A stretch of 64,000 nucleotides of DNA, from NCBI RefSeq assembly GCF_900476395.1, contig NZ_UIHB01000002.1, positions 899,126-963,125 of the forward strand, written 5' to 3'. Both the position numbers and the translations under genes were made by a program. Under the pieces are notes generated by a model that saw only the letters and a list, made by a program, of their open reading frames with translations, searched no databases and was not told the origin of the DNA. Below, in pieces: positions 1 to 64,000 of this stretch. Position 1 is the stretch's first letter; every line of letters begins with the position of its first letter. This DNA comes from Xanthomonas euroxanthea (GTDB lineage Bacteria > Pseudomonadota > Gammaproteobacteria > Xanthomonadales > Xanthomonadaceae).

Positions 1-15
1 TCTTGCAGAGGCATA

Positions 16-38
16 ATCGGATATCGCTTATATCCGAT
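16..38. promoter_or_regulatory. Palindrome in front of the LysR gene (probable operator)
   Basis: A perfect 9-bp inverted repeat, ATCGGATAT and ATATCCGAT, is separated by 5 bases (CGCTT) and lies 8 bases before the LysR start codon. LysR-type proteins usually bind interrupted dyads of this kind and often repress themselves. A related sequence, CGGATATC(A/G)CT(C/T)AT, recurs at 4432-4445 in front of the operon ending at this gene, suggesting one regulator reads both sites. That link is inference. Confidence 0.5.
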
Positions 39-46
39 GCGCATCA

Positions 47-940
47 ATGAGCGTAGACAATTACGACCAGTTGGCCATGTTCGTCCTGGTGGCGCGGGAG
101 CGCAGCTTTACCCGTGCTGCCGCCCAGCTGGGCATGTCCCAGCCGGCCCTGAGCCGATCGATGCGTCAGTTGGAAGAGCGCCTGGGTGTGCGCCTGCTTG
201 CCCGGACCACGCGCAGTGTTTCGCCCACCGAAGCCGGAGAGCAGCTGCTGCGGGTGATTTCACCGCGCTTCGAGGAAATCGACACGGAGCTCGCCCAGCT
301 CAACGCTTACCGCGACAAGCCCGCCGGTCGCCTCCGCATCACGGCGGGTGAGCATGCCGCGCTCACCGTGATGCAGCCGGTACTGGGCAAACTGCTGCCG
401 GCCAATCCCGACCTGAACATCGAGGTGATCGTCGACTACGGACTGACCGACATCGTGGCCGAGGGCTTCGATGCCGGTATCCGCATGGGTGAGCAGGTGG
501 CCAAGGATATGATCGCCGTGCGCGTGGGGCCGGACCTGCGCATGGCAGTGGTCGGATCGCCTGCCTATTTCCAGCACCATCCGAAGCCGAAATCACCGCA
601 CGACCTCACCCAGCACAATTGCATCACCATCCGCCTGCCGACCCACGGTGGCATTTTCGCGTGGGAGTTCGAAAAGAAGGGCCAGGAGCTGAAAGTACGG
701 GTGGAAGGCCAACTGGTGTTCAACAACATCGCCCTGCGCCTGGGCGCCGCACTGGAGGGACTGGGGCTTGCCTACATGCCCGAGGATCTGGTGCGCGCCC
801 ATGTGCACGCAGGCACCCTGGTTCACGTGCTGCAGGACTGGTGCCCCTCCTTCCCCGGCTACCACCTGTACTACCCCAGTCGCAGGCAGTCATCGCCGGC
901 GTTCACCGTGCTGCGTGATGCGTTGCGCTATCGGGAATGA
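47..940 (+). CDS. LysR-family transcriptional regulator
   Basis: A 297-residue protein of normal LysR length. Residues about 5-65 form the winged helix-turn-helix (SFTRAAAQLGMSQPALSR, then RLGVRLLARTTR). The rest is the substrate-binding domain, with the usual fragments on ligand-site strands (FDAGIRMGE, LGAALEGLGLAYMPEDL). It is convergent with the aldo/keto reductase operon: only 3 bases separate its stop from the reductase stop. It is clearly related to the second LysR at 22923-23813, sharing the same ending style (DWCPSFPGYHLYY against DWCPPFPGHHLYY). LysR proteins next to aldo/keto reductases often control those genes; the inducer cannot be read from sequence. The start fits the dyad just upstream. 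Confidence 0.93.
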   Translation: MSVDNYDQLAMFVLVARERSFTRAAAQLGMSQPALSRSMRQLEERLGVRLLARTTRSVSPTEAGEQLLRVISPRFEEIDTELAQLNAYRDKPAGRLRITAGEHAALTVMQPVLGKLLPANPDLNIEVIVDYGLTDIVAEGFDAGIRMGEQVAKDMIAVRVGPDLRMAVVGSPAYFQHHPKPKSPHDLTQHNCITIRLPTHGGIFAWEFEKKGQELKVRVEGQLVFNNIALRLGAALEGLGLAYMPEDLVRAHVHAGTLVHVLQDWCPSFPGYHLYYPSRRQSSPAFTVLRDALRYRE

Positions 941-943
941 GCG

Positions 944-2086
<1,143 letters not shown>

Positions 2087-2109
2087 TGGGGTCTCCATGT
2101 GGGGCGCTG

Positions 2110-3264
2110 TCAGGGCCCGGGTGCCGGGGTCTGTTCCAGTGCCTGCACTGCGCGAGCGGATGCGGCTGCGTAGCCGCTGTGGGCCAGCAGTTGGGCCAGG
2201 TGCTGCAACTGTGCGCGGCTGAGGCCCACGCGCTGGCTGGCCGCCATGTGCGAGCGCAACTGCGCCTCCACGCCGGGCATCACTGCCAGCGCGCCAACCG
2301 TGGCCAGTTCACGGCTCTGCCAGTCCAGGTTGTCGCGCTCGAAGATGTCGCCGAACAGGTGCGTCTGCAGGTACTGGTTGATGATCGGGGCGAAGTCCAT
2401 GAGCGGCCCGGTCACCGGGGCGCCGGAGATCCGGGTCTGGTTGGCGGTGCCCACCGCGCGCAGCGCGTCGCCCACGGGAACGTTCCTGGTGTGCGGCTGC
2501 CCGGGTGCAGTGGCGACGCCCTGCGCTTGACGTACGCGCACCACCTCCATCAGCTCGCCCAAGGCATTGAGGCTCTTCGGGAAACCCGCATAGGCATACA
2601 GCTGCACGAGCACTTCCTTGGTCTCACTCAGCGTCAGCCCTGCATCCAGTCCCCGGCGCAACGCGGCAGTGAGCTGCGGCATGTCGCTGCTGGCGGCGGC
2701 GGCCGCAATCAGCGGGATCGCCTGCTGCCTGGGCGAAAGCGGCCCGGCAACGGGAGCGACGATGCCTGCTGATGCCTCGCGATACTGGTCATCACTGACC
2801 TTCTCCAGCCACGCCACCGACTTGCCGTCTGCTACCCCGGTCACGGCAAGGTGGGTCATTGCGCTGTGGGGCGCGGCGCCGTGCCAATGCTTGACCCCGG
2901 CAGGACACACCACCACATCCCCGGCGTGTATCTGCTGCACCGGCTTACCCCATTCCTGGGTCAGCCCAACGCCGGAGGTAACCACCAGTCGCTGACCGGA
3001 GGGGTGCGTGTGCCAGGCCGAGCGCGCACCCGGTTCGAAGCTGACGTATGCGGAAGAGACGTGCACCTGCTCGTCCGCCGGGAACAGCGGATCTACCCGC
3101 ACCTTGCCGACGAAGGTCGCTGCCGGACCGGCAACGGACGACTGCGTTCCCGCTCGGGTGATCTGCTGCGTAGGTGTTTCGACGGCGCCAGCGAATGGTG
3201 CCGCCACGCTCAATGCCGCGCCAAGCAGCGCCGTCTGCGCGGTTGATTTACGAGGCGCGCTCAT
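2110..3264 (-). CDS. Exported cupin / carboxymuconolactone decarboxylase fusion
   Basis: A 384-residue protein with a hydrophobic N-terminal signal (LLGAALSVAAPFAGAVE). Residues about 60-150 are a cupin with metal-binding histidines (AWHTHPSGQRLVV and PAGVKHWHG). Residues about 170-380 hold two carboxymuconolactone-decarboxylase/AhpD-like repeats (LSETKEVLVQLYAYAGFPKSLNAL, then ELATVGALAVMPGVEAQLRSH). No CxxC redox pair is visible, so an AhpD peroxidase role is unlikely. Such fusions sit beside aldo/keto reductases and hydrolases in many proteobacteria. The start codon overlaps the stop of the upstream hydrolase (ATGA), so the two are translationally coupled. The reaction is not established. 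Confidence 0.85.
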   Translation of the reverse strand: MSAPRKSTAQTALLGAALSVAAPFAGAVETPTQQITRAGTQSSVAGPAATFVGKVRVDPLFPADEQVHVSSAYVSFEPGARSAWHTHPSGQRLVVTSGVGLTQEWGKPVQQIHAGDVVVCPAGVKHWHGAAPHSAMTHLAVTGVADGKSVAWLEKVSDDQYREASAGIVAPVAGPLSPRQQAIPLIAAAAASSDMPQLTAALRRGLDAGLTLSETKEVLVQLYAYAGFPKSLNALGELMEVVRVRQAQGVATAPGQPHTRNVPVGDALRAVGTANQTRISGAPVTGPLMDFAPIINQYLQTHLFGDIFERDNLDWQSRELATVGALAVMPGVEAQLRSHMAASQRVGLSRAQLQHLAQLLAHSGYAAASARAVQALEQTPAPGP

Positions 3265-4319
3265 GGCGCAAGCGTCCGGCCGTAGAACGTGGTCAGCGAG
3301 GCGACGGCGGCGTCCACGTATTTCGGCACCCAGTAGGTTTCGATATGCGTAGCGCCGTCCAGCAGCACCAGTTGTTTGTCGGCGGTACCGGTCGCCTTGG
3401 CGAAAGCGTCCTGGGTCATGTACAGGCTGTCAGCCTTGCTACCGGCAATCATCAGCAGCGGCTGGTTGATGATCTCAAGCTGGTCGGTGGCGTCCCAACG
3501 CATGAGGTCCAGCAGGCTGCTGGTCGTATAGCGGAAGGTGGAGTTGGGATGGGCGTGCGTTTTCCAGTAGTACGCATAACCTTGCCGATACAGATCGAAG
3601 GGAAGCGTGGCGATCTGCGCGTCGGTGAGGTTGGCGTCGCCGGAGTACAGCACTTCGCCGCCGGCGGCTTCCTGTGCTCGCGCATTGGAAGCCTGCTGCA
3701 GGCGCTGCTGGATCGTGTCCAGCTGCGAGTCGGCATAGCCGTTACGGCGCACCCGGCCGGAGTTGAACATGCTGATCGTGGCTACGGCCATGAACCGCTT
3801 GTCGGTCTGCGCGGCCGCCAACGAATAGCCGCCGCCGCCACAGATGCCCAGCAGACCCAGGCGCGTAGTGTCGACCCAGGGGAATCGACTGATGAAGTCC
3901 GCCATGCCGTGGATGTCTTCGATGCGGTGTGAAGGCATGTCCACGCTGCGCGGCTGGCCGCCACTCGCGCCCTGATAGGCCGCATCGGCGGTAATGGCGA
4001 TGTAGCCCTGCTCGGCCAAACGCTGCGCGTACAGGCCGGCCACCTGCTCCTTGACCCCACCATTGGGGTGGGCAACCACGATGGTCGGGTATTTCCGTGC
4101 GGCATCGAAGTTGGCCGGCGTGTAGAAGTTTGCCGCGATCTCGATTCCATTCAGCGGATAGGACACCGAGTGGACGTTGACCTCGCTGGGCACATTCCGT
4201 GTGATCGCACCTTCGTAGGCCAATTTGAAGGGGTTGAGCTTGTAGTCGGCGGCGGACGTGTTGCCTGCCGCCAAGCCAAGGGACATCGCCAACAGCGTGG
4301 CGTGCACGATGTGCTTCAT
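3261..4319 (-). CDS. Exported alpha/beta hydrolase with Cys nucleophile
   Basis: A 352-residue protein with a cleavable signal (MKHIVHATLLAMSLGLAAG, cut near SAA). The alpha/beta-hydrolase core shows an oxyanion region (VVAHPNGG), a nucleophile elbow GICGGGGYS in which Cys replaces the usual Ser, an acid in AGSKADS and the catalytic His in DGATHIETYW. A Cys elbow recalls dienelactone hydrolase, although the overall pattern is closer to the acetylxylan-esterase/S15-like group. It is the first gene of the operon running towards 944. The next gene starts inside its stop codon. A near-perfect palindrome at 4435-4458 lies upstream and is the likely control site. Confidence 0.87.
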   Translation of the reverse strand: MKHIVHATLLAMSLGLAAGNTSAADYKLNPFKLAYEGAITRNVPSEVNVHSVSYPLNGIEIAANFYTPANFDAARKYPTIVVAHPNGGVKEQVAGLYAQRLAEQGYIAITADAAYQGASGGQPRSVDMPSHRIEDIHGMADFISRFPWVDTTRLGLLGICGGGGYSLAAAQTDKRFMAVATISMFNSGRVRRNGYADSQLDTIQQRLQQASNARAQEAAGGEVLYSGDANLTDAQIATLPFDLYRQGYAYYWKTHAHPNSTFRYTTSSLLDLMRWDATDQLEIINQPLLMIAGSKADSLYMTQDAFAKATGTADKQLVLLDGATHIETYWVPKYVDAAVASLTTFYGRTLAP

Positions 4320-4431
4320 TCAACTGCTCCCAGTTTGGACGTTACCCCGGCCGGTGCATGTGGCGCGCCCACGTTGGCGGGGATCAGGCGTAAAACTAAC
4401 CGCCGTGCACTCATAGAAAAAGAGCATTAGC

Positions 4432-4458
4432 CGGATATCACTCATGCATGAATGATAT
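4432..4458. promoter_or_regulatory. Palindromic operator-like site upstream of the hydrolase operon
   Basis: Positions 4435-4458 form a 24-bp palindrome, ATATCA-c-TCATGCATGA-a-TGATAT, with one mismatched pair. Its left flank (CGGATATCACTCAT) matches 12 of 14 bases of the site before the LysR gene (CGGATATCGCTTAT at 18-31). It lies about 115 bp before the hydrolase start. Control by the adjacent LysR protein is inferred from the shared motif. Confidence 0.5.
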
Positions 4459-4645
4459 GAATGATAGATCGGCGAGCGACGCACCACCCGGCGCGCCACA
4501 CTTCTCTCATGGCGCGATCAAAGTACGAGGCCTCGCATCGAATGCTGTGCAGCGTGTTCCACGCGCTGGCAATGCTGTACAGACCAGCAGCTCGACTAGC
4601 CGGAGGATGCTGCCTCCACCTGGGCCCCTAATACGATGAGCGCAG

Positions 4646-5525
4646 TCAATTCATCTTCGCTGCGCGAATATCGCTTGCTGCATCGACAAGCGCTGCATAT
4701 AGCTCCCAGCTCGGCGTTTCGACGATGCCCCTGGCGCCACCCTTCTCGATCTTCCTGATTCCGCCGAATCGGCTCAACTTCTACCAAGCCCGTTCGTGTG
4801 TCGGCGCCGTGGTCCAGAGGCGTTGCCTCATGGCTGCCTCTATTTCGCCTAGCTCTAGCTCACCCTGCTGCTTGACCCACTCCATATCCGTGACTAGGCG
4901 CTCCAAGAATTGGGGTTGGGGTCGACATTGTTACTTTCGTGTTCGATCAAGGCACCGTTGAGGCGGCTGAGGATTCGCAGAAGCTGCTCGTTCAAGGTGC
5001 TGTCGAGCAAGATCGCATGGCGGCTGATCTTGTTCAATGCCGAGTGGCACGCTCGATTTGCATGATGCAGCCGCAGCCAGAACGAATGCTGGCGATACTC
5101 CGTGGTCGGACCGGAACTTGTGCGTAGTTCTTCCTGCTTCCATGGCTCCAGCTCACATTTTTCAAGGAATGCCAGCAGCTACTGCTCTTTCATGCGGTTG
5201 AGGTCAGGATAGGTCTGAAACGAGGAAGCCAAGGCAGCGGTCGACCAGAAGGCCTCATGCACCTCGTCCCACACCAGCGGCAGCAGCTCGAATTCGCGTT
5301 GGTGAAGCTTCGTGGCGCGATCAAAGAACGTGGTGAGTTCGCTGCGCAGTCGCTCGATCTCCCTGTTCTGGGTGTGAGCCAGCCCCTGCAGGCGGCTCTT
5401 GAACTTTTCGTTAAGCCAGTTCTCGGCCAGCTTCTTCAGTTCAAAGTCAGTGCAAAGTAAGTGATCGCGCTGAACCCGCCGCCCACCCCGACTACGCCGA
5501 GAATCCATTCGGAAACACTGGCCAC
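4646..5525 (-). pseudogene. Decayed membrane-anchored coiled-coil gene (four lesions)
   Basis: The start is a GTG at 5525 with AAGGAG upstream, 14 bases after the stop of the 240-residue gene before it. The product begins with a membrane helix (EWILGVVGVGGGFSAITYFA). It then frameshifts near 5445 into a helical region (WLNEKFKSRLQGLAHTQNRE, then FFDRATKLHQREFELLPLVW). Translation meets an in-frame TAG at 5179, continues (LLAFLEKCELEPW), frameshifts again near 4910 into FLERLVTDMEWVKQQGELEL, and meets another TAG at 4781. It then runs in the same frame (KLSRFGGIRKIEKGGARGI) to TGA at 4646. The intact gene would encode roughly 290 residues. The last segment might instead belong to a separate small gene. 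The function of the family is unknown to me. Confidence 0.6.
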
Positions 5526-5539
5526 CCTCTGCTCCTTGT

Positions 5540-6262
5540 CTAGTAAGAACGCATCGGCTGCGGACCGCCCGCCGCAGGTGCGTCGGGAGCTTGCCTCTTC
5601 GTGTTTTGCTTAGAAAAGTAGCTGACGCTGCGGTCGTAGACAGGGCGCACCGCTTTGTCCAGCGCGTCGGGATCCAGCGGGGAGAGGAGCATGGCAACGC
5701 TCAGTGCGAGTTGGACGAACACGGATATGTTGTCGATGTTGTGGGCCAGCTCGTCCCAGTTGATGGTCAGGTCGCCCCATTCGAGGTGTTGCGTATAGAT
5801 GCCCAGCACCTCGACACCACCATGTACCAAGCCAGACAGGCTCTTCTGGTGCGTGTTGACGACCTTCAACAGCGTGGCACTGTCCCAGCCCAGGTGCTCA
5901 CCAGCCTCCCGGGCAACTTCGGCGATATGGATAACCCGCTTCCCCCGCTTGGGCATTTTGCCCGTGCGCCGGAAGCGCATCAGTTCCTCGTGTCCTGCGG
6001 CTTTGGCGTAGAAGGCTGCCCGCAACACATACTCCATCTGAGTCCGCTGCAGGGTTAGCGCCGCCACCCAGAACTGGGTGAGATCTTGCTCCAACAAGAC
6101 GAAAATGGCGTCTGCGGTATCCAGTGCGGCCAGTGCCAGTGGCATGGTCGTCGCGCTCCTCTCATCGACCCGGACGCCGAGCTCGGCGAATACGGGGCGG
6201 GTGAGCTGCACTAGGTCCCGGGCGGCGCGGATGCGAAGCTGCAGTTGATCGGCCGAGGCCAT
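5540..6262 (-). CDS. Helical hypothetical protein
   Basis: A 240-residue product starting at MASADQLQ (ATG at 6262, preceded by AGGA); the open frame extends further upstream, but that part is Pro/Arg-rich shadow of the next gene. It is almost entirely helical, with a central segment LLKVVNTHQKSLSGLVHGG that recalls DUF5677/DUF6988-type or HEPN-like helical families, and a tail rich in Pro, Ala and Gly. I could not identify a catalytic motif. It lies 37 bases after the kfrA-like gene on the same strand and is followed immediately by the pseudogene at 4646-5525, so the three may be one transcript. Function unknown. Confidence 0.7.
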   Translation of the reverse strand: MASADQLQLRIRAARDLVQLTRPVFAELGVRVDERSATTMPLALAALDTADAIFVLLEQDLTQFWVAALTLQRTQMEYVLRAAFYAKAAGHEELMRFRRTGKMPKRGKRVIHIAEVAREAGEHLGWDSATLLKVVNTHQKSLSGLVHGGVEVLGIYTQHLEWGDLTINWDELAHNIDNISVFVQLALSVAMLLSPLDPDALDKAVRPVYDRSVSYFSKQNTKRQAPDAPAAGGPQPMRSY

Positions 6263-6299
6263 GGGTTGATCCTGCTGAGGAGTGGTCGCCGCCCGAATT

Positions 6300-7271
6300 C
6301 TAGCGCTTGCCGGTGACGCTGGTAGAGCGCCGGGTTTTGGGCGCTGGCGTGGCCTGCCCCGCGGTTGGTTTGGTCCGGCGCGCACGTTTGGAGGTGCCTG
6401 GCACGGAGCTTCCTGCAGCGACTTCCAACGCGCGCTCGAGCGTGACCACCATCGCCCGAAGCGTATCTGCGTGCTGTTGGAGATGGAGGGCCCGTTGGCG
6501 CTCCTGATCTGCAACCGTGATGGCCTCGTCCCGTTCCCGGGCAGTCACTCCCAGTTGCTGCTCAAGGGCGACGACTGCGCTGCGTGATTGGCCTTCCTGC
6601 TGCCGTATTCGCGAGCCCAGGGCCTGCGCATCTTGCCGCACCCGGTCCAGCTCGATGTTCAAGCGTTCTTCGGTCGATCGGGTATAGGCCATGAGATCGG
6701 CGCGTTCGGTCTGATCGATCTGGTGTTGGCGTGCTTGCGCCTCGTGTTGCGACTGCAATTGACGCTCTAGGCGCTCGGCGCGGGCGTACGCGCCATCGCG
6801 CTGCGCTTCCAGTTCCTTGCCACGAGCGGCGAGGCTTTCCAGCTTGTCCTGCAATGCTTCGATGGTGCTCCCCGCCGCCACGGCCTGGGCGTTGGCCTGT
6901 TGCAGCTGCCTGGCCTCTTCCGCGCGCAGTTCGTGTTGGTCCGCCAGTAGGGCGCGCTGTTGGTCCAGCTCAGCACGCTCTGCAACGAGCGCTGCGTGGG
7001 CGTGTTCCCGCGCCTCTTCCAGGGCTGCGTTCCAACAGCGTTGGGACAGCGTCACCACCGCGTCGGGCAGGTCGGGTCGGTCCGTCTCGATGGCGCGCTG
7101 GCGCAGTCGTGCGCCCACGCTGGACCACCACGTCTCCAGCCATCGGGTCACCGTATTGGGTGAGCCGGTACCCAGGTGGGCGCGGATCCGCTCCACGGTG
7201 GGGCGCTCGCCCAGGCTGACGATGTCGTCGGCGGCGTGGTGGACATCCAGTTCGGTAAGGCCGCGGGCCAT
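6300..7271 (-). CDS. KfrA-like DNA-binding coiled-coil protein (copy 1)
   Basis: A 323-residue protein. Residues about 5-55 form the KfrA N-terminal helix-turn-helix (GERPTVERIRAHLGTGSPNT, then VTRWLETWW). Residues about 85-280 are a long coiled coil rich in Gln, Glu, Arg and Ala. The tail is basic (SKRARRTKPT and KTRRSTSV) and may contact DNA. KfrA of plasmid RK2 is an autorepressor with an extended coiled coil. The start at 7271 has GGAGA upstream. It is divergent from the tyrosine recombinase at 7380, with a palindrome in the 108-bp gap. The second copy of this arrangement (56452-57393) shares the DNA-binding region almost word for word, so the pair travels as a module. A role in controlling or organising recombination is inference. 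Confidence 0.88.
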   Translation of the reverse strand: MARGLTELDVHHAADDIVSLGERPTVERIRAHLGTGSPNTVTRWLETWWSSVGARLRQRAIETDRPDLPDAVVTLSQRCWNAALEEAREHAHAALVAERAELDQQRALLADQHELRAEEARQLQQANAQAVAAGSTIEALQDKLESLAARGKELEAQRDGAYARAERLERQLQSQHEAQARQHQIDQTERADLMAYTRSTEERLNIELDRVRQDAQALGSRIRQQEGQSRSAVVALEQQLGVTARERDEAITVADQERQRALHLQQHADTLRAMVVTLERALEVAAGSSVPGTSKRARRTKPTAGQATPAPKTRRSTSVTGKR

Positions 7272-7315
7272 GGCAGGGTCTCCTCTGTGCGGTAAGGGCG
7301 GCGCTAGGCGTCTAC

Positions 7316-7340
7316 TTCCGATAATGTAGAATTATCGGAA
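7316..7340. promoter_or_regulatory. Operator-like palindrome between kfrA and recombinase (copy 1)
   Basis: TTCCGATAAT and ATTATCGGAA form a perfect 10-bp inverted repeat around 5 bases. The core CGATAA-N7-TTATCG (7319-7337) is repeated with identical spacing between the second kfrA/recombinase pair at 57432-57450. Position and conservation suggest a KfrA operator. A second imperfect dyad (GTATTA and TAATAC) lies just before the recombinase start. Confidence 0.6.
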
Positions 7341-7379
7341 TAACAGCGCCGTATCTGTATTACAAAATACATAATACAT

Positions 7380-8459
7380 ATGAAAAAAATCACGTCTGCC
7401 ATCGTTGATCGGCTGCCGCGCCTACCCGATCCCACCCGGCTGTCGGCCGAAGCGGCGGCCGCCGCCGACCAGATCGCCGCCGCGGCGGCCAGCGCCAACA
7501 CCGCGCGCAGCTACCGCGCGGCACTGCGCTACTGGGCCGGCTGGCACCAGGGCCGCTTTGGCCAGCCGCTGCGCCTGCCGCTGCCGGCTACCGCAGTGGT
7601 GCAGTTCATCGTGGACCATCTGGAGCGCGACACCAGCGAGGGCATGCGCTGGGAGCTGCCGGCCGCACTGGACCAGGCGCTGGTGGCCGCCAAGCTCAAG
7701 ACCCGTCCTGGCCCATGGCGGCTGTCCACCCTGACCCACCGCGTCTCGGTGCTGAGCAAGGTCCACCAGCACCAGCGCCTGCCCAACCCCATCGACAGCA
7801 GCGACGTGCGCCAACTGCTGGCCCACGCCCGCCGCGCCGCGCACAAGCGGGGCGAGCGCCCGTGCAAGAAGTCGGCGATCACCCGGCTCGAGCTGCAGGC
7901 GCTGATGGCCACCTGCGGCCCGGACCTGGTTGGGCTGCGCGATCGCGCCCTGCTCTGCTTCGGCTTTGCCAGCGGCGGTCGCCGGCGCAGCGAGGTCGCG
8001 GCGGCGACGCTGGCCAACCTGCGCGCCCTGCCCGAGGGCGGTTATGTCTATTACCTGGACCAGGGCAAGACCCTGCAGGACGGCCCGAGGGTTGGGGCTA
8101 GTCCGGACAAGCCCTTGCTGGGTGCGGCGGCGATTGCCCTGCAGGCATGGTTGGACGCGGCCGGGATCACCGAGGGGCCGCTGTTTCGGCGGATCTGGGG
8201 CAGCAGGATCGGCCCGGCGTTAAGTGACCGCGCCATCGCCATGGTCATCCAGCGCCGCGCCACGCTGGCCGGGCTGGAGGGGGACTTCGGCGGTCACAGC
8301 CTGCGCGCGGGCTTCATCACCGAAGGCGCGCGCCAAGGCGTGGCCCTGCCCGCGCTGATGGCGATGACCGACCATCGCTCTGTCACGAGCGTGACCGGCT
8401 ACTACCAATCGGGTGGAGCGCAACGCAATCCTGCGGCACGTCTGCTGGAGGACGTCTAA
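7380..8459 (+). CDS. Tyrosine recombinase / integrase (copy 1)
   Basis: A 359-residue phage-integrase-family protein. Residues about 25-120 form the helical core-binding domain (ANTARSYRAALRYWAGWHQG). The catalytic domain has the first Arg in FASGGRRRSE, a Lys in LDQGKTLQD, HSLR, the second His in DHRS, and the nucleophile Tyr nine residues later in VTGYY. All active-site residues are therefore present and the enzyme should be competent. It is divergent from the kfrA-like gene, and the same pair recurs at 56452-58587 with high similarity. There is no neighbouring tRNA, and the attachment sites are not evident. It is followed by a 992-residue gene and the CBASS locus. Confidence 0.92.
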   Translation: MKKITSAIVDRLPRLPDPTRLSAEAAAAADQIAAAAASANTARSYRAALRYWAGWHQGRFGQPLRLPLPATAVVQFIVDHLERDTSEGMRWELPAALDQALVAAKLKTRPGPWRLSTLTHRVSVLSKVHQHQRLPNPIDSSDVRQLLAHARRAAHKRGERPCKKSAITRLELQALMATCGPDLVGLRDRALLCFGFASGGRRRSEVAAATLANLRALPEGGYVYYLDQGKTLQDGPRVGASPDKPLLGAAAIALQAWLDAAGITEGPLFRRIWGSRIGPALSDRAIAMVIQRRATLAGLEGDFGGHSLRAGFITEGARQGVALPALMAMTDHRSVTSVTGYYQSGGAQRNPAARLLEDV

Positions 8460-8595
8460 CTGGCGGTAGCTGCATAGCCCCATTGAAGCCTCCGAAGCGC
8501 CCTGCGCTGCCCCGCCGCCGTCCTAACGGTCTCAGGCGTGTTGCGCCATGTTGCGGCAGGTATGATGGGGAGTCGGTCACATTTTTGGGGGAAGT

Positions 8596-11574
8596 GTGGG
8601 TTGCGCTGATATGCAGGAAGCAGATGAGGTCGGCGGTAAGGCTGCAGCCGCCACAGAACAGGCGAAGCTCGTGCCGGACGAACAGACCGTCGGTCTGGTT
8701 CTCCCGCTCTATGGCTACCATCAAGGACCCCACCCAAGAGCCGGACGCCACGTCGGTTTGCGCAGATCGCTGCGAACTGCAGTGGTTTTAGGCACGCTGG
8801 GTGATGACACCGTACTCGTCGCCGACGAAGAGGATGGACGCGTCTACCGCACCTCTTCGGCTAGTTTGGTCACTCATCGCCAGGCTGGTCGTCTAACACT
8901 TAGTGAGCATCTTGAGCTCGCCAGGCAATTGGCTCTCAAGGCCAACCGCTATGGCATCTCCATTCTGGCGGCCCACTTTCGCGGCATCAACGGCACCGCC
9001 TACGCCAGCCCGGCCGCCTTCGCTTGGTGCGTACGCGCGATGTGCGAAGGCCACATGTTCAGAAGCGCAACCGCTGGGGTGGAGGCATGGCTACAGGCCC
9101 AGATGGAGGCCTCGTCCGATCCGGCGAACGACCTCCCTCCTCCCGCAGGCGGTAGTGAGATCGAGCTTTGGTCTGGCAAGCCAGCGCAGGCGCAAGCTGT
9201 CACTGATCTGGCATTGCGCTCACTTGAACGGGCACTGCAGCTCGGTGCGGATTCAATTGCCCAGGCCGACGGAGATTTTGAGCTTCAGCGGACGTATGCG
9301 GAAAGCCACGGCAGCAGACTGGCGACCGATGTCCAGTCCGGCCTTCAAGTGGTCGTGCTGGGACCCAGCAATGTCGAAGCGGCTGAGGGATTTGTCGATG
9401 TGTTGTTTCTGGACAACCTCGAGGCAGGCGCCCGTCATGCAAGCGGTCTGAATTTCGGTGGCGACACCATTGATCCGGGTTGGCTGTGGGAAGTGGTCAC
9501 CGATTCGGCGCGTCACGGCAAATCGCCACTACCCATCGCGCTCTGGCTGGCCTCCTCAGATATCGGGCCCTCCGGCCAAGCCGACGCAAGTTTGGAGCGA
9601 TCATTAACCCGGATCTTCGGGGCCGCGTTTGCTGCAAGGCAGTGGGCCAACGATCGGCCTGCGCACGCGCAGAAATGGATACGACTTGCCCGAGCGTGCT
9701 GGCGATCTCTCCCGAAGGTAGAGCAATCGCGCGTGGCGGCCGCCATTCCTGAACTGGTATCGTCGCTTTCGAAGCGACGGGTTCAAGGTCCTGTGGCTCC
9801 ACTGCGGGCCGCCTTCCGTGCAACGATCGATGCGCTGCTGACGCGACACCCCGTTCCTTTGATTGCGCGCAACAGGCAACTTCCGCCGAGTCCAGCGGTA
9901 GAGATCGAGGACATTGAGGCGGTTGATCTTGTGATCGAGGCCAGTGGTCCTGCGCCCGTCATGGCAGTGCCACGAGCAAGCAACGCTCAAGCCCGTCGAA
10001 GGGTAGGTGCGGTTAAGTTTGGCAACTCACAGCGCGCCCTGCGCTTTGACTTGTCAGACCACGCATTGTTGGCTTCCGAATGGGCGCTGGTAGCCAAAGA
10101 GTCGGCCCATCTCGATGCGGTGACATCGGCTCTCAGTTGGCTAGAGGGTCGAATGGGACTGAGCCTGCCCAAGACATGGCGAGAAGGGGCGCACGAAATT
10201 GAGCGCCAGGGCGTCGCGCTCCAATTGGAGTCGGGGGACGGCATCTTTGCCTTCCGGCTGGACCACCCTGATACGACCCACCCGACTCGGTGGTGGAGGA
10301 TGGAAGCCACCGTCCTGGCGGGAATGGGCGGCATCGGCGGCATGGTGGGCGTTCGCCTGAGCTCACGTGACTTGGTATCCCTGCCTGCGCCTTCCAGGAC
10401 TGTTCCCGCCATTGTCCGTGATTGGGCCCGTTCCCCCGGGTTGGCTATCGCTGGAGCGCCCGCTGGAGCCCCTACATTCGTCCGTGATGAGGATGGTCTG
10501 TCGCGCCTGCTTGACGCTATCCAGGACAGCGGCCGCGACGCACCTCTCTGGGTGGTGGCGGCTCGCTTTGAGCTCATCAAGCCGCTGCAGGCTCTGGCCA
10601 GAATGTACGTCGTTGAGCCGGCGATGTGGGCCCAATATGCCGCCCATCACGGGTCGTTGGCTCCGAGCACGGTTCATGTGTTTCAAAAGGCTGGCGGCAC
10701 CAAGGCTCAAGTCGACATCAGCAAGGGACAGGGACTGGAGCAGCTTCGTGAGTTGACCGTCGAGGCTCGGCAACGCCCTGAGATCCCTGCGTTTCGAGAC
10801 ATTCGCAATGCCATTGCCGAAGCGAGGCTGCGTGCGCTGAGCAATAGGGGAAACTCGGCGCTTAACGACGCCGCACTACCTTCGCCAGCCCCAACCGCTG
10901 AAGATATTCGGGCTTTGATTTCCAGAGAAGTCAGGGACTATGAAGAGTTGCTACAAGTCGCCGAAGACGAGCGTAACGCTGCGGTGGCAGACCGAGACTC
11001 CGCCCTGCACGATCTGCAAGCCACAACCAATGAAAATGTCGAGCTCAAGCGGCGCCTGCACAGTACGCAACTCCGGCTGGGGTCTGCGGGTCCTATTGAT
11101 GAACCGGCAACCGAGCGTGCGGCGCCTCCGGCCACACTGGAGGGACTCGCGGAGTGGGCGATCTCACTACGGCCGCGGGTGGTCTTTCCCGAAAAAACGC
11201 TCCGCTCCGCGAGCCGCGTGACCCACAGTGAGACCGCCTTGGTTTATGCCTGCCTGGAACAACTGTCTGACAGCTACTGGCGATCACGCTGGGCAGACGA
11301 AGAAGCGAGTCGTCGCCAAGCCCGAGAGGAGTGGAACGAATTTCTGAAAGAGCATCGACTGCGGTGGTCCGGCGTTGGTGTCGTTGCAGCTCGCCACCTG
11401 GGCGAGTACCGAGGCATCGTGGGCGGGTCGACCTACACAATGGACATGCATGTTGCAGGTAACAACGCCCACGATCCCCTCCGCTGCCTGCGGATCTACT
11501 GTTACGTTGATGAGCCCAACCGCAGGGTGGTAGTAGGACATTTGCCCACGCATCTGACCAATGCCCTGACCTAG
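8596..11574 (+). CDS. Large protein of unknown function, coiled coil near the C terminus
   Basis: About 992 residues from a GTG at 8596; an ATG at 8611 is an alternative, and the GGGGGAA before the GTG is very close, so the start is uncertain. I see no Walker, nuclease or membrane motif. Residues about 150-400 look helical. Residues about 760-860 contain a coiled coil (EVRDYEELLQVAEDERNAAV, then LKRRLHSTQLRL). The last 90 residues are a separate module ending in LRIYCYVDEPNRRVVVGHLP and HLTNALT. Endings of the form (I/V)Y..D......V(V/I)GHL..HL occur on other large island-borne proteins, which I recall but cannot verify. The gene sits 137 bp after the recombinase and is convergent with the CapW-like repressor with 1 base between stops. 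A single-gene defence function is a guess. Confidence 0.75.
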   Translation: MGCADMQEADEVGGKAAAATEQAKLVPDEQTVGLVLPLYGYHQGPHPRAGRHVGLRRSLRTAVVLGTLGDDTVLVADEEDGRVYRTSSASLVTHRQAGRLTLSEHLELARQLALKANRYGISILAAHFRGINGTAYASPAAFAWCVRAMCEGHMFRSATAGVEAWLQAQMEASSDPANDLPPPAGGSEIELWSGKPAQAQAVTDLALRSLERALQLGADSIAQADGDFELQRTYAESHGSRLATDVQSGLQVVVLGPSNVEAAEGFVDVLFLDNLEAGARHASGLNFGGDTIDPGWLWEVVTDSARHGKSPLPIALWLASSDIGPSGQADASLERSLTRIFGAAFAARQWANDRPAHAQKWIRLARACWRSLPKVEQSRVAAAIPELVSSLSKRRVQGPVAPLRAAFRATIDALLTRHPVPLIARNRQLPPSPAVEIEDIEAVDLVIEASGPAPVMAVPRASNAQARRRVGAVKFGNSQRALRFDLSDHALLASEWALVAKESAHLDAVTSALSWLEGRMGLSLPKTWREGAHEIERQGVALQLESGDGIFAFRLDHPDTTHPTRWWRMEATVLAGMGGIGGMVGVRLSSRDLVSLPAPSRTVPAIVRDWARSPGLAIAGAPAGAPTFVRDEDGLSRLLDAIQDSGRDAPLWVVAARFELIKPLQALARMYVVEPAMWAQYAAHHGSLAPSTVHVFQKAGGTKAQVDISKGQGLEQLRELTVEARQRPEIPAFRDIRNAIAEARLRALSNRGNSALNDAALPSPAPTAEDIRALISREVRDYEELLQVAEDERNAAVADRDSALHDLQATTNENVELKRRLHSTQLRLGSAGPIDEPATERAAPPATLEGLAEWAISLRPRVVFPEKTLRSASRVTHSETALVYACLEQLSDSYWRSRWADEEASRRQAREEWNEFLKEHRLRWSGVGVVAARHLGEYRGIVGGSTYTMDMHVAGNNAHDPLRCLRIYCYVDEPNRRVVVGHLPTHLTNALT

Positions 11575-11575
11575 C

Positions 11576-12469
11576 TCATCTACCCACAGACAGACCTTGA
11601 CGATCTTCATGCATCCATTGCGCGACTTCGTCGGGATTTCCCACGATGACATGCTGCCGAGCCGGATCAGGGTGAATCGAGAGCGACTCCAGATTCAGAT
11701 GGCGCAGCGTATAGAACAACATCGCTTTTCGGCAGGGAAGAATCAGCGCGTCATCCTGCATCGCATAGTCCCGGGCCACCGCCGCCCGCTGGTTGGGCGT
11801 CAGTGCCGGGTGTGGGACAAGCCGAACCCCGACCTCCGTGAACCAGCCAATGTCATTGCTTGGATCGATCACAGGGGAGTCGGCATGGATCGTTTGGATC
11901 TCAAAGCGCCCGATGGCGAAATCCCGGAACATTAAGCGGGTGTGGCAATAAGCCCGGACGTGCCATCTGAGGCCATCGTAGCCAAGCGCGTGCGGGGAGA
12001 TGGTCAGGTTGAGGGGGGCGTCCTCGTCCATGGACTGGTACCGGCCCTCCACCCTGCCGCCGTCGCGGATGGCGCGCACCCACGTGGAGATCTCCGTTGC
12101 CGCAATCGGGCGCGCTGGGGTGCCGACGATGCCGGTCAACGGCACATAGCCGATGAAGCTCTCATCTCGGGTGAGCAGGCCACGCTCCAGGCCATACAAC
12201 TCGAACAGGTACTGGCTAGACGTCGCGCGGCCACTGACCGGCAAGAATCCCGGCTGTGCCCTGTAGGCCCGCGCACTCGAATCGTACTCCATGTTGCCTG
12301 GTGCGATCTTGACGTACTCAGCTAGGTCCGAAGAGGCTTGGGGAACCGATATTCCAAAGAAATCAATGAGATCGCGCCGATTCAAGCGACCGTCGTATTG
12401 CAATCGCAGATCGATGAAGGCTATACGCCGCGCCTGCCCCCAACGCAGCGAATGGGTTTCTGAAGACAT
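11576..12469 (-). CDS. capW-like: CapW/BrxR-type WYL-domain transcriptional repressor
   Basis: A 297-residue protein when started at MSSETHSLRW (ATG 12469, GAGGTG upstream). Residues about 10-70 form a winged helix (RRDLIDFFGISVPQASSDLAEY). The middle is the WYL domain (IRDGGRVEGRYQS, then ISPHALGYDGLRWHVRAYCH and FRDFAIGRFE). The C-terminal part is the WCX extension. This is the layout of CapW and BrxR, dimeric repressors that bind inverted repeats in front of CBASS, BREX and other defence operons and are thought to release on infection. It is divergent from the yegP-cap15-cdn genes, and palindromes lie in the shared 190-bp control region. CapW is the more fitting name given the CBASS neighbours. 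Confidence 0.85.
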   Translation of the reverse strand: MSSETHSLRWGQARRIAFIDLRLQYDGRLNRRDLIDFFGISVPQASSDLAEYVKIAPGNMEYDSSARAYRAQPGFLPVSGRATSSQYLFELYGLERGLLTRDESFIGYVPLTGIVGTPARPIAATEISTWVRAIRDGGRVEGRYQSMDEDAPLNLTISPHALGYDGLRWHVRAYCHTRLMFRDFAIGRFEIQTIHADSPVIDPSNDIGWFTEVGVRLVPHPALTPNQRAAVARDYAMQDDALILPCRKAMLFYTLRHLNLESLSIHPDPARQHVIVGNPDEVAQWMHEDRQGLSVGR

Positions 12470-12522
12470 GGGCACCTCGGTCTTGGGATGAGTCACGATA
12501 ACACCCGTACAGAAACTTGACA

Positions 12523-12555
12523 CGCATAGTAACTAGCCGCATAGTATGTATGCGG
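12523..12555. promoter_or_regulatory. Probable CapW operator
   Basis: CCGCATA-GTATG-TATGCGG (12537-12555) is a perfect 7-bp inverted repeat around 5 bases. Its left half is also a direct repeat: CGCATAGTA occurs at 12523-12531 and 12539-12547. The cluster lies between the divergent repressor and CBASS-side genes, where a CapW dimer would be expected to bind. Confidence 0.55.
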
Positions 12556-12659
12556 GCCTTGTCCAGCCCCGCTCCGAAAACGCGTTACCTATCCTTGCCC
12601 TGCCTCCAGGCTGACGGGGATGGACACGGCGCGTTCCAGCCAGAAGAGGAGAAGTGTTC

Positions 12660-12887
12660 ATGCGTATCGAGATTTACCAGGATCGCGCCGGCGAATGGCG
12701 GTGGACGTTCTATGCCAGCAACGGCCGCAAGATTGCGGACTCCGGCGAAGGCTATGCGAGCGAATACAACGCGGTGCGCGCGGCGCGGCGATTGAAAGAG
12801 CTCGCCGCGAGTGCCCCGATCAAGCGGCGCGACGGCACCGTGTTGAACGAAAGCGCGCGCTCGGGCTTGGGGCCGGATCCGTTCTAG
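12660..12887 (+). CDS. YegP/DUF1508-family small protein
   Basis: A 75-residue protein from the ATG at 12660, with GAGGAG eight bases upstream; an in-frame GTG at 12654 is less likely. It contains the single DUF1508 repeat: a short beta-hairpin reading strand (IEIYQDRAGEWRWTFYASNG), then GEGYASEYNAVRAARRL. YegP-like proteins are small beta-alpha proteins of uncertain role. It sits between the CapW-like repressor and the CBASS effector, 169 bp before the effector, and so falls under the same control region. Whether it is part of the defence system or an unrelated passenger cannot be decided here. Confidence 0.8.
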   Translation: MRIEIYQDRAGEWRWTFYASNGRKIADSGEGYASEYNAVRAARRLKELAASAPIKRRDGTVLNESARSGLGPDPF

Positions 12888-13056
12888 GACAGCAGTCCGG
12901 TCAGACCTGCGCCATCGCCGATCCCCCCCGATGCCACGCGAGCGGGCTGCGCTCTGGCGCCGGGGGGCTTTCGCGGCGTTCCCTCACCCGGTTGGGTGCG
13001 GTCCGTCGTCCTCGCAACCGAAGTGCCCTGCTCCTCTCATCGTCGGAGATCGGTCT

Positions 13057-13692
13057 ATGGAACATGAGTACGCTGTCTTGGGCGGTTTCAACCGTGCCAA
13101 TGTCGGCAAGTGGGTGATGGGGGCCTCTGTTGGGCTGGCCGCGGCAGTGAGTGCCTTGGCCGGCCTGGTTGTGGCCCTCGTGGTGGATTTCGGTGTGGAA
13201 ATGCCGCGATTGGTGCTTTGGCCGGTCACTGCCGGCTCGATCTATCTGCTGCTTTACGCGCTCTTTGACCGGTGGATGTGGCGGATACCGCGCTTTTCTA
13301 GGTGGTTGCGCGTCCCCAACCTTTCTGGCACATGGGTCTGCCACGGGCAAAGCCTGCATGCTTCTGACGATCGTCCCCTGCTGGCATGGGAAGGCGAGGT
13401 CGAAATTGCTCAGAGCTGGGACAAGATCCAAATTCGCCTGCGAACCCGCCAGTCCGTCTCCAAAAGCCTGTCGGCCGCGCTGATCTATGACTGCACGGAT
13501 GGATACCGTGTTCTCTACAACTATCGCAACGACCCGGGCATCGGGGAGCCTGAACTCAAGGGGCATCGCGGCTGCGCGGAACTGCTGTTTCGCCCCGACC
13601 TGACCGCTGCCACCGGTGAGTATTTCAACGGCCACGGCCGCTACACCTACGGAACCCTCACCCTGACCCGAAAGGAAACCACGACACCATGA
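13057..13692 (+). CDS. cap15-like: Cap15-like CBASS effector (two-TM plus beta-barrel)
   Basis: A 211-residue protein from the ATG at 13057 (GGAG upstream). Two membrane helices occupy about 19-44 (ASVGLAAAVSALAGLVVALV) and 52-72 (VLWPVTAGSIYLLLYALF). Residues about 86-205 are beta-rich, starting with VPNLSGTWVCHG and ending with YTYGTLTLTRK. This is the S-2TM-beta layout of Cap15, in which a cyclic-oligonucleotide-binding beta barrel oligomerises in the inner membrane and disrupts it. The stop overlaps the start of the CD-NTase gene (ATGA), as in two-gene type I CBASS operons. The identification rests on layout plus the immediate CD-NTase neighbour. Confidence 0.82.
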   Translation: MEHEYAVLGGFNRANVGKWVMGASVGLAAAVSALAGLVVALVVDFGVEMPRLVLWPVTAGSIYLLLYALFDRWMWRIPRFSRWLRVPNLSGTWVCHGQSLHASDDRPLLAWEGEVEIAQSWDKIQIRLRTRQSVSKSLSAALIYDCTDGYRVLYNYRNDPGIGEPELKGHRGCAELLFRPDLTAATGEYFNGHGRYTYGTLTLTRKETTTP

Positions 13693-14822
13693 GTGCGGAC
13701 ATCACCAAACGTTTGCGCGCCCTCGATGCGCGGCGCCATGGCTTCGATCGGAGCTCAATCATCTTTGACTCTGCTTCCGGGGTTGAAGCACGCGAGTACC
13801 TGAGCGAGACCTATCAGAAGCGCAGCAGTGGACAACATACGCGATATGCGCTGGGCGCAATGCAAGCGGTAGCCGCCAGCTACACCGCCTTGAGCATTGC
13901 CGAAGCTGAGCGTGTGCAAGCGCAAATCGCAACGCGATTGGATAGGGATGGGCTGAGCTGTACGTTCCGTCTGCAGGGCTCCGTGCCCGGCAACATTCAT
14001 ATCCGCGGCGTGAGTGATGTTGACTTCCTGGTTCTGGAGCAGCGCTTTCATCACTACGATGCGACGGGGGTCTTGGCGCAGGCTGGTTACTACCGCAACC
14101 CCTACCGGCCGTCAGCCGTCGATACATTGCTCGATCTGCGTCACCGACTGGAGACGGCGCTGAAGGATGCCTATCCGGCAGCGGAAGTCGACTGCACAGG
14201 CGCAAAGGCCATCCAGCTCTCGGGTGGATCGCTGCGCCGCGAAGTTGATGTGGTGCCGGCCTCGTGGAATGACACCGCCGAGTATCAGCGGACACAATCT
14301 GAGGATTTCCGGGGCGTCAACATCCTCGACAAACCCGCGCGTCAGTTGATCCACAATCTGCCCTTCCTGTATTTGCGACGCCTACGGGAACGTGATGAGG
14401 AGACGTGGGGCGGCCTGAAAAAAGCCATTCGACTTTGCAAGACACTGAAGGCCGACGCCATCAGCGAGGGAAAGGAAGTCGATATCAGCAGCTATGATAT
14501 TGCCTCTGCTATGTGGAACGCCGCCGCTGGCAGTCTGCAGGCTGGTATCGTCCAGGAGCTCAGCATCCTTGCGGCCACCACGGACTACTTCGTGTATCTG
14601 GTCGCCAATCCTGCTTACGCAAAGACGCTGCAGACCCCGGATGGCTCGCGCAAGGTGTTTGACACCCAAGCAAAATTGGACGCCGCGGCGGTGCTCGCGC
14701 GGGAGCTGCTGGAGTTGTCGCGCAGCGTCAGTGAGGAGCATGCCCCCCGCACGGCGCACGCCAGCCTGCAAAACGATTGGCTGAGTACGCTCAAGCGGAC
14801 CTCTGTACCAGCTGTTGATTGA
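13689..14822 (+). CDS. cdn-like: CD-NTase (cGAS/DncV-like nucleotidyltransferase), type I CBASS
   Basis: A 377-residue protein with the CD-NTase active site. GS is at 97-98 (LQGSVPGNIHIRG), followed by the metal-binding pair Asp110 and Asp112 (VSDVDFLVL) and the third acid Asp187 (RREVDVVPA). The C-terminal half is the helical lobe. On infection such enzymes make a cyclic di- or trinucleotide that opens the partner effector, here the Cap15-like protein translated just before it. No cap2/cap3 genes follow, so this is a minimal type I CBASS with a CapW repressor. The nucleotide product and the clade cannot be assigned by eye. A stem-loop follows the stop. Confidence 0.9.
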   Translation: MSADITKRLRALDARRHGFDRSSIIFDSASGVEAREYLSETYQKRSSGQHTRYALGAMQAVAASYTALSIAEAERVQAQIATRLDRDGLSCTFRLQGSVPGNIHIRGVSDVDFLVLEQRFHHYDATGVLAQAGYYRNPYRPSAVDTLLDLRHRLETALKDAYPAAEVDCTGAKAIQLSGGSLRREVDVVPASWNDTAEYQRTQSEDFRGVNILDKPARQLIHNLPFLYLRRLRERDEETWGGLKKAIRLCKTLKADAISEGKEVDISSYDIASAMWNAAAGSLQAGIVQELSILAATTDYFVYLVANPAYAKTLQTPDGSRKVFDTQAKLDAAAVLARELLELSRSVSEEHAPRTAHASLQNDWLSTLKRTSVPAVD

Positions 14823-14875
14823 AATCATCTCCCGCGGCAAGGGGATCCAACTGATCTGAGCCGGTCGATCGTTGT

Positions 14876-14899
14876 TGCCCCGCCACCAGCAGCGGGGCA
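14876..14899 (+). terminator. Stem-loop after the CBASS operon
   Basis: TGCCCCGC and GCGGGGCA form an 8-bp stem with an 8-base loop, 54 bases after the CD-NTase stop. There is no T tract, so it may protect the 3' end rather than act as a classical intrinsic terminator. Confidence 0.35.
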
Positions 14900-15632
14900 C
14901 TCGACACTGTGGGTTGCATCAGGCGCGTGAGGTAGATTCTGCACGCTGGCCCCTGCGGTAAAAGGGCGCGTGCCACGCGCATGCCCCTCCCCCGCTCCTC
15001 CCCCGCACGTCAGTTCTGAGTTGCCACCCCTTGGCCAGGCTGGGGGACAGGCATTCCGAGCAGTTCTTGATGGCCGCACCTTACGGGTTGGCTGCTGCCG
15101 CTGGCATGCCAACGCGCTGCGCGTGGGTATCCCGCCGCTCTGATAGCGGCCCTCTGACTTGGCTGAGCCTTGGCGCTCATTGGCGTAACGTGCTTCTTGG
15201 TGACCCGTCGTTGGCAATGGCGAAGGACTTCCATGCGTTGCTCCAGACCGGACTGAGGAAGAAAGTTGTCCGCAATGTACTGGAGCAAAAGCGGCGCACA
15301 CGTCCTTCTTTATAGCGCCGCACGATGCCCTTTCCGTCGATCGATCCGCCGCGCGCGACCACGACTAAGGCCGTGCGTACTCTGCAGCAAATTTCCGCGC
15401 CGGTCACGGGCCATTCCCTTCCTTACCGCAGCACCGGCGTGATGCGGAAGCGTTGCGTCCGGAGCCGCCGTCCCTGCCATGGGTGGCTTCTATGCAGCGG
15501 GTGACATCATCCGGGCCCACTTGGCCACCGGAATGGACCTGCAACCCAAAATCCCAACCGGGGCAATTTCGCATTCCCAACCATGCGATTTGAAAGTGCT
15601 TCAACGCCTTATTTGCCGCAATTAATTCCCTT
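14900..15632. other. Stretch without a convincing gene
   Basis: No frame here has a good start, ribosome site and protein-like composition together. On the minus strand (about 15010-15288) there is a weak hint of a degraded integrase C terminus: VLRHCQRRVTKKHVTPMSAKA has the LRH...T..H pattern of the end of tyrosine recombinases, but the nucleophile Tyr is missing. I treat it as a possible remnant only. Confidence 0.3.
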
Positions 15633-15637
15633 GCAAT

Positions 15638-15656
15638 CAATATCTTAGGAATATTG
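15638..15656. promoter_or_regulatory. Operator-like dyad before the small HTH gene
   Basis: CAATAT and ATATTG (6 bp each) flank 7 bases. An overlapping outer pair, TGCAAT (15632-15637) and ATTGCA (15653-15658), extends the symmetry. It lies about 80 bases before the HTH gene at 15733, in an AT-rich patch that could hold its promoter. Confidence 0.35.
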
Positions 15657-15732
15657 CAGGGAGTGGCGCGCACGAGTAGAGTCGTTGTCAGTGCGCGACC
15701 TTGCGCGACCCCGCCGCGACTGAGCACGGCAC

Positions 15733-15966
15733 ATGTCCGAAGACTCACTCGAAACGAAGTACCTGCGCACCTTCGGTGCTGTTCTGTCTGCGGCCCAGAC
15801 TGCCAGGATCCTTGGGTACAAGAGCACTGCGTCGTTAGCCAAGGCACGCGCACGCGGGTCTCTGCCCTTCCAAATGTTCCTGCTGCCCAAGCGCCGCGGC
15901 TGGTTTGCCGACACCGTAGATGTTGCCGCCTTCGTGGATTCTGCGAAGGCATCGTCCGGCGGCTAG
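15733..15966 (+). CDS. Small helix-turn-helix protein (AlpA/excisionase-like)
   Basis: A 77-residue protein with LSAAQTARILGYKSTASLAKARARG, written here as LSAAQTARILGY then KSTASLAKARARG, a MerR/AlpA-type winged-helix start. It is followed by a wing-like FLLPKRRGWFADTVDVAAFV. Proteins of this size and layout act as regulators or excisionases of integrated elements. The ribosome site is weak. A structured repeat (16017-16143) follows 50 bases downstream, and another copy of that repeat lies at the Tn7-like operon. Confidence 0.6.
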   Translation: MSEDSLETKYLRTFGAVLSAAQTARILGYKSTASLAKARARGSLPFQMFLLPKRRGWFADTVDVAAFVDSAKASSGG

Positions 15967-16016
15967 CCGCATTTCCCAACCCATCAGGAATCCCCGAGCA
16001 TGAGCTGAAACCGCCC

Positions 16017-16143
16017 TCTCTGACCCCTGGAAATGGCAATGCCCCCGCGTCAACGAGGGCATTGGCCTCTCGAAAGAACGAGAGGTAGGAAGCACTAAAC
16101 ATCCGTAGGTTTAGGCTCCCTCATTTCTTCTGCCACGTCAAGC
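16017..16143. ncRNA. Conserved structured element, copy 1
   Basis: About 127 bases that recur at 50726-50851. Order of elements: TCTCTGACC; stem-loop 1 (AATGCCC with GGGCATT, 16038-16063); stem-loop 2 (CCTCTCG with CGAGAGG around AAAGAA, 16066-16085); stem 3 (AGC-a-CTAAAC with GTTTAG-GCT, 16091-16117); then GTCAAGC. GGTAG (16084-16088) can also pair with CTGCC (16130-16134). In the other copy stem 3 is CTAAG/CTTAG, so paired bases change together. It may be an RNA or a DNA structure used by a mobile element; the strand is unknown. Confidence 0.55.
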
Positions 16144-16298
16144 TGCCAGCACGTGTTGGCCGGGACGGGCACGCCTTCATCTGGACCCATTAACGTCGGT
16201 CCGCCGGGTGGTCGCGCCCTGTCCCGTCCTGTCTGGAGCAGCAGGGCGCCTGCGTGTGATACGCCCAGGGTTTCCTAGACATCTCAAGGCTATGGAAA

Positions 16299-16592
16299 AT
16301 GGCTGATTCGGAGGTGTCCATGAGAAGTAAGCGGTATACGGATGAGTTCAAGATCGAGGCGGTCCGGCAAGTGACCGATCGTGGGTTCAAGGTGGCAGAG
16401 GTCGCCGAGCGACTGGGTGTCACCACGCACAGCCTGTACGCCTGGCTGCGCAAGTTCGGCAAGCCCGGCGTAGTACAGCGCGCTGAGGCGGACCAGAGCG
16501 CCGAAGTCCGGCGGCTGAAGATCGCGTTGCGCCGGGTGACGGAGGAGCGCGACATCCTAAAAAAGGCCGCCGCGTACTTTGCCAAGGGGTAA
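16299..16592 (+). CDS. IS3 transposase OrfA
   Basis: A 97-residue helix-turn-helix protein (RYTDEFKIEAVRQVTDRG, VAERLGVTTHSLYAWLRKFG) with a C-terminal leucine-zipper-like helix. Near its end the slippery heptamer A-AAA-AAG (16559-16565) allows a -1 frameshift. After the slip the frame runs without a stop into orfB, giving the OrfAB fusion that is the active transposase in this family. The start may be the later ATG at 16320 (MRSKRYTDE). Confidence 0.88.
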   Translation: MADSEVSMRSKRYTDEFKIEAVRQVTDRGFKVAEVAERLGVTTHSLYAWLRKFGKPGVVQRAEADQSAEVRRLKIALRRVTEERDILKKAAAYFAKG

Positions 16593-16609
16593 AGGCAAAG
16601 TACCTCTTC

Positions 16610-17464
16610 ATGCAAGTCCACCGCGAAGAATTCAGGGTGTGCGCGATGTGCCGGGTTTTGCGGGTGAACCGGGCTGGATACTACGCGTGGCTAAAGTCGC
16701 CTGACAGTGAACGCGCCAAGGAAGACGAACGCCTGCAGGGGCTGATCAAGCACCACTGGTTGGCCAGCGGCAGTGTCTATGGGCATCGCAAGATTGCCAA
16801 GGATCTACGCGATCTGGGTGAGCGTTGCAGTCGCCATCGGGTGCATCGATTGATGCGCGCCGATGGGCTGCGTGCCCAGGTGGGCTATGGCCGCAAACCG
16901 CGCTTCCATGGCGGAACGCCGTGCATGGCGGCAGCCAACCTGCTGGATCGGCAGTTCGACGTGACCGAGCCGGACACGGCCTGGGCGAGCGACTTCACCT
17001 TCATCCGGACGCATGAAGGCTGGATGTACCTGGCTGTGGTGATCGATCTGTTTTCCAGGCAGGTCGTCGGCTGGGCGATGCGCGATCGAGCCGATACCGA
17101 GTTGGTCGTGCAGGCCTTGCTGTCGGCGGTGTGGCGGCGCAAACCCAGCGCTGGTTGCCTGGTTCACTCGGACCAAGGGTCGGTCTACACCAGCGATGAC
17201 TGGCGCAGTTTCCTGGCGTCCCATGGCTTGGTGTGCAGCATGAGTCGGCGTGGCAACTGCCATGACAACGCACCGGTGGAGAGCTTCTTTGGTCTGCTCA
17301 AACGCGAGCGAATCAGGCGGCGGATCTACCCCACCAAGGACGCCGCACGCGCCGAGGTGTTCGACTACATCGAGATGTTCTACAACCCACAACGCCGTCA
17401 TGGTTCAACTGGCGACCTGTCCCCTGTAGAGTTTGAACGGCGCTACGCGCAACGAGGGTCTTGA
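16610..17464 (+). CDS. IS3 transposase OrfB (DDE integrase domain)
   Basis: A 284-residue catalytic part, normally made as an OrfAB fusion. The DDE triad is visible: Asp in WASDFTFI, Asp in HSDQGSVYT, and Glu in NAPVESFFG. The region before it has the usual HTH_21 segment (YGHRKIAKDLRD). The sequence appears intact, so the element may still move. Confidence 0.9.
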   Translation: MQVHREEFRVCAMCRVLRVNRAGYYAWLKSPDSERAKEDERLQGLIKHHWLASGSVYGHRKIAKDLRDLGERCSRHRVHRLMRADGLRAQVGYGRKPRFHGGTPCMAAANLLDRQFDVTEPDTAWASDFTFIRTHEGWMYLAVVIDLFSRQVVGWAMRDRADTELVVQALLSAVWRRKPSAGCLVHSDQGSVYTSDDWRSFLASHGLVCSMSRRGNCHDNAPVESFFGLLKRERIRRRIYPTKDAARAEVFDYIEMFYNPQRRHGSTGDLSPVEFERRYAQRGS

Positions 17465-17615
17465 GTGTCTACGGAACCCTGGGCGTATCAGCGCGCTTCG
17501 CATCTTGAGCCGCCTGAAAGTCCTCGGCCCAACGCGAATCTGGCCATGCTCTGCTTGAGTGACAAGAAGCAAGGCGGCATGTGATTGATGAAAATGACTA
17601 ATAGATCCTAGCGTT

Positions 17616-17650
17616 CCTTACGGTCTATCTACCTTCGAAAGACCGTAAGG
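17616..17650. promoter_or_regulatory. Perfect 11-bp inverted repeat
   Basis: CCTTACGGTCT and AGACCGTAAGG flank 13 bases and are followed by TTTC. It lies 30 bases before the probable start of the next gene. It could be an operator, or a terminator or hairpin of a transcript coming from the IS side. Confidence 0.45.
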
Positions 17651-17679
17651 TTTCAATGCTCCATCGAACGGGAGTGAGC

Positions 17680-18009
17680 GTGCTCATCGAAAATGGTTGG
17701 CAACTGATGGAAATAGGCGGTGTCGACGTCTGGTCGAAGCCTGCATCAAGTCAGATCGATAAATCTGCCTGTCCCGTGCTGCTCTTGGTCTGGCAAGAGC
17801 CAGCCCAGCTTGATTGGGAATGGGAGGTCATGCGTCCTGCCCCAGATACGCATCTTGCTGGGGGACGCTGCTTGACCCGCGAAGAAGCAATGCACGCCGC
17901 TTCCGAGGCGTTGTGTTCCACCCCTCTCGCGCTGACCCATCCCGACCATCTTATGGACAGCAGGGCGTGGCACGCACTGCTGAGCAGCCCAAGCAATGCA
18001 GTGCAGTAG
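17680..18009 (+). CDS. Hypothetical protein before paoC
   Basis: The likely start is a GTG at 17680 with GGGAG five bases upstream, giving 109 residues (VLIENGWQLMEIGGVDVWSK). The ATG at 17656 lies against the hairpin and has no ribosome site. The composition is protein-like (LLLVWQEPAQLDWEWEVMRP) but I recognise no family and no motif, signal or membrane segment. It ends 51 bp before paoC and may share its transcript. Confidence 0.5.
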   Translation: MLIENGWQLMEIGGVDVWSKPASSQIDKSACPVLLLVWQEPAQLDWEWEVMRPAPDTHLAGGRCLTREEAMHAASEALCSTPLALTHPDHLMDSRAWHALLSSPSNAVQ

Positions 18010-18060
18010 CGATGTGTGCTCGAACTGCTCTTCCAATTGCCCATGACGTGAGGCCAACAG

Positions 18061-20259
18061 ATGAAGTTCGAGACTCCAGCGGGCAACAATCCTATCGATC
18101 GCATGCGCATCGTGGGGCAGCCGCACGACCGCATTGATGGGCCAGCGAAGACGTGCGGTGCAGCGCCATACGCTGCCGAGCGCCATGATGTGGCACCTCA
18201 TCAGGCGCATGGTTATGTACTGGGTGCAAAGATCGCCAAAGGCACCATCCGGTCGATCGATGCCAGCCAGGCACGCAAGGCTGCAGGGGTCATCGCCATC
18301 GTCACCGCAGAGAGTGCCGGCCCGCTGTCCAAGGGCAACTTCATCGATGCCGCGCCGTTAGGCGGACCCGAGGTCCAGCACTACCATCAGGCGGTTGCCG
18401 TTGTCGTTGCCGAGACGTTTGAACAGGCACGTGCTGCGTCTCACCTGATCCGAGTTGACTATGCCCGTATGGCCGGCACCTTTGACCTAGAGCTGGCGGG
18501 ACACTCAGCGACCAGACCCGAGCAGATGCAGGACGGCGCGGTAGGCGATTTTTACGCAGCGTTTGCTGCTGCGCCTGTCACGGTTGATGGGCGGTATAGC
18601 ACACCCGACCAAAGCCACATGATGATGGAGCCACACGCGACCATTGCTGACTGGTCCGATGGCAAGCTTTCGATCTGGACATCCGTGCAGACGATCGACT
18701 GGGCAAGGCGCGACATTGCAGCCACCCTGGGTATCCCGAAGGCCAGCGTCCATGTGAGCTCGCCCTACATTGGAGGCGGCTTCGGGGGAAAGGCAACATC
18801 AATGTCCGATGCGATCTTGGCTGCGCTGGCCTCAAAGGCGGCAGGTCGCCCCGTCAAGGTGGTTCTGACGCGTGAGTTGATGGTCAATAACACGGTGCAT
18901 CGTCCTGCAACCATTCAACGGTTGCGTATTGGCGCTGATCGCACTGGCCGCATTTTGGCCATCGGCCACGAGACCCTCAACGGCAATCTGCCTGGCGGGT
19001 TCGTTGAACCTGCGACCATCCAGACGCCTTCGCTCTATGCAGGGGCAAACAGGATGACGGCGACCCGCTTGGCGCAGCTCGATCTACCTGAAGGCAGTTC
19101 CATGAGAGCCCCGGGCGAAGCGCCCGGCATGATGGCGTTGGAAGCCGCGATGGACGAGTTGGCGGTCAAGCTTGGAATGGATCCCGTCGAACTTCGCATT
19201 CGTAACGATACGCAGGTCGACCCTAGCAATCCCGATCGCCCGTTCTCGTCGCGCAAGCTGGTGGAATGCTTGAAGAGGGGCGCGGAGCGTTTTGGATGGG
19301 CGAAGCGGCAAGCTCAACCCGGACGCATGCGCGATGGTGAGTGGATGGTTGGCATGGGCGTCGCCTCAGCGATACGAGGAGCACGCACGCGCAATTCCGG
19401 CGCACGCGCCAGATTGGACGCTTCCGGAACCGTCACCATCGAGACAGACATGACGGATATCGGCACCGGCAGTTACACCATCCTTGCGCAGACTGCTGCC
19501 GAAACCATGGGTGTCACCTTAGAAAAGATCGTCGTTCGCCTGGGTGATTCTGACTTTCCTGTGACCGTTGGCTCTGTTGGGCAGCGCGGTGCGGCCAGCA
19601 CCTCGTCTGCTGTTTTTGCAGCATGTATGAAGCTGCGGGAAGCCGTCACGCAACGCCTTGGATTTCAGGACTCAACGGCTGACTTCTCTGACGGTCATGT
19701 CAGCTCGGCAGGACTGCGCGTGCCGCTGCAAAGCGCTGCGCGCGACGGCGAGCTGGTCGTTGAGGACACCATCGAGTTCGGCACAGAGCTCCCAAAGAAG
19801 CTGGTGCAGGAAACCTTCGGCGCTCACTTTGTTGAGGTCGGCGTGCATGCGGTCACCGGGGAGATACGGGTCCGTCGGATGCTGGCAGTCTGTGCCGCCG
19901 GGCGCATCCTCAATCCGAAAACAGCGCGCAGCCAAGTCATTGGCGCGATGACCATGGGGGTTGGCGCGGCCTTGACCGAAGAACTGGTGGTCGACAAGCG
20001 CCTGGGCTTCTTCGTCAACCATGACCTGGCCAGCTACGAGGTCCCGGTCCACGCGGATATTCCGCACCAGGAGGTCATCTTTCTTGACGAAGTTGATGCC
20101 ACGGTTTCGCCGACCAAGGTGAAGGGTGTGGGCGAGCTCGGCCTGTCGGGTGTGGCAGCAGCGGTGGCCAACGCGGTCTACAACGCGACCGGCATCCGTG
20201 TTCGCGACTATCCGATCACGCTTGAGAAAATCTTGCCCGGCTTGCCGGCGATCGCTTAG
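18061..20259 (+). CDS. paoC-like: Molybdopterin-binding aldehyde dehydrogenase subunit, PaoC-like (orphan)
   Basis: A 732-residue protein, the usual PaoC length, matching it from the first residues (FETPAGNNPIDRMRIVGQPHDRIDGP, split here as FETPAGNNPIDRM and VGQPHDRIDGP) to the end. It has the xanthine-oxidase-family molybdenum domain, with IGGGFGGK, SMRAPGEAPG and the catalytic Glu in KGVGELGLSG. PaoABC is a periplasmic aldehyde oxidoreductase of 2Fe-2S (A), FAD (B) and molybdopterin (C) subunits. Here no A or B gene is present: upstream lie a hypothetical gene and an IS3 element. The protein therefore either borrows partners encoded elsewhere or is a remnant. GAGG precedes the start. Confidence 0.9.
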   Translation: MKFETPAGNNPIDRMRIVGQPHDRIDGPAKTCGAAPYAAERHDVAPHQAHGYVLGAKIAKGTIRSIDASQARKAAGVIAIVTAESAGPLSKGNFIDAAPLGGPEVQHYHQAVAVVVAETFEQARAASHLIRVDYARMAGTFDLELAGHSATRPEQMQDGAVGDFYAAFAAAPVTVDGRYSTPDQSHMMMEPHATIADWSDGKLSIWTSVQTIDWARRDIAATLGIPKASVHVSSPYIGGGFGGKATSMSDAILAALASKAAGRPVKVVLTRELMVNNTVHRPATIQRLRIGADRTGRILAIGHETLNGNLPGGFVEPATIQTPSLYAGANRMTATRLAQLDLPEGSSMRAPGEAPGMMALEAAMDELAVKLGMDPVELRIRNDTQVDPSNPDRPFSSRKLVECLKRGAERFGWAKRQAQPGRMRDGEWMVGMGVASAIRGARTRNSGARARLDASGTVTIETDMTDIGTGSYTILAQTAAETMGVTLEKIVVRLGDSDFPVTVGSVGQRGAASTSSAVFAACMKLREAVTQRLGFQDSTADFSDGHVSSAGLRVPLQSAARDGELVVEDTIEFGTELPKKLVQETFGAHFVEVGVHAVTGEIRVRRMLAVCAAGRILNPKTARSQVIGAMTMGVGAALTEELVVDKRLGFFVNHDLASYEVPVHADIPHQEVIFLDEVDATVSPTKVKGVGELGLSGVAAAVANAVYNATGIRVRDYPITLEKILPGLPAIA

Positions 20260-20336
20260 CGGCCCAACCATTTGTCACGCCATGCCCTTCCCGATCCTTT
20301 GACGTTCGCCCTGGACCGTGGATCGACACACTCTAG

Positions 20337-21473
<1,137 letters not shown>

Positions 21474-21554
21474 GGTTCCACACTCTGCGGCCCGAGATCC
21501 AATTGGAAGATAGCCAACAAGAAGGGTCCCCGCCGCATGTCTGCACCAAAATAA

Positions 21555-22922
<1,368 letters not shown>

Positions 22923-23813
22923 TCAGTCGTGACGAAGTGCATCAATGAGCAACTTCATTCCTGGGGACAGCTGCCGTTGGCTCGAGTAGTAAAGGTGATG
23001 CCCCGGAAATGGCGGACACCAATCCTTGAGAAGTCGCACCAAGGTCCCGTCTTCCAACTGGGGCCTCACCTGATCATCAAGCAGATACGCGATGCCGAGC
23101 CCGGAAACCGCCGCATCCACGATGAAGTCACGATTGTTGAGCACGAGTTGTCCGTCCACTCTAAGACTCAACTCCTTGCCGTCTTTTTCCAAGTCCCACG
23201 CAAACAGGTTTCCCATCGTCGGGAATCGGATGTTGATGCAGTTGTGCGCGGCGAGATCTTTCGGGACACGCGGGGTTCCATGCCGACGGAGATAGGCACG
23301 AGACGCGACAACTGCCATGGTGTAAGGAGGGCCGATCTTGATCGATACCATGCCAGGAGCGACGCTTTCTCCAAGCCTTACGCCAGCATCGAAGCGCTCC
23401 GCAACGATATCCCTCAGCGCGCCGTCCACGCTTAGTTCGACCTTCAGCTGCGGATGCTCTCGGCTGAGCACCTTCAGCTTTGGCCAAATGATGGTCTTGG
23501 CCGCATGCTCGGAACTCGTGATCCGGATTGCTCCGCCAGGCGTTAGGCGCAAATCCTCAAGTGACTCAAGCGTTGAGTCGATGCTGCTCATCAGCGGGCG
23601 GACCTTCTCCATCAACCGCTCACAGGCTTCTGTTGGCGTGACCGCGCGCGTCGTTCGGTTGAGAAGGCGAATGCCGAGCCTTGCCTCCAGACGACGCACG
23701 GTATGGCTGAGGGCAGACTGCGAGATGCCTATCTTTGCGGAAGCCTTCGTGAAGCTGCCCTCGTCCGCAATGACCAGCAGAGCGGATAGATCACTGATGT
23801 CTTCGCGACGCAT
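22923..23813 (-). CDS. LysR-family transcriptional regulator (copy 2)
   Basis: A 296-residue protein with the N-terminal helix-turn-helix (SFTKASAKIGISQSALSHTV) and substrate-binding domain (FDAGVRLGE, VSGLGIAYLLDDQV). It is a paralogue of the LysR at 47-940, and both are linked to the same aldo/keto reductase subfamily, so a module has been duplicated or acquired twice. It is followed on the same strand by the cytoplasmic reductase, a likely target. Confidence 0.92.
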   Translation of the reverse strand: MRREDISDLSALLVIADEGSFTKASAKIGISQSALSHTVRRLEARLGIRLLNRTTRAVTPTEACERLMEKVRPLMSSIDSTLESLEDLRLTPGGAIRITSSEHAAKTIIWPKLKVLSREHPQLKVELSVDGALRDIVAERFDAGVRLGESVAPGMVSIKIGPPYTMAVVASRAYLRRHGTPRVPKDLAAHNCINIRFPTMGNLFAWDLEKDGKELSLRVDGQLVLNNRDFIVDAAVSGLGIAYLLDDQVRPQLEDGTLVRLLKDWCPPFPGHHLYYSSQRQLSPGMKLLIDALRHD

Positions 23814-24665
23814 GCCCAGTTCCAGATTTGGAGAATAGATGGTTGCCGCTCATGTTCCCGGCACACACGAGTGCTGCCGAAAATATCGATCAATAATTAT
23901 AGGTTTTTTGGCTGGGAGCTACGAAGTCGTTCAAAGACAGGGAACTCCAACGCCGCGTCCAGACTCATATGACTACGCCCAGCAGTGGCTGGCCACGTGT
24001 CATGTGTGGAGCACAGGATCGGCCAGCGCAGCATAGCGACTTGCGACTTGATGGACACCTGGACCACGGCAGATGGACAAGAACAAGCAGATCGCTTTGG
24101 CCTGATGGTGGGACTTCCATATGCATGCCGGACCTCGCCCCTAAGAGATGCAAAGCTGACTGCTATGCCGCAACGCGTGTGGCAGATGTGCATTGCATCT
24201 TGACTCTAGTGGGCTCCAAGTCCTTCCAGTGCCCGCTATTTCAGTCGCAGGGCATGATGCTGCGCGATGCTTATGCATGCCGCCAGTGGGGTAAGGCCAA
24301 GGCCGAGCTGGCCGTGCACGGTCGCCAGGCGTTCGCGCATGCCGGTGATGTCGTTGCCTTCGCGGATGCGCTCGGCGCGGCGGCCGTCGTCTTGAGTTCC
24401 GCGGCTGCGCGTTCTCGCATTTCAGCTACACGGCGACTTCATCGGCATCGGTGCTAAGCAAGTCCGGGTCGAGGCGTAGGCGCAGAGCTTCGCACGCTCG
24501 CACACAGGTTCTGCCTGCACCGCAAGCATGCGGGAGGAGTACCGCACTATCTAGTGTCGCTGCGCATCGATTGATCTGCGACGGCCGCCACCACTGCCCG
24601 GTTGGCGCGTTGCATACCATCGGGCTCCGCGCGTCGCGCCCCCCCATCGTTGCCAGGAGAATTGC
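23814..24665. other. Gene-poor stretch with a kinase remnant
   Basis: An AT-rich segment at 23880-23910 (promoter-like) is followed by sequence without a convincing frame. The only recognisable coding trace is the minus-strand fragment at 24236-24425, listed separately. Confidence 0.4.
24236..24425 (-). pseudogene. Remnant of a sensor histidine kinase C terminus
   Basis: One minus-strand frame reads DDGRRAERIREGNDITGMRE then RLATVHGQLGL. This resembles the end of the ATPase domain in NarX/DesK-type kinases (DDGRG....GNGLTGMRERV). It has no start and no upstream domains and ends in an unrelated tail, so it can only be a fragment. Confidence 0.35.
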
Positions 24666-25088
24666 ATGCTTGCCCGCATTTACGCCGCTGTCGCTCTGGC
24701 CGGGCTGCTTGGGAGCACTGCCGTCAACGCCGCCGATCTGGATGTGGTCATCAGCGGCCTGCGCTCGCAGCAGGGCCAGTTGCGCATTGCAGTGATCGCC
24801 ACAGCCACGCAACTGGATGGCGCACAGCCACCAGTGCAGGCGCAGACGGTGCCAATCAAAGGCAGCGCCCCGCATGTCCAGTTCAAGAATCTCGCCCCCG
24901 GACGCTACGCAGTGATGGTCAATCACGACGAAAACGCCAATGGCAAGCTGGACACCAACCTGATCGGCATGCCGCTGGAGGGCTACGGCTTCAGCAACAA
25001 CCCCACCGGCATGCGTAAACCGAGCTTCGACGAAATCGTCTTTGACCTGCCGGCCAGCGGCAAACGCCTCAGCGTGCAGATGCGCTAA
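24666..25088 (+). CDS. DUF2141 family exported protein
   Basis: A 140-residue protein with a signal peptide (MLARIYAAVALAGLLGSTAV, cut near NAA) and a beta-sandwich domain. The hallmark DUF2141 segment is visible (LAPGRYAVMVNHDENANGKL, then DTNLIGMPLEGYGFS). AGGAG precedes the start. The stop is 10 bases before the carotenoid oxygenase gene, so the two form an operon. The role is unknown; co-occurrence with carotenoid oxygenases suggests an envelope-linked helper. Confidence 0.88.
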   Translation: MLARIYAAVALAGLLGSTAVNAADLDVVISGLRSQQGQLRIAVIATATQLDGAQPPVQAQTVPIKGSAPHVQFKNLAPGRYAVMVNHDENANGKLDTNLIGMPLEGYGFSNNPTGMRKPSFDEIVFDLPASGKRLSVQMR

Positions 25089-25098
25089 GGCGCTACGC

Positions 25099-26628
25099 AT
25101 GCACCGCCGCCGCTTCCTGCAATCGTTACTGGCCGCCACCGGCAGCGCTGCGCTGGGCGGCTTTGCCTTGCACAGCCTGCCTGCACACGCCGCAGAAGCG
25201 GCCGAATTCCAGAGGCGGTTGCAGCGCACGCCGTGGCTGCTGGGCTGGCGTAGCGTCGTCAGCCCCACCCAGGGACCAGCCACCGCCACGCTGCACGGCG
25301 CATTGCCCGAAGGCTTGGCAGGCAGCCTGTATCGCAATGGCCCGGCCTGGACCGAGCGCGCCGGGTTCCGCTACGAACACTGGTTCGATGGCGACGGCAT
25401 GGTGCACCGCTGGCGGCTGGGCGGCGGCCAGGTGCGACACCTTGGGCGCATGGTGGCCACCCACAAGTTCACCCAGGAACAGCAGGCCGGGCGCTTTCTC
25501 TATCACGCTGCCGGCACCTGCGTGCCGGAAATGGAGCCCGCCCGCAACAACGACGATACCAACACCGCCAACACCTCGGTGACGATGCTCAATGGCCGCC
25601 TGTTCGCGCTGTGGGAAGCCGGTTCTGCGATCGAACTGGACCCCGATGCGCTGGACACCCTCGGCCCGGTCACCTGGCGCGAGGATCTGGCCGCGATGCC
25701 GTTTTCCGCGCACCCATTGACCGACCACGACGGCAGCATGTGGAACGTCGGCTCGATCAGCGTGGTGGGCTCCACCGGCGTGGTGCTCTGGCATCTGGGC
25801 GCCGATGCCACGTTGCGCAACGTGCAGATGCTGCACACCGACGCGCCTGCCTACATGCACAGCTTTGCGATGACCGATCGCCATCTGATCCTGGTCATGG
25901 CGCCGTATCGGCGGCTGGACGGCGACGGCGCATTCTTCGAGCAGATGCGCTTCACCCCGGATGCCCCATGCCGGATTGCGGTGGTGCCCAAGGATGCGCT
26001 GGACCAACCGCGCTGGTTCGAGGCCGACTTTGCGGTCGCCTATCACTTTGCCGATGCCTATGCGCAGCAGGACCGCATCGTGGTGCGCGCCATCGTGCAC
26101 ACTGATCCGGAAGAAGCCCGTTCGCCGATGCGCGCGGCCATGCACGGCGACCCGCAGGCCGCGCCGGCGCCGGTGCAATTACGCAGCCTGCATCTGGACC
26201 TGGCCAGTGGCCGTGCGCACTGGCAGGTGCATCCGGTGGACAACCTGGAACTCCCGCTGTTCGACCACCGCACTCCAGGCACGCAGGGCGCACGCCTGTA
26301 CGCGCCCTGCATCGATGGCCCGAATCAGTCGCCATTTCTCAACGCTGTAGCCGGCTACGACCTGGAACGCGACTGCCGCCAGGTGCACCGCTACGGCCCG
26401 CACGTACTGGCCGAAGAACATGTGTTCGTTGCGAAGCCCGGCAGCACGCGCCCGGACCAGGGCTGGCTGGTAGGAACGGTGCTCGACACCCAGCGCGCAC
26501 GCACCGGACTGATGGTGCTGGACGCACAACACATCGATGCCGGACCGATTGCACAGGCATGGCTGCCTTACGCGATTCCGCTTGGATTCCATGGGCACTT
26601 TGTGGCGGCTGCGCCACGCGGCCGGTGA
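25099..26628 (+). CDS. Carotenoid cleavage oxygenase family protein (Tat-exported)
   Basis: A 509-residue protein from the ATG at 25099, with a twin-arginine signal (HRRRFLQSLLAATGSAALGG). The seven-bladed propeller family shows the four iron-ligand histidines in context: SAHPLTDHDG, YMHSFAMTD, YHFADAYAQQ and the terminal GFHGHF. NGPAWTE and HWFDGDGMVHRW are the usual N-terminal signature. It cleaves double bonds of carotenoids or stilbene-like compounds; the substrate is not predictable here. An IS3 element begins 76 bp downstream. Confidence 0.9.
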   Translation: MHRRRFLQSLLAATGSAALGGFALHSLPAHAAEAAEFQRRLQRTPWLLGWRSVVSPTQGPATATLHGALPEGLAGSLYRNGPAWTERAGFRYEHWFDGDGMVHRWRLGGGQVRHLGRMVATHKFTQEQQAGRFLYHAAGTCVPEMEPARNNDDTNTANTSVTMLNGRLFALWEAGSAIELDPDALDTLGPVTWREDLAAMPFSAHPLTDHDGSMWNVGSISVVGSTGVVLWHLGADATLRNVQMLHTDAPAYMHSFAMTDRHLILVMAPYRRLDGDGAFFEQMRFTPDAPCRIAVVPKDALDQPRWFEADFAVAYHFADAYAQQDRIVVRAIVHTDPEEARSPMRAAMHGDPQAAPAPVQLRSLHLDLASGRAHWQVHPVDNLELPLFDHRTPGTQGARLYAPCIDGPNQSPFLNAVAGYDLERDCRQVHRYGPHVLAEEHVFVAKPGSTRPDQGWLVGTVLDTQRARTGLMVLDAQHIDAGPIAQAWLPYAIPLGFHGHFVAAAPRGR

Positions 26629-26770
26629 CGTGGCCGAGCTTGCATTGAGTGACAGCTGGCACGGAGCAATGAGTAGCGCGTTGAGAACGACAAGGCAACC
26701 GCTCGACGTCCCCCAATTTTGAGTAGCGCCAAGGTTTGGAGTCCAATCCCCAATGATCAGGAGATTGGAC

Positions 26771-27032
26771 ATGAAGAAGCGTTTCAGCGAAGAACAGATC
26801 ATCGGCCTCCTGCGTGAGACTGAGGCCGGCGTGGCGGTCAAGGACTTGTGCCGGCGGCACGGTTTCAGCGACGCCTCCTATTACCTGTAGCGCAGCAAGT
26901 TCGGCGGAATGAGTGTGCCCGATGCCAAGGGGCTGAAGGATCTTGAGGCCGAGAACACGCGCTTGAAGAAGCTGCTGGCTGAGCAGGTTTGAGAACGACC
27001 TGATCAAGGATGCCTTGCGAAAAAAGTGGTGA
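26771..27032 (+). pseudogene. Broken IS3 OrfA
   Basis: The frame starts KKRFSEEQIIGLLRETEAG and reads a normal HTH until a TAG at 26888, where the family has Trp (SYYL-stop-RSKFGG). It continues to LKKLLAEQV and then loses frame at 26987-26992, after which the expected ending NDLIKDALRKKW appears in the other frame. An A-AAA-AAG run before 27026 is the usual slip site. Confidence 0.8.
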
Positions 27033-27871
27033 GCGCACCGGCGCGGCGTGCGCTGGTGCGTGATTGGCATGTCAGGGCTTTGAGCGAACGACGTGAGCTT
27101 GCAGTGTTGTGCATGAGCGCCAGCGCGCTGCGTTATACGCCTGCCCAAGACCGCAATGTGGAGCTGCGCAAGCGGAGCGTGGAGCTGGCACATCGGCACA
27201 AGCGCTATGGCGTGGAGATGATCTATCTCAAGCTTCGGCAGGAGGGTTGGCTGGTGAACTACAAGCGCGTGGAGCAGCTGTATCAGCAAGCGCAGTTGCA
27301 GGTGCGGCGGCGTAAGCGCAAGAAAGTGCCATTGGGCGAGCGCCAACCGGTGCTCAGGCCCGAGGCCGCCAACCATGTGTGGTCAATGGACTTCGTATTC
27401 GACCGCACAGGCGAAGGCCGAATGCTCAAGTGTCTGACCATTGCCGATGATGCGCCCCATGAGGCCGTCGCCATCGAGGTCGAGCGAGCCATCTCTGGGC
27501 ACGGCGTGAGCCGTGTCCTTGACCGGCTTGCGCTCAGCCGCGGCTTGCCTGCTGTGATCAGGACCGACAACGGCAAGGAGTTCTGCGGCAAGGCGATGGT
27601 CACCTGGGCGCACGAACGCGGCGTGCAGCTTCGTCTGATCCAGCGAGGCAAGTTCAACCAGAACGCTTACATCGAGTCGTTTAACGGCCGCCTGCGCGAC
27701 GAATGCCTGAACGAACACTGGTTCCCGAGCCTGCTGCACGCACGGACGATCATCGAAACCTGGCGCAGGGAATACAACGAGGAGCGGCCCAAGAAAGTGC
27801 TGGGCGGGCTGGCGCCCGCCGCCTACGCCAAACAGTTGGCCAACACCGATATCATCAACCCAGGACTCTAA
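27026..27871 (+). CDS. IS3 transposase OrfB
   Basis: A 281-residue DDE domain with Asp in WSMDFVFD, Asp in IRTDNGKEF and Glu in NAYIESFNGRLRDE. The start shown is a GTG; in active relatives it is expressed by frameshifting from orfA, which is broken here. Confidence 0.88.
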   Translation: MVSAPARRALVRDWHVRALSERRELAVLCMSASALRYTPAQDRNVELRKRSVELAHRHKRYGVEMIYLKLRQEGWLVNYKRVEQLYQQAQLQVRRRKRKKVPLGERQPVLRPEAANHVWSMDFVFDRTGEGRMLKCLTIADDAPHEAVAIEVERAISGHGVSRVLDRLALSRGLPAVIRTDNGKEFCGKAMVTWAHERGVQLRLIQRGKFNQNAYIESFNGRLRDECLNEHWFPSLLHARTIIETWRREYNEERPKKVLGGLAPAAYAKQLANTDIINPGL

Positions 27872-28052
27872 AGCAGACCGATACTCAAGGCGGGGGGACG
27901 TCGGAGGCCGCATACTGCTGCTCGGGCGCAGCCGCCAACGCCTACAGCGTCGGCATACGCGCCAGTTGGCCGCGCGATCCCCGGGCACACCTGGCCCGCA
28001 ATGCACTACGAAGGCCTGTCTACTCTTCCAGTGCGCGTGGGCCACTTTCTTT

Positions 28053-28337
28053 CTAGTCGCTACGGAACTCACGCTGCCATGCATCGGGCGGTAGGCTATC
28101 GAAATCTGAAAGTAAGGAGCGCAGCTGCTCCTCGGGAGACAGCCTCATTGCCTTACATAGTGAAACGAACTCAACCAAGTCAAGCCGTCTTTCACCTCTT
28201 TCGATCTTGGATATGACGCCCTGGGAAGTCCCCCAAGCTTTAGCAAGCTCGACCTGCGTCAATCCAGCATGGCGACGCATACGACGCAAGTGGGTAAGCA
28301 GGACACCGTAGGGGTGAAGTTTGCTGAAGCCTGACAT
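28053..28337 (-). CDS. XRE-family helix-turn-helix regulator
   Basis: A 94-residue protein whose centre is a Cro/CI-type HTH (LRRMRRHAGLTQVELAKAWG, then TSQGVISKIERGERRLD). It is single-domain, with a short helical tail. It is divergent from the AT-rich small gene at 28404 with about 65 bp between; that gap contains a partial dyad (CTAGCCGG and CCGGCAAGCTAG) that may be its operator. It is a probable repressor of its own or the neighbouring genes. Confidence 0.88.
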   Translation of the reverse strand: MSGFSKLHPYGVLLTHLRRMRRHAGLTQVELAKAWGTSQGVISKIERGERRLDLVEFVSLCKAMRLSPEEQLRSLLSDFDSLPPDAWQREFRSD

Positions 28338-28403
28338 GGAGCTAGCCGGTGGGTTGCCGGCAAGCTAGAGTCAGTTGCAAAATAGTCCAAAATCGAATAT
28401 TGG

Positions 28404-28736
28404 ATGAAGGCTAACTCGCTTGGACGTGCCCGCATGAGCAATTTAGAAATAGGACCGCTGTTGCTGTCTGATAAGGCATATGAACACCTCATGTTGCATA
28501 CATCGGAGCCTAGTCCTCAGAGCACTGAAGCACACCGCCAAGCACTTCGGGATATCTTAGATGCTTTCTTGCAAGACTTATTTACAGAGAAAGCACCTCG
28601 GAATCTGCCGGTCGGGGATCTACGAAGAGCATTGAAAATTGTCTTGGGCGAACACGTATCTCTTCCGAAAGCTGCGCTCACAAACTCTTGCGCTCTGACA
28701 TTCTTTATTACTCGCTTTGAGAGTAATGAGTCATAG
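28404..28736 (+). CDS. Small hypothetical protein
   Basis: Up to 110 residues; the ATG at 28434 (MSNLEIGPLLL) is an alternative start, and neither has a strong ribosome site. The sequence is helical (STEAHRQALRDILDAFLQDL) with no known motif. It is divergent from the XRE regulator, and its base composition is more AT-rich than the surroundings, a sign of transfer. Confidence 0.5.
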   Translation: MKANSLGRARMSNLEIGPLLLSDKAYEHLMLHTSEPSPQSTEAHRQALRDILDAFLQDLFTEKAPRNLPVGDLRRALKIVLGEHVSLPKAALTNSCALTFFITRFESNES

Positions 28737-28842
28737 CTGGTTCCGCATTGGCTTTCATTTGGTGCGAAAAAGTTAACCGGCTAAATTATTGAGAATTTAA
28801 TGAACTACATAGCATAAATAAAAATTTACTAAGGGGGAGGTT

Positions 28843-29166
28843 ATGGCGTCTCAGCTAACTATGAATAAAATTTATGAGGCCTTGCTTGGATATTTGCGAG
28901 GAGAGGTTCACTTGCCTATCGAATTGTCTGAAGAAATTATAGGCCTATTGAAATTGATTAATAGCCAAGGAAATGTCGCTCTGGCAGACATTCCTCCAAA
29001 ACATGCTGATGATTTCTATCAATTCGCAGGAGTGATTACATGCTTTTCGGACAATGGAAGAAATTCAATGGGCTGCGACAGTTGGCTGGACTATCTGTCG
29101 TGGCTTATCAAATGTTCTACGTCAGAGCTTGACCCGTCTGGCCCTTGTTTGGATCAATTCAGCTGA
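28843..29166 (+). CDS. Small hypothetical protein, AT-rich
   Basis: A 107-residue protein with an excellent ribosome site (GGGGGAGG). Helical and acidic (LPIELSEEIIGLLKLINSQG), with two Cys but no family I can name. It follows the gene at 28404 by 106 bp on the same strand and shares its AT-rich composition. Confidence 0.6.
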   Translation: MASQLTMNKIYEALLGYLRGEVHLPIELSEEIIGLLKLINSQGNVALADIPPKHADDFYQFAGVITCFSDNGRNSMGCDSWLDYLSWLIKCSTSELDPSGPCLDQFS

Positions 29167-29287
29167 AAAAAATAATAATTTACTGAATTCGCCGCAATTT
29201 TCAAACACCTACTCACGCCTGTTTGCACCGATCACTTTTTCTGAAATATTTACCATTCTGTAAGCTCTGCGTCGAACTCGCTTCGTT

Positions 29288-29977
29288 TTAATCAGTACCC
29301 AAAACTTGCTCAGGTCCCTGCTTTCTCCTCAAGGGGGTGCTGCTCCAGGCCGCCGCCTTGCGTTTGAGTGTATGCCAGAAACCCAAGCGGCAAACTCCAT
29401 TTACCAATGCCAATGTTGAGCGAGCCTCCAGAAGAGAGATAAAGTGCCAAAACGTTTTGAACGCTGCAGCGCAGAAAACTACTCCGCCAATGACAAAAAT
29501 GAATCCCTCAGATAGATCCTGTCGAGTGCCAATAAGGATTAGACCAGATCCGGACGTAGCAAGCACAATATAGCTAATCAAGCAACTAATCATCTCAAGT
29601 TCAATGCGGTGGTCTCTGCCGCGCCAGCTAACCGCCCAGGCCATTTTCTCCTGGGTGTCGTCGAAGTCAAAGAAATCGGGGGTCATGGCGACCTTGCGTA
29701 GTTTGCGCGAAGGACACTTCAAACGCGCGATATGCCGGATTAGCTGCGCAGGTATCGTAGCTCCATACCGGTGCTGGATGACTTCTTCTAGCCAAAGATC
29801 GTCATTTCGAAGTGCGTCCGTCTTCCATACATCTAAGAACTCCTTTCGCCGTTGATGCTTTCGGGTAACCAGCGCAAACAGGCCTTTCACCAATGGAACC
29901 GCACCGATGGTTATTAACACCGCTATCGGGATGATATCTCCACCCTGTACTATCTTTGCGATCGTAATCGCGTCCAT
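29288..29977 (-). CDS. Three-TM membrane protein of unknown function
   Basis: A 229-residue protein from the ATG at 29977 (GGAGTGTAGGA upstream). Membrane helices lie near residues 14-36 (IIPIAVLITIGAVPLVKGLF), 125-150 (MISCLISYIVLATSGSGLIL) and 158-180 (FIFVIGGVVFCAAAFKTFW). A basic cytoplasmic segment separates the first two (TRKHQRRKEF, CPSRKLRK). It has no partner gene of known type nearby. Membrane proteins of this kind in defence islands can be effectors, but nothing here proves that. Confidence 0.7.
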   Translation of the reverse strand: MDAITIAKIVQGGDIIPIAVLITIGAVPLVKGLFALVTRKHQRRKEFLDVWKTDALRNDDLWLEEVIQHRYGATIPAQLIRHIARLKCPSRKLRKVAMTPDFFDFDDTQEKMAWAVSWRGRDHRIELEMISCLISYIVLATSGSGLILIGTRQDLSEGFIFVIGGVVFCAAAFKTFWHFISLLEARSTLALVNGVCRLGFWHTLKRKAAAWSSTPLRRKQGPEQVLGTD

Positions 29978-31199
29978 TCCTACACTCCTCCACCCTAAGC
30001 GGGTACTTATAGCAGCCCTCAGCTTCGCTGTGAGTTGTCTCATATTGCGAGACCACCATTCACAAATGTGTGGAATCCATCCCGTTGCGAAAACGATACT
30101 GCTGGCCAGATGGGCGTGCAAGCAACAGCCGCAGTGCTGCTCACGTCTATGAGAATAGGCGGATGCCATCAGCTGGCGAGGCTCCTACTCCCAATCTCGC
30201 TTGGTGAGGTAGCGATGTAGCGATATGCGCAAAAGGCAAAGGTCTCGCATGTGAGCCCCTGGTCGTCGGCCGTGAGTGCAGGTTCTTGCCATCGTCTCCC
30301 AGCTAGAGTGGGCGAAGCGGCTTGGACGACGCGGACAAAATGCAATTTTTAGCTCAGCGATGCTATCAGGCAAATACCCATGACGGCATAGAAAATCGCG
30401 CCTGACGGATTGAGTGTATTACTGGTGGAAAAAATAGTCCGAGTCACTACTTTAGAATCGCACAACTATCGTTGTACTAACGCACATCACAACGTTGCTT
30501 ATAAATTATCTGAGACTGTAAACCCGGGCACCAACTTTTGTTGTGATATACGCAACCTAACTTACTGAATTAACGCGGGTATTGCTTGAGAGCCGCCTGC
30601 CTGCTAGCGTCGGCAAGTAATGCAGTTGCGCTCATGTTGAGTGAGGCTTATCGCCAAAGAGCGTTGATTCGCGCAACGGCGATTCTGCAATGTAGCCCTG
30701 GTCAGCTCGGAACCGGGTCGCCACCTTTTTGACTGCGAATGAAGGCCATCCGCTCGACCAGCGGCGCACTAACAGTTTGCGGACGAATAACCCCTCGATC
30801 ACTTTAAAAGGAAGACGCCTCAGACCAGTAATCGCCGCCACCGTTGAACCACCGCATCGCCGGGAAAACGCGACGGGGCCCTGCAAGGCCCCGCCCACTT
30901 CGCCTTCACAATCGAAGGATTGCGCTTTCTAGGCTGAGGGTCAAGTGTTGCCCAAAAAAGATCAGCTGATAGGGAGTGATAGGAAGCAACAGCGCAAAAC
31001 GCCTCTTGTATGTAGTCGCGTCGCGGGCAAGGAAGAACCTGCACCTGATCGCGGAACGTGGCCGCGTGAACGGACTGGGGGCCGAATACGTTCCAACGGA
31101 AGTGCTTCGCAGGTGCCGGTTCGACTACGACACTTTCGCTTAGGCGCTACGCCGGCCAGCTGATACACGAGAATGATCTGCACCAGCGGATTTGCCCAG
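29978..31199. other. Intergenic region of about 1.2 kb
   Basis: No convincing gene. The part from 30370 to 30600 is AT-rich and holds the repeat cluster listed at 30462-30612. A stem-loop CGGGGCC/GGCCCCG lies at 30874-30893. An 88-residue minus-strand frame at 30632-30898 has no start signal or recognisable family and is not called. Confidence 0.45.
30462..30612. repeat. Boundary-like repeat A of the 20-kb defence block
   Basis: The segment contains CAAC-N4-GTTG palindromes (30463-30474 and 30532-30543), a CAACGTTG (30490-30497), and ends in GCCTGCTAGCGTCG (30599-30612). The last palindrome and the 14-bp ending recur in the same order and orientation at 50431-50504, with 67 against 59 bases between their starts. 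The two copies bracket the toxin/defence genes. They may be attachment or duplication scars; no recombinase lies between them. Confidence 0.45.
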
Positions 31200-32633
31200 C
31201 TAACGCCGGCGCTTCGAGATCAGCTCACAAGGCTGCATCCGTAGCTTGTCCGCAGCCTCGGGAAACAGGAAGGCCAACAGATCGTCATAGCGACGATCGG
31301 GCGCGAACTGTGGATCGCCATCGAGCCAACCGGCGTGGTACTTCCCCACCTTCTTAAGCCATTCTTCCTTATTGCCCCGCGATAACAGCAGCTCGGCACG
31401 ATCGTAGTGCCGCATCATCGCGGAGAAGACCAGCAGTGACCGCTTGTACGAGTTGAACAGCGTATTGGCAAGTTGGATCAAATGCGCCTGGCGGCATGCG
31501 ACCGGTCGCCCCTCTTTGGCCGAGTAAGCGGCCTGCAGGATTGGGAAGAGCCCGTCGTTGTAGAAGAAGTGATCCGGCAAATCGAAGCCCCGCCGGCCGA
31601 ATCGGTCACGGACGTTGTCCCACGACGCGGCGCTGTTGAGACCGTCCGCGTATCCAAGCACCATCGACTCCATCAGTTGACGCAGCGGTGCATCCACGGC
31701 CTCCCGTGCTTTGTACTGATCATATTCCGCCTGGCGACGCAATTGGTCATCCAGCGCAGCGCGAGCGCGGTCATAATCGAAGTAGTAAGTTCGCGGGGCG
31801 CCGACGGCGCTGACATCGAACTGCAACTGGTCGAAATAGACGGTGTCCTGCATGCGGACATCGACGATTGCCCCATCGACCAAGCGGGGCTCGTGCCACG
31901 CGCATTCCATCGTGAAGCGACCCTCACGCTGCGAGCGTTCAAGTGTCACCTGGCTGACGTGGAACGCATTGCGGTTGTTAGAGTAGAAGATGTCGTCTTC
32001 GGCCTGCCGGAACTTGGCGATGTCCAGGTCGCGAAAGAACCAGATCAGCCTGCCCAGGTTGCGGCGGTAGAAGGATTGCCGCTGCGCGATCACGTGCAGG
32101 AAGGTCGTGGAAAGCTGAACTTCCAGCGCCACACGCACGCCATTGCATTCGGTCTGCACATCGGGCTGGCGCCAGCGAATGCCATCCGAATCGACCCAGT
32201 GGCTTTCCACTTCCGGGTTCGTGAAGGCGGGATCGGTGGCGATGCTACGGGCAATAATGGATTTGTAGAGCTTGTGGGCAGCACCCTCCTTGGTGTTGCC
32301 ATACCTCATCGCGCAGATCGCGTCGTGGGACACCCCTCTCGTTCCACCGCAGTCCTCGTTTTTGAAGCGATGCTTGAGGTAGAACCTGTTTTCCGTTTTT
32401 TTGTTCGCGGGAATGGAGCGCAACACCATGGCATTGCCGCACTTCTCGCAGACATAGCGAACCTTGCCGTCCAATAGTTCATGTTCCAGGGCGACACGTC
32501 TTCTTTCCACCAGTTCGGCGTAGTCGCCTTCACCTACGAACTCGTAGAGGTCGAGGCAGCGCCCTTCGGCCAGGTCCAGGACCCCATAGTGCGGCTCGTG
32601 GGCCAGTGCAACTTTCCTTGGCCCGCTATCCAT
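31200..32633 (-). CDS. CoiA/DUF6035-like PD-(D/E)XK nuclease
   Basis: A 477-residue protein. A zinc-ribbon-like segment has C62-x2-C65 and later His88 and Cys95 (VCEKCGNAM, YLKHRF, EDCGG). It is followed by a competence-CoiA-type nuclease core with Asp158 (RQPDVQTE) and Glu171-x-Gln173 (ALEVQLSTT), the PD...ExQ variant typical of that family. Residues from about 200 on are helical and unassigned. DUF6035 proteins are common in defence islands. The start overlaps the end of the frameshifted upstream gene (ATGGATAG), implying translational coupling to it. Confidence 0.75.
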   Translation of the reverse strand: MDSGPRKVALAHEPHYGVLDLAEGRCLDLYEFVGEGDYAELVERRRVALEHELLDGKVRYVCEKCGNAMVLRSIPANKKTENRFYLKHRFKNEDCGGTRGVSHDAICAMRYGNTKEGAAHKLYKSIIARSIATDPAFTNPEVESHWVDSDGIRWRQPDVQTECNGVRVALEVQLSTTFLHVIAQRQSFYRRNLGRLIWFFRDLDIAKFRQAEDDIFYSNNRNAFHVSQVTLERSQREGRFTMECAWHEPRLVDGAIVDVRMQDTVYFDQLQFDVSAVGAPRTYYFDYDRARAALDDQLRRQAEYDQYKAREAVDAPLRQLMESMVLGYADGLNSAASWDNVRDRFGRRGFDLPDHFFYNDGLFPILQAAYSAKEGRPVACRQAHLIQLANTLFNSYKRSLLVFSAMMRHYDRAELLLSRGNKEEWLKKVGKYHAGWLDGDPQFAPDRRYDDLLAFLFPEAADKLRMQPCELISKRRR

Positions 32634-33091
32634 TCCGGCAGAGACCTTCCATCCACGTCATCGATGAACTCTGGCTGCTGGATCCGGCAGCCCGCAACGG
32701 CCTGGCCCCCGGCACGAACTTCAGCCGGGCCAACACTTCGTCGTCCTGTGTCCAATAAGGCCCATCGACACCACCGACATAGTGATCGCCATGCGCCGCT
32801 CCGCAAACCTGGCCATCGTTGGCCCAGTAGATGATCCCAGACGTCTTGGTTGAAACCAGGTGCATGCAAGGGACATGTGTTCGGATCAAGAGGGTCGCCC
32901 CTTCGTCCAGTCGCTCAGGATAGGCAAGAAGTGCGGCCTCCCCGTGTCGAGGACTTCCCGTCCTCGGGATCCTCGAAATCAGCCACCCGAATCGCGGCGA
33001 CCGAAGTGAGCGCTTGGCAGTGATAGCAACGGATATCCACCAGCAATAGGCCGTGGCGTGCGACAGTCAGGGTCGGGCTGCAGGTGGTCAT
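32626..33091 (-). pseudogene. Frameshifted Cys-rich gene upstream of the nuclease
   Basis: The frame starts at 33091 (TTCSPTLTVARHGLLLVDIR, then CYHCQALTSVAAIRVADFED) and stops early. From about 32940 a second frame continues as protein-like sequence (EAALLAYPERLDEGATLLIR, then KTSGIIYWANDGQVCG) to a TAG at 32626 inside the start of the nuclease gene. A one-base slip at the GGGG run near 32940 would explain it. It is either a genuine lesion or a sequencing error; the intact product would be about 155 residues. No family recognised. Confidence 0.55.
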
Positions 33092-33243
33092 GTCGATAGC
33101 TTGCCCAGCTGGCGTATCAATAGATGAGACGCCACTACGCGTCGGCGGATGGTGCGTGATCCGGATGCCAAAATGGCCCAGTAGGATAGTGGCAAGCCAG
33201 CCAGTTAACCGACCTCTTCGGTCGCCCCTGACGCAGGAGATCG

Positions 33244-34365
33244 CTAGTCCCGGTCCTCAATAAGACGTGGCGCGTCCACCGAGTCGATACTCATCTCTTC
33301 GATGGCATCCGCCAGATCGTCCTCCGGCGTGTACTCGTCTGAAACCTGGATACGCAGCATGCCGGTCACCCACAGCTCGGCCTCTTCGTCAGCTTCCACA
33401 ACATAGTCGTTGTGATAGCGGTAACTAGCTCCCCGGCTCTCGATCTCGTGCGCGTCCCATTTGGATACGAAGTAGTTGATGTTGAATATCCCTGCTCCGG
33501 CGAATGGTACGACGTAAACCAGGTCGCCGTGATAAGCAGCGCTATCCCAATCAAACTCGATGTCGTACAAGTTGCCGAACTGGTAGACGTAAGCTTCGCG
33601 ATCATCACCGGGAACGCCGGGTGAACTAAAGCGCATTCCCGGTATCTGCTCTCCGCCGTGGTCGGACACGTACTCCGTGAGCAAGTTCGGGAGAGTGTCG
33701 GTCAAGGCTTTCAGACGCAGCAATAGATTGGCTACGTCGTTGGCCGTATCATGCTGGGCGATGATGGCCTGGACCTCGGTCGATGCCAAGAACTCGTTGA
33801 GGTCGCCGTAATGCGTGATGCTTCCGATATCGGCAACCGAGATGGCCAGCTTCCGATCATTGCACACGAAGATCACAGATCCTGCGTTTGCTAGGTCGAT
33901 CACCGCTTGGTACAGCATCGCGTCGGGAATGTCATCTCGCGTCTTCGCGGATTTGAACGGTGCCCCGGCGGCAAAATAGTTCTTCATGGCGGCAACGGCA
34001 TGGTCACCACTGAGTGCCATCTCACTGACCGCATGCTCCTGCCGCCACACGGCAAAATCGGCACTGTGGGAACCGATTACCTCCTGCTTGCGTGTCTTGA
34101 ACTTCCTCCTCAATTCATCAAGCTCGGCACGTAGATCGCCGGGAATGGGGCCAGCCGCCAGCCGCGTGCTGGCCTTTTCGAAGGCCGCCAGGATCTCTGC
34201 GGCATTGGTATCCAGCTGCGTCTCGAACTCGCGCCTGACAATGTATGGCAGCATAACCTCAACATGACCGTTCTGACACAAGCTGCCCAGTGTCTTGAAG
34301 GCCTGCCCTAGCCGGAACTTGTCGCCGCTGTAGACGTTTGTGTCGAGTACCACTTTGAGCGGCAT
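33244..34365 (-). CDS. PIN-domain nuclease (DUF4935-like)
   Basis: A 373-residue protein. Residues about 1-180 form a PIN domain: the first acid is in VVLDTNVYSGD, and further acids are in RDDIPDAMLY and VCNDRKLAI. The C-terminal half is a separate, acidic beta-rich region (FDWDSAAYHGDLVYVVPFAG). PIN domains are RNases, typically of tRNA or mRNA. The length and fused C-terminal domain set it apart from VapC toxins, and no VapB-like partner is adjacent. GGAAG precedes the start. It is part of a run of minus-strand genes. Confidence 0.8.
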   Translation of the reverse strand: MPLKVVLDTNVYSGDKFRLGQAFKTLGSLCQNGHVEVMLPYIVRREFETQLDTNAAEILAAFEKASTRLAAGPIPGDLRAELDELRRKFKTRKQEVIGSHSADFAVWRQEHAVSEMALSGDHAVAAMKNYFAAGAPFKSAKTRDDIPDAMLYQAVIDLANAGSVIFVCNDRKLAISVADIGSITHYGDLNEFLASTEVQAIIAQHDTANDVANLLLRLKALTDTLPNLLTEYVSDHGGEQIPGMRFSSPGVPGDDREAYVYQFGNLYDIEFDWDSAAYHGDLVYVVPFAGAGIFNINYFVSKWDAHEIESRGASYRYHNDYVVEADEEAELWVTGMLRIQVSDEYTPEDDLADAIEEMSIDSVDAPRLIEDRD

Positions 34366-34416
34366 CGGATGACTTCCTAGTGTCTGATGGATGGGATCAT
34401 ATTTAATCTGCTCCCG

Positions 34417-34659
34417 CTACCGTTTTGGCTTCTGCGTGAGCGCCGAACCCGCTGCTGTTCGTGCGGCCTTGCTTGAGCCGGCGCTATTAAGAGCTTTGGA
34501 TGCCGCAGTAGCTGCACGATTGGAAGTAGTGTTTGTAGTGGAGCGCTGTGATAGTGCAGAACCAGCAGCCGATTTGGCGGACTTGCTCGACCCACTGTCG
34601 CGCAGCACCTTCGATGCAGCTGATGCTGCACGCTTACTTGTTACTTCGGATTTGGCCAT
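34417..34659 (-). CDS. Small basic protein made of two repeats
   Basis: An 80-residue protein composed of two similar halves of about 38 residues: TSKRAASAASKVLRDSGSSK with SAKSAAGSALSQ, and TSNRAATAASKALNSAGSSK with AARTAAGSALTQ. It is Ala/Ser/Lys-rich and has no Cys or aromatic residues. Its start lies inside the end of the preceding gene. Small conserved proteins of this composition accompany membrane and toxin genes, but I know of no assigned function. Confidence 0.7.
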   Translation of the reverse strand: MAKSEVTSKRAASAASKVLRDSGSSKSAKSAAGSALSQRSTTNTTSNRAATAASKALNSAGSSKAARTAAGSALTQKPKR

Positions 34660-35146
34660 CTTTGTTCTCCACTTGCTGTCTAAGTTTGTGGGCTATGTCA
34701 TTCGTCGATGGTTCGTGCAATACGAAAACGGCAATGATGATCAGCAGAGCGGTAAAGACGATAGAGCCGATAACACCGCCAAGAACGTTCATTCCCAACT
34801 GAGGAACCCACCGCCCTAACTTCTGTATCTCAGCAACAACGATCCCTTGGGCAATTTCCTGGCGGTAAGTGTCATCGAATTCTTCGACGGCTTGTGCTCC
34901 GTAGGTACGCAACGCCGCCTCCGCTTCGGCCTTTGCCTTAACGATAGTGCTCTGCGGCTGCGACTCGTACCATGCTTGAACGTCCGCGGTTGTCGGCGAG
35001 TTTCCCGACGTTTCAAATCGGTGCTTTGCCCACTCGATCCGCTGCTCTTCGATGACTGCGAAGGCCAGGAGGCCTAGCAACCAATTTTCATCCGATTCGT
35101 CTACCAGTTCCCTGTAGATATCGTCAGGTCCAGAGTACTTCGGCAT
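34634..35146 (-). CDS. Hypothetical protein with one C-terminal membrane helix
   Basis: A 170-residue protein. The first 120 residues are soluble and helical (WLLGLLAFAVIEEQRIEWAK). One membrane segment follows (VIGSIVFTALLIIIAVFVLH), then a short charged tail. It overlaps the 80-residue repeat protein by 26 bases, so the two are coupled. It starts 215 bp after the ADP-ribosyltransferase-like gene on the same strand. It could tether a partner to the inner membrane; the function is unknown. Confidence 0.7.
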   Translation of the reverse strand: MPKYSGPDDIYRELVDESDENWLLGLLAFAVIEEQRIEWAKHRFETSGNSPTTADVQAWYESQPQSTIVKAKAEAEAALRTYGAQAVEEFDDTYRQEIAQGIVVAEIQKLGRWVPQLGMNVLGGVIGSIVFTALLIIIAVFVLHEPSTNDIAHKLRQQVENKDGQIRSNK

Positions 35147-35361
35147 CTTGCCCCCCGGTCATGTTTGCGGAAAATTCTGCCACACCCAACGAGAGCGCGT
35201 GAGCCAGATAGAATCAACAGGTGGGCTAATGCTTCCGAGCAGAAAGGCCCCGTAGCGACTGCCACAAGTCAGATCACGTTGTTGCTGTGGACTCAATGTC
35301 CGGTTCTGTTCGGAAGCGGACAGGCTCCCGAATGCTAGCCTCGCACAAGACCGCGGCCGAT

Positions 35362-36105
35362 TCAAAGTCGCCGGTTGTCATCGGAGGTAGAACCGCTGCT
35401 TATTGAGTTGCCTCTAAACTTATCTCCCGGAACCCCCCCCTCCCTACCAGAGAGATTTTTGACGCCCCGAACGGTTAATCGTTGCTGGCGATCCAATAAG
35501 ATCTCTTGCTCTGGAGCTTCCCCATTAAGTCCATTGAGCACCGCCTCATTGGGAGGTACCAGAGCTCGAATGCGATCTATGTTCGAAAGCACCAACAACA
35601 CGTTAGATGTTGCAAATCGCTCCGCACTGCTACGGCAAACTGACGTGCTCAGAAATCCATGGAACTGGATAACGTCGCCTTGGACAGCCTCAGAGAGGTT
35701 CAGATACTCATAGAACTCGTCATGGCCAACGCCTTTGTATACCACGCTTGCCGCATCAAAGCGGACTCCATGTGTTTCAAAAAGCAGATCGAGTTCCGTC
35801 TTGCTGTATTCGTAATCCTGGCCATTGGGATCTGTGAAGACCTCTAGAGACCCTAAGCGTTCCTCTGCCGAGTCCCCACCAGTCGCGTAGTAGGCGTACC
35901 TAATACCAGCCCCCACCAACGTCAAGCAATGGTTGAGCTCGTGCGCACTGAGAAAGCGCCCTTCTGCAGAGTGCTGATAGGACCTCAATACGGGATGCTG
36001 GACGGGACTGATTCCGTTGCGGGCCAAGTATTGATCGAAAAGCTTCCACTGAGGATCTTCCGCCAATGTGGGATTTGGGAGCTTAGGAAAAATAGTGGTA
36101 CTCAC
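35362..36105 (-). CDS. ADP-ribosyltransferase-like protein (R-S-E type, Arg replaced by Lys)
   Basis: A 247-residue protein with the three blocks of the ExoS/C3-like ART fold in order. These are VVYKGVGHDEF (Lys124 where Arg is usual), FHGFLSTSVC (the STS strand, 153-155), and PEQEILL with Glu199 and Glu201 as the ExE pair. No signal peptide is visible. Such enzymes transfer ADP-ribose from NAD+ to protein or nucleic acid and occur as toxins, phage proteins and type III effectors. The Lys in block one may weaken activity. A C8 run near 35443 sits inside the gene and could slip. It is the first gene of the minus-strand cluster. Confidence 0.7.
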   Translation of the reverse strand: MSTTIFPKLPNPTLAEDPQWKLFDQYLARNGISPVQHPVLRSYQHSAEGRFLSAHELNHCLTLVGAGIRYAYYATGGDSAEERLGSLEVFTDPNGQDYEYSKTELDLLFETHGVRFDAASVVYKGVGHDEFYEYLNLSEAVQGDVIQFHGFLSTSVCRSSAERFATSNVLLVLSNIDRIRALVPPNEAVLNGLNGEAPEQEILLDRQQRLTVRGVKNLSGREGGVPGDKFRGNSISSGSTSDDNRRL

Positions 36106-36653
36106 TTGCCTACTCTGTCGACGTCTCTATGACTATCCTTTGGGCAGGCATATCTCCAGCCCAAGGACTAAGCGCTACAAGTTAACCACGTTAGAACGCA
36201 AGGGCCAACCATCTTTGGTTGCTAATCGTACGTTTGGCTACCGAGTCCGGCTAGCGCGTTAATTCCTCGGCTCTATAGACAGTCTCGCCCGTACAACCCC
36301 TTCGGGGCAGAAGCAGACATCAGCCCTACCCGCGATAAACATCCCTGATCCCCTGCTCGCTCTACATCCCCTCCCAGCCAGGAGTAGACGAGGGCACAAG
36401 GTCCTCCAGTGGCACCGCCAATCGCCCCGCCGCTTCCAACGGCACCCCAGGGCGCCCCAACCAAGAACACTTTCTGCACGCCTAAAGATGCGCGCCAGGC
36501 CGCCGATAACAGCGTGCACGAAAAGCGGCGGCAGCAGCATCGAGGCACCGCCCGCCTAGCGCGTCGCGTCTCTTCCATTGCGACGGTGCATGACTATGAT
36601 GGCGCCACGTTGCCCTGGCCGATGTCAGGGTGCTACCACCACGGAACACACCA
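36106..36653. other. Divergent intergenic region
   Basis: The region separates the minus-strand toxin cluster from the plus-strand SMI1-HNH-GmrSD operon and should contain both promoters. The only structure I can name is the repeat at 36324-36356, which is related to two others downstream. Confidence 0.4.
36324..36356. repeat. Dispersed repeat R1
   Basis: Reads CCCTACCCGCGATAAACAT then CCCTGATCCCCTGC. Related copies at 46571-46604 (R2) and 47098-47129 (R3) share CCTACC...GATAA...(C/T)CCCTAAT/GAT in the same orientation, and each is followed about 20-30 bases later by GGC(C/T)AG(G/C)AG. The copies flank gene cassettes of the defence block. Confidence 0.5.
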
Positions 36654-37163
36654 ATGCAGAAGACATGGAATCGTCTTGAGCAGTGGCTGCTAGCGCATGA
36701 CCCGACGCGTCTGGCCGATCTGCGCCCCCCGGCTCAAGCCGGCCAGCTTGCCGACCTGGAAGTCACCCTCTCCCTTGCCCTGCCCTACGAACTGGCCGAA
36801 AGCCTGCGCCGGCATGACGGCCAGGCGCGCAAGGGTCCAGGCCTGTTTGGTGAGATGGCCTATTCCGGCTGCGCGGCCATTGCCACCGATTGGGCCACCC
36901 TGACCCGGCTGGCAAGCGATGGCGATTTCGATGACCTGCCCAATGCGCCAGACAACGGCATTGCATCGGCGTGGTGGCATGCGAGCTGGATCCCATTCGC
37001 CGCCAACGGAGCCGGCGACCATCTCTGCATTGATACCGCCCCGTCCCGTGGTGGCCAGGTGGGGCAGATCATCACATTCCAGCACGACCACCCGCGCCGC
37101 CGCCTGGTTGCCCCCTCCCTTGGCACATGGCTGGAAGCTACCGTGCAGAAGGCCGCGCGATGA
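36654..37163 (+). CDS. SMI1/KNR4-like protein (possible immunity protein)
   Basis: About 169 residues from the ATG at 36654; an upstream in-frame ATG at 36630 is possible. It has the SMI1/KNR4 pattern: an N-terminal helix and gate (LADLEVTLSLALPYELAESL), then WIPFAANGAGDHLCIDTAP and the final GTWLEATV helix. The family includes immunity proteins against nuclease toxins in polymorphic toxin systems. The next gene encodes an HNH-containing membrane protein, so it may neutralise that enzyme. It is the first gene of a four-gene plus-strand operon. Confidence 0.8.
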   Translation: MQKTWNRLEQWLLAHDPTRLADLRPPAQAGQLADLEVTLSLALPYELAESLRRHDGQARKGPGLFGEMAYSGCAAIATDWATLTRLASDGDFDDLPNAPDNGIASAWWHASWIPFAANGAGDHLCIDTAPSRGGQVGQIITFQHDHPRRRLVAPSLGTWLEATVQKAAR

Positions 37164-37186
37164 CCCTCCCTTCCCCAGGATCTTCC

Positions 37187-38854
37187 ATGACTGCCACGGA
37201 ACTGCGTGAGCAACGGCTGGACCGGCTTTACCAGGAATGCCGCAAGCAGGTTTTTTCCCAGCTGATCGGGCCTTTTGGCCTGAACCCGATGATGTTCGAG
37301 GACCGCAACGGGGGCAACGTCACCACGCTGCATAACTTCGAGCGTGACGATGACAACTACGTCGCCACTGCCGAGGACAAAGCGCTGCACAAGCACTCCA
37401 AGGAAGAGTTCAACCGTGCCGAGTACACGCTGGACACCAAAGCCAAGGCCCGCGCTGCCGGCCACGGCGACAGCGATTGGAACAGCAAGCGCGACGCCCA
37501 CCTGGAACGGGGCATGGACGAGTACGCCGGGCAGTCCTTCGAGACAACCGCCGATGGCAGCACCACGCAGGACGGCGTGCCTGTCACCATGGAGCTGGAC
37601 CATGTCATCTCGCTGAAGGAATTCCACGAAACGCCGAAGAACCACCTGGCGCTCGGCAAGGTAACCATGGTGGATGGCACGCCGCTCGTGGACACTTCGG
37701 CTATGGCTGGCGTGGTGAACGATGAGGCGAACCTGTCGCTCACCAACAAGTCGCTCAATGCCTCCAAGGGTGGCCATCCGGTAGACGACTGGGTGGATGC
37801 CAAGCTCGCCAAGGCAGAGGAAACCGGCAAGCCGTTGGATTTCGATCCACAGGCGGTTCAGTCCTCCTACGAGCGCGCACGCGATGCCATCAATGCCAAA
37901 GTAGACACCGCCCTGCTCAAGAAGCAGGCCACCGAACTGGCCAGCACCGGCCTGGCGCAGGCCCGGCAGGTGGGCCTGCGCCAGGCCATGGGCGTGCTGC
38001 TGACCGAGCTGGTGAACAGCCTGTTCGTGGAGTTCAAGACACTCATCCGCAAGGGCATCGAACTGAGCAAGGCGCTGTTGGCGGAGCTGCGCCAGCGCTT
38101 GGTCACGGTGGCCACCAACGTGGCAAAGAAGGTGCCGGAGGCGGTTGGCGCGCTTTTCGAAGGCGGGCTCAGCGGATTCGTGAGCAACCTGCTCACCTTC
38201 CTGCTCAACAATGTGCTGTCCACGGCCAAGCGTTACGTCACGGCCATCCGTGAGGGTCTGCTGGGGCTGTTCAAGGCATTCCGCATGATCGCTTTCCCGC
38301 CCGCGCACATGAGCGAGGAGGCCGCTCTGCAGGCCGGCCTGAAGATGCTCTCGACCGTGCTGATGACTACGATGGGCGTCCTGATCGGTGAAAGCGTGGC
38401 CAACTTCCTGCTCAGCATCCCGGTACTCGTACCAGTGGCCAACGTAGTGGCTCCGGTGCTGGTGGGTATCCTCACCGGCCTGCTGTCGGCGCTGACGGCG
38501 TACCAGATCGATGCGGTGTTTGAACGCCGGCGCCACGATGCCAATTACCAGAGCATTGAAGCGATGCTGGCCGATGCCAAGGGCCGGGGACAACTGGCTG
38601 ACCAGCTTGCCGAGCAGACCGCGCTGACCCTGCAGAGCTACGCATTGAACCTCCATTCACTGCACCTGTATCAGGTCGTGGGCGAGCACTACAGCGCCGC
38701 CGCCGCCGATGGTGCAGCCACTCTTTCTAGCCTGTCTCAAAGCAATGTCCGCGCGCGCGATCACGTGTCGCAGAGCGATCTCTCCCTGCAATGCCTGCAG
38801 GAAGGCCACGACTTGCTGGAAGACTTTCTCAACCGCCAACAGATTCAAGGATGA
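37187..38854 (+). CDS. HNH-nuclease-like protein with membrane region
   Basis: 555 residues from the ATG at 37187 (AGGA upstream). An ATG at 37160 that overlaps the SMI1 stop (ATGA) is an alternative adding nine residues. Residues about 134-200 look like an HNH motif: MELDHVISLKEF (Asp138-His139), then NDEANLSLTNKSLNASKGG with the later Asn residues. Residues about 280-460 alternate amphipathic helices with hydrophobic stretches (ALFEGGLSGFVSNLLTFLL; SIPVLVPVANVVAPVLVGIL), so membrane association is likely. No signal peptide. The next gene starts inside its stop codon and encodes a membrane-anchored coiled coil. I know of no described system with this protein. Confidence 0.7.
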   Translation: MTATELREQRLDRLYQECRKQVFSQLIGPFGLNPMMFEDRNGGNVTTLHNFERDDDNYVATAEDKALHKHSKEEFNRAEYTLDTKAKARAAGHGDSDWNSKRDAHLERGMDEYAGQSFETTADGSTTQDGVPVTMELDHVISLKEFHETPKNHLALGKVTMVDGTPLVDTSAMAGVVNDEANLSLTNKSLNASKGGHPVDDWVDAKLAKAEETGKPLDFDPQAVQSSYERARDAINAKVDTALLKKQATELASTGLAQARQVGLRQAMGVLLTELVNSLFVEFKTLIRKGIELSKALLAELRQRLVTVATNVAKKVPEAVGALFEGGLSGFVSNLLTFLLNNVLSTAKRYVTAIREGLLGLFKAFRMIAFPPAHMSEEAALQAGLKMLSTVLMTTMGVLIGESVANFLLSIPVLVPVANVVAPVLVGILTGLLSALTAYQIDAVFERRRHDANYQSIEAMLADAKGRGQLADQLAEQTALTLQSYALNLHSLHLYQVVGEHYSAAAADGAATLSSLSQSNVRARDHVSQSDLSLQCLQEGHDLLEDFLNRQQIQG

Positions 38855-39891
38855 ACGCCGTGACCCAACAGGCCAGTCAAGAATTGATGATTGTACGCGC
38901 CGTCGCCAGCGTGGACCTGCCGCAGAATCTGGACAACCTGGGTCGCGTGGGCGCCCTGGTGAAACGCATGGGTGAAGAAGGCAGGACCCTGCGCAGGAAG
39001 GCCAACGAGCTGGAAAAGGCGCGCCAGGAAAAGCGCGATGGCAACTTAATCGGCAACCTGTTCAAGGGCCGCCAGGAGGCCATGGAAGATGCGCAGATGG
39101 ACCTCAACACGGCCATCGGCAACCTCACCGCATCCACCTCGGAACTGCTGGTGATCAACACCGCGCTTTCCAAGGTGCTGCACATTCAGCAGGAAGCCCT
39201 GCACGACCAGCAGGAGCAGCTGGAAAGCCAGGCCATCGAGATCCGCGAGCAGAACGTGCAGATCCTGCAGCAGCAGGAAGAACAGGCACGTCAACAGGAG
39301 CAGATCATCCTCGTCAGCGAGGGCATTCTGGAAGCCAAGGGGCTCACTCAAGAGCAGGCGTTGAAACTGGTGGGCTGCGTGGAGCGCGTCACCATCGCCG
39401 AGCAGGCGCTGAAGCTCGAGGTACAGCGCCTGAAAATGGACGTGGAGGAGCGCCTGGCGACCAGCTCCGTCCACACGGCCACCCAGATGAGCGTGCTGCA
39501 GGACAGCCTGACCCTGGCCCATGACCAGTTGCTGGCGAGTGTTGCCAGCCTGCATGAAACGGTGCTCGTGCCGCTGCAGGCCGACCAATCGGCACTGCGG
39601 GACGACGTGACAGTGCTGCGCCAGCATGGCGATGCCTTGGCTGCGGCCTTGGTCGTGGAGGCCGGCGCACGCCAGCATCTCGCGCAGCAGCACGCCGAGG
39701 CACTGGCCGAACAGTCCGAACGGCAAGCCCAGGCGCTGGTGGCGGCCATCGCCGGGAGTGATCGCCGCTGGGAGTCAGCGTTGGCACAGCAACAGACGGA
39801 CAGCCGGGCCGCACAGGGCAAGCTGCGCCTGGCCGTGGGCGTCACTGCGGTAGCCCTGGTGGGGTTGCTGGCCTGGCAGCTGCTGGGGTGA
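38851..39891 (+). CDS. Coiled-coil protein with C-terminal membrane anchor
   Basis: 346 residues from the ATG at 38851, which overlaps the preceding stop (ATGA). Most of the chain is coiled coil, with a Gln/Glu-rich stretch at about residues 110-155 (EQLESQAIEIREQNVQILQQ). It ends in a single membrane helix (LAVGVTAVALVGLLAWQLLG) at the extreme C terminus, making a tail-anchored rod of the kind that projects from a membrane. An N-terminal helical segment (LGRVGALVKRMGEEGRTLRR) may contact the HNH-membrane partner. No enzymatic motif. Confidence 0.78.
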   Translation: MNAVTQQASQELMIVRAVASVDLPQNLDNLGRVGALVKRMGEEGRTLRRKANELEKARQEKRDGNLIGNLFKGRQEAMEDAQMDLNTAIGNLTASTSELLVINTALSKVLHIQQEALHDQQEQLESQAIEIREQNVQILQQQEEQARQQEQIILVSEGILEAKGLTQEQALKLVGCVERVTIAEQALKLEVQRLKMDVEERLATSSVHTATQMSVLQDSLTLAHDQLLASVASLHETVLVPLQADQSALRDDVTVLRQHGDALAAALVVEAGARQHLAQQHAEALAEQSERQAQALVAAIAGSDRRWESALAQQQTDSRAAQGKLRLAVGVTAVALVGLLAWQLLG

Positions 39892-39989
39892 CCCTCTTCC
39901 AGCCGCACAGGGGCGGCGGCTTTCCGGCTGCACGCCTGGGGAGATCCACTCCAAACACCATCATCCAACCTGATACGCACGAGAACACC

Positions 39990-41996
39990 ATGAGCTTCAG
40001 CAACGCAGATCTTCTCTCGATAAGCGACATCACCTCCCGTTGCACCTTGGAGATACCTGAGTTCCAACGCGGCTACTCCTGGCAGAAGGAACATTGGGAG
40101 GCCCTGTGGGACGACATCGAAAGCATCGTCAGCCGCGGCACCGCCGAGCACTACACCGGCGCCCTCATGCTGGGCGCGAGTGACGCCGACGGCATCAGTG
40201 AGCTGATTGACGGACAGCAGCGCATGGTCACCATCGCACTGATGATCTCCGCCCTCGGCGGAACCGCCTACCCGATCAGGTTCAGGAACAACCCCGTCCT
40301 GCAGGATTGCTTCGATTTCCACGCCTTGGCGCAGCGCCAGCTGGAAGCCACCGTTTCCCAGCATTCTTCCTACTACGCACGCAACATCGCGTCGGCGTGG
40401 AAATTCTTCGCTGATCGCGCCGCCCCGCTCCGTCGAGCCGAGGCGGCACAGCCGTATCTTGACGTTCTGATGCATCGCCTCAGGATTTTCGTCCTCACGA
40501 TCGGCGCACAGTTCGACGTGCATGTCGCCTTCGAGACCATCAACAACCGCGGGCGCCCGCTGAGCACGCTCGAGAAGCTCAAGAACCGACTGATCTACCT
40601 GGCTTCGCAGGACCACGATCTCGTGCGCGGGAAGCACGCGGCTTCCGAAGTGCACCGCTGCTGGAAAGGCATCTACCAAAGCCTCGGGGCCGGCAAGCAG
40701 CTGCTCCAGGATGACGCGTTTCTTTCCGCCCACTCCACCGGTTGGTTCCGCGTGGAGCGCGTCTATGACTGGCTGAACGTCCAGCTCTTCGACAAGGAAT
40801 TCTCCACCCGCCAGGCTGTCGACAGCGACAACATCGTGGCGTACGTCCAGAGTCTGGAACAGGCAGCGGCCTGCTGGCACCTGCTGAACGCACCGGAGAA
40901 GCTGCCTGCGACCGTCGCAGACCGTATCCATCGCTTGAATCAAGCCGCAGAAGGCGCTACTCCGCCCCTGCTGCTGTGGGCCTTGGTGCGCATTGCCCGG
41001 GAGTACCCCGCCTTCCTGCAGTATCCTGACAAGGACACCGGCTGGGCCGCGTCCTTCTCGGCACTTGTGTCCCAGGCCGAACGCTTTGGCGTACTGGTTC
41101 TGCAGGCGGCAGACCGGCCCGCCCATACCGGCAAAAGCGACCTCAATCGGTCGGCTTATGCCGTGGCCAACAACGACCCGAGTGTCCTCACGCGCCATGC
41201 TTCGCTGGTGCCCGCAGTCAACGCGGTGGGAGCTGTGGAAATCGCCACTCAGCACCTGCATTCGTTGATCAACAACGTCCAGGGCTACGATGACGAAGAC
41301 GAGGAAATCCTCACCTACCCACAGTTCGATTGGCAGGGCTACTTCGGCGCCGAGGGCGTACTGGCAGCGGTAAATGACCGCTTCGCGAAGAAGGGCGGTA
41401 CGGGGTTTTACGGCTGGTCGTTCGGCAAGCTGGTGGTGATGGCCTGGGAAGAGCGCCTGCGCGGATCTCGTGGCAAGCAGGAAAAGAAGCCGTGGGAGCG
41501 ATTCCACTGGACCGATTCCGTGGAGCACATCTACCCACAGACGCCCAATGAACACTGGCAGCAGGCCATCATCACGAAAGGACGCAACAGCGACAGAGCC
41601 TCCGCGGCGATCGCCGGGTCATTGGGCAACCTGCTGCTGCTTTCCGGCCCGCTGAATGCCTCCAACTCGAACCATGCTTATCAGACGATAGGAGACACCC
41701 AGGGAAAGCGGAGCCGCTACGCGTCGGGCAGCTATTCGGAAATCCAGATCAGCACGCTGTGCGAGCGTTGGACGGTGGTGGAGATCGCCGCACGTGGCAT
41801 CGCCATGCTGCAGAACGCCCAACATCGCTGGGGCTTCGAACTTCTTCCGGCAGATGCCAAGGAAGTAGAGTGGCTCCCCTACCTGTTTGGCCCGTTCGCC
41901 GATCGCGTTATTACTGGTCATTTCACTAAGAACGGAAGGGCCGTGGATGGGCGAAACCTAAGATCGCTGGTGGAACGCTTCACCAATTACACCTGA
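39990..41996 (+). CDS. GmrSD-type DUF262/DUF1524 restriction enzyme-like protein
   Basis: 668 residues from the ATG at 39990. The N-terminal DUF262 domain has IPEFQRGYSWQKEHWEALW and the conserved LIDGQQRMVTI (DGQQR at 74-78), a NTPase/ParB-like active site. Near residues 505-560 lies the DUF1524 HNH nuclease (SVEHIYPQTPNEHW, then GSLGNLLLLSGPLNASNSN). In GmrSD these halves cut modified, typically glucosylated, phage DNA in an NTP-dependent way. Here the protein is the last gene of the SMI1/HNH/coiled-coil operon, 98 bp after the previous stop. It could be an independent cassette or a working part of that system. Confidence 0.85.
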   Translation: MSFSNADLLSISDITSRCTLEIPEFQRGYSWQKEHWEALWDDIESIVSRGTAEHYTGALMLGASDADGISELIDGQQRMVTIALMISALGGTAYPIRFRNNPVLQDCFDFHALAQRQLEATVSQHSSYYARNIASAWKFFADRAAPLRRAEAAQPYLDVLMHRLRIFVLTIGAQFDVHVAFETINNRGRPLSTLEKLKNRLIYLASQDHDLVRGKHAASEVHRCWKGIYQSLGAGKQLLQDDAFLSAHSTGWFRVERVYDWLNVQLFDKEFSTRQAVDSDNIVAYVQSLEQAAACWHLLNAPEKLPATVADRIHRLNQAAEGATPPLLLWALVRIAREYPAFLQYPDKDTGWAASFSALVSQAERFGVLVLQAADRPAHTGKSDLNRSAYAVANNDPSVLTRHASLVPAVNAVGAVEIATQHLHSLINNVQGYDDEDEEILTYPQFDWQGYFGAEGVLAAVNDRFAKKGGTGFYGWSFGKLVVMAWEERLRGSRGKQEKKPWERFHWTDSVEHIYPQTPNEHWQQAIITKGRNSDRASAAIAGSLGNLLLLSGPLNASNSNHAYQTIGDTQGKRSRYASGSYSEIQISTLCERWTVVEIAARGIAMLQNAQHRWGFELLPADAKEVEWLPYLFGPFADRVITGHFTKNGRAVDGRNLRSLVERFTNYT

Positions 41997-42325
41997 TTCC
42001 ACGATGATCCCGCCGGCGGCTGTCGTCGACTGCCATCGGCTCCATGAACGAGCCGATATACATCCGAGCTGATCTTTCGCAACGAGCACTGTTGACCGCC
42101 CCGCGACAGGATGTCCGCTTTCGGCCAGGAGCTGTCGTTCGTGAATGATGTCGCGAGCGACGGCTTTGATCCACTGCGGTCGCCCGATACAAGGAAGAGC
42201 AACAATGTTCGTCAGTTGATGGGTAAACAGAGTAATCCGGCCGGAACCGGAAAGCACCTGAAGATCGCTATAGGCGGATCATTGCAAATCAATCATTTGA
42301 AGCGAGCGACCGGAAAGGATTAGAC
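41997..42325. other. Intergenic region before the STAND ATPase
   Basis: About 330 bases with no plausible gene on either strand. The promoter of the large ATPase gene should lie here. AAGGA precedes its GTG start. Confidence 0.4.
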
Positions 42326-45300
42326 GTGAGCAACAAGAAAACCAAAGCGCCGAGCAAGAAGAAGGCCGGCTCCGGAAGTCATTCGATGATCGGCTATGAG
42401 TATCAGATCGACGTCTCCGTCTGGTTGGCGCTCGACCTGGTGCTGTCAAGCGAGTTGGCAAATGAAGTGATCCTCGAACCAGCCACGGAGGAAGACATCG
42501 AAGCGGATCTAGCGGAAACCGAGCCTGGGCACGTTGTAACGATCGCGGAGGTCGAGCAGTACCGTTTGATTGTTCAAGCAAAGCTCCGTAGCGGCGACGC
42601 TTGGTCTGTTGCTGGGGTGAAAGGGCTGCTCGAGCACGGAACAAACCGCCCATCCGCGGCTAGCCGGTTGGCGGATCCGCAGAATCGATACCTCCTGGTG
42701 ACATCCGCCGGGGTGAATGGAGGAGTTCGAGGCCTACAAGTTCGCAGCGCTGGACTCTGGCCAAAGGCCGCCGATCTGGCTACCTCAATCAGGTCTGTGC
42801 TTCCTGCTGGTTCAGAGGAGCGAGTGGCAATCATCGGAAATCAGGACTTCGAGCGACTCGAGCGAGACATCAAGGCCTTGATGTCGGAGAAGCTGCGCGT
42901 GCCGAACGCGAGATTAGAAGTGTGCCGCCGAAAGCTCCGGGACGAAGCACGCGCTCGCATGGGTGGTGCCGGTGGCGGCCGTTGGACTCGCGCGGAACTC
43001 GAAGAAGTCATACGCGCTCACGACGGCTACATCGCGAGCTCACCTGAGCTGGAGCACTACATAAAGCCAACCAACTGGGTGGAGATCAAGGCGTCAATGC
43101 TCGAGCGCAATGCAGCGTTGATCATTGGCCAGTCGGGCACCGGAAAGACGATGGCCACGCTAAAGCTCTACGATGAGCTGCGCAAAGAAATTCCTGGGCT
43201 TACCCGGGTTCCCATCAAGTACGGGCCTGACCAGATCAGGGACGACAAGACGCCGCCTCCGGTTCTTTACGACATCGAGGATCCGTGGGGGCGCTACGAC
43301 TTTGATCCTAGAAGTCGCCCCTGGAACGATCAGCTCGCTCAGCACTTCGCGCATGCCCGACCTGACCGACTGGTGGTTGCCACCTCGCGTCTGGACGTCG
43401 CGAGAAGCTCCGGCGCACTAAATACGGTCAAGCGCTGGGAGGTGAGCCTTGAAGCTGAGCATTACGGTACCCGCGAGCGTCAGCGGCTCTATCAAACCCG
43501 CATTGACGGTTTGCCCCGCAACGTCCAGTTGCTGGCCAAAGAGAGCCAGTCGGTCGTACTAGCAGAACTTGCAACGCCGCTCGAAATTCAGAAGTTCTTC
43601 GACGCCTTGGCCACCCAGGCAGACAGTAAGAAGCGCTCTGACTCCCAGCTCATCAGTGATGCGATTAAACGTGCCCACCAGGACTCCATCGAACGTACGG
43701 TGGTCGACCAAGTTGAGGAGCGCAAGGATGTTCGCGCTGCGGCTGTGCTGTGGGGACTACTGAAGGCCAATGACAAGCTCTCGCTGCAGCTGCTGCGGCA
43801 GATCGATAGCGCGCTTGCCGACGCGAGCGACGCCTTCGAAAAGGGGGCGGCACCTCTGGCCAATTTCTTCGTTGCCGCGCGGAACCTGCGACAGGCAGAG
43901 GGCACGATCTCCTACTACCACCCGCGTGTGGAGGCCGGGATTGAGCAGGCGCTAAAGCGGGCCGAGACTGTAACGGTCAAGTCCTTGCGTTCTCTCATAA
44001 CAACGCTTTCCTCCCCGGATGGACCGGACGAGGCGTGGGGCGTTGCCGCCTCTGCCAGGTTGCTCCATGCACTGGCGACGACGCCAGAGCTGCGGCCCAA
44101 AATATCAGCCGATGTGCAGGCAAAGATTGATGCGTGGTTAACCGACGTGGTCTGCAACGGTGGAAAAGAGTTCAAACATAATCTCAGACTTGCTGAATCG
44201 GTGGGATCCAGCGCTTGCAACATTGCGGAGGTGGCGCGCTTCCTACTGCACCGGCCTGACCGGAGCTTTGGGGGTCTTATGGCATGGGGCGAACCAGCGC
44301 ACCCGGAAGCCTGGTATGAGCGCATGCGGGCAGATGAACTGGTCAGGGTGGTGGTTGAGACTTTCATCAGGGAACTTCTGCCGCATGGCCGCGATTCCCT
44401 GCGCGCAAACTTCGTAACGGCCGCTGAGCGGCTGGCTCCAAGTTTGACGCCTGCGTTTCTTGACGCCGCCTCCACCGCGGTGCACTTCGGCCATATCCAG
44501 TCCAAGGATGCCATTTTGAAGGGCGCGCTGAGGGACCTGCACGGATTTGAATCAGTCGTCGACCTTGCCGTCGCAGAGCTCATGCCCAGCAAAATTGAGC
44601 AGCAGCGGATGGCGGATTTCACACTGAGTTATAAGAACAAAGAATTCAACGAAGAATACGCCCAGCACTACTTTGAGGATGACAGCGGCTGGGTAGCTGG
44701 TGAGTTCTTGGCGGGCTATATCGACGAGGTTCGTGCAACGCTGGGTTGGAAGCATCTCCTTGAACATCGTCACAGCGACCATCTACTTCAAACTTGGCTA
44801 AATCGGCTTGACGGAGATGTCCCGCCCTCGGTTGACGAACTGAAAGGCATCTATGGACTGACGCGACATAGTGCCGGCGAGGATTTGCTTTGGCTAGTCT
44901 TGACCAAGCACTGGGTGCCCGAGTTTGAGCAAGACCTGGTGGACCTAGTAATAGCGGGCCATCAAGACCTCGGCATACGCATCAGGGCGCTGACATGTTT
45001 GGTCGAGAACGCGCTCAGTCGCTTTCCTGGCGTGGTTGACCAGCTCGTCCAAAAAGGCAACGAGGCCCGATTGGTCGAGATTGCCGTTGAACTTGGTGAC
45101 CTGCGCGATCGGCGCGATGTGTCTGAGAGATATCGTGAGGAGGCAGTACCATGGGCTGCTCCATCCCTCCCGAGCCCTTTCGACCAGGTCAGCGACGCTG
45201 CCTATGCAGTCGCGAAGAAGCTAACGCCCGTTCTCTCTAACGGAGCACAGTCCGTGGTCAGGCGCATCACACCGTCCAGTGAGGAAGTGCGCGTTTTTCG

Positions 45301-46300
45301 GATGAAGCTAGATGCGTATGTGCCCGTCGGTTCCGCGGAAGATGCTCGGTGGCTTTTGGCCGATTGTGATGATGAGACAGCTGCGGAACTCGCGATTGAC
45401 TTTTTCATCCGGCACGGCTCGACTGAGGATGTCCAGGCTGGCCTAACGCATCGATTCGCGGACGTCGTCGCGCCGGCGCTGACTGCCGTAGCGACGCCAC
45501 TGCCAGCCCCGCTGCCTCCGTCGATTATCGCTCTCGCCGGGAACAAAGGTAGTCGCGTATGTCGGACTCTCGTGGACCTGCTCGACGCGAAGCCTCACCC
45601 CGACCATCGCGCCCCCCTGTTGCTGCTGTCCAAGAACGAGTGGTCGACTCGGGCGTCCTACTATGGCGAAGAGGTCGACCTCCCGATCGCGCAGGCCGCT
45701 GTAGCAGCGCTGGGCAAGCTGGGTGCGCTCGACTCAGCTACTGCCGACGAGTTGTACAGCTTGGCTATCAACACCAGTGATTTGAAACTGCGGCACGCCA
45801 TCTTCGTATTGCTAGTCAACCAGGCAGAGGAGCGCTTCCAAGAAGCCTTGATAGACGTTGCCCTTAATCCCGGCGACAAATGGATTCGGCAGCAGGCATC
45901 GCTCGCGCTGGCGGTTGGGCACGAGCGCATCGTGCCTTCGGTCCTGGAGCGCATCACACCGAAGGTGCTGACAGGCAAGATTCCGGGTGTGGCGTCAAGG
46001 CTGCTGTTGTTGCTCGCTTGCGCCGGAGACGCCGATGCAGTCCTTACGGCTGCCGAGACGCTTTCAACTAGTTCGACGCGGCGCGTGCTGCTGCTACTCG
46101 CCATCTGGGTGCGTCGCGAGCATGACCAACAGTCAGCAGAACGCATCGGACGGATGCTGCCATCTAGCAGTGTAGGCGTTTCTTGGGCGTTGGCCGGGGG
46201 CGAGGAGAAGCTGCACGACACCGCGCTGGATGACTTGGGCGACCAGGCCTGTGTGGATCAGGTGCTGCATTTCATGCAGCCAAAAAGCAAGAAAAACTGA
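42326..46300 (+). CDS. Avs-like protein: Cap4-like nuclease + STAND ATPase + helical-repeat sensor
   Basis: 1324 residues from a GTG at 42326. A Lys-rich start leads into a PD-(D/E)XK domain of Cap4/Mrr type (GYEYQIDVSVWLALDLVL; Glu51 and the acidic EEDIEAD stretch; Gln84-x-Lys86 in LIVQAKL). Next is a STAND-class (nSTAND3-like) NTPase with Walker A GQSGTGKT at 268-275 and a Walker-B-like VLYDIEDPWG. The remaining 750 residues are helical repeats, the usual sensor part. Avs proteins recognise a conserved phage protein through such repeats, oligomerise and cut DNA. No partner gene is needed. Which Avs clade it belongs to, if any, needs comparison. It is flanked by repeats R1 and R2/R3. Confidence 0.82.
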   Translation: MSNKKTKAPSKKKAGSGSHSMIGYEYQIDVSVWLALDLVLSSELANEVILEPATEEDIEADLAETEPGHVVTIAEVEQYRLIVQAKLRSGDAWSVAGVKGLLEHGTNRPSAASRLADPQNRYLLVTSAGVNGGVRGLQVRSAGLWPKAADLATSIRSVLPAGSEERVAIIGNQDFERLERDIKALMSEKLRVPNARLEVCRRKLRDEARARMGGAGGGRWTRAELEEVIRAHDGYIASSPELEHYIKPTNWVEIKASMLERNAALIIGQSGTGKTMATLKLYDELRKEIPGLTRVPIKYGPDQIRDDKTPPPVLYDIEDPWGRYDFDPRSRPWNDQLAQHFAHARPDRLVVATSRLDVARSSGALNTVKRWEVSLEAEHYGTRERQRLYQTRIDGLPRNVQLLAKESQSVVLAELATPLEIQKFFDALATQADSKKRSDSQLISDAIKRAHQDSIERTVVDQVEERKDVRAAAVLWGLLKANDKLSLQLLRQIDSALADASDAFEKGAAPLANFFVAARNLRQAEGTISYYHPRVEAGIEQALKRAETVTVKSLRSLITTLSSPDGPDEAWGVAASARLLHALATTPELRPKISADVQAKIDAWLTDVVCNGGKEFKHNLRLAESVGSSACNIAEVARFLLHRPDRSFGGLMAWGEPAHPEAWYERMRADELVRVVVETFIRELLPHGRDSLRANFVTAAERLAPSLTPAFLDAASTAVHFGHIQSKDAILKGALRDLHGFESVVDLAVAELMPSKIEQQRMADFTLSYKNKEFNEEYAQHYFEDDSGWVAGEFLAGYIDEVRATLGWKHLLEHRHSDHLLQTWLNRLDGDVPPSVDELKGIYGLTRHSAGEDLLWLVLTKHWVPEFEQDLVDLVIAGHQDLGIRIRALTCLVENALSRFPGVVDQLVQKGNEARLVEIAVELGDLRDRRDVSERYREEAVPWAAPSLPSPFDQVSDAAYAVAKKLTPVLSNGAQSVVRRITPSSEEVRVFRMKLDAYVPVGSAEDARWLLADCDDETAAELAIDFFIRHGSTEDVQAGLTHRFADVVAPALTAVATPLPAPLPPSIIALAGNKGSRVCRTLVDLLDAKPHPDHRAPLLLLSKNEWSTRASYYGEEVDLPIAQAAVAALGKLGALDSATADELYSLAINTSDLKLRHAIFVLLVNQAEERFQEALIDVALNPGDKWIRQQASLALAVGHERIVPSVLERITPKVLTGKIPGVASRLLLLLACAGDADAVLTAAETLSTSSTRRVLLLLAIWVRREHDQQSAERIGRMLPSSSVGVSWALAGGEEKLHDTALDDLGDQACVDQVLHFMQPKSKKN

Positions 46301-46570
46301 TCGTTTACCTCACCAAGGGTCGATAGAAGATGCGATGGTTCGTGCCTATGATAGGTGATCATAAGTGCGGCGCTGGCTGCCATTAGCAGCGCCTATAGCC
46401 ATTCACTGCAGACGCGTGAGGTTCGCGCTCGTCCTAATATTTCCCATCCGTGAGGCCGCTCAATGGCCATCAGCATCAGTTCGTTATACGACAGCGACAG
46501 GTGACAGTGACTGCGGAGCGGCCATTGGCCTTAACCCTTTGAACCTCCGCTCTGGGTCGCAATGGCCCTC

Positions 46571-46604
46571 CCCTACCCTCGATAAGCATCCCTAATACCT
46601 AAGC
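46571..46604. repeat. Dispersed repeat R2
   Basis: CCCTACCCTCGATAAGCAT then CCCTAATACCTAAGC, related to R1 and R3. Just upstream, inverted CAATGGCC (near 46461) and GGCCATTG (near 46522) add further symmetry. It lies between the STAND gene and a small minus-strand gene. Confidence 0.5.
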
Positions 46605-46667
46605 TAGTCACTGTTGGCTAGGAGCGAGCTATTGCTTCTCGTCGGCTTTGGTGCTTTGCATCTGGCT

Positions 46668-47009
46668 TTAGTACTTGACCACAGCTTCATCTGACAGCAC
46701 CAGCGGCCGGAGCCCACCGCGCAGGCCTCGATCAACCTGTAGAACGATCCGCTGGCCAGGCGTCAATAGGCGGAGTCCTAGATACTCAGGCAGGTCTTTA
46801 CGAGAATGGCGTTGAAAGCCAACTACCTGAACTCGCGCGCCGTTGTCCAGTGTCAACAATGCCATCAGGCATGGCTGCCGCTTTGACCACACTAAGCCGT
46901 CCAACTTTCCCGGGAAGCACCCTTCTCCCAAGGACTCCAAGGCATCGCTGCGATAAGAGATTGGTTCAAGCCCGGCATCGAGCGCCGCAGCGTAAGACAT
47001 TTCATTCAT
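46668..47009 (-). CDS. Small hypothetical protein
   Basis: 113 residues. It looks like a compact beta-rich protein (LMALLTLDNGARVQVVGFQR, GLRLLTPGQRIVLQVDRG) with no recognised family. AAGGA lies about 13 bases before the start. It is framed by repeats R2 and R3, about 60 and 90 bases away, so gene plus repeats look like one cassette of 0.5 kb. Confidence 0.55.
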   Translation of the reverse strand: MNEMSYAAALDAGLEPISYRSDALESLGEGCFPGKLDGLVWSKRQPCLMALLTLDNGARVQVVGFQRHSRKDLPEYLGLRLLTPGQRIVLQVDRGLRGGLRPLVLSDEAVVKY

Positions 47010-47097
47010 GGCGACTACAATCCTTTCCTTGAACTTCGAGCATGTTACCTGCCGTGTTTAGGAACTGGAGCGATGTCTGCTGTGGGAGGCTGCCCTT

Positions 47098-47129
47098 CCT
47101 ACCTCTGATAACGCTCCCTAATCCCCTGC
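47098..47129. repeat. Dispersed repeat R3
   Basis: CCTACCTCTGATAACGCT then CCCTAATCCCCTGCC. It shares its ending ATCCCCTGC with R1 and CCCTAAT with R2, and is followed by GGCCAGCAG as the others are by GCCAGGAG or GGCTAGGAG. Confidence 0.5.
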
Positions 47130-47211
47130 CCTGCCCAATGTTCAGTCTCGGCCAGCAGCGGACATGCGGTCAAAGTAGGTGGTTCGCAACAGAACCCGGC
47201 AAGAACAATAG

Positions 47212-47463
47212 TACCTTCATCAGCAACTCCGACAGCAGCATAGCTCTGGCTGCGGTACCGAGGCTACCGACTGGCCTCATGAGCTCCGGTCATCCTACGA
47301 TAAGGATGGGATTTTCCTGATAAACCATGTCGGGCCATCCGACCTGCACAGCGACCTCCTCATTCCCGGCTACGCGGAGGCGAAGGCGATCTTAAAGACC
47401 ATCAATCGTTGCTTTACGCGAATCTTGCCGGCCTGCGCGCTAGCCGCTGGCAGTACTCGGTGA
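47212..47463 (+). pseudogene. Coding remnant without start
   Basis: One frame between stops reads convincingly like protein (ELRSSYDKDGIFLINHVGPS, then DLHSDLLIPGYAEAKAILKT) but lacks a start codon with a ribosome site, and it decays after NRCFTRI. I take it as the surviving piece of a gene removed when cassettes were exchanged. The rest of 47130-47719 shows nothing else. Confidence 0.35.
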
Positions 47464-47719
47464 CATGCCACGCCGCCAGTAGTTCTCTTCGGAATGCGAC
47501 ACGACCTAACGTGCAGATCTTTAAAGAGCAAATAGAGAAGATGCCCATTTTAAGCGTACCGAGCGCATGTACCCGGGTATCAAAGTCACGATCACATGCA
47601 GAAAGTCCGCGCCTCCTGGCTCGCTCAACGCCAAGTGGTGATCAGCCCGCTCGGCAGGCTAGGAAAAACGCGGCTGCAAGGCGAGAATCCCTGATCCAGA
47701 ACTTCTCCGGCCGAGCACG

Positions 47720-49144
47720 ATGAGCAAAGATGGAAAGGTGCACATCCAAGGGCACTTTGCACTACAGCCAGATAAACCAGTGCCGCTGCGCTCCGCTGCT
47801 TCCATTCGCTATGAGAAGCATGATCCAACCTCCCTCGAGGTTGAGGTCCTCTTCTTGGGCGGCGAAGAGGAACGCGCCGAGGCATACCTTGCAGTCCATG
47901 CCCTTGACATCAACTTAGTAAAGCTCCATCCAATCAACGAGGGCGGAGACTCCATCAACTTGCTCGGGCTCAATAGATGGCAGTCGAGTCTCACAAGCTT
48001 GAAGCTGGAGGTGGGTGCCATAGAGATCGGCATCGATCGTGATCCCGCCATAAAACCTGTCGATGTGAGCTTTACCGTTAGCCTCCAGCCAAGTGGCATC
48101 CTCACCGGCTACGGCTCGGTCGAACTTCATTACAATGGAAATATCAGTACCACACATGGCGAAGAAGAACAGATTCTTGTTCAAACGAGTCTTGGCCCAA
48201 TCGAGGCGATGGAGGCGTACGACTACCTTGACGGGACGGCCTTCGGCGACAAGGTCCTCCATCGCATCCAGCGCCTTCGCCTGGTGGGCAGGATCGAGCT
48301 TCGAGTAGGCGAGACGCTGAGGTCTTTGCATGAAAAATTGCTCGAGGAAATCTTTCCGATCTGCAGTGCACTTTCCCTTTGCTACAGGCAACCGGTCGAT
48401 GCATACGAGATTCAATATCTGTGGGAAGGGCCTGAAGAGGATCCCATCAAACGAGCTACCTACAGGCGTAAGTGGTATAGAAGCCGGGAAAAGGCAGGCG
48501 GCAGCGAACTTATCGATACCTCGAACTTACGAGGGGGGGGGCTTTCGGATCTGGTCAATGCTCTGAAAGGACACCCTCAAAGCAAATCACTTGACCAAGG
48601 TATCGGCTTCCTTTCGCATTCCTATGTCAGCTTTCTCGAAACTGCGTACTTCACTGCCTTTTCTGCTATGGAGACCATCGTCAACGCCGTTTGCGAAAGT
48701 GAAGAAGTGTTGCTGATCGGGCCAGCATCCTGGAGGAAGGTTGAAAAAGTGCTGCGGGCATCTCTGAAGGAACTCTCCGACGCAGAAACCATCTCTAAGA
48801 AAACCGCCACGCATATGCAGGAAAAGCTTCCGGAACTGCGGCGTGCATCGCTTGCATCGAGAATCGACAGGGTTGTCGAGGCTTACTCGATCAAGACATC
48901 CGACCTGTGGACCGCAGAAGGGTTCGCCGCTGGAATGAAGCGAGCATCTGGGTTCAGGAATGACTTGTTCCATGCCGCCCGCACCTCCGACCTAGACCTG
49001 ATGGATGTGGACCTGACCAGGATTAGGGCATTTACCGAGAGGCTTCTTCTTGCTGCACTGGCGTGGCCTGAAGATCGCCGGTGGGTCTGGCGCGATGACC
49101 AGATCCATTTGATCATTCAGCCCCCGGATCCGGAGGCTGGTTAA
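47720..49144 (+). CDS. HEPN-domain protein (ApeA-like candidate)
   Basis: 474 residues. The N-terminal 230 residues are beta-rich (FALQPDKPVPLRSAASIRYE; VEVLFLGGEEERAEAYLAVH). The C-terminal 180 are helical and carry the HEPN RNase signature R-x4-H in FRNDLFHAA (Arg413, His418). This two-part layout matches single-gene HEPN defence proteins such as ApeA; the assignment to that family is by layout only. Many HEPN proteins cut tRNA or mRNA when triggered by a phage product. The ribosome site is weak. It is transcribed alone. Confidence 0.7.
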   Translation: MSKDGKVHIQGHFALQPDKPVPLRSAASIRYEKHDPTSLEVEVLFLGGEEERAEAYLAVHALDINLVKLHPINEGGDSINLLGLNRWQSSLTSLKLEVGAIEIGIDRDPAIKPVDVSFTVSLQPSGILTGYGSVELHYNGNISTTHGEEEQILVQTSLGPIEAMEAYDYLDGTAFGDKVLHRIQRLRLVGRIELRVGETLRSLHEKLLEEIFPICSALSLCYRQPVDAYEIQYLWEGPEEDPIKRATYRRKWYRSREKAGGSELIDTSNLRGGGLSDLVNALKGHPQSKSLDQGIGFLSHSYVSFLETAYFTAFSAMETIVNAVCESEEVLLIGPASWRKVEKVLRASLKELSDAETISKKTATHMQEKLPELRRASLASRIDRVVEAYSIKTSDLWTAEGFAAGMKRASGFRNDLFHAARTSDLDLMDVDLTRIRAFTERLLLAALAWPEDRRWVWRDDQIHLIIQPPDPEAG

Positions 49145-49381
49145 GAGGCCTAGCGAGCTTTTCAAACAATGCGCAGGGGTGAATCAGATCCGTAACAGCA
49201 CCTGCTGCATGTTTGTGGCCAATCAATGAGGATCACTGATGACTGAATTCGGGCCTTTTGCGATAAGTACCTGCGAGGCACGTTCCGCACCAGTGCAGGC
49301 CCAGGGCGACTAGTCGCTATAACGCTACTTCTGGCCAGATGGGCCGAAAGGTTCCAGCCTCTGTGGTTCCAGAGATCGAGT

Positions 49382-50227
49382 ATGAAGCATCATTTAAAGG
49401 CAATTTCGAGAATGACCTTGAAAAATAAATTTGAAGGAATACCTCCACTAAAGAGCCCTGGTCATGCCCTGCATCTATGGAGGTTATTGATTAGGCCGTG
49501 GATGTTACGTCAAAAGAAAAAAGAAGAATTGAAATTTTTTAAGAAAAATAATCTTCCAAATTCGCGATTTAACAATCTAATGAGAACGGCTCAAGCCATT
49601 GCTGACATAAACCCTGCAGGTTTACACGACCTTGTTAAAGCTATCCTGAGGCCCATGCAAGCAGAACATATCTTGTCAATCGCCGAGTTTGGACATGGCT
49701 CAAAGACTCCGATCCAGTGGCAGACGTTTTTCGGTCCCGCAGTGCGTGACAGGATTTATGAAAGCGACGGAATGACCATCCGCCCATCAGAGCTTGATCC
49801 AGGCAAGTATCCAATCTCGCTTGCTCGCGACATCGTCCTCCCTTGGCCATGGAAAGAGACAAGCTACGCCAGTGCATTGGCGACGATAGGCACCAAAAAA
49901 ACTCCGCTAACCCCAAATATAATGCATGGCTGCCAAGGGGAATGGCGTCAAGACTTAAATCATGCAATTGAGCTGTGGTTGCCATGGCGAATCGGTTTCG
50001 TCACGGGTGGAAATCACTCTATCGCTGCAGGAATTTTAGCCGGCGAAGGCACAGTCATTCCCTATTTGGTACTGGATTTCTCATATCTGTTTGATGAGTT
50101 GGCTGCGGATGGAACTGCCTTCTATGAGCTTGAAGAAAAACGCCGGATCTGTGATGTACATGATCCTCGTGTAGCTGCAGTTTTTGAAATTGGGCGCATG
50201 ATTCACAAAAGCTCCCAGCCAAACTAA
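49382..50227 (+). CDS. DUF6710-like protein
   Basis: 281 residues. The most characteristic stretch is WRIGFVTGGNHSIAAGILAG, with an earlier PISLARDIVLPWPW; I associate this pattern with DUF6710 but cannot verify it. No signal or membrane segment. The N-terminal 70 residues are Lys-rich and AT-rich in codon choice, unlike the neighbours, which points to recent acquisition. It is the last gene before boundary-like repeat B. Confidence 0.6.
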   Translation: MKHHLKAISRMTLKNKFEGIPPLKSPGHALHLWRLLIRPWMLRQKKKEELKFFKKNNLPNSRFNNLMRTAQAIADINPAGLHDLVKAILRPMQAEHILSIAEFGHGSKTPIQWQTFFGPAVRDRIYESDGMTIRPSELDPGKYPISLARDIVLPWPWKETSYASALATIGTKKTPLTPNIMHGCQGEWRQDLNHAIELWLPWRIGFVTGGNHSIAAGILAGEGTVIPYLVLDFSYLFDELAADGTAFYELEEKRRICDVHDPRVAAVFEIGRMIHKSSQPN

Positions 50228-50430
50228 AACGATCAATTTACTAACGATTATTCACGCCAAGAATGCCGCCCACCCCTACTAAGAAAGGGTTACAAGTTCA
50301 GGGCGCGCCTCTCCTCGAGATATCCCCGAACCCGACTTGACTCAATCCGAGGCCTTTCGGTCTGCGAGTCTGATGGCAGCGCGTGCAACACCCATTGGCA
50401 AATGAGTTTACGAAAACAAGAAGTGAGTAA

Positions 50431-50504
50431 CCAACTTTCGTTGTTATAAGCCAATGGCCTCAAACACAGGGTGTTGCGCCAGACTGCGCGGCCTGCTAGC
50501 GTCG
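50431..50504. repeat. Boundary-like repeat B of the 20-kb defence block
   Basis: CCAACTTTCGTTGTTATA (50431-50448) matches CCAACTTTTGTTGTGATA at 30531-30548. GCCTGCTAGCGTCG (50491-50504) is identical to 30599-30612. Order and orientation are the same. The surrounding 50228-50725 contains no gene I can support. Confidence 0.45.
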
Positions 50505-50725
50505 TTTATCTAATAGAGCGCTGCCGGCCAGGCGAGGGATCCTCGGACAAATGATGTGCTCGCCTGAGCACCACATTGCAGCTTCGCCGTGGCTTCGTTG
50601 GAACTTGAGGCGGCGCTGCTAGGACAACCCCACTTCACAGATCTGTCGCATTCTCAACCGCATCTACATCGGAATGCCCGATATCCCACACTCGAGAAAA
50701 CAGTGCATGACAAGTAGTTTTTAAT

Positions 50726-50851
50726 TCTCTGACCATCTGAAATGAAATGCCCCCGTTGGCGCGGGGGCATTTTCCTCTCGTCGGAGCGAGAGGTAGAGGA
50801 GCACTAAGGACTCGATGCTTAGGCTCCCGCATTTCTCCTACCTAGTCAAGC
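50726..50851. ncRNA. Conserved structured element, copy 2
   Basis: Same order as copy 1 at 16017: TCTCTGACC; stem-loop 1 with 11 perfect pairs (AAATGCCCCCG and CGGGGGCATTT, 50745-50772); stem-loop 2 (CCTCTCG and CGAGAGG around TCGGAG, 50774-50793); stem 3 (AGC-a-CTAAG and CTTAG-GCT, 50800-50825); GGTAG pairing with CTACC (50838-50842); and GTCAAGC. It ends 135 bases before tnsA. Read on the minus strand, stem-loop 1 would be a 3' hairpin followed by TTTC. Confidence 0.55.
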
Positions 50852-50986
50852 CTCCGTGACGGATGGCTGGCAGAGTGTTACCGCCTTTCAGGGCCGACCG
50901 AGTTCGGCAACTGGAGCGTTGCGCCCTGCCCTGCCCCCGTAACAAGTGGCGTGGTGCCCCTGTGCACCATTTTTCAGGAGACGCAA

Positions 50987-51706
50987 ATGACTGTTGGAGC
51001 AGCAGCCAGTGCCATAGGCACGACCTTGACACACCATGTCGATCCTTCACTGAACTACACCCCACGGCAGCTGACGCGAGGACAACGCAGCAGGCAAGAG
51101 GTGTTCGTGTATCAATCTCCGCGCAACCGGCGGGTCGTCACCGTGGCGGATCCCGCCCACTTTGCATTGGGTCTGATTCTAGAGTTCGACTCTGCAGTTC
51201 GAGCATATGTGGAACGGCCCCGTCAGCTCCAGCTGTCGCTCAAGACATCCGTTGATCTATCTTTCTGGTCGCATATGGCCAACGGAAGTCAGCAGTTCCA
51301 TCTCCTCATCCCGACTGCACGCACCGCCCGTAGTAGCAGCGGCGTCGTCATGCTTCCCGCAAGAGAAGAACTTATCGAAATCGGCGTCCGGAACGGCGTG
51401 CTACTCACCTGCATGACTGAGTTGGAGCTGACCTCCTCACTGGCACGGGTGGCCGTGTGCTACGAGCTCCTGCCATTGGTCTGGGATAGCGAACGGATCA
51501 TTGCTCGCGCCGCCATCGCAGAGCAGGTCAAAGAACTTCTAGGACGTGCGCCGCGCCTGAACTTGGCCAGCTTGATCTCTGCCCTCTCCTACACCGCGCA
51601 CCAAACTCGGGCCACGGTTGCCTGGATGATCCATCAAGGCATCCTCGCGCTTGTAGACCACTCCCCGGGTTCAAGTGATGCGGTGCTGGAGCTCGCTCAT
51701 GGCTAA
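50987..51706 (+). CDS. tnsA-like: TnsA-like protein of a Tn7-like transposon
   Basis: 239 residues from the ATG at 50987 (GGAG upstream). The N-terminal part has the TnsA pattern (YTPRQLTRGQRSRQ; ALGLILEFDSAVRAYVERPR; VDLSFW). Where TnsA nucleases have the E-x-K that completes the active site, this protein reads QQFHLLIPTA. The catalytic Lys therefore seems lost and strand cleavage may not occur, which would leave cointegrates. The C-terminal half resembles the winged-helix part that binds TnsC. The next gene starts before its stop. Assignment leans on the tnsB-tnsC-tniQ neighbours. Confidence 0.78.
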   Translation: MTVGAAASAIGTTLTHHVDPSLNYTPRQLTRGQRSRQEVFVYQSPRNRRVVTVADPAHFALGLILEFDSAVRAYVERPRQLQLSLKTSVDLSFWSHMANGSQQFHLLIPTARTARSSSGVVMLPAREELIEIGVRNGVLLTCMTELELTSSLARVAVCYELLPLVWDSERIIARAAIAEQVKELLGRAPRLNLASLISALSYTAHQTRATVAWMIHQGILALVDHSPGSSDAVLELAHG

Positions 51707-53552
51707 CCCGCGCAGACTCTACGATACCGAGGAGCTGGCCAAGTGGTACTGCCCTAGCGAGGTGGAGCTTAAGGAGGCGGATCGATCCAACTATCGCCGC
51801 GCCAGGGCCGCATTGACTGCCGCACTGACCGGTGAACTCTCCTTCTCCCGCGCTGCTGCTGCTCATCAATTGTGCCGCAAACGGCTTGCACGTATGGCTG
51901 AAGCAGCGCCACGCAGGCACGCGGACGGAATGCCCAATGGCTTTCGCGTCTGCGTCCCCTGGGGAACTTATAGTCATGGCACTGCTGGTGACGTCGGCGG
52001 CCGTGTACCTAGTGCCGCCGGCCCAGGGGCGATGCGCCAATTGCTGCAGGCGTTACCGCTAATCCGCACGTGGGTGGAGGGCTACCAGCAGCCTCTTCCC
52101 CCCGGTCGCGCTCCCAGGGGGTTTGATCGTCTGCACGAGCGCATCTGCGCGGAATTGGGGCGCCAGGACTTGGCCGACCACTATCCGTTGAACACACCAG
52201 ATCGAGGCAGACGCGCACTTCTGGACTACCTTCGCCGTTCTCGGATCATGGCGGTAGTACCTGGCACTCTAGAAGTGGAGCAAGTGCCTGTGCGCAAGCT
52301 GGAAGATGCGTTCAGAGGGCGAATATTTGATCGCACCGAATTTGATGCACATCGCATTGATGTGGAGGGCACGTTGAGTGTGGACGTGCCGCTTGGTGGC
52401 ACCGTCGAGAAATCGGTCACCACAATTTGGTTGCTCATTGAAGTTGAAACACGCTCCCGAGCTATTGTGTCTTGGTCACTTCGAGTTGGTCGTGGCTATA
52501 GCAATCTCGATGTGGCCACCTGCTTAGCGGTGGGACTGAGGCCGTGGGTTCCACGTGAACTGACAATCCCGAATCTGTCATATGCGCCGGGAGCGGGCAT
52601 GCCGACGGGGTTGGAACCGGCGCTAGCCGCGAGGCGGTCCAGATCCATTGCGCTGGATAACGCCCTTGCTCACTCAGCATGCGACTTGGAAGCGTCCTTC
52701 TGCCATTCCCGAGGCGGCGTACTGATCTTCGGGCGCGCCCAACAACCGCGCTCTCGGCCAATTGTTGAGCAGTTGTTCTCCCGTTTGGAGCGAGGTGCAC
52801 TTCGCCGTATCCCAGGTGGCTTCGAGCCGGCCAAACGTTTAGGCGATTCGAAGATTCGGATCAGCAAGGTTCACGGTGATGACCACGCTTTTCAGCTGGG
52901 TGCGTTCGAGGAGTTGATCGATGTAATAGTCGCAAACTACAACGCCACCGTACACCCTGCCTTGGGCAGCCTGTCGCCTCTGCAATTCCTACAATCGCAG
53001 GCCAGTTCTGCATTCGACTTCAGCCCCGACACCGGCGCGCAAGATGCAGATGAATTGTGTACGGTCATGGCTCCCCTAGTCGTTCATGGGAACAAGTCTC
53101 AGGGTGTTGTGCCGCACGTTAACTACAAATACGTAAAGTACCGCAGTGCGGGTCTCGAGGGGCGCTGGGAACTAGTTGGCAAGACAGTGATGGCTCGAAT
53201 CAACCGAAACGATCTGCGCAGCCTGATGCTGATGCGCAGTGCAACTGCCCCACTTTGTGCAGCACGAGCCGCCTCACCATGGGACAGAACACCACACGAC
53301 GAAACCACCCGCAAGTTGATCATGCAATGGGTCAAAAATCGCTCGGGCTTCAGCATTGCCGGTGCCGACTGCGCTGTGGCTGCTTATATCGCCTTCTTGC
53401 GCAATAAAGCACAGACCTCACAACTAGCTGTAGACCAGCTCGCTCGCATGGATACCGCTTTTACGCAGGAATCGCGCCCTACAAGTGGGCCCGACTACTA
53501 CAGCGCAGAACTTCGAATTGCTTCCGATGGATGGGTGAGCCTGGATGAGTAA
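51699..53552 (+). CDS. tnsB-like: TnsB-like DDE transposase
   Basis: 617 residues from the ATG at 51699, overlapping tnsA by 8 bases. An N-terminal helix-turn-helix region binds the ends in this family. The retroviral-integrase core shows Asp221 (HRIDVEGTLSV), Asp320 (IALDNALAH) and Glu357 (IVEQLFSRLE), a D-x36-E spacing. A beta-barrel and basic tail follow. It is the catalytic subunit joining transposon ends to target DNA, and its binding sites are probably the repeats at 56109-56216. Confidence 0.9.
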   Translation: MANPRRLYDTEELAKWYCPSEVELKEADRSNYRRARAALTAALTGELSFSRAAAAHQLCRKRLARMAEAAPRRHADGMPNGFRVCVPWGTYSHGTAGDVGGRVPSAAGPGAMRQLLQALPLIRTWVEGYQQPLPPGRAPRGFDRLHERICAELGRQDLADHYPLNTPDRGRRALLDYLRRSRIMAVVPGTLEVEQVPVRKLEDAFRGRIFDRTEFDAHRIDVEGTLSVDVPLGGTVEKSVTTIWLLIEVETRSRAIVSWSLRVGRGYSNLDVATCLAVGLRPWVPRELTIPNLSYAPGAGMPTGLEPALAARRSRSIALDNALAHSACDLEASFCHSRGGVLIFGRAQQPRSRPIVEQLFSRLERGALRRIPGGFEPAKRLGDSKIRISKVHGDDHAFQLGAFEELIDVIVANYNATVHPALGSLSPLQFLQSQASSAFDFSPDTGAQDADELCTVMAPLVVHGNKSQGVVPHVNYKYVKYRSAGLEGRWELVGKTVMARINRNDLRSLMLMRSATAPLCAARAASPWDRTPHDETTRKLIMQWVKNRSGFSIAGADCAVAAYIAFLRNKAQTSQLAVDQLARMDTAFTQESRPTSGPDYYSAELRIASDGWVSLDE

Positions 53553-53611
53553 CCAGGTTTTAATCGCCGCTCGCCCAAGACCATCTGCATTCTTCTGCCA
53601 GAGTCGAGTAT

Positions 53612-54616
53612 ATGAATAGTCCTCATGTCAACTCTATCACCAATAAGGTCCATCCACTTCTGATTCCCGACGGCTATCAAATCAATACAAAGCCGACAGA
53701 ACGACTCGCTAATTTTATTAGAACGAACATCTTTGAGGGACACCATGGATGCTCTGCATATGGTGGCGGAGGCATCGGAAAAACTACGGCAATTACCTAT
53801 CTGACAGATAACGCGTCTCGATGGTTGATCAACACTGATAAGCAGCCCATGGCAGTCGCGATGCGAATGGTCATGGCCAGCGGGATCCGCCGCACTGACA
53901 GAGCGTTCTGGTCCACCATGAATGAGCGGATAGGAATTGGCACCTCCAGCGGCACCACATCTGCAGTTGGCATGGCCAAAATCCGCCACCTCATTGGAAG
54001 TCGATGTGGACAAGCCGGCGTAAGCAGGATGGTGCTGTTCATCGACAATGCTCAGAGGATCACCGAAGCGGAGTACGAGTACATGGAGGATCTGGACAGC
54101 ATGATCCTTCAGGATCGCCTGAATCTATTCCTTGTCCTGATTCGCCAGAGTGATGCCGAAGGCGTGGAGGTAGGAGACGATTGGCGCGATCGTGGTACGC
54201 ACAGTATCCGGCGCTGGTTCATGGCTACTACACCTTTCGGGCCACTGGTGGGGCTGGAAGAGGTCAAGCACGCGCTCAACGGCTACGACAGTAGTTGGTG
54301 GCCCAATCCGGAAATGCCCTACAGCCGCTACTTCGCTAAGCGGGCTTTCGACAATGGATGGCGACTGAGCAGCCAGGCCTCATTGATCTGGGAAGTGGTG
54401 GGCGAGATGAGGAAGAAGGGCAAGCTTCCCGAAAGTAAAGCGTGGCCAATGGCCACCTTCACGTTGATGGTTCGGCAACTGCTTTGCGAAATTGCTTTCC
54501 GTCAGGAGAACTTCAATGGCTTCACAGCAGACCAAATAGCGATGGCCCTGCAGAACTGCGGCTACCTGCGTCTTGAGTACGTACGGGCTCGTATGCGCAT
54601 GCCTCCGGGCGGTTAA
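53612..54616 (+). CDS. tnsC-like: TnsC-like AAA+ ATPase
   Basis: 334 residues. Walker A is GGGGIGKT at 51-58 (SAYGGGGIGKTTAITYL), and Walker B is MVLFIDNAQRI near 140-150. TnsC links the target selector to TnsA/TnsB and enforces target immunity. It begins 59 bp after tnsB and ends 16 bp before tniQ, all one operon. Confidence 0.9.
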   Translation: MNSPHVNSITNKVHPLLIPDGYQINTKPTERLANFIRTNIFEGHHGCSAYGGGGIGKTTAITYLTDNASRWLINTDKQPMAVAMRMVMASGIRRTDRAFWSTMNERIGIGTSSGTTSAVGMAKIRHLIGSRCGQAGVSRMVLFIDNAQRITEAEYEYMEDLDSMILQDRLNLFLVLIRQSDAEGVEVGDDWRDRGTHSIRRWFMATTPFGPLVGLEEVKHALNGYDSSWWPNPEMPYSRYFAKRAFDNGWRLSSQASLIWEVVGEMRKKGKLPESKAWPMATFTLMVRQLLCEIAFRQENFNGFTADQIAMALQNCGYLRLEYVRARMRMPPGG

Positions 54617-54632
54617 TCGAAGGCCACAAACT

Positions 54633-56090
54633 ATGAGTTGGTTGCACGAAATTGAAGGTCAGCCAATTGTGCCACGTGTTATAGGGGCTGATCTCAGCCC
54701 CTATCCCTACATCTCCGGGTATGGGCTGGTACAACGAATCGCCAGATTCGCCCTGCCAACCGGCGGAGAGCTAGCCGCTTTGGGTTTAAAAAACAGAAAG
54801 GGGCTAGACGTATTGTTAGCCACTCAGAGGGCCGGCAAGACCCGATCCACCCTTCTAGGGGCGTTGGGCCTGGATGCCACGAGCGTTAGCAACTATTGGA
54901 CACCAGATACCTGGTCACCAATGGATTGTCCAGAACTTTTCAATCGTCACTCTCGTCCTCTGCGTCAGTGCTGGGAGTGTGCTTGCCACGGCTATCATTG
55001 CGCATTATTTCAGCTTCCATCCGTGCGTCGTTGTCCTTGGCACGGCTCTCCACTGACCTGCACATGCCCCAGCTGCGGGGCTACTCAGTTCGCAAGGTTC
55101 AACGAGAAGGATCAGCTTGGTATCTGCCGCTGCGGATACACGGCCGCAGATGCACGCATTGCCTTGGCGGAAATGCGCACATTCCCGGCGGTCCAGTGCG
55201 CCGCTTGGACAGAAGATTATCTCGCTTGGGCAACGCGGGAACGGCGTCACCGGGTAATCTCTGTTCCGGAATCGAACCAGCGCTGGGACGAGGCGTTCGC
55301 CACATTAGCTGCGCTGCCCACAATGCTTCAATCGACGGAGTCCGCTCCCACGACAGCACAGCTGATGTGCTTTGAAGGGGCTGGGCCCGATCCTGCACCG
55401 GATGCTCTATGGGGATGGTCACTTCTGGGTGGCTCTCAGACGTTTCGCTCCGCACCCTTACCTCGCTTTGCTTTCCAAGCCCTCGCCAAGGTAACGCAGA
55501 GCGTACTAAAAAATTGCGGCTGCAACGACGACGTCGTGGCCTTTGATGGCAGCTTGAATCGTGACCCGGCCTATGAGACAGACGCTACGCCCAAATCAGG
55601 ATATATATTAATCGCGCCCTATGGACTCTCCGAGAACGGGCATGCTTGGTTGAATTTGAACGTGATCGATAAAGAAGTGACCACTGCCTGCGGTATGGCT
55701 CTGTCATTGACAGCGTGTCGTCTGATTGGACCGCCTGACACGCACATGTCTCCTCAGGCAAGCATCGGCAGGTCGCTTGGCCAAGTGGTGGGGCGGCGGC
55801 ACATAGTGGATGCGATGATGGCAAGCCTGTGCCGGGGCTACGCTCAAGGACTGACCTTGGTGCTGCAGCCCTCATGGTCAGGTGAACAGCTAAAGCCGCT
55901 GCGCCTTGAAGTACCCCTGATCGAATTAACAATCTGCTCTGGTGGGCTTGATCGGGTACGAATAGCGTGGGCACCCTCCTCAGCGATCCAAAGAAGCTCT
56001 ACTCCTCAAGAGCATGCGGCCCCCATGCCGACGAAGAAGTCCAAATCCATAAAGCGGAAGAGCCGCGCTCGGCGCGTCATTCCGAGGTGA
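54633..56090 (+). CDS. tniQ-like: TniQ/TnsD-family target-selection protein
   Basis: 485 residues from the ATG at 54633. A Cys/His zinc cluster typical of TniQ lies at about residues 110-175 (CWECACHGYHC; RRCPWHGSPLTCTCPSCG; GICRCGY). The C-terminal part is long enough for a TnsD-type DNA-binding domain and ends in a basic tail (KKSKSIKRKSRARR). TniQ proteins recruit TnsC to the chosen target. There is only one here and no tnsE. With no Cas genes or CRISPR in the window, RNA guidance is unlikely. The target cannot be inferred. Confidence 0.85.
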   Translation: MSWLHEIEGQPIVPRVIGADLSPYPYISGYGLVQRIARFALPTGGELAALGLKNRKGLDVLLATQRAGKTRSTLLGALGLDATSVSNYWTPDTWSPMDCPELFNRHSRPLRQCWECACHGYHCALFQLPSVRRCPWHGSPLTCTCPSCGATQFARFNEKDQLGICRCGYTAADARIALAEMRTFPAVQCAAWTEDYLAWATRERRHRVISVPESNQRWDEAFATLAALPTMLQSTESAPTTAQLMCFEGAGPDPAPDALWGWSLLGGSQTFRSAPLPRFAFQALAKVTQSVLKNCGCNDDVVAFDGSLNRDPAYETDATPKSGYILIAPYGLSENGHAWLNLNVIDKEVTTACGMALSLTACRLIGPPDTHMSPQASIGRSLGQVVGRRHIVDAMMASLCRGYAQGLTLVLQPSWSGEQLKPLRLEVPLIELTICSGGLDRVRIAWAPSSAIQRSSTPQEHAAPMPTKKSKSIKRKSRARRVIPR

Positions 56091-56108
56091 ATCTAGAGAT
56101 TAATAAAT

Positions 56109-56216
56109 TAAGGGCATCTTCTCGGTCGTTTCGCCAATTTTGAGGTAGCTTTTCCGTTGCTCAGCAAATCTGGGGCAACATTTCCGCAGCTCGTGAAGCA
56201 TGAGGCAGCTTGTCTG
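56109..56216. repeat. Tandem TnsB-binding-site-like repeats (transposon end)
   Basis: Three 16-bp imperfect repeats start exactly 30 bp apart: TGAGGTAGCTTTTCCG (56141), TGGGGCAACATTTCCG (56171) and TGAGGCAGCTTGTCTG (56201). A weaker fourth (TAAGGGCATCTTCTCGG) starts at 56109. They lie immediately after tniQ. Just outside is GAGACA (56219-56224), which read inward on the other strand gives TGTCTCTGCAGACA and would suit a Tn7-type TGT terminus. The opposite end was not found. Confidence 0.6.
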
Positions 56217-56451
56217 CAGAGACATGTACCGATACCCACCCCCGCCTCGATGTCCGTGCCATGCGAATCAATGACTTACGGGTGGGGCGACTCTTCCCCG
56301 TCAATCATCAGTTTTCTAAATTCGTGTCCTTTTTGCTCGGATCGTGCCCCTCATTGATTTGTAAGGACTTTTTCTCTCCCGCGGGACACGATCCTAAGTA
56401 AGGCCTGGGTGCTCTCCGCGCAGTCAGCACGACACCATGGCTTGCTTGGCA

Positions 56452-57393
56452 TCAGGGCGCCGCTTTGCCGCGACTTCGCTTAGACCGCACAGGTTCTGGA
56501 TGCTTGGGCTGACTCCGTCCAACATGTTGCTGCCAGGCTGCTTCGAGTGCTGCCGGCAGATCGTTCAATTTGGCCAGTTGTGCCTCAAGTGCATCGGCGC
56601 GTGCCTGCTGGATCGTCAGGTCTTGGCGGAGCTCGGAAACATTGCCTTGTGCGCGATCTAGCGCTTCGTCAAGTTGGCGCTCAGTCAGCGCTGCTTCTCG
56701 CCGGCTCGTAGCTAGCTGCTGCTTGGCCTGCTTGGACTCCTGACGCGCACGGTCGATTTCAGCATGTGCCCGGTCTTCAGTGGTGCGTATGTGTTGGCTC
56801 AAAGTGTCGCGCTCGGCACGCGCCGCATCCTGCAATTCCTGGAGCTGGATTCGCAGCATTTCACTGGCGCCTTCTGCACCGGTGGCACGCAAAGCTAAGG
56901 CGTCGCGCTGCTGGCCAAGTTCGGCCAGCTGACGCTGAAGCTGCTCGACAAGACGCTCCAGCTCCGAGGACCTTGCGGCAGCGAGCTGTTCCGCTTGCTG
57001 AGCCTCGTGGGTCGAGCTTTTCAGCCGGGCAAGTTCGGCCTGCATGGTGTGCCGATCTCGCTCTAAGGTTTCTCGGGCGTCTAGGAGGTATGCACGATCA
57101 GCAGCCAATGCCTCATCAGCGTGCACTCGGGCGTGGTCCAGCGCCAACGTCCACCACTGCCCTGCCAAGGACGCGACTGCTTCAGGCACGTTGGCCGTTG
57201 TGATCCGGATCTGACGGTCTGTTGCCAAGCGAGGACCCAAACCCTGCCACCAAGTCTCCAGCCAGCGCACAACAGTGTTCGGTGACCCTGTACCCAGGTG
57301 GGCGCGGATGCGCTCGACCGTTGGTCGTTCGCCATCTGCAACAAGTGCATCGGCAGCTTCGTGCACGTCGGATTCGGTGACGCCTCTGGCCAT
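56452..57393 (-). CDS. KfrA-like DNA-binding coiled-coil protein (copy 2)
   Basis: 313 residues from the ATG at 57393 (GGGAG upstream; an upstream Met at 57417 is less likely). The N-terminal HTH is nearly identical to copy 1 (GERPTVERIRAHLGTGSPNT), while the coiled coil (about residues 90-285) has diverged. The tail is basic (PVRSKRSRGKAAP). It is divergent from the second tyrosine recombinase with the same operator core in the gap. It begins the segment just outside the Tn7-like end repeats. A stem of GGATCGTG and CACGATCC (56339-56394) lies just beyond its 3' end. Confidence 0.88.
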   Translation of the reverse strand: MARGVTESDVHEAADALVADGERPTVERIRAHLGTGSPNTVVRWLETWWQGLGPRLATDRQIRITTANVPEAVASLAGQWWTLALDHARVHADEALAADRAYLLDARETLERDRHTMQAELARLKSSTHEAQQAEQLAAARSSELERLVEQLQRQLAELGQQRDALALRATGAEGASEMLRIQLQELQDAARAERDTLSQHIRTTEDRAHAEIDRARQESKQAKQQLATSRREAALTERQLDEALDRAQGNVSELRQDLTIQQARADALEAQLAKLNDLPAALEAAWQQHVGRSQPKHPEPVRSKRSRGKAAP

Positions 57394-57431
57394 CAAAAAT
57401 GTCTCCCGTATTGGCACCCTGCCCCACAGTT

Positions 57432-57450
57432 GACGTACTCGCGATAAGTG
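57432..57450. promoter_or_regulatory. Operator-like palindrome between kfrA and recombinase (copy 2)
   Basis: CGATAA-GTGATGA-TTATCG has the same half-sites and the same 7-base spacer length as copy 1 (7319-7337), although the spacers differ. Conservation of only the half-sites argues for protein binding. Confidence 0.6.
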
Positions 57451-57498
57451 ATGATTATCGTGGCTACGTCTGCTAATTCGTAGCGTACATTACATACT

Positions 57499-58587
57499 AT
57501 GAATGCTAATTCCACTAGTGCCGCCCTCGTCCAGACCGTCCGCCAGCTGGTATTGCCCGAACAGCTGGCGCAACAGGCGGCGGACGCGGTGCGCGAGCTG
57601 CTGGCCGAAGCAGCGGCCGAGAACACCACCCGCAGCTACACCAGTGCCCTGCGCTACTGGGCCGGCTGGCATGCGGCGCGCTACGGCATCGAGCTCGCAT
57701 TGCCGGTGCCCGAAGCTACCGTGCTGCAGTTTGTGGTCGACCACGTGCAGCGCCGCTCGACTGACGGTGAGCTGGCGTGGGAGCTGCCGCCGATCGTTGA
57801 CCAGGCCTTGGTGGCGGCCGGCCTGAAGGCCAAGCTTGGGCCCTGGACCTTGGCCACCGTGCGGCATCGGGTCGCCGTGCTGTCCACTGCGCACAGGCTC
57901 AAACAGGTGACCAATCCCTGCGAACAGCCAGCGATCCGCACCGTGCTCAGCCGCGCCGCCCGAGCCGCAGTCAAACGCGGCGAGCGGCCGCGCAAGAAGA
58001 CCGCGATCACCCTGCCCGAGCTGGAAGCCCTGTTGGCCACCTGCGACGACAGCCTAGAAGGAACACGGGATCGCGCCCTACTCTGCTTCGGGTTTGCCAG
58101 CGGTGGGCGCCGGCGCAGTGAGATCGCCGCCGCCGACCTGCGTGACCTGCGCCGGATCGGCGAAGCGGGCTACATCTACCGCCTGGAGCACAGCAAAACC
58201 CAGCAGGCCGGTGTCACCGCGAACTCGACCCCGGACAAGCCGGTGCTCGATCGGGCCGCCCTCGCGCTGCAGGACTGGCTGGACGCAGCCGGGATCACCG
58301 AGGGGGCGATCTTCCGACGGCTGTGGAAGCAGCGCGTCGGCCCTGCCCTGTCTCCGGCTGCCGTCGGGGAAATCGTGCAGCGGCGGGCGCGCCTAGCTAG
58401 GCTGGAGGGGGATTTTGGCGGGCACAGCTTGCGCTCGGGGTTCGTGACCGAGGCCAGCCGTCAGGGCGTTGCGCTGCCGGCGATCATGCAACCGACCGAG
58501 CACCGGTCGGTGTCCAGTGTGGTTGGATACTTCCAGACCGGCGGTGCATCCGCGAATCCTGCCGCTCGCCTACTGGAAGATGGCTAA
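57499..58587 (+). CDS. Tyrosine recombinase / integrase (copy 2)
   Basis: 362 residues. The catalytic set is complete: Arg in FASGGRRRSE, Lys in LEHSKTQQ, HSLR, His in EHRS and Tyr nine residues later in VVGYF. It is a close paralogue of the enzyme at 7380-8459 over its whole length, including the C terminus (ASANPAARLLEDG). It is divergent from KfrA copy 2. The sequences after the two recombinase stops share a short motif (AGC(C/T)GCATA), which could be part of an attachment site. Confidence 0.92.
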   Translation: MNANSTSAALVQTVRQLVLPEQLAQQAADAVRELLAEAAAENTTRSYTSALRYWAGWHAARYGIELALPVPEATVLQFVVDHVQRRSTDGELAWELPPIVDQALVAAGLKAKLGPWTLATVRHRVAVLSTAHRLKQVTNPCEQPAIRTVLSRAARAAVKRGERPRKKTAITLPELEALLATCDDSLEGTRDRALLCFGFASGGRRRSEIAAADLRDLRRIGEAGYIYRLEHSKTQQAGVTANSTPDKPVLDRAALALQDWLDAAGITEGAIFRRLWKQRVGPALSPAAVGEIVQRRARLARLEGDFGGHSLRSGFVTEASRQGVALPAIMQPTEHRSVSSVVGYFQTGGASANPAARLLEDG

Positions 58588-58709
58588 AGCCGCATAAGCG
58601 ATCGCCGTGGAACTTCGTTTGAGCGTCGTGGAATGATCGAAAGCCTCGGCAGCGGAAGTTTGACCGATTCTGGGTACGATACCGAAACACTTCAGCCCGG
58701 TATTGACGC

Positions 58710-59819
58710 ATGGGACAAGCGGCTATTGCCGACAACTAGTCGCTGCAGATTGTGGTGGAGCTGCTCACCGACGGACTCGATCGCGATCAGTGTCAGCTGC
58801 TGCAGGTCACGTCTGACGGCGCCCCGCGACTGACGTCGGCACCCGCGGCGTCCATCGTACTGGAGTGCCTGTTCGACCTGCTGACTGACCTGGTCCTGCT
58901 CGACCACATCCTGGTCGAGGCCGCTCACGTGGACACGTGGCAGCGCGCCGACCATGTAGTTGCCCCCGCCACCCGCCAGGGGACCCTGCGCGGATACGAC
59001 TTCCAGCCGCGGGATCCGGAATTGGGGGCGGTGCGCGATGCGTTTGCCGAGCGTCTGGCGTTTACGGCGCCGCTCCGCGAGCTCCACGCGCAGTACACGA
59101 CCGTCTACCGTGAGCACGGGGTCAACTCGCACCCGCTGGAGTCGCAGATCTTGTGGAGCGGCGCGGGCATGCTGGCGCGCGCGGTCAAGTTCGACGTGCC
59201 GTACACGCCGCACCCGGCACGGCGCCGCTTTTACCAGATCGCCGGCGTCGCACTACCTGACGCCAGCGCCGCTGATCGCACCCTCGACATGGTGCGTACC
59301 AGCCGGACCAAGCTGCAGCGGCGTGAGACGCGCAATGAATCGCTGATGTCCCTTCGGTTGCTGCTAGACCCGATCCCGTTGCAGGTAATCCGTGAGGTGG
59401 ACAGCCCCGCGGCCTTGATTGCCGGTGCCGTGGCGCTGCGCGACCGCTTCCGGCCAGTGTGCGACTGGCTCGGACTGTACCAGCAGCACGTCAACAACCC
59501 TAGTGGCACCCCGATCTCCACCTACGAGCGCACGCTGATCGGGATCGCGCGCGGGGTCGACGACGCCCTGGCCAGCGCGGGGCTCGATCAATCGTCGATG
59601 AGCGTGGGGTTTGACGGTTTCAGCCTGTCCTGGAACCCGGCTGCGATATGGCGCAAGTACCGCAACCGGCTCGGCGTGCGCGCGATGATCAACCAGCTGG
59701 TGCTCGCCCCCAACGGCCGCGCCTAACTGAAGAAACTGCTGGGCTGGTTTGGTGCGCAAGGGACGACGGTCGAGCTCGCCGTGTTTGATCATTTTGGACG
59801 CGCGTACTCAGGGAAATAA
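58710..59819 (+). pseudogene. Hypothetical gene with two in-frame stop codons
   Basis: A frame beginning at the ATG at 58710 (MGQAAIADN) meets TAG at 58737, then runs open for 324 codons (SLQIVVELLTDGLDRDQCQL; FQPRDPELGAVRDAFAERLA) to TAA at 59724. It then continues in the same frame with protein-like sequence (LKKLLGWFGAQGTTVELAVF, DHFGRAYSGK) to TAA at 59817. Both internal stops look like nonsense mutations. A shortened protein could still be made from the GTG at 58752, but no ribosome site is seen. No family recognised and no membrane segment. It lies between the recombinase and the cyclase operon. Confidence 0.6.
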
Positions 59820-60184
59820 GAGGTCAGCGATCGACGTCTTCGTCCTGTGGAGGCGCTGGATTGTGTCTCTGCGGTGATCCCAGGTGCAGCGATAACGTAC
59901 AAAAGCCGGACCCTACCGGTCCTTGCAGTTCCTACGAGGGCAGACGTCTGTCCAAGCCTGTCGATTGGGGGGCTTGAAATGCGCGCATCCGTCACAAATC
60001 ATAAACGTGAACGGTCATCTGGGCGTCTCGGGGGCAACCCGCACGTAAAACGCCGGTCGCGTGTCTTGCGACGGACATGGAACACCGTTGCCAACAACCT
60101 GAGCCAAGGAAATCCACCCATGTGTAGGCACGTCGGTCCGGAATCACTGCAACCCCACCATTTGGCCACGTCGGAGGTGCGGGC
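59820..60184. other. Promoter region of the cyclase operon
   Basis: About 365 bases with no convincing gene. An inverted GCCGGACC...CCGGTCC lies near 59910. GGAGG at about 60172 serves the cyclase start. Confidence 0.4.
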
Positions 60185-61744
60185 ATGAGTACCCGAACGT
60201 GGAACAAGGATCGCGCCGCCAAGCGCATTCAACAGAAGATCGACGAAGTCGCGTTGAAGGACTTCCAGATCAAGACCTATGTGCGCGACACCGACTTACA
60301 CAGCCTGTCCAAGAATGTGGCCTACCGGGTCGACGGCGTACACCTGTATGCGGACATCCTCAATTTGAAGGACATGCTGCACGTCACGCAGGTGGAAGGC
60401 GAAACCTGCCATCGCCGCGTCCTGCGCTTTTTGAATCTCCACTATCGTGCGGTCGAGCGCATCCTCAACAACGAGGAGGCTCTGCTGATCGACTTCCACA
60501 ACCAGCGCCTGCACTCAGTCGTGACGAAGCCCTACGACGACGAGGCCAAACGCATCCATCGTGCCATCGCCATCGGCCAGTTGACGATCGACGTGCTCGC
60601 CAAGACCGGCGAGGATGCCGACCATCCTGCGGCAGCGGTACGCGTCGGTATCGACACGGGCCAGGCGCTTGCCGTCAACAACGGGCGCCGTGGCCACTGT
60701 GAACCCTTGTTCCTGGGTGAGCCCGCCAATCACGCGGCAAAGCGTTCTGGTGGTGGGTCGGCCACCGGCATCTATTTGACCAACAAGGCGCGCAAAGCCA
60801 TCGGCTTGGCGGCCGCCGCCAACGAGGACGCAACGGCCCTCACGGCTGAGGAGATCGCCAACAGCCAAGCGATCGCCAAGCTCTCAAGCACCGTCGACGG
60901 TGTGGTCAAGGACTGGAAGGCCGACCTCGATGCCAATCCGATTGGCAAGTTCGAGTTCAGTGGGCACACCCCGCCGTTTGCCGATCTTGACCTGGAAACG
61001 CTCTCGGTCAAGAACTCCCGCCGACAGGACGCCGCCACCGTCTATGGCGACATCGATGGATTCACCAAGTACGTAGGTGCCAACATCGCCGATGACGAGA
61101 AGGCCAAGCACGTCGTCCGTGCGCTGCGCGTTCTCCGTAGTGAGTTGGATGCCGTGCTGCACGAGGACTTCAAGGGTCGCAAAGTCCGCTTCATTGGCGA
61201 CTGCATTCACGGTCTCTTTGTCGAAGGCACGGCACAGACAACCGACGTCGAGAGCACGATCAGCACGATGGTCCTGTGCGCCGGCGGCATGCGCAGCAGC
61301 TTCGACTTGGCGCTGGCCAAGTTGAAGGAAGCGGGCACGGACGCCTCAAGCCTCGGCCTGCAGGTGGGCTTCGAGTATGGCCCGATGACCGCAACCCGTC
61401 TGGGCATGAAGGGGGATCTCATTCGCTGCTCGGTCAGCCGCGGCACGCTGGTCGCCGAAGCGGAGCAAGGCCGCTGCAGCGGCGCTGAGACCGCGATTGG
61501 CCAGGTCGCCCACGACAAGGGCTCGAAAGCGGTGCAGGCGATCTTCGGATCGACGCGCAAACGCAAAGGCCTTGACTACGCGACGGCGGTCGATGAACTG
61601 GCCGCGAAGGATGACAAGACCGCACGTGTGGCCAAGGCAGCCGCGGCTGCCGGCGCTCTGCTGCAGCCGGCGACGTCTGCAGCAGATCCCTATGCCTTCC
61701 GGAATTCACCGAGCGGGCCGGCCAAACCCAATGGCTTCGCTTAG
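60185..61744 (+). CDS. Tandem-domain class III nucleotide cyclase (Pycsar-like)
   Basis: 519 residues with two cyclase homology domains. Domain 1 (about 48-205) has Asp57 (LYADILNL), Asp103 (LLIDFHNQ), VRVGIDTGQALAV and the Asn-Arg helix LGEPANHAAKR (Asn182, Lys186-Arg187). Domain 2 (about 284-430) has Asp289 (VYGDIDGFTKY) and Asp339 (VRFIGDCIHGLF) but lacks the Asn/Arg pair. Only one composite site (metals from domain 2, Asn/Arg from domain 1) would be complete. The last 40 residues are disordered and end PAKPNGFA. Pycsar cyclases make cCMP or cUMP upon infection; which base is used here is unknown. The next gene overlaps by 14 bases and encodes ubiquitin-like conjugation enzymes. Confidence 0.85.
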   Translation: MSTRTWNKDRAAKRIQQKIDEVALKDFQIKTYVRDTDLHSLSKNVAYRVDGVHLYADILNLKDMLHVTQVEGETCHRRVLRFLNLHYRAVERILNNEEALLIDFHNQRLHSVVTKPYDDEAKRIHRAIAIGQLTIDVLAKTGEDADHPAAAVRVGIDTGQALAVNNGRRGHCEPLFLGEPANHAAKRSGGGSATGIYLTNKARKAIGLAAAANEDATALTAEEIANSQAIAKLSSTVDGVVKDWKADLDANPIGKFEFSGHTPPFADLDLETLSVKNSRRQDAATVYGDIDGFTKYVGANIADDEKAKHVVRALRVLRSELDAVLHEDFKGRKVRFIGDCIHGLFVEGTAQTTDVESTISTMVLCAGGMRSSFDLALAKLKEAGTDASSLGLQVGFEYGPMTATRLGMKGDLIRCSVSRGTLVAEAEQGRCSGAETAIGQVAHDKGSKAVQAIFGSTRKRKGLDYATAVDELAAKDDKTARVAKAAAAAGALLQPATSAADPYAFRNSPSGPAKPNGFA

Positions 61745-63440
61745 TCTCTGGTTTCTGGCTGATCAGGCGCGCTTCCGTCGTGAGCGTGAAGCGCTGGTCG
61801 AATTGGCCAACCGGACCGATTGGCTGAACTTGGGTCCCTGTCGATTTGATGCGGGATGCATGGTGGTGGACTGCGACATCGACATTGGACACCAGGTCTA
61901 TCAGGCCGTTCTTCGGTTTCCGGAGACCTTCCCCCACTCCCCGCCCTCGATACGACCGCGTGACGGCCAAGGGCGGTGGTCGATCCATCAATTCGGGGAT
62001 GGCGGCGATCTATGCCTGGAGTATCGCCCCGACAACTGGTCGCCGGAACTTATGGCGTGGCAGATGGTGGAGAGCGCCTATCGCCTGCTGCAGGGCGAGA
62101 ACCCCGCTCCGAACGAGCATGCACGCGTAGCGTCAGCACATCGGACCACGGAAGGTCAGCGCCTTCGTGCGGCGTTCAGTCGCCTTCCGCTTACGCGTGC
62201 CCTTGAGGAACGCCTGAGCCAGTTGCTTCCTGGCGTGGGTGTCCGAGGCTCGTCAGTCCTCTATCTGACTGAGGACAACGTCGTTCGCTTCATTACCGGA
62301 CTCGATTTTCCTGACGAAGACCCCTGGGTGGATCCCGATGTGCCGTCGATGCTGAGATCTGAAACATGGAAAGCGCGTGTTTATGTGAGGCGTCTGGTGG
62401 CTCATGAATCCCTGCCATCCACAGCCTGCTACGCCGAGTTTTCTGCGGGTTCCGAGCCCCTGGGATGGCAGGCGACCGACCAGCTTCTGGTTGTCATGAA
62501 GGACGATGCCATTCATGCGTATCAGACGTTTGACGACTATGTCGCCCCGGTCTCCGTCATACGCGCGGCGCCCGTTGCGTCGCGCCTTAGCGACGAGCAT
62601 CGCCTTCTGGCGGACAAGCACGTCGCCGTTCTTGGATGCGGCTCGATGGGCAGCAAGATCGCGACCATGCTTGCTCGCGCCGGCGTCAAGAAGTTCGATC
62701 TCGTGGATGACGACATCCTTGGCGCAGATAACCTGGTGCGCCACGATCTGGACTGGCGTGAGGTCGGCCAACACAAAGTGATGGCTCTCGCCAATCGCAT
62801 TCGCCGCGTACGGCCCGGCGCCGACGTGCGTGTGCGCACCCAACAGTTGGCGGGCCAGGAGTCCAGCCGTTCCTCCGAGACCATTCTGTCGCGACTGGCA
62901 GAGTGCGATCTCATCATCGACGCGACAGCGAATCCAGCTGCGGGCAACATCCTTTCAGGGTTCGCTCAGACCACCCATATTCCGTTACTGTGGGCAGAGG
63001 TTTTTGGAGGTGGCGTGGGTGGCCTAATCGCACGGCATCGCCCGGGCATTGAGCCTCCGGTACCCCTGATGCGTCGTGCGATTGAGAATTGGTTTGCGGA
63101 CAGGGGCATCGCCCCGGAACTTCAGGTCGAGACCTATGAACGAACGGGCGATGAAGCGCCCATGGTGGCGGACGACGCCGACGTGACGACGATTGCAGCC
63201 AATACGACGCGCATGGCCATCGATGCGCTTCTGGGGAGAGATCCGTCCTATTTCCCGTGGTCGGTCTACGTCATGGGCCTATCGCCCTGCGACCTGTTCG
63301 CCCAGCCCTTTGAGACCCATCCCATCGCCTTGCCGGAGCCACCGCCAGCCGTCGCTGAGACTGTGCTGACCGAGGAGGAAGTTGGCGAGGAGATTTCCTT
63401 CTTGCAGCGGGTCCTGGCTGGGCCCACCGAGCTCACATGA
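61731..63440 (+). CDS. cap2-like: E2-E1 fusion (Cap2-like ubiquitin-like conjugating enzyme)
   Basis: 569 residues from the ATG at 61731 inside the cyclase gene; the open frame further upstream is not protein-like. Residues about 1-150 are an E2-like domain with the catalytic Cys95 in GGDLCLEYRPDNWSPELM. Residues about 160-285 are a linker domain. From about 290 lies a ThiF/MoeB-type E1 domain: nucleotide loop VLGCGSMGSK (302-307), LVDDDILGADNLVRHDL and LIIDATANPAAGN. In type II CBASS, Cap2 joins the C terminus of the CD-NTase to a target and primes it. Here the neighbour is a class III cyclase instead. I could not place the E1 catalytic Cys with confidence. Confidence 0.85.
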   Translation: MASLSLWFLADQARFRREREALVELANRTDWLNLGPCRFDAGCMVVDCDIDIGHQVYQAVLRFPETFPHSPPSIRPRDGQGRWSIHQFGDGGDLCLEYRPDNWSPELMAWQMVESAYRLLQGENPAPNEHARVASAHRTTEGQRLRAAFSRLPLTRALEERLSQLLPGVGVRGSSVLYLTEDNVVRFITGLDFPDEDPWVDPDVPSMLRSETWKARVYVRRLVAHESLPSTACYAEFSAGSEPLGWQATDQLLVVMKDDAIHAYQTFDDYVAPVSVIRAAPVASRLSDEHRLLADKHVAVLGCGSMGSKIATMLARAGVKKFDLVDDDILGADNLVRHDLDWREVGQHKVMALANRIRRVRPGADVRVRTQQLAGQESSRSSETILSRLAECDLIIDATANPAAGNILSGFAQTTHIPLLWAEVFGGGVGGLIARHRPGIEPPVPLMRRAIENWFADRGIAPELQVETYERTGDEAPMVADDADVTTIAANTTRMAIDALLGRDPSYFPWSVYVMGLSPCDLFAQPFETHPIALPEPPPAVAETVLTEEEVGEEISFLQRVLAGPTELT

Positions 63441-63997
63441 GGATCCGTGTTCCTGCTTTTGTCATAGAGAAGCTAGGGCGGGAGCTGAAGGCGGCCTGTG
63501 GACGCGAAATTGGCGGTGTGCTTGTTGCAGAACGCTTGGGTGGAGACGAATTTCTGATTGCTGACCTTTCTGTGCAGCGCAGCGGTGGCTCCAGTTTCTT
63601 TTTCGAACGTGACCCGGCGGAGCATCAAGCCTTTCTGGCGGACTTCTTCTACCGAACGGACCATGACTACGCGCGATTCAACTATCTTGGTGAATGGCAC
63701 TCACACCCAAACGTCGACGCAGTACCTAGCGTAAAGGACGTACTGTCTATGCAGGAGATCGTCATGGACCCAGCGGTTAACACGCCGTTCGCGGTACTCC
63801 TGATCGCGCGTAGGCGGCTCTTTCGTGGCCTCGACTTGTCGGCGACAGAATTTCGGCCAGATAAGCTTCCTTCCCCAGCTGCCTTGCTCGCGCGTGATGG
63901 AAGTGCCAATGACAAGGACTTTAATGAAGTACGGCCACGCGCCCGTCGCCGACTGCCATGGTCCTCGCCCGCCTCAACCCTCAGAGTAGATCCATAA
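63437..63997 (+). CDS. cap3-like: JAB/JAMM isopeptidase (Cap3-like)
   Basis: 186 residues, overlapping the E2-E1 gene by 4 bases (ATGA). The JAMM metal site is complete: Glu24 (GREIGGVLV) and His88-x-His90-x7-Ser98-x2-Asp101 (GEWHSHPNVDAVPSVKD). Cap3 removes the Cap2-made conjugates in type II CBASS, so the same antagonism is expected here. The C-terminal 50 residues are basic and variable. The stop lies 3 bases before the window ends; any effector gene downstream is out of sight. Confidence 0.88.
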   Translation: MRIRVPAFVIEKLGRELKAACGREIGGVLVAERLGGDEFLIADLSVQRSGGSSFFFERDPAEHQAFLADFFYRTDHDYARFNYLGEWHSHPNVDAVPSVKDVLSMQEIVMDPAVNTPFAVLLIARRRLFRGLDLSATEFRPDKLPSPAALLARDGSANDKDFNEVRPRARRRLPWSSPASTLRVDP

Positions 63998-64000
63998 CCA

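Follow-up and report, generated by a model that had tools for sequence, protein, structure and literature searches.

A Xanthomonas euroxanthea Pycsar operon that has very likely adopted a reversible conjugation module from type II CBASS

The window, a 64,000-nucleotide stretch of the Xanthomonas euroxanthea genome, carries three overlapping genes on its forward strand: PycC (60185..61744, 519 aa), a tandem-domain class III nucleotide cyclase of the clade A type; a Cap2-like E2-E1 fusion (61731..63440, 569 aa), with Cys95 as the E2 cysteine and Cys392 as the candidate E1 cysteine; and a Cap3-like JAMM isopeptidase (63437..63997, 186 aa). The first-pass annotation had described this triplet, with overlaps of 14 bases between PycC and Cap2 and of 4 bases between Cap2 and Cap3, and both the positions and the overlaps proved right. 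The last 32 residues of PycC and its stop codon (61646..61744, forward strand) form a C-terminal tail that ends in KPNGFA, with Ala519 as the terminal residue, and that we propose to be a tag for conjugation by Cap2. The ORF list gives the Cap2 reading frame a longer, TTG-started form, but the relatives L016, L017 and L019 begin at the MASL site that lies at 61731 here. Against PADLOC profiles, PycC scored 698.9 bits with the PycC profile PDLC00762, Cap2 601.8 bits with the E1-E2 profile PDLC00855 and Cap3 186 bits with the JAB profile PDLC00906. The Cap2 score is so high that PDLC00855 was probably built from sequences including near relatives of the window's Cap2. Pfam gave Guanylate_cyc for PycC (36.7 bits), ThiF for Cap2 (89.9 bits) and Prok-JAB for Cap3 (49.6 bits), all above cut-offs, and UQ_con for Cap2 at 23 bits, below its cut-off of 27. 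The NCBIfam Cap3 equivalog reached 47.4 bits on the window's Cap3, far under its cut-off of 200. Membership in 6A-MBL was considered and rejected: the NCBIfam model 6A-MBL_cap2_3, whose cut-off is 320 bits, gave only 99 and 34.9, and Cap2 and Cap3 are separate genes.

Residues 3-492 of PycC match PDB 6YII with 561 bits. According to the excerpted text of PMC11224242, this is PaPycC, a member of clade A, which is defined by two consecutive cyclase domains. The single-domain PycC profiles of PADLOC match both halves of the window's PycC, which has two such domains in a row, as in clade A. Its residues Y287, D289 and D339, of which the two Asp are the catalytic ones, are invariant across 50 aligned sequences. 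Being 54% identical to the clade A protein of P. aeruginosa, it would be expected to make cCMP or cUMP and to protect against phage; cUMP is the predicted product. The E2 cysteine and the JAMM residues had been flagged at first pass, and both stood up to alignment, Cys95 being invariant in 48 of 48 Cap2s and E24, H88, S89, H90, S98 and D101 of Cap3 falling in columns that are at least 95% conserved among 46 Cap3s. The Cys392 column of Cap2 holds a cysteine in 38 of the 48 proteins (27 of 37 linked to PycC and 11 of 11 from CBASS), and Cys392 has about the same spacing as the E1 cysteine named for B. cereus Cap2, an assignment made by spacing only. Position 420 was tried as the E1 catalytic cysteine and discarded, with a cysteine in only 4 of 37 PycC-linked and 4 of 11 CBASS proteins and a poorer fit to the B. 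cereus spacing than the Cys392 column.

The genes beyond the window were read in an 18-kb locus (L002; window coordinate = L002 coordinate + 58874) that includes 12.9 kb of downstream DNA. A gene for a CNB-TIR effector of the PycTIR family (L002:5143-6069) starts 19 bases after Cap3, followed, beyond the window, by a second PycTIR (L002:6106-7101) and a small PycC in two ORFs (L002:7107-7469 and 7466-7801). The earlier remark that no effector is visible therefore holds within the window and fails for the operon: the downstream DNA, which the same note had asked to be read, has a CNB-TIR gene as the very next one. Judged by its genes, the operon has the adjacent cyclic-nucleotide-responsive TIR or TM effector that marks Pycsar. 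The Pycsar operon of the P. aeruginosa plasmid p382 (L012; PaPycC, PDB 6YII) likewise combines a tandem-domain cyclase (54% identical) with a CNB-TIR effector, but it has no Cap2 or Cap3 and its PycC has another C-terminus. Type II CBASS (CD-NTase, Cap2, Cap3 and CapV, SAVED or another effector) shares with the window's operon the Cap2 E2-E1 and Cap3 JAMM enzymes, the order cyclase-Cap2-Cap3 and a cyclase tail, which there ends in GFA or GFG; the two differ in the cyclase, a class III pyrimidine enzyme here and a CD-NTase there, and in the effector, which here is PycTIR or PycTM.

This arrangement recurs. Cap2 lies directly after PycC in 36 of 89 complete PycC genes, with Cap3 also present in 34, and this recurrence, the test proposed at first pass, rules out a chance neighbourhood of PycC and Cap2/Cap3. 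The PycC of L032, which runs off its contig, was dropped from the tail counts, and that of a Sphingobium baderi plasmid, which lies across the record start, is outside the 90, its Cap2 being kept in the Cap2 counts. PycTIR is found within 29 of the 36 Cap2-linked loci and PycTM within 2; in L035 an effector was looked for and none identified, and in L021 no Cap3 was seen. Cap2 overlaps PycC by 14 bases in the window, L016, L017 and L019, and by 4 or 1, taking the first usable start, in the other 32 linked loci.

All 36 Cap2-linked complete PycCs end in GF[AS] (Gly-Phe-Ala or Gly-Phe-Ser), versus none of the 53 without Cap2; counted as distinct sequences, the figures are 35/35 versus 0/44. Serine is the last residue in 5 of the 35 distinct linked tails, and Gly or Ala is last in 7 of the 44 distinct Cap2-less PycCs, never as GF[AS]. 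A profile of the 36 tails matched the C-termini of 9 of 11 CD-NTases, with E-values (for nominally 1000 sequences) of at most 0.0025 and a lowest value of 3.5e-9; the exceptions are L015, a weak match (0.052), and L109, with no match. As a control, the best of 220 tail-shuffled CD-NTases reached 0.52; the best of the 53 Cap2-less PycCs reached 0.019, and not on the end motif. When 12,500 stop-to-stop ORFs from the loci were searched, the profile found only Cap2-linked PycCs (40, repeats included) and CD-NTases (11), always at the C-terminus. The reverse profile, made from CD-NTase tails, gave in the same ORFs 34 matches in Cap2-linked PycCs (31 at the C-terminus), 14 in CD-NTases, one stray and none in a Cap2-less PycC. 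Two internal controls agree: the second tandem PycC of L026 has neither Cap2 nor the tail, and genome G274, with a type II CBASS Cap2 on one contig, carries on another a Cap2-less PycC ending in HVAAT. The pattern [RKTENQ]P[HYFC], picked after the tails had been viewed, occurs in the last 20 residues of 43 of 44 distinct Cap2-less clade A PycCs and 3 of 35 linked ones.

As excerpted, PMC10097602 reports that Cap2 links the C-terminal Gly or Ala of CD-NTases to lysines, that conservation of this residue is confined to operons carrying both Cap2 and Cap3, and that a Gly-to-Ser change abolished conjugation in one CBASS system, a finding that, with the Ser-ended tails among the linked PycCs, speaks against PycC as a substrate. 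The B. cereus CD-NTase tail, KPGGFA to the KPNGFA found here, becomes joined to PspA, and the E2 cysteine and a later cysteine of that system are similarly spaced (PMC11153139, in part); it differs in that its CD-NTase makes cA3 and its effector is Cap4 (PMC13424991, in part). With Ala519 and a CD-NTase-type tail, the window's PycC has the sequence feature of the C-terminus of Cap2-conjugated CBASS cyclases. Because its tail ends like those of type II CBASS CD-NTases, PycC most likely took on a CBASS-type tag and serves as a Cap2 substrate, which lends support to the earlier suggestion of cyclase conjugation.

A single clade accommodates the Cap2-linked PycCs (p-AU 0.81; in an analysis without L099, grouping them improves the tree by 19 log units), so the link between tail and Cap2 rests on about one evolutionary event, and the 36 versus 53 do not amount to 89 independent observations. 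An independent-pairs test of tail versus Cap2 had no power. That the tail and Cap2 were gained independently more than once is not supported: L095 stands apart in a quick tree, but one clade fits better. The Cap2s of PycC loci were also considered as one clade apart from those of CBASS; the best tree places them in two groups, with one clade not rejected (p-AU 0.37). Judged by eye, PycC and its Cap2 group alike in both trees.

We consider it very likely that the locus is a Pycsar anti-phage operon in which a reversible conjugation module, adopted from type II CBASS, has PycC as its substrate. To the operon, effectors, conserved catalytic residues, tail and tail-Cap2 link, which can be read from the sequences, we add by inference a chemistry, a target and a direction of regulation. 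A CD-NTase-type tail ending in Gly-Phe-Ala would have replaced the ancestral last ~25-30 residues of PycC, making it a substrate. Upon infection, PycC would make a cyclic pyrimidine mononucleotide, probably cUMP, and the neighbouring PycTIR would bind it and degrade NAD+, as family members suggest. Cap2 would adenylate the carboxyl of Ala519, hand PycC to E2 Cys95 and join it to lysines of a putative cellular target, from which Cap3 would release it again. Conjugation and release may set the readiness of PycC to fire; published CBASS work, as excerpted, points both ways, to priming and to restraint of the cyclase by conjugation (PMC10097602, PMC11153139). In the restraining variant of this explanation, which itself leaves the direction open, Cap2 and Cap3 would act on PycC as a brake, with PycC attached in resting cells to a target, PspA for instance, and freed by Cap3 on infection. 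This is the model proposed for B. cereus CBASS (PMC11153139, in part), a PspA gene is present in the window's genome, and KPNGFA resembles KPGGFA. Against it, conjugation increased cGAMP output in E. coli CBASS (PMC10097602, in part), and the sequence itself does not favour either direction; we put a brake at somewhat below an even chance.

Conservation of the GFA tail might instead have a different cause, for example pairing with PycTIR or constraint by the Cap2 start codon that overlaps it, and in the window and in L016, L017 and L019 the last tail codons do overlap that start within the 14 shared bases. However, GF[AS] is retained in the other 32 linked loci despite overlaps of 4 or 1 base, the classic PycTIR-PycC pair of L012 does without the tail, and the tail is common to CD-NTases with differing effectors, which makes this account unlikely.

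Slightly less likely still is the loss of the CD-NTase from a type II CBASS operon, a Pycsar operon having landed upstream, with Cap2 and Cap3 modifying something else. Cap2 does occur apart from PycC: in a phylum sample of 398 genomes, 7 have a Cap2 of this kind, PycC precedes it only in the window's own genome and the other 6 have it with another partner, as do 2 of the 3 Cap2-bearing genomes of a class sample. Among plasmid records, PycC occurs in 28 (4 examined) and Cap2 in 339 (E 1e-5), where in 9 of 11 examined it adjoins a gene whose annotation reads nucleotidyltransferase or DncV-like; phage records gave no PycC match. The usual partner of Cap2 is a CD-NTase, the known CBASS substrate, and the first-pass concern that the E2-E1/JAB pair might recur mostly with unrelated genes is not borne out. 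Nor does an intact CD-NTase downstream own Cap2 and Cap3, the other concern raised there: 11 CD-NTase cores had no match in the window, L002 or 35 Cap2-linked PycC loci, in a search that matched both positive controls, so that the operon appears to lack the CD-NTase of type II CBASS. This absence, the recurrence in 36 loci with the Cap2 start inside the PycC end, the like grouping by eye of PycC and Cap2 in both trees and the CD-NTase-type tail on PycC all argue against a lost CD-NTase. Just as improbable is PycC as the acceptor of another donor protein: E2, E1 and JAB enzymes elsewhere, for example in Bil systems, reportedly use a small ubiquitin-like protein, and a 113-codon ORF (59847-60188) lies immediately upstream of PycC, but the 19 bases between triplet and effector hold no gene, and what is conserved is a free C-terminus, as a donor would have.

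Returning to PycC as the conjugated protein, we favour on balance the view that the CD-NTase-type tail is a portable conjugation tag, which moved with Cap2-Cap3 from a CD-NTase to a cyclase of unrelated fold and gave rise to a 'type II Pycsar' whose pyrimidine cyclase acts as a ubiquitin-like modifier. If so, Cap2 would recognise the tail and not the cyclase fold, any tail-bearing protein could be conjugated, and ubiquitin-like conjugation in bacterial immunity would be a regulatory layer that can move between systems, with a short tail as its address, and would not be tied to the cGAS fold. The operon offers a clean test of whether Cap2 recognises tail or fold, and also of the effect of conjugation with a different messenger, cUMP versus cyclic oligonucleotides; the results suggest that tail profiles may locate more Cap2 substrates. 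The literature searched did not extend to the founding Pycsar paper (Tal 2021), so that an earlier tabulation of this gene set is possible. Within that literature, as far as the texts were available (including PMC10952713, PMC12657218, PMC10286901, PMC13424991, PMC10097602, PMC11153139 and PMC11224242), no description of Pycsar with Cap2/Cap3 was found. Burkholderia cepacia LK29 (L050) also has a PycC-Cap2-Cap3-PycTIR operon; its small clade B cyclase is the only one described in the excerpted text of PMC11224242, and this small PycC, the protein of structure 7R65, is encoded about 0.8 kb past the TIR match.

The three genes at the 3' end of the window are borne out, in place and in description, by ORF positions and profile matches. 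The first (60185-61744, + strand) encodes the Pycsar cyclase PycC, which matches the PADLOC PycC profile at 698.9 bits over residues 4-500, nearly its whole length, and, at 561 bits (residues 3-492), the P. aeruginosa protein of structure 6YII. According to PMC11224242, 6YII is the clade A PycC, clade A is defined by two consecutive cyclase domains, and cUMP is the product of clades A-D. Residues Y287, D289 and D339 do not vary across 50 aligned relatives. The Cap2-like E2-E1 fusion (61731-63440, +; 601.8 bits, PADLOC) keeps both Cys95 and Cys392, the latter at a spacing of 297 compared with 312 for the second Cys named in B. cereus Cap2, and with 304 and 316 in two CBASS Cap2s. The Cap3-like JAMM protein (63437-63997, +) matches its PADLOC profile at 186 bits. 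The last 4 bases of a 113-codon ORF with a GTG start (59847-60188) are shared with the beginning of PycC.

The first-pass annotation saw no effector, which holds within the window, as it ends 3 bases past the third gene, but not in the genome. Its suggestion to read the downstream DNA for a cyclic-nucleotide effector proved productive: 19 bases after the Cap3 gene, in a genome stretch reaching beyond the window (L002:5143-6069; window coordinate = L002 + 58874), lies a gene for a 308-residue protein with cyclic-nucleotide-binding and TIR domains. Matches to Pfam (104.5 and 46.1 bits), to PADLOC (392.6 bits) and to PDB 8JSJ (174.7 bits) identify it as a PycTIR. The operon is therefore PycC-Cap2-Cap3-PycTIR. 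Behind it follow a second PycTIR (L002:6106-7101; 116.5 and 44.9 bits, searched from 6199) and a small PycC with one cyclase domain, split between two reading frames (L002:7107-7469 and 7466-7801; PDLC00766, 140.6 and 134 bits as separate pieces). Together these form a second, perhaps damaged, Pycsar pair (L002:6106-7801), with the frame split stemming from mutation or assembly error. Upstream, window 51675-58587 is mobile-element surroundings, with a KfrA-like gene, a phage-type integrase and genes for a 625-aa protein, an AAA-ATPase and a 505-aa protein; only the ATPase of the latter three has a Pfam match, and we take their order to be that of a Tn7/Tn5053-type set.

The triplet recurs elsewhere. 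A PycC-alignment scan of genome contigs from 84,980 species yielded 103 relatives, of which the best 80 were combined with six further loci (some from genomes already in the scan), three loci from plasmids and the window into a set of 90. One PycC (L032) is cut off by its contig, leaving 89 complete genes with 79 distinct proteins. Cap2 directly follows 36 of the 89, which is no frequency estimate because hits were ranked by their resemblance to the window, and Cap3 is also present in 34 of those; in locus L023 the contig stops shortly past Cap2, and in L021 Cap3 was sought in the locus and not found. Linked PycCs occur in one acidobacterial MAG and in proteobacteria of the alpha, beta and gamma classes. 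The Cap2 start lies 14 bases within PycC in the window and in three of its relatives; in the other 32 linked loci, the overlap between the first usable Cap2 start codon and the PycC stop is 4 bases or 1 base. DNA after PycC is shorter than 4 kb in 12 of the 53 Cap2-less loci and shorter than 1 kb in one (L068, 343 bases), so it is in these loci that a Cap2 could most easily have been overlooked. Across a phylum sample of 398 genomes, PycC was found in 4 (one-sequence query) and this kind of Cap2 in 7 (alignment query), side by side only in the window's own genome. A class sample of 369 genomes gave Cap2 in 3: the window's genome and two with type II CBASS operons.

The link to Cap2 is mirrored in the PycC C-terminus. 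By tblastn of single loci, PycC residues 454-519 match (36%, E 2.5e-6) a protein encoded immediately upstream of Cap2 in a second genome from the family, and the cyclase domains of the two proteins gave no match in the same search. This protein is a DncV-like CD-NTase ending NKSSGFA, in a patatin-CD-NTase-Cap2-Cap3 operon. A C-terminal GFA or GFS is found in 36/36 Cap2-linked PycCs versus 0/53 Cap2-less ones; among the 35 distinct linked tails G and F are invariant, with A as final residue in 30 and S in 5 (L003, L045, L059, L060 and L065). At locus L026, a second tandem PycC with no Cap2 of its own is without the tail. Cap2-less clade A PycCs (L038-L094) mostly share a different end, [RKTENQ]P[HYFC], a pattern picked post hoc that occurs in the last 20 residues of 43/44 distinct Cap2-less PycCs versus 3/35 linked ones. 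Given this distinct shared end, the linked PycCs seem to have had their end exchanged for the tail, not simply lengthened by it.

A profile built from the 36 PycC tails matched 9 of 11 CD-NTase tails at E-values up to 0.0025 (nominal 1000 sequences), with a best of 3.5e-9; weaker were L015 (0.052) and L109 (no match). None of 220 shuffled tails, used as controls for A/P-rich composition alone, fell below 0.52, and the best Cap2-less PycC reached 0.019 over model positions 2-28, leaving the end uncovered. When run on 12,500 stop-to-stop ORFs from the loci, the profile retrieved only Cap2-linked PycCs (40) and CD-NTases (11), counts that include repeats from overlapping loci, all at the very C-terminus. 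Conversely, a CD-NTase tail profile gave 34 matches to Cap2-linked PycCs (31 C-terminally), 14 to CD-NTases, one stray and no Cap2-less PycC from the same ORFs. The seven proteins encoded directly upstream of Cap2 in the phylum sample (the window PycC, two profile-confirmed CD-NTases and four others) all end GFA or GFG. Two CD-NTases extend past the motif, L103:2619-3836 (QGFGGAE) and L108:1941-3152 (AGFGGK), and may need trimming ahead of conjugation.

In CBASS, the CD-NTase is bound to Cap2 as a thioester through its C-terminal Gly and then linked by Cap2 to lysines; the terminal residue, Gly or Ala, is highly conserved in a set of 1,583 CD-NTases whose operons contain both Cap2 and Cap3 but not in other architectures (PMC10097602). 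A B. cereus cyclase with the end KPGGFA is attached to PspA, and Cap3 undoes the attachment (PMC11153139); the window PycC ends KPNGFA. Judged from these sequence likenesses, Cap2 most likely conjugates PycC via Ala519, which would be the point of conjugation, and Cap3 would release the conjugated PycC. A PspA gene was found in the window's genome, making PspA a candidate target. The Ser-ended tails (5/35) are in real tension with the published finding, for one tested CBASS, that a terminal Gly-to-Ser change blocked conjugation (PMC10097602).

In a cyclase-core tree excluding the tail, 35 Cap2-linked PycCs form a clade with full SH-aLRT support and one more row is long-branched; a tree holding all 36 together fits better. 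Tail and Cap2 were thus probably gained once and then kept without exception in the sample, across linked PycCs with as little as 53% identity to that of the window. The strict association would therefore count as about one event in PycC, and independent support comes from the match to CD-NTase tails.

The possibility that a CD-NTase owns the Cap2/Cap3 pair, raised at first pass as a refuting case, finds no backing, as relatives of 11 CD-NTases were sought in the linked loci and turned up in none. The effectors identified there are Pycsar effectors. A PycTIR relative lies within 29 of the 36 linked loci: 18 downstream on the same strand (window included), 9 convergent and 2 upstream. The TIR gene of L059, perhaps also of L029, adjoins a small PycC and may be paired with that one. 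Among the seven loci lacking PycTIR, two have PycTM (L046 and L072), two a CNB-cyclase fusion close by (L018 and L026), and two are accounted for by contig ends (L022 and L023); in L035, no effector was identified within the locus. A small PycC is present in 10/35 Cap2-linked loci. The BcPycC of structure 7R65 (514.9 bits over 2-228) comes from Burkholderia cepacia LK29 (L050), and this small PycC (L050:13668-14354, minus strand) lies about 0.8 kb from a PycC-Cap2-Cap3-PycTIR operon at L050:8001-12849.
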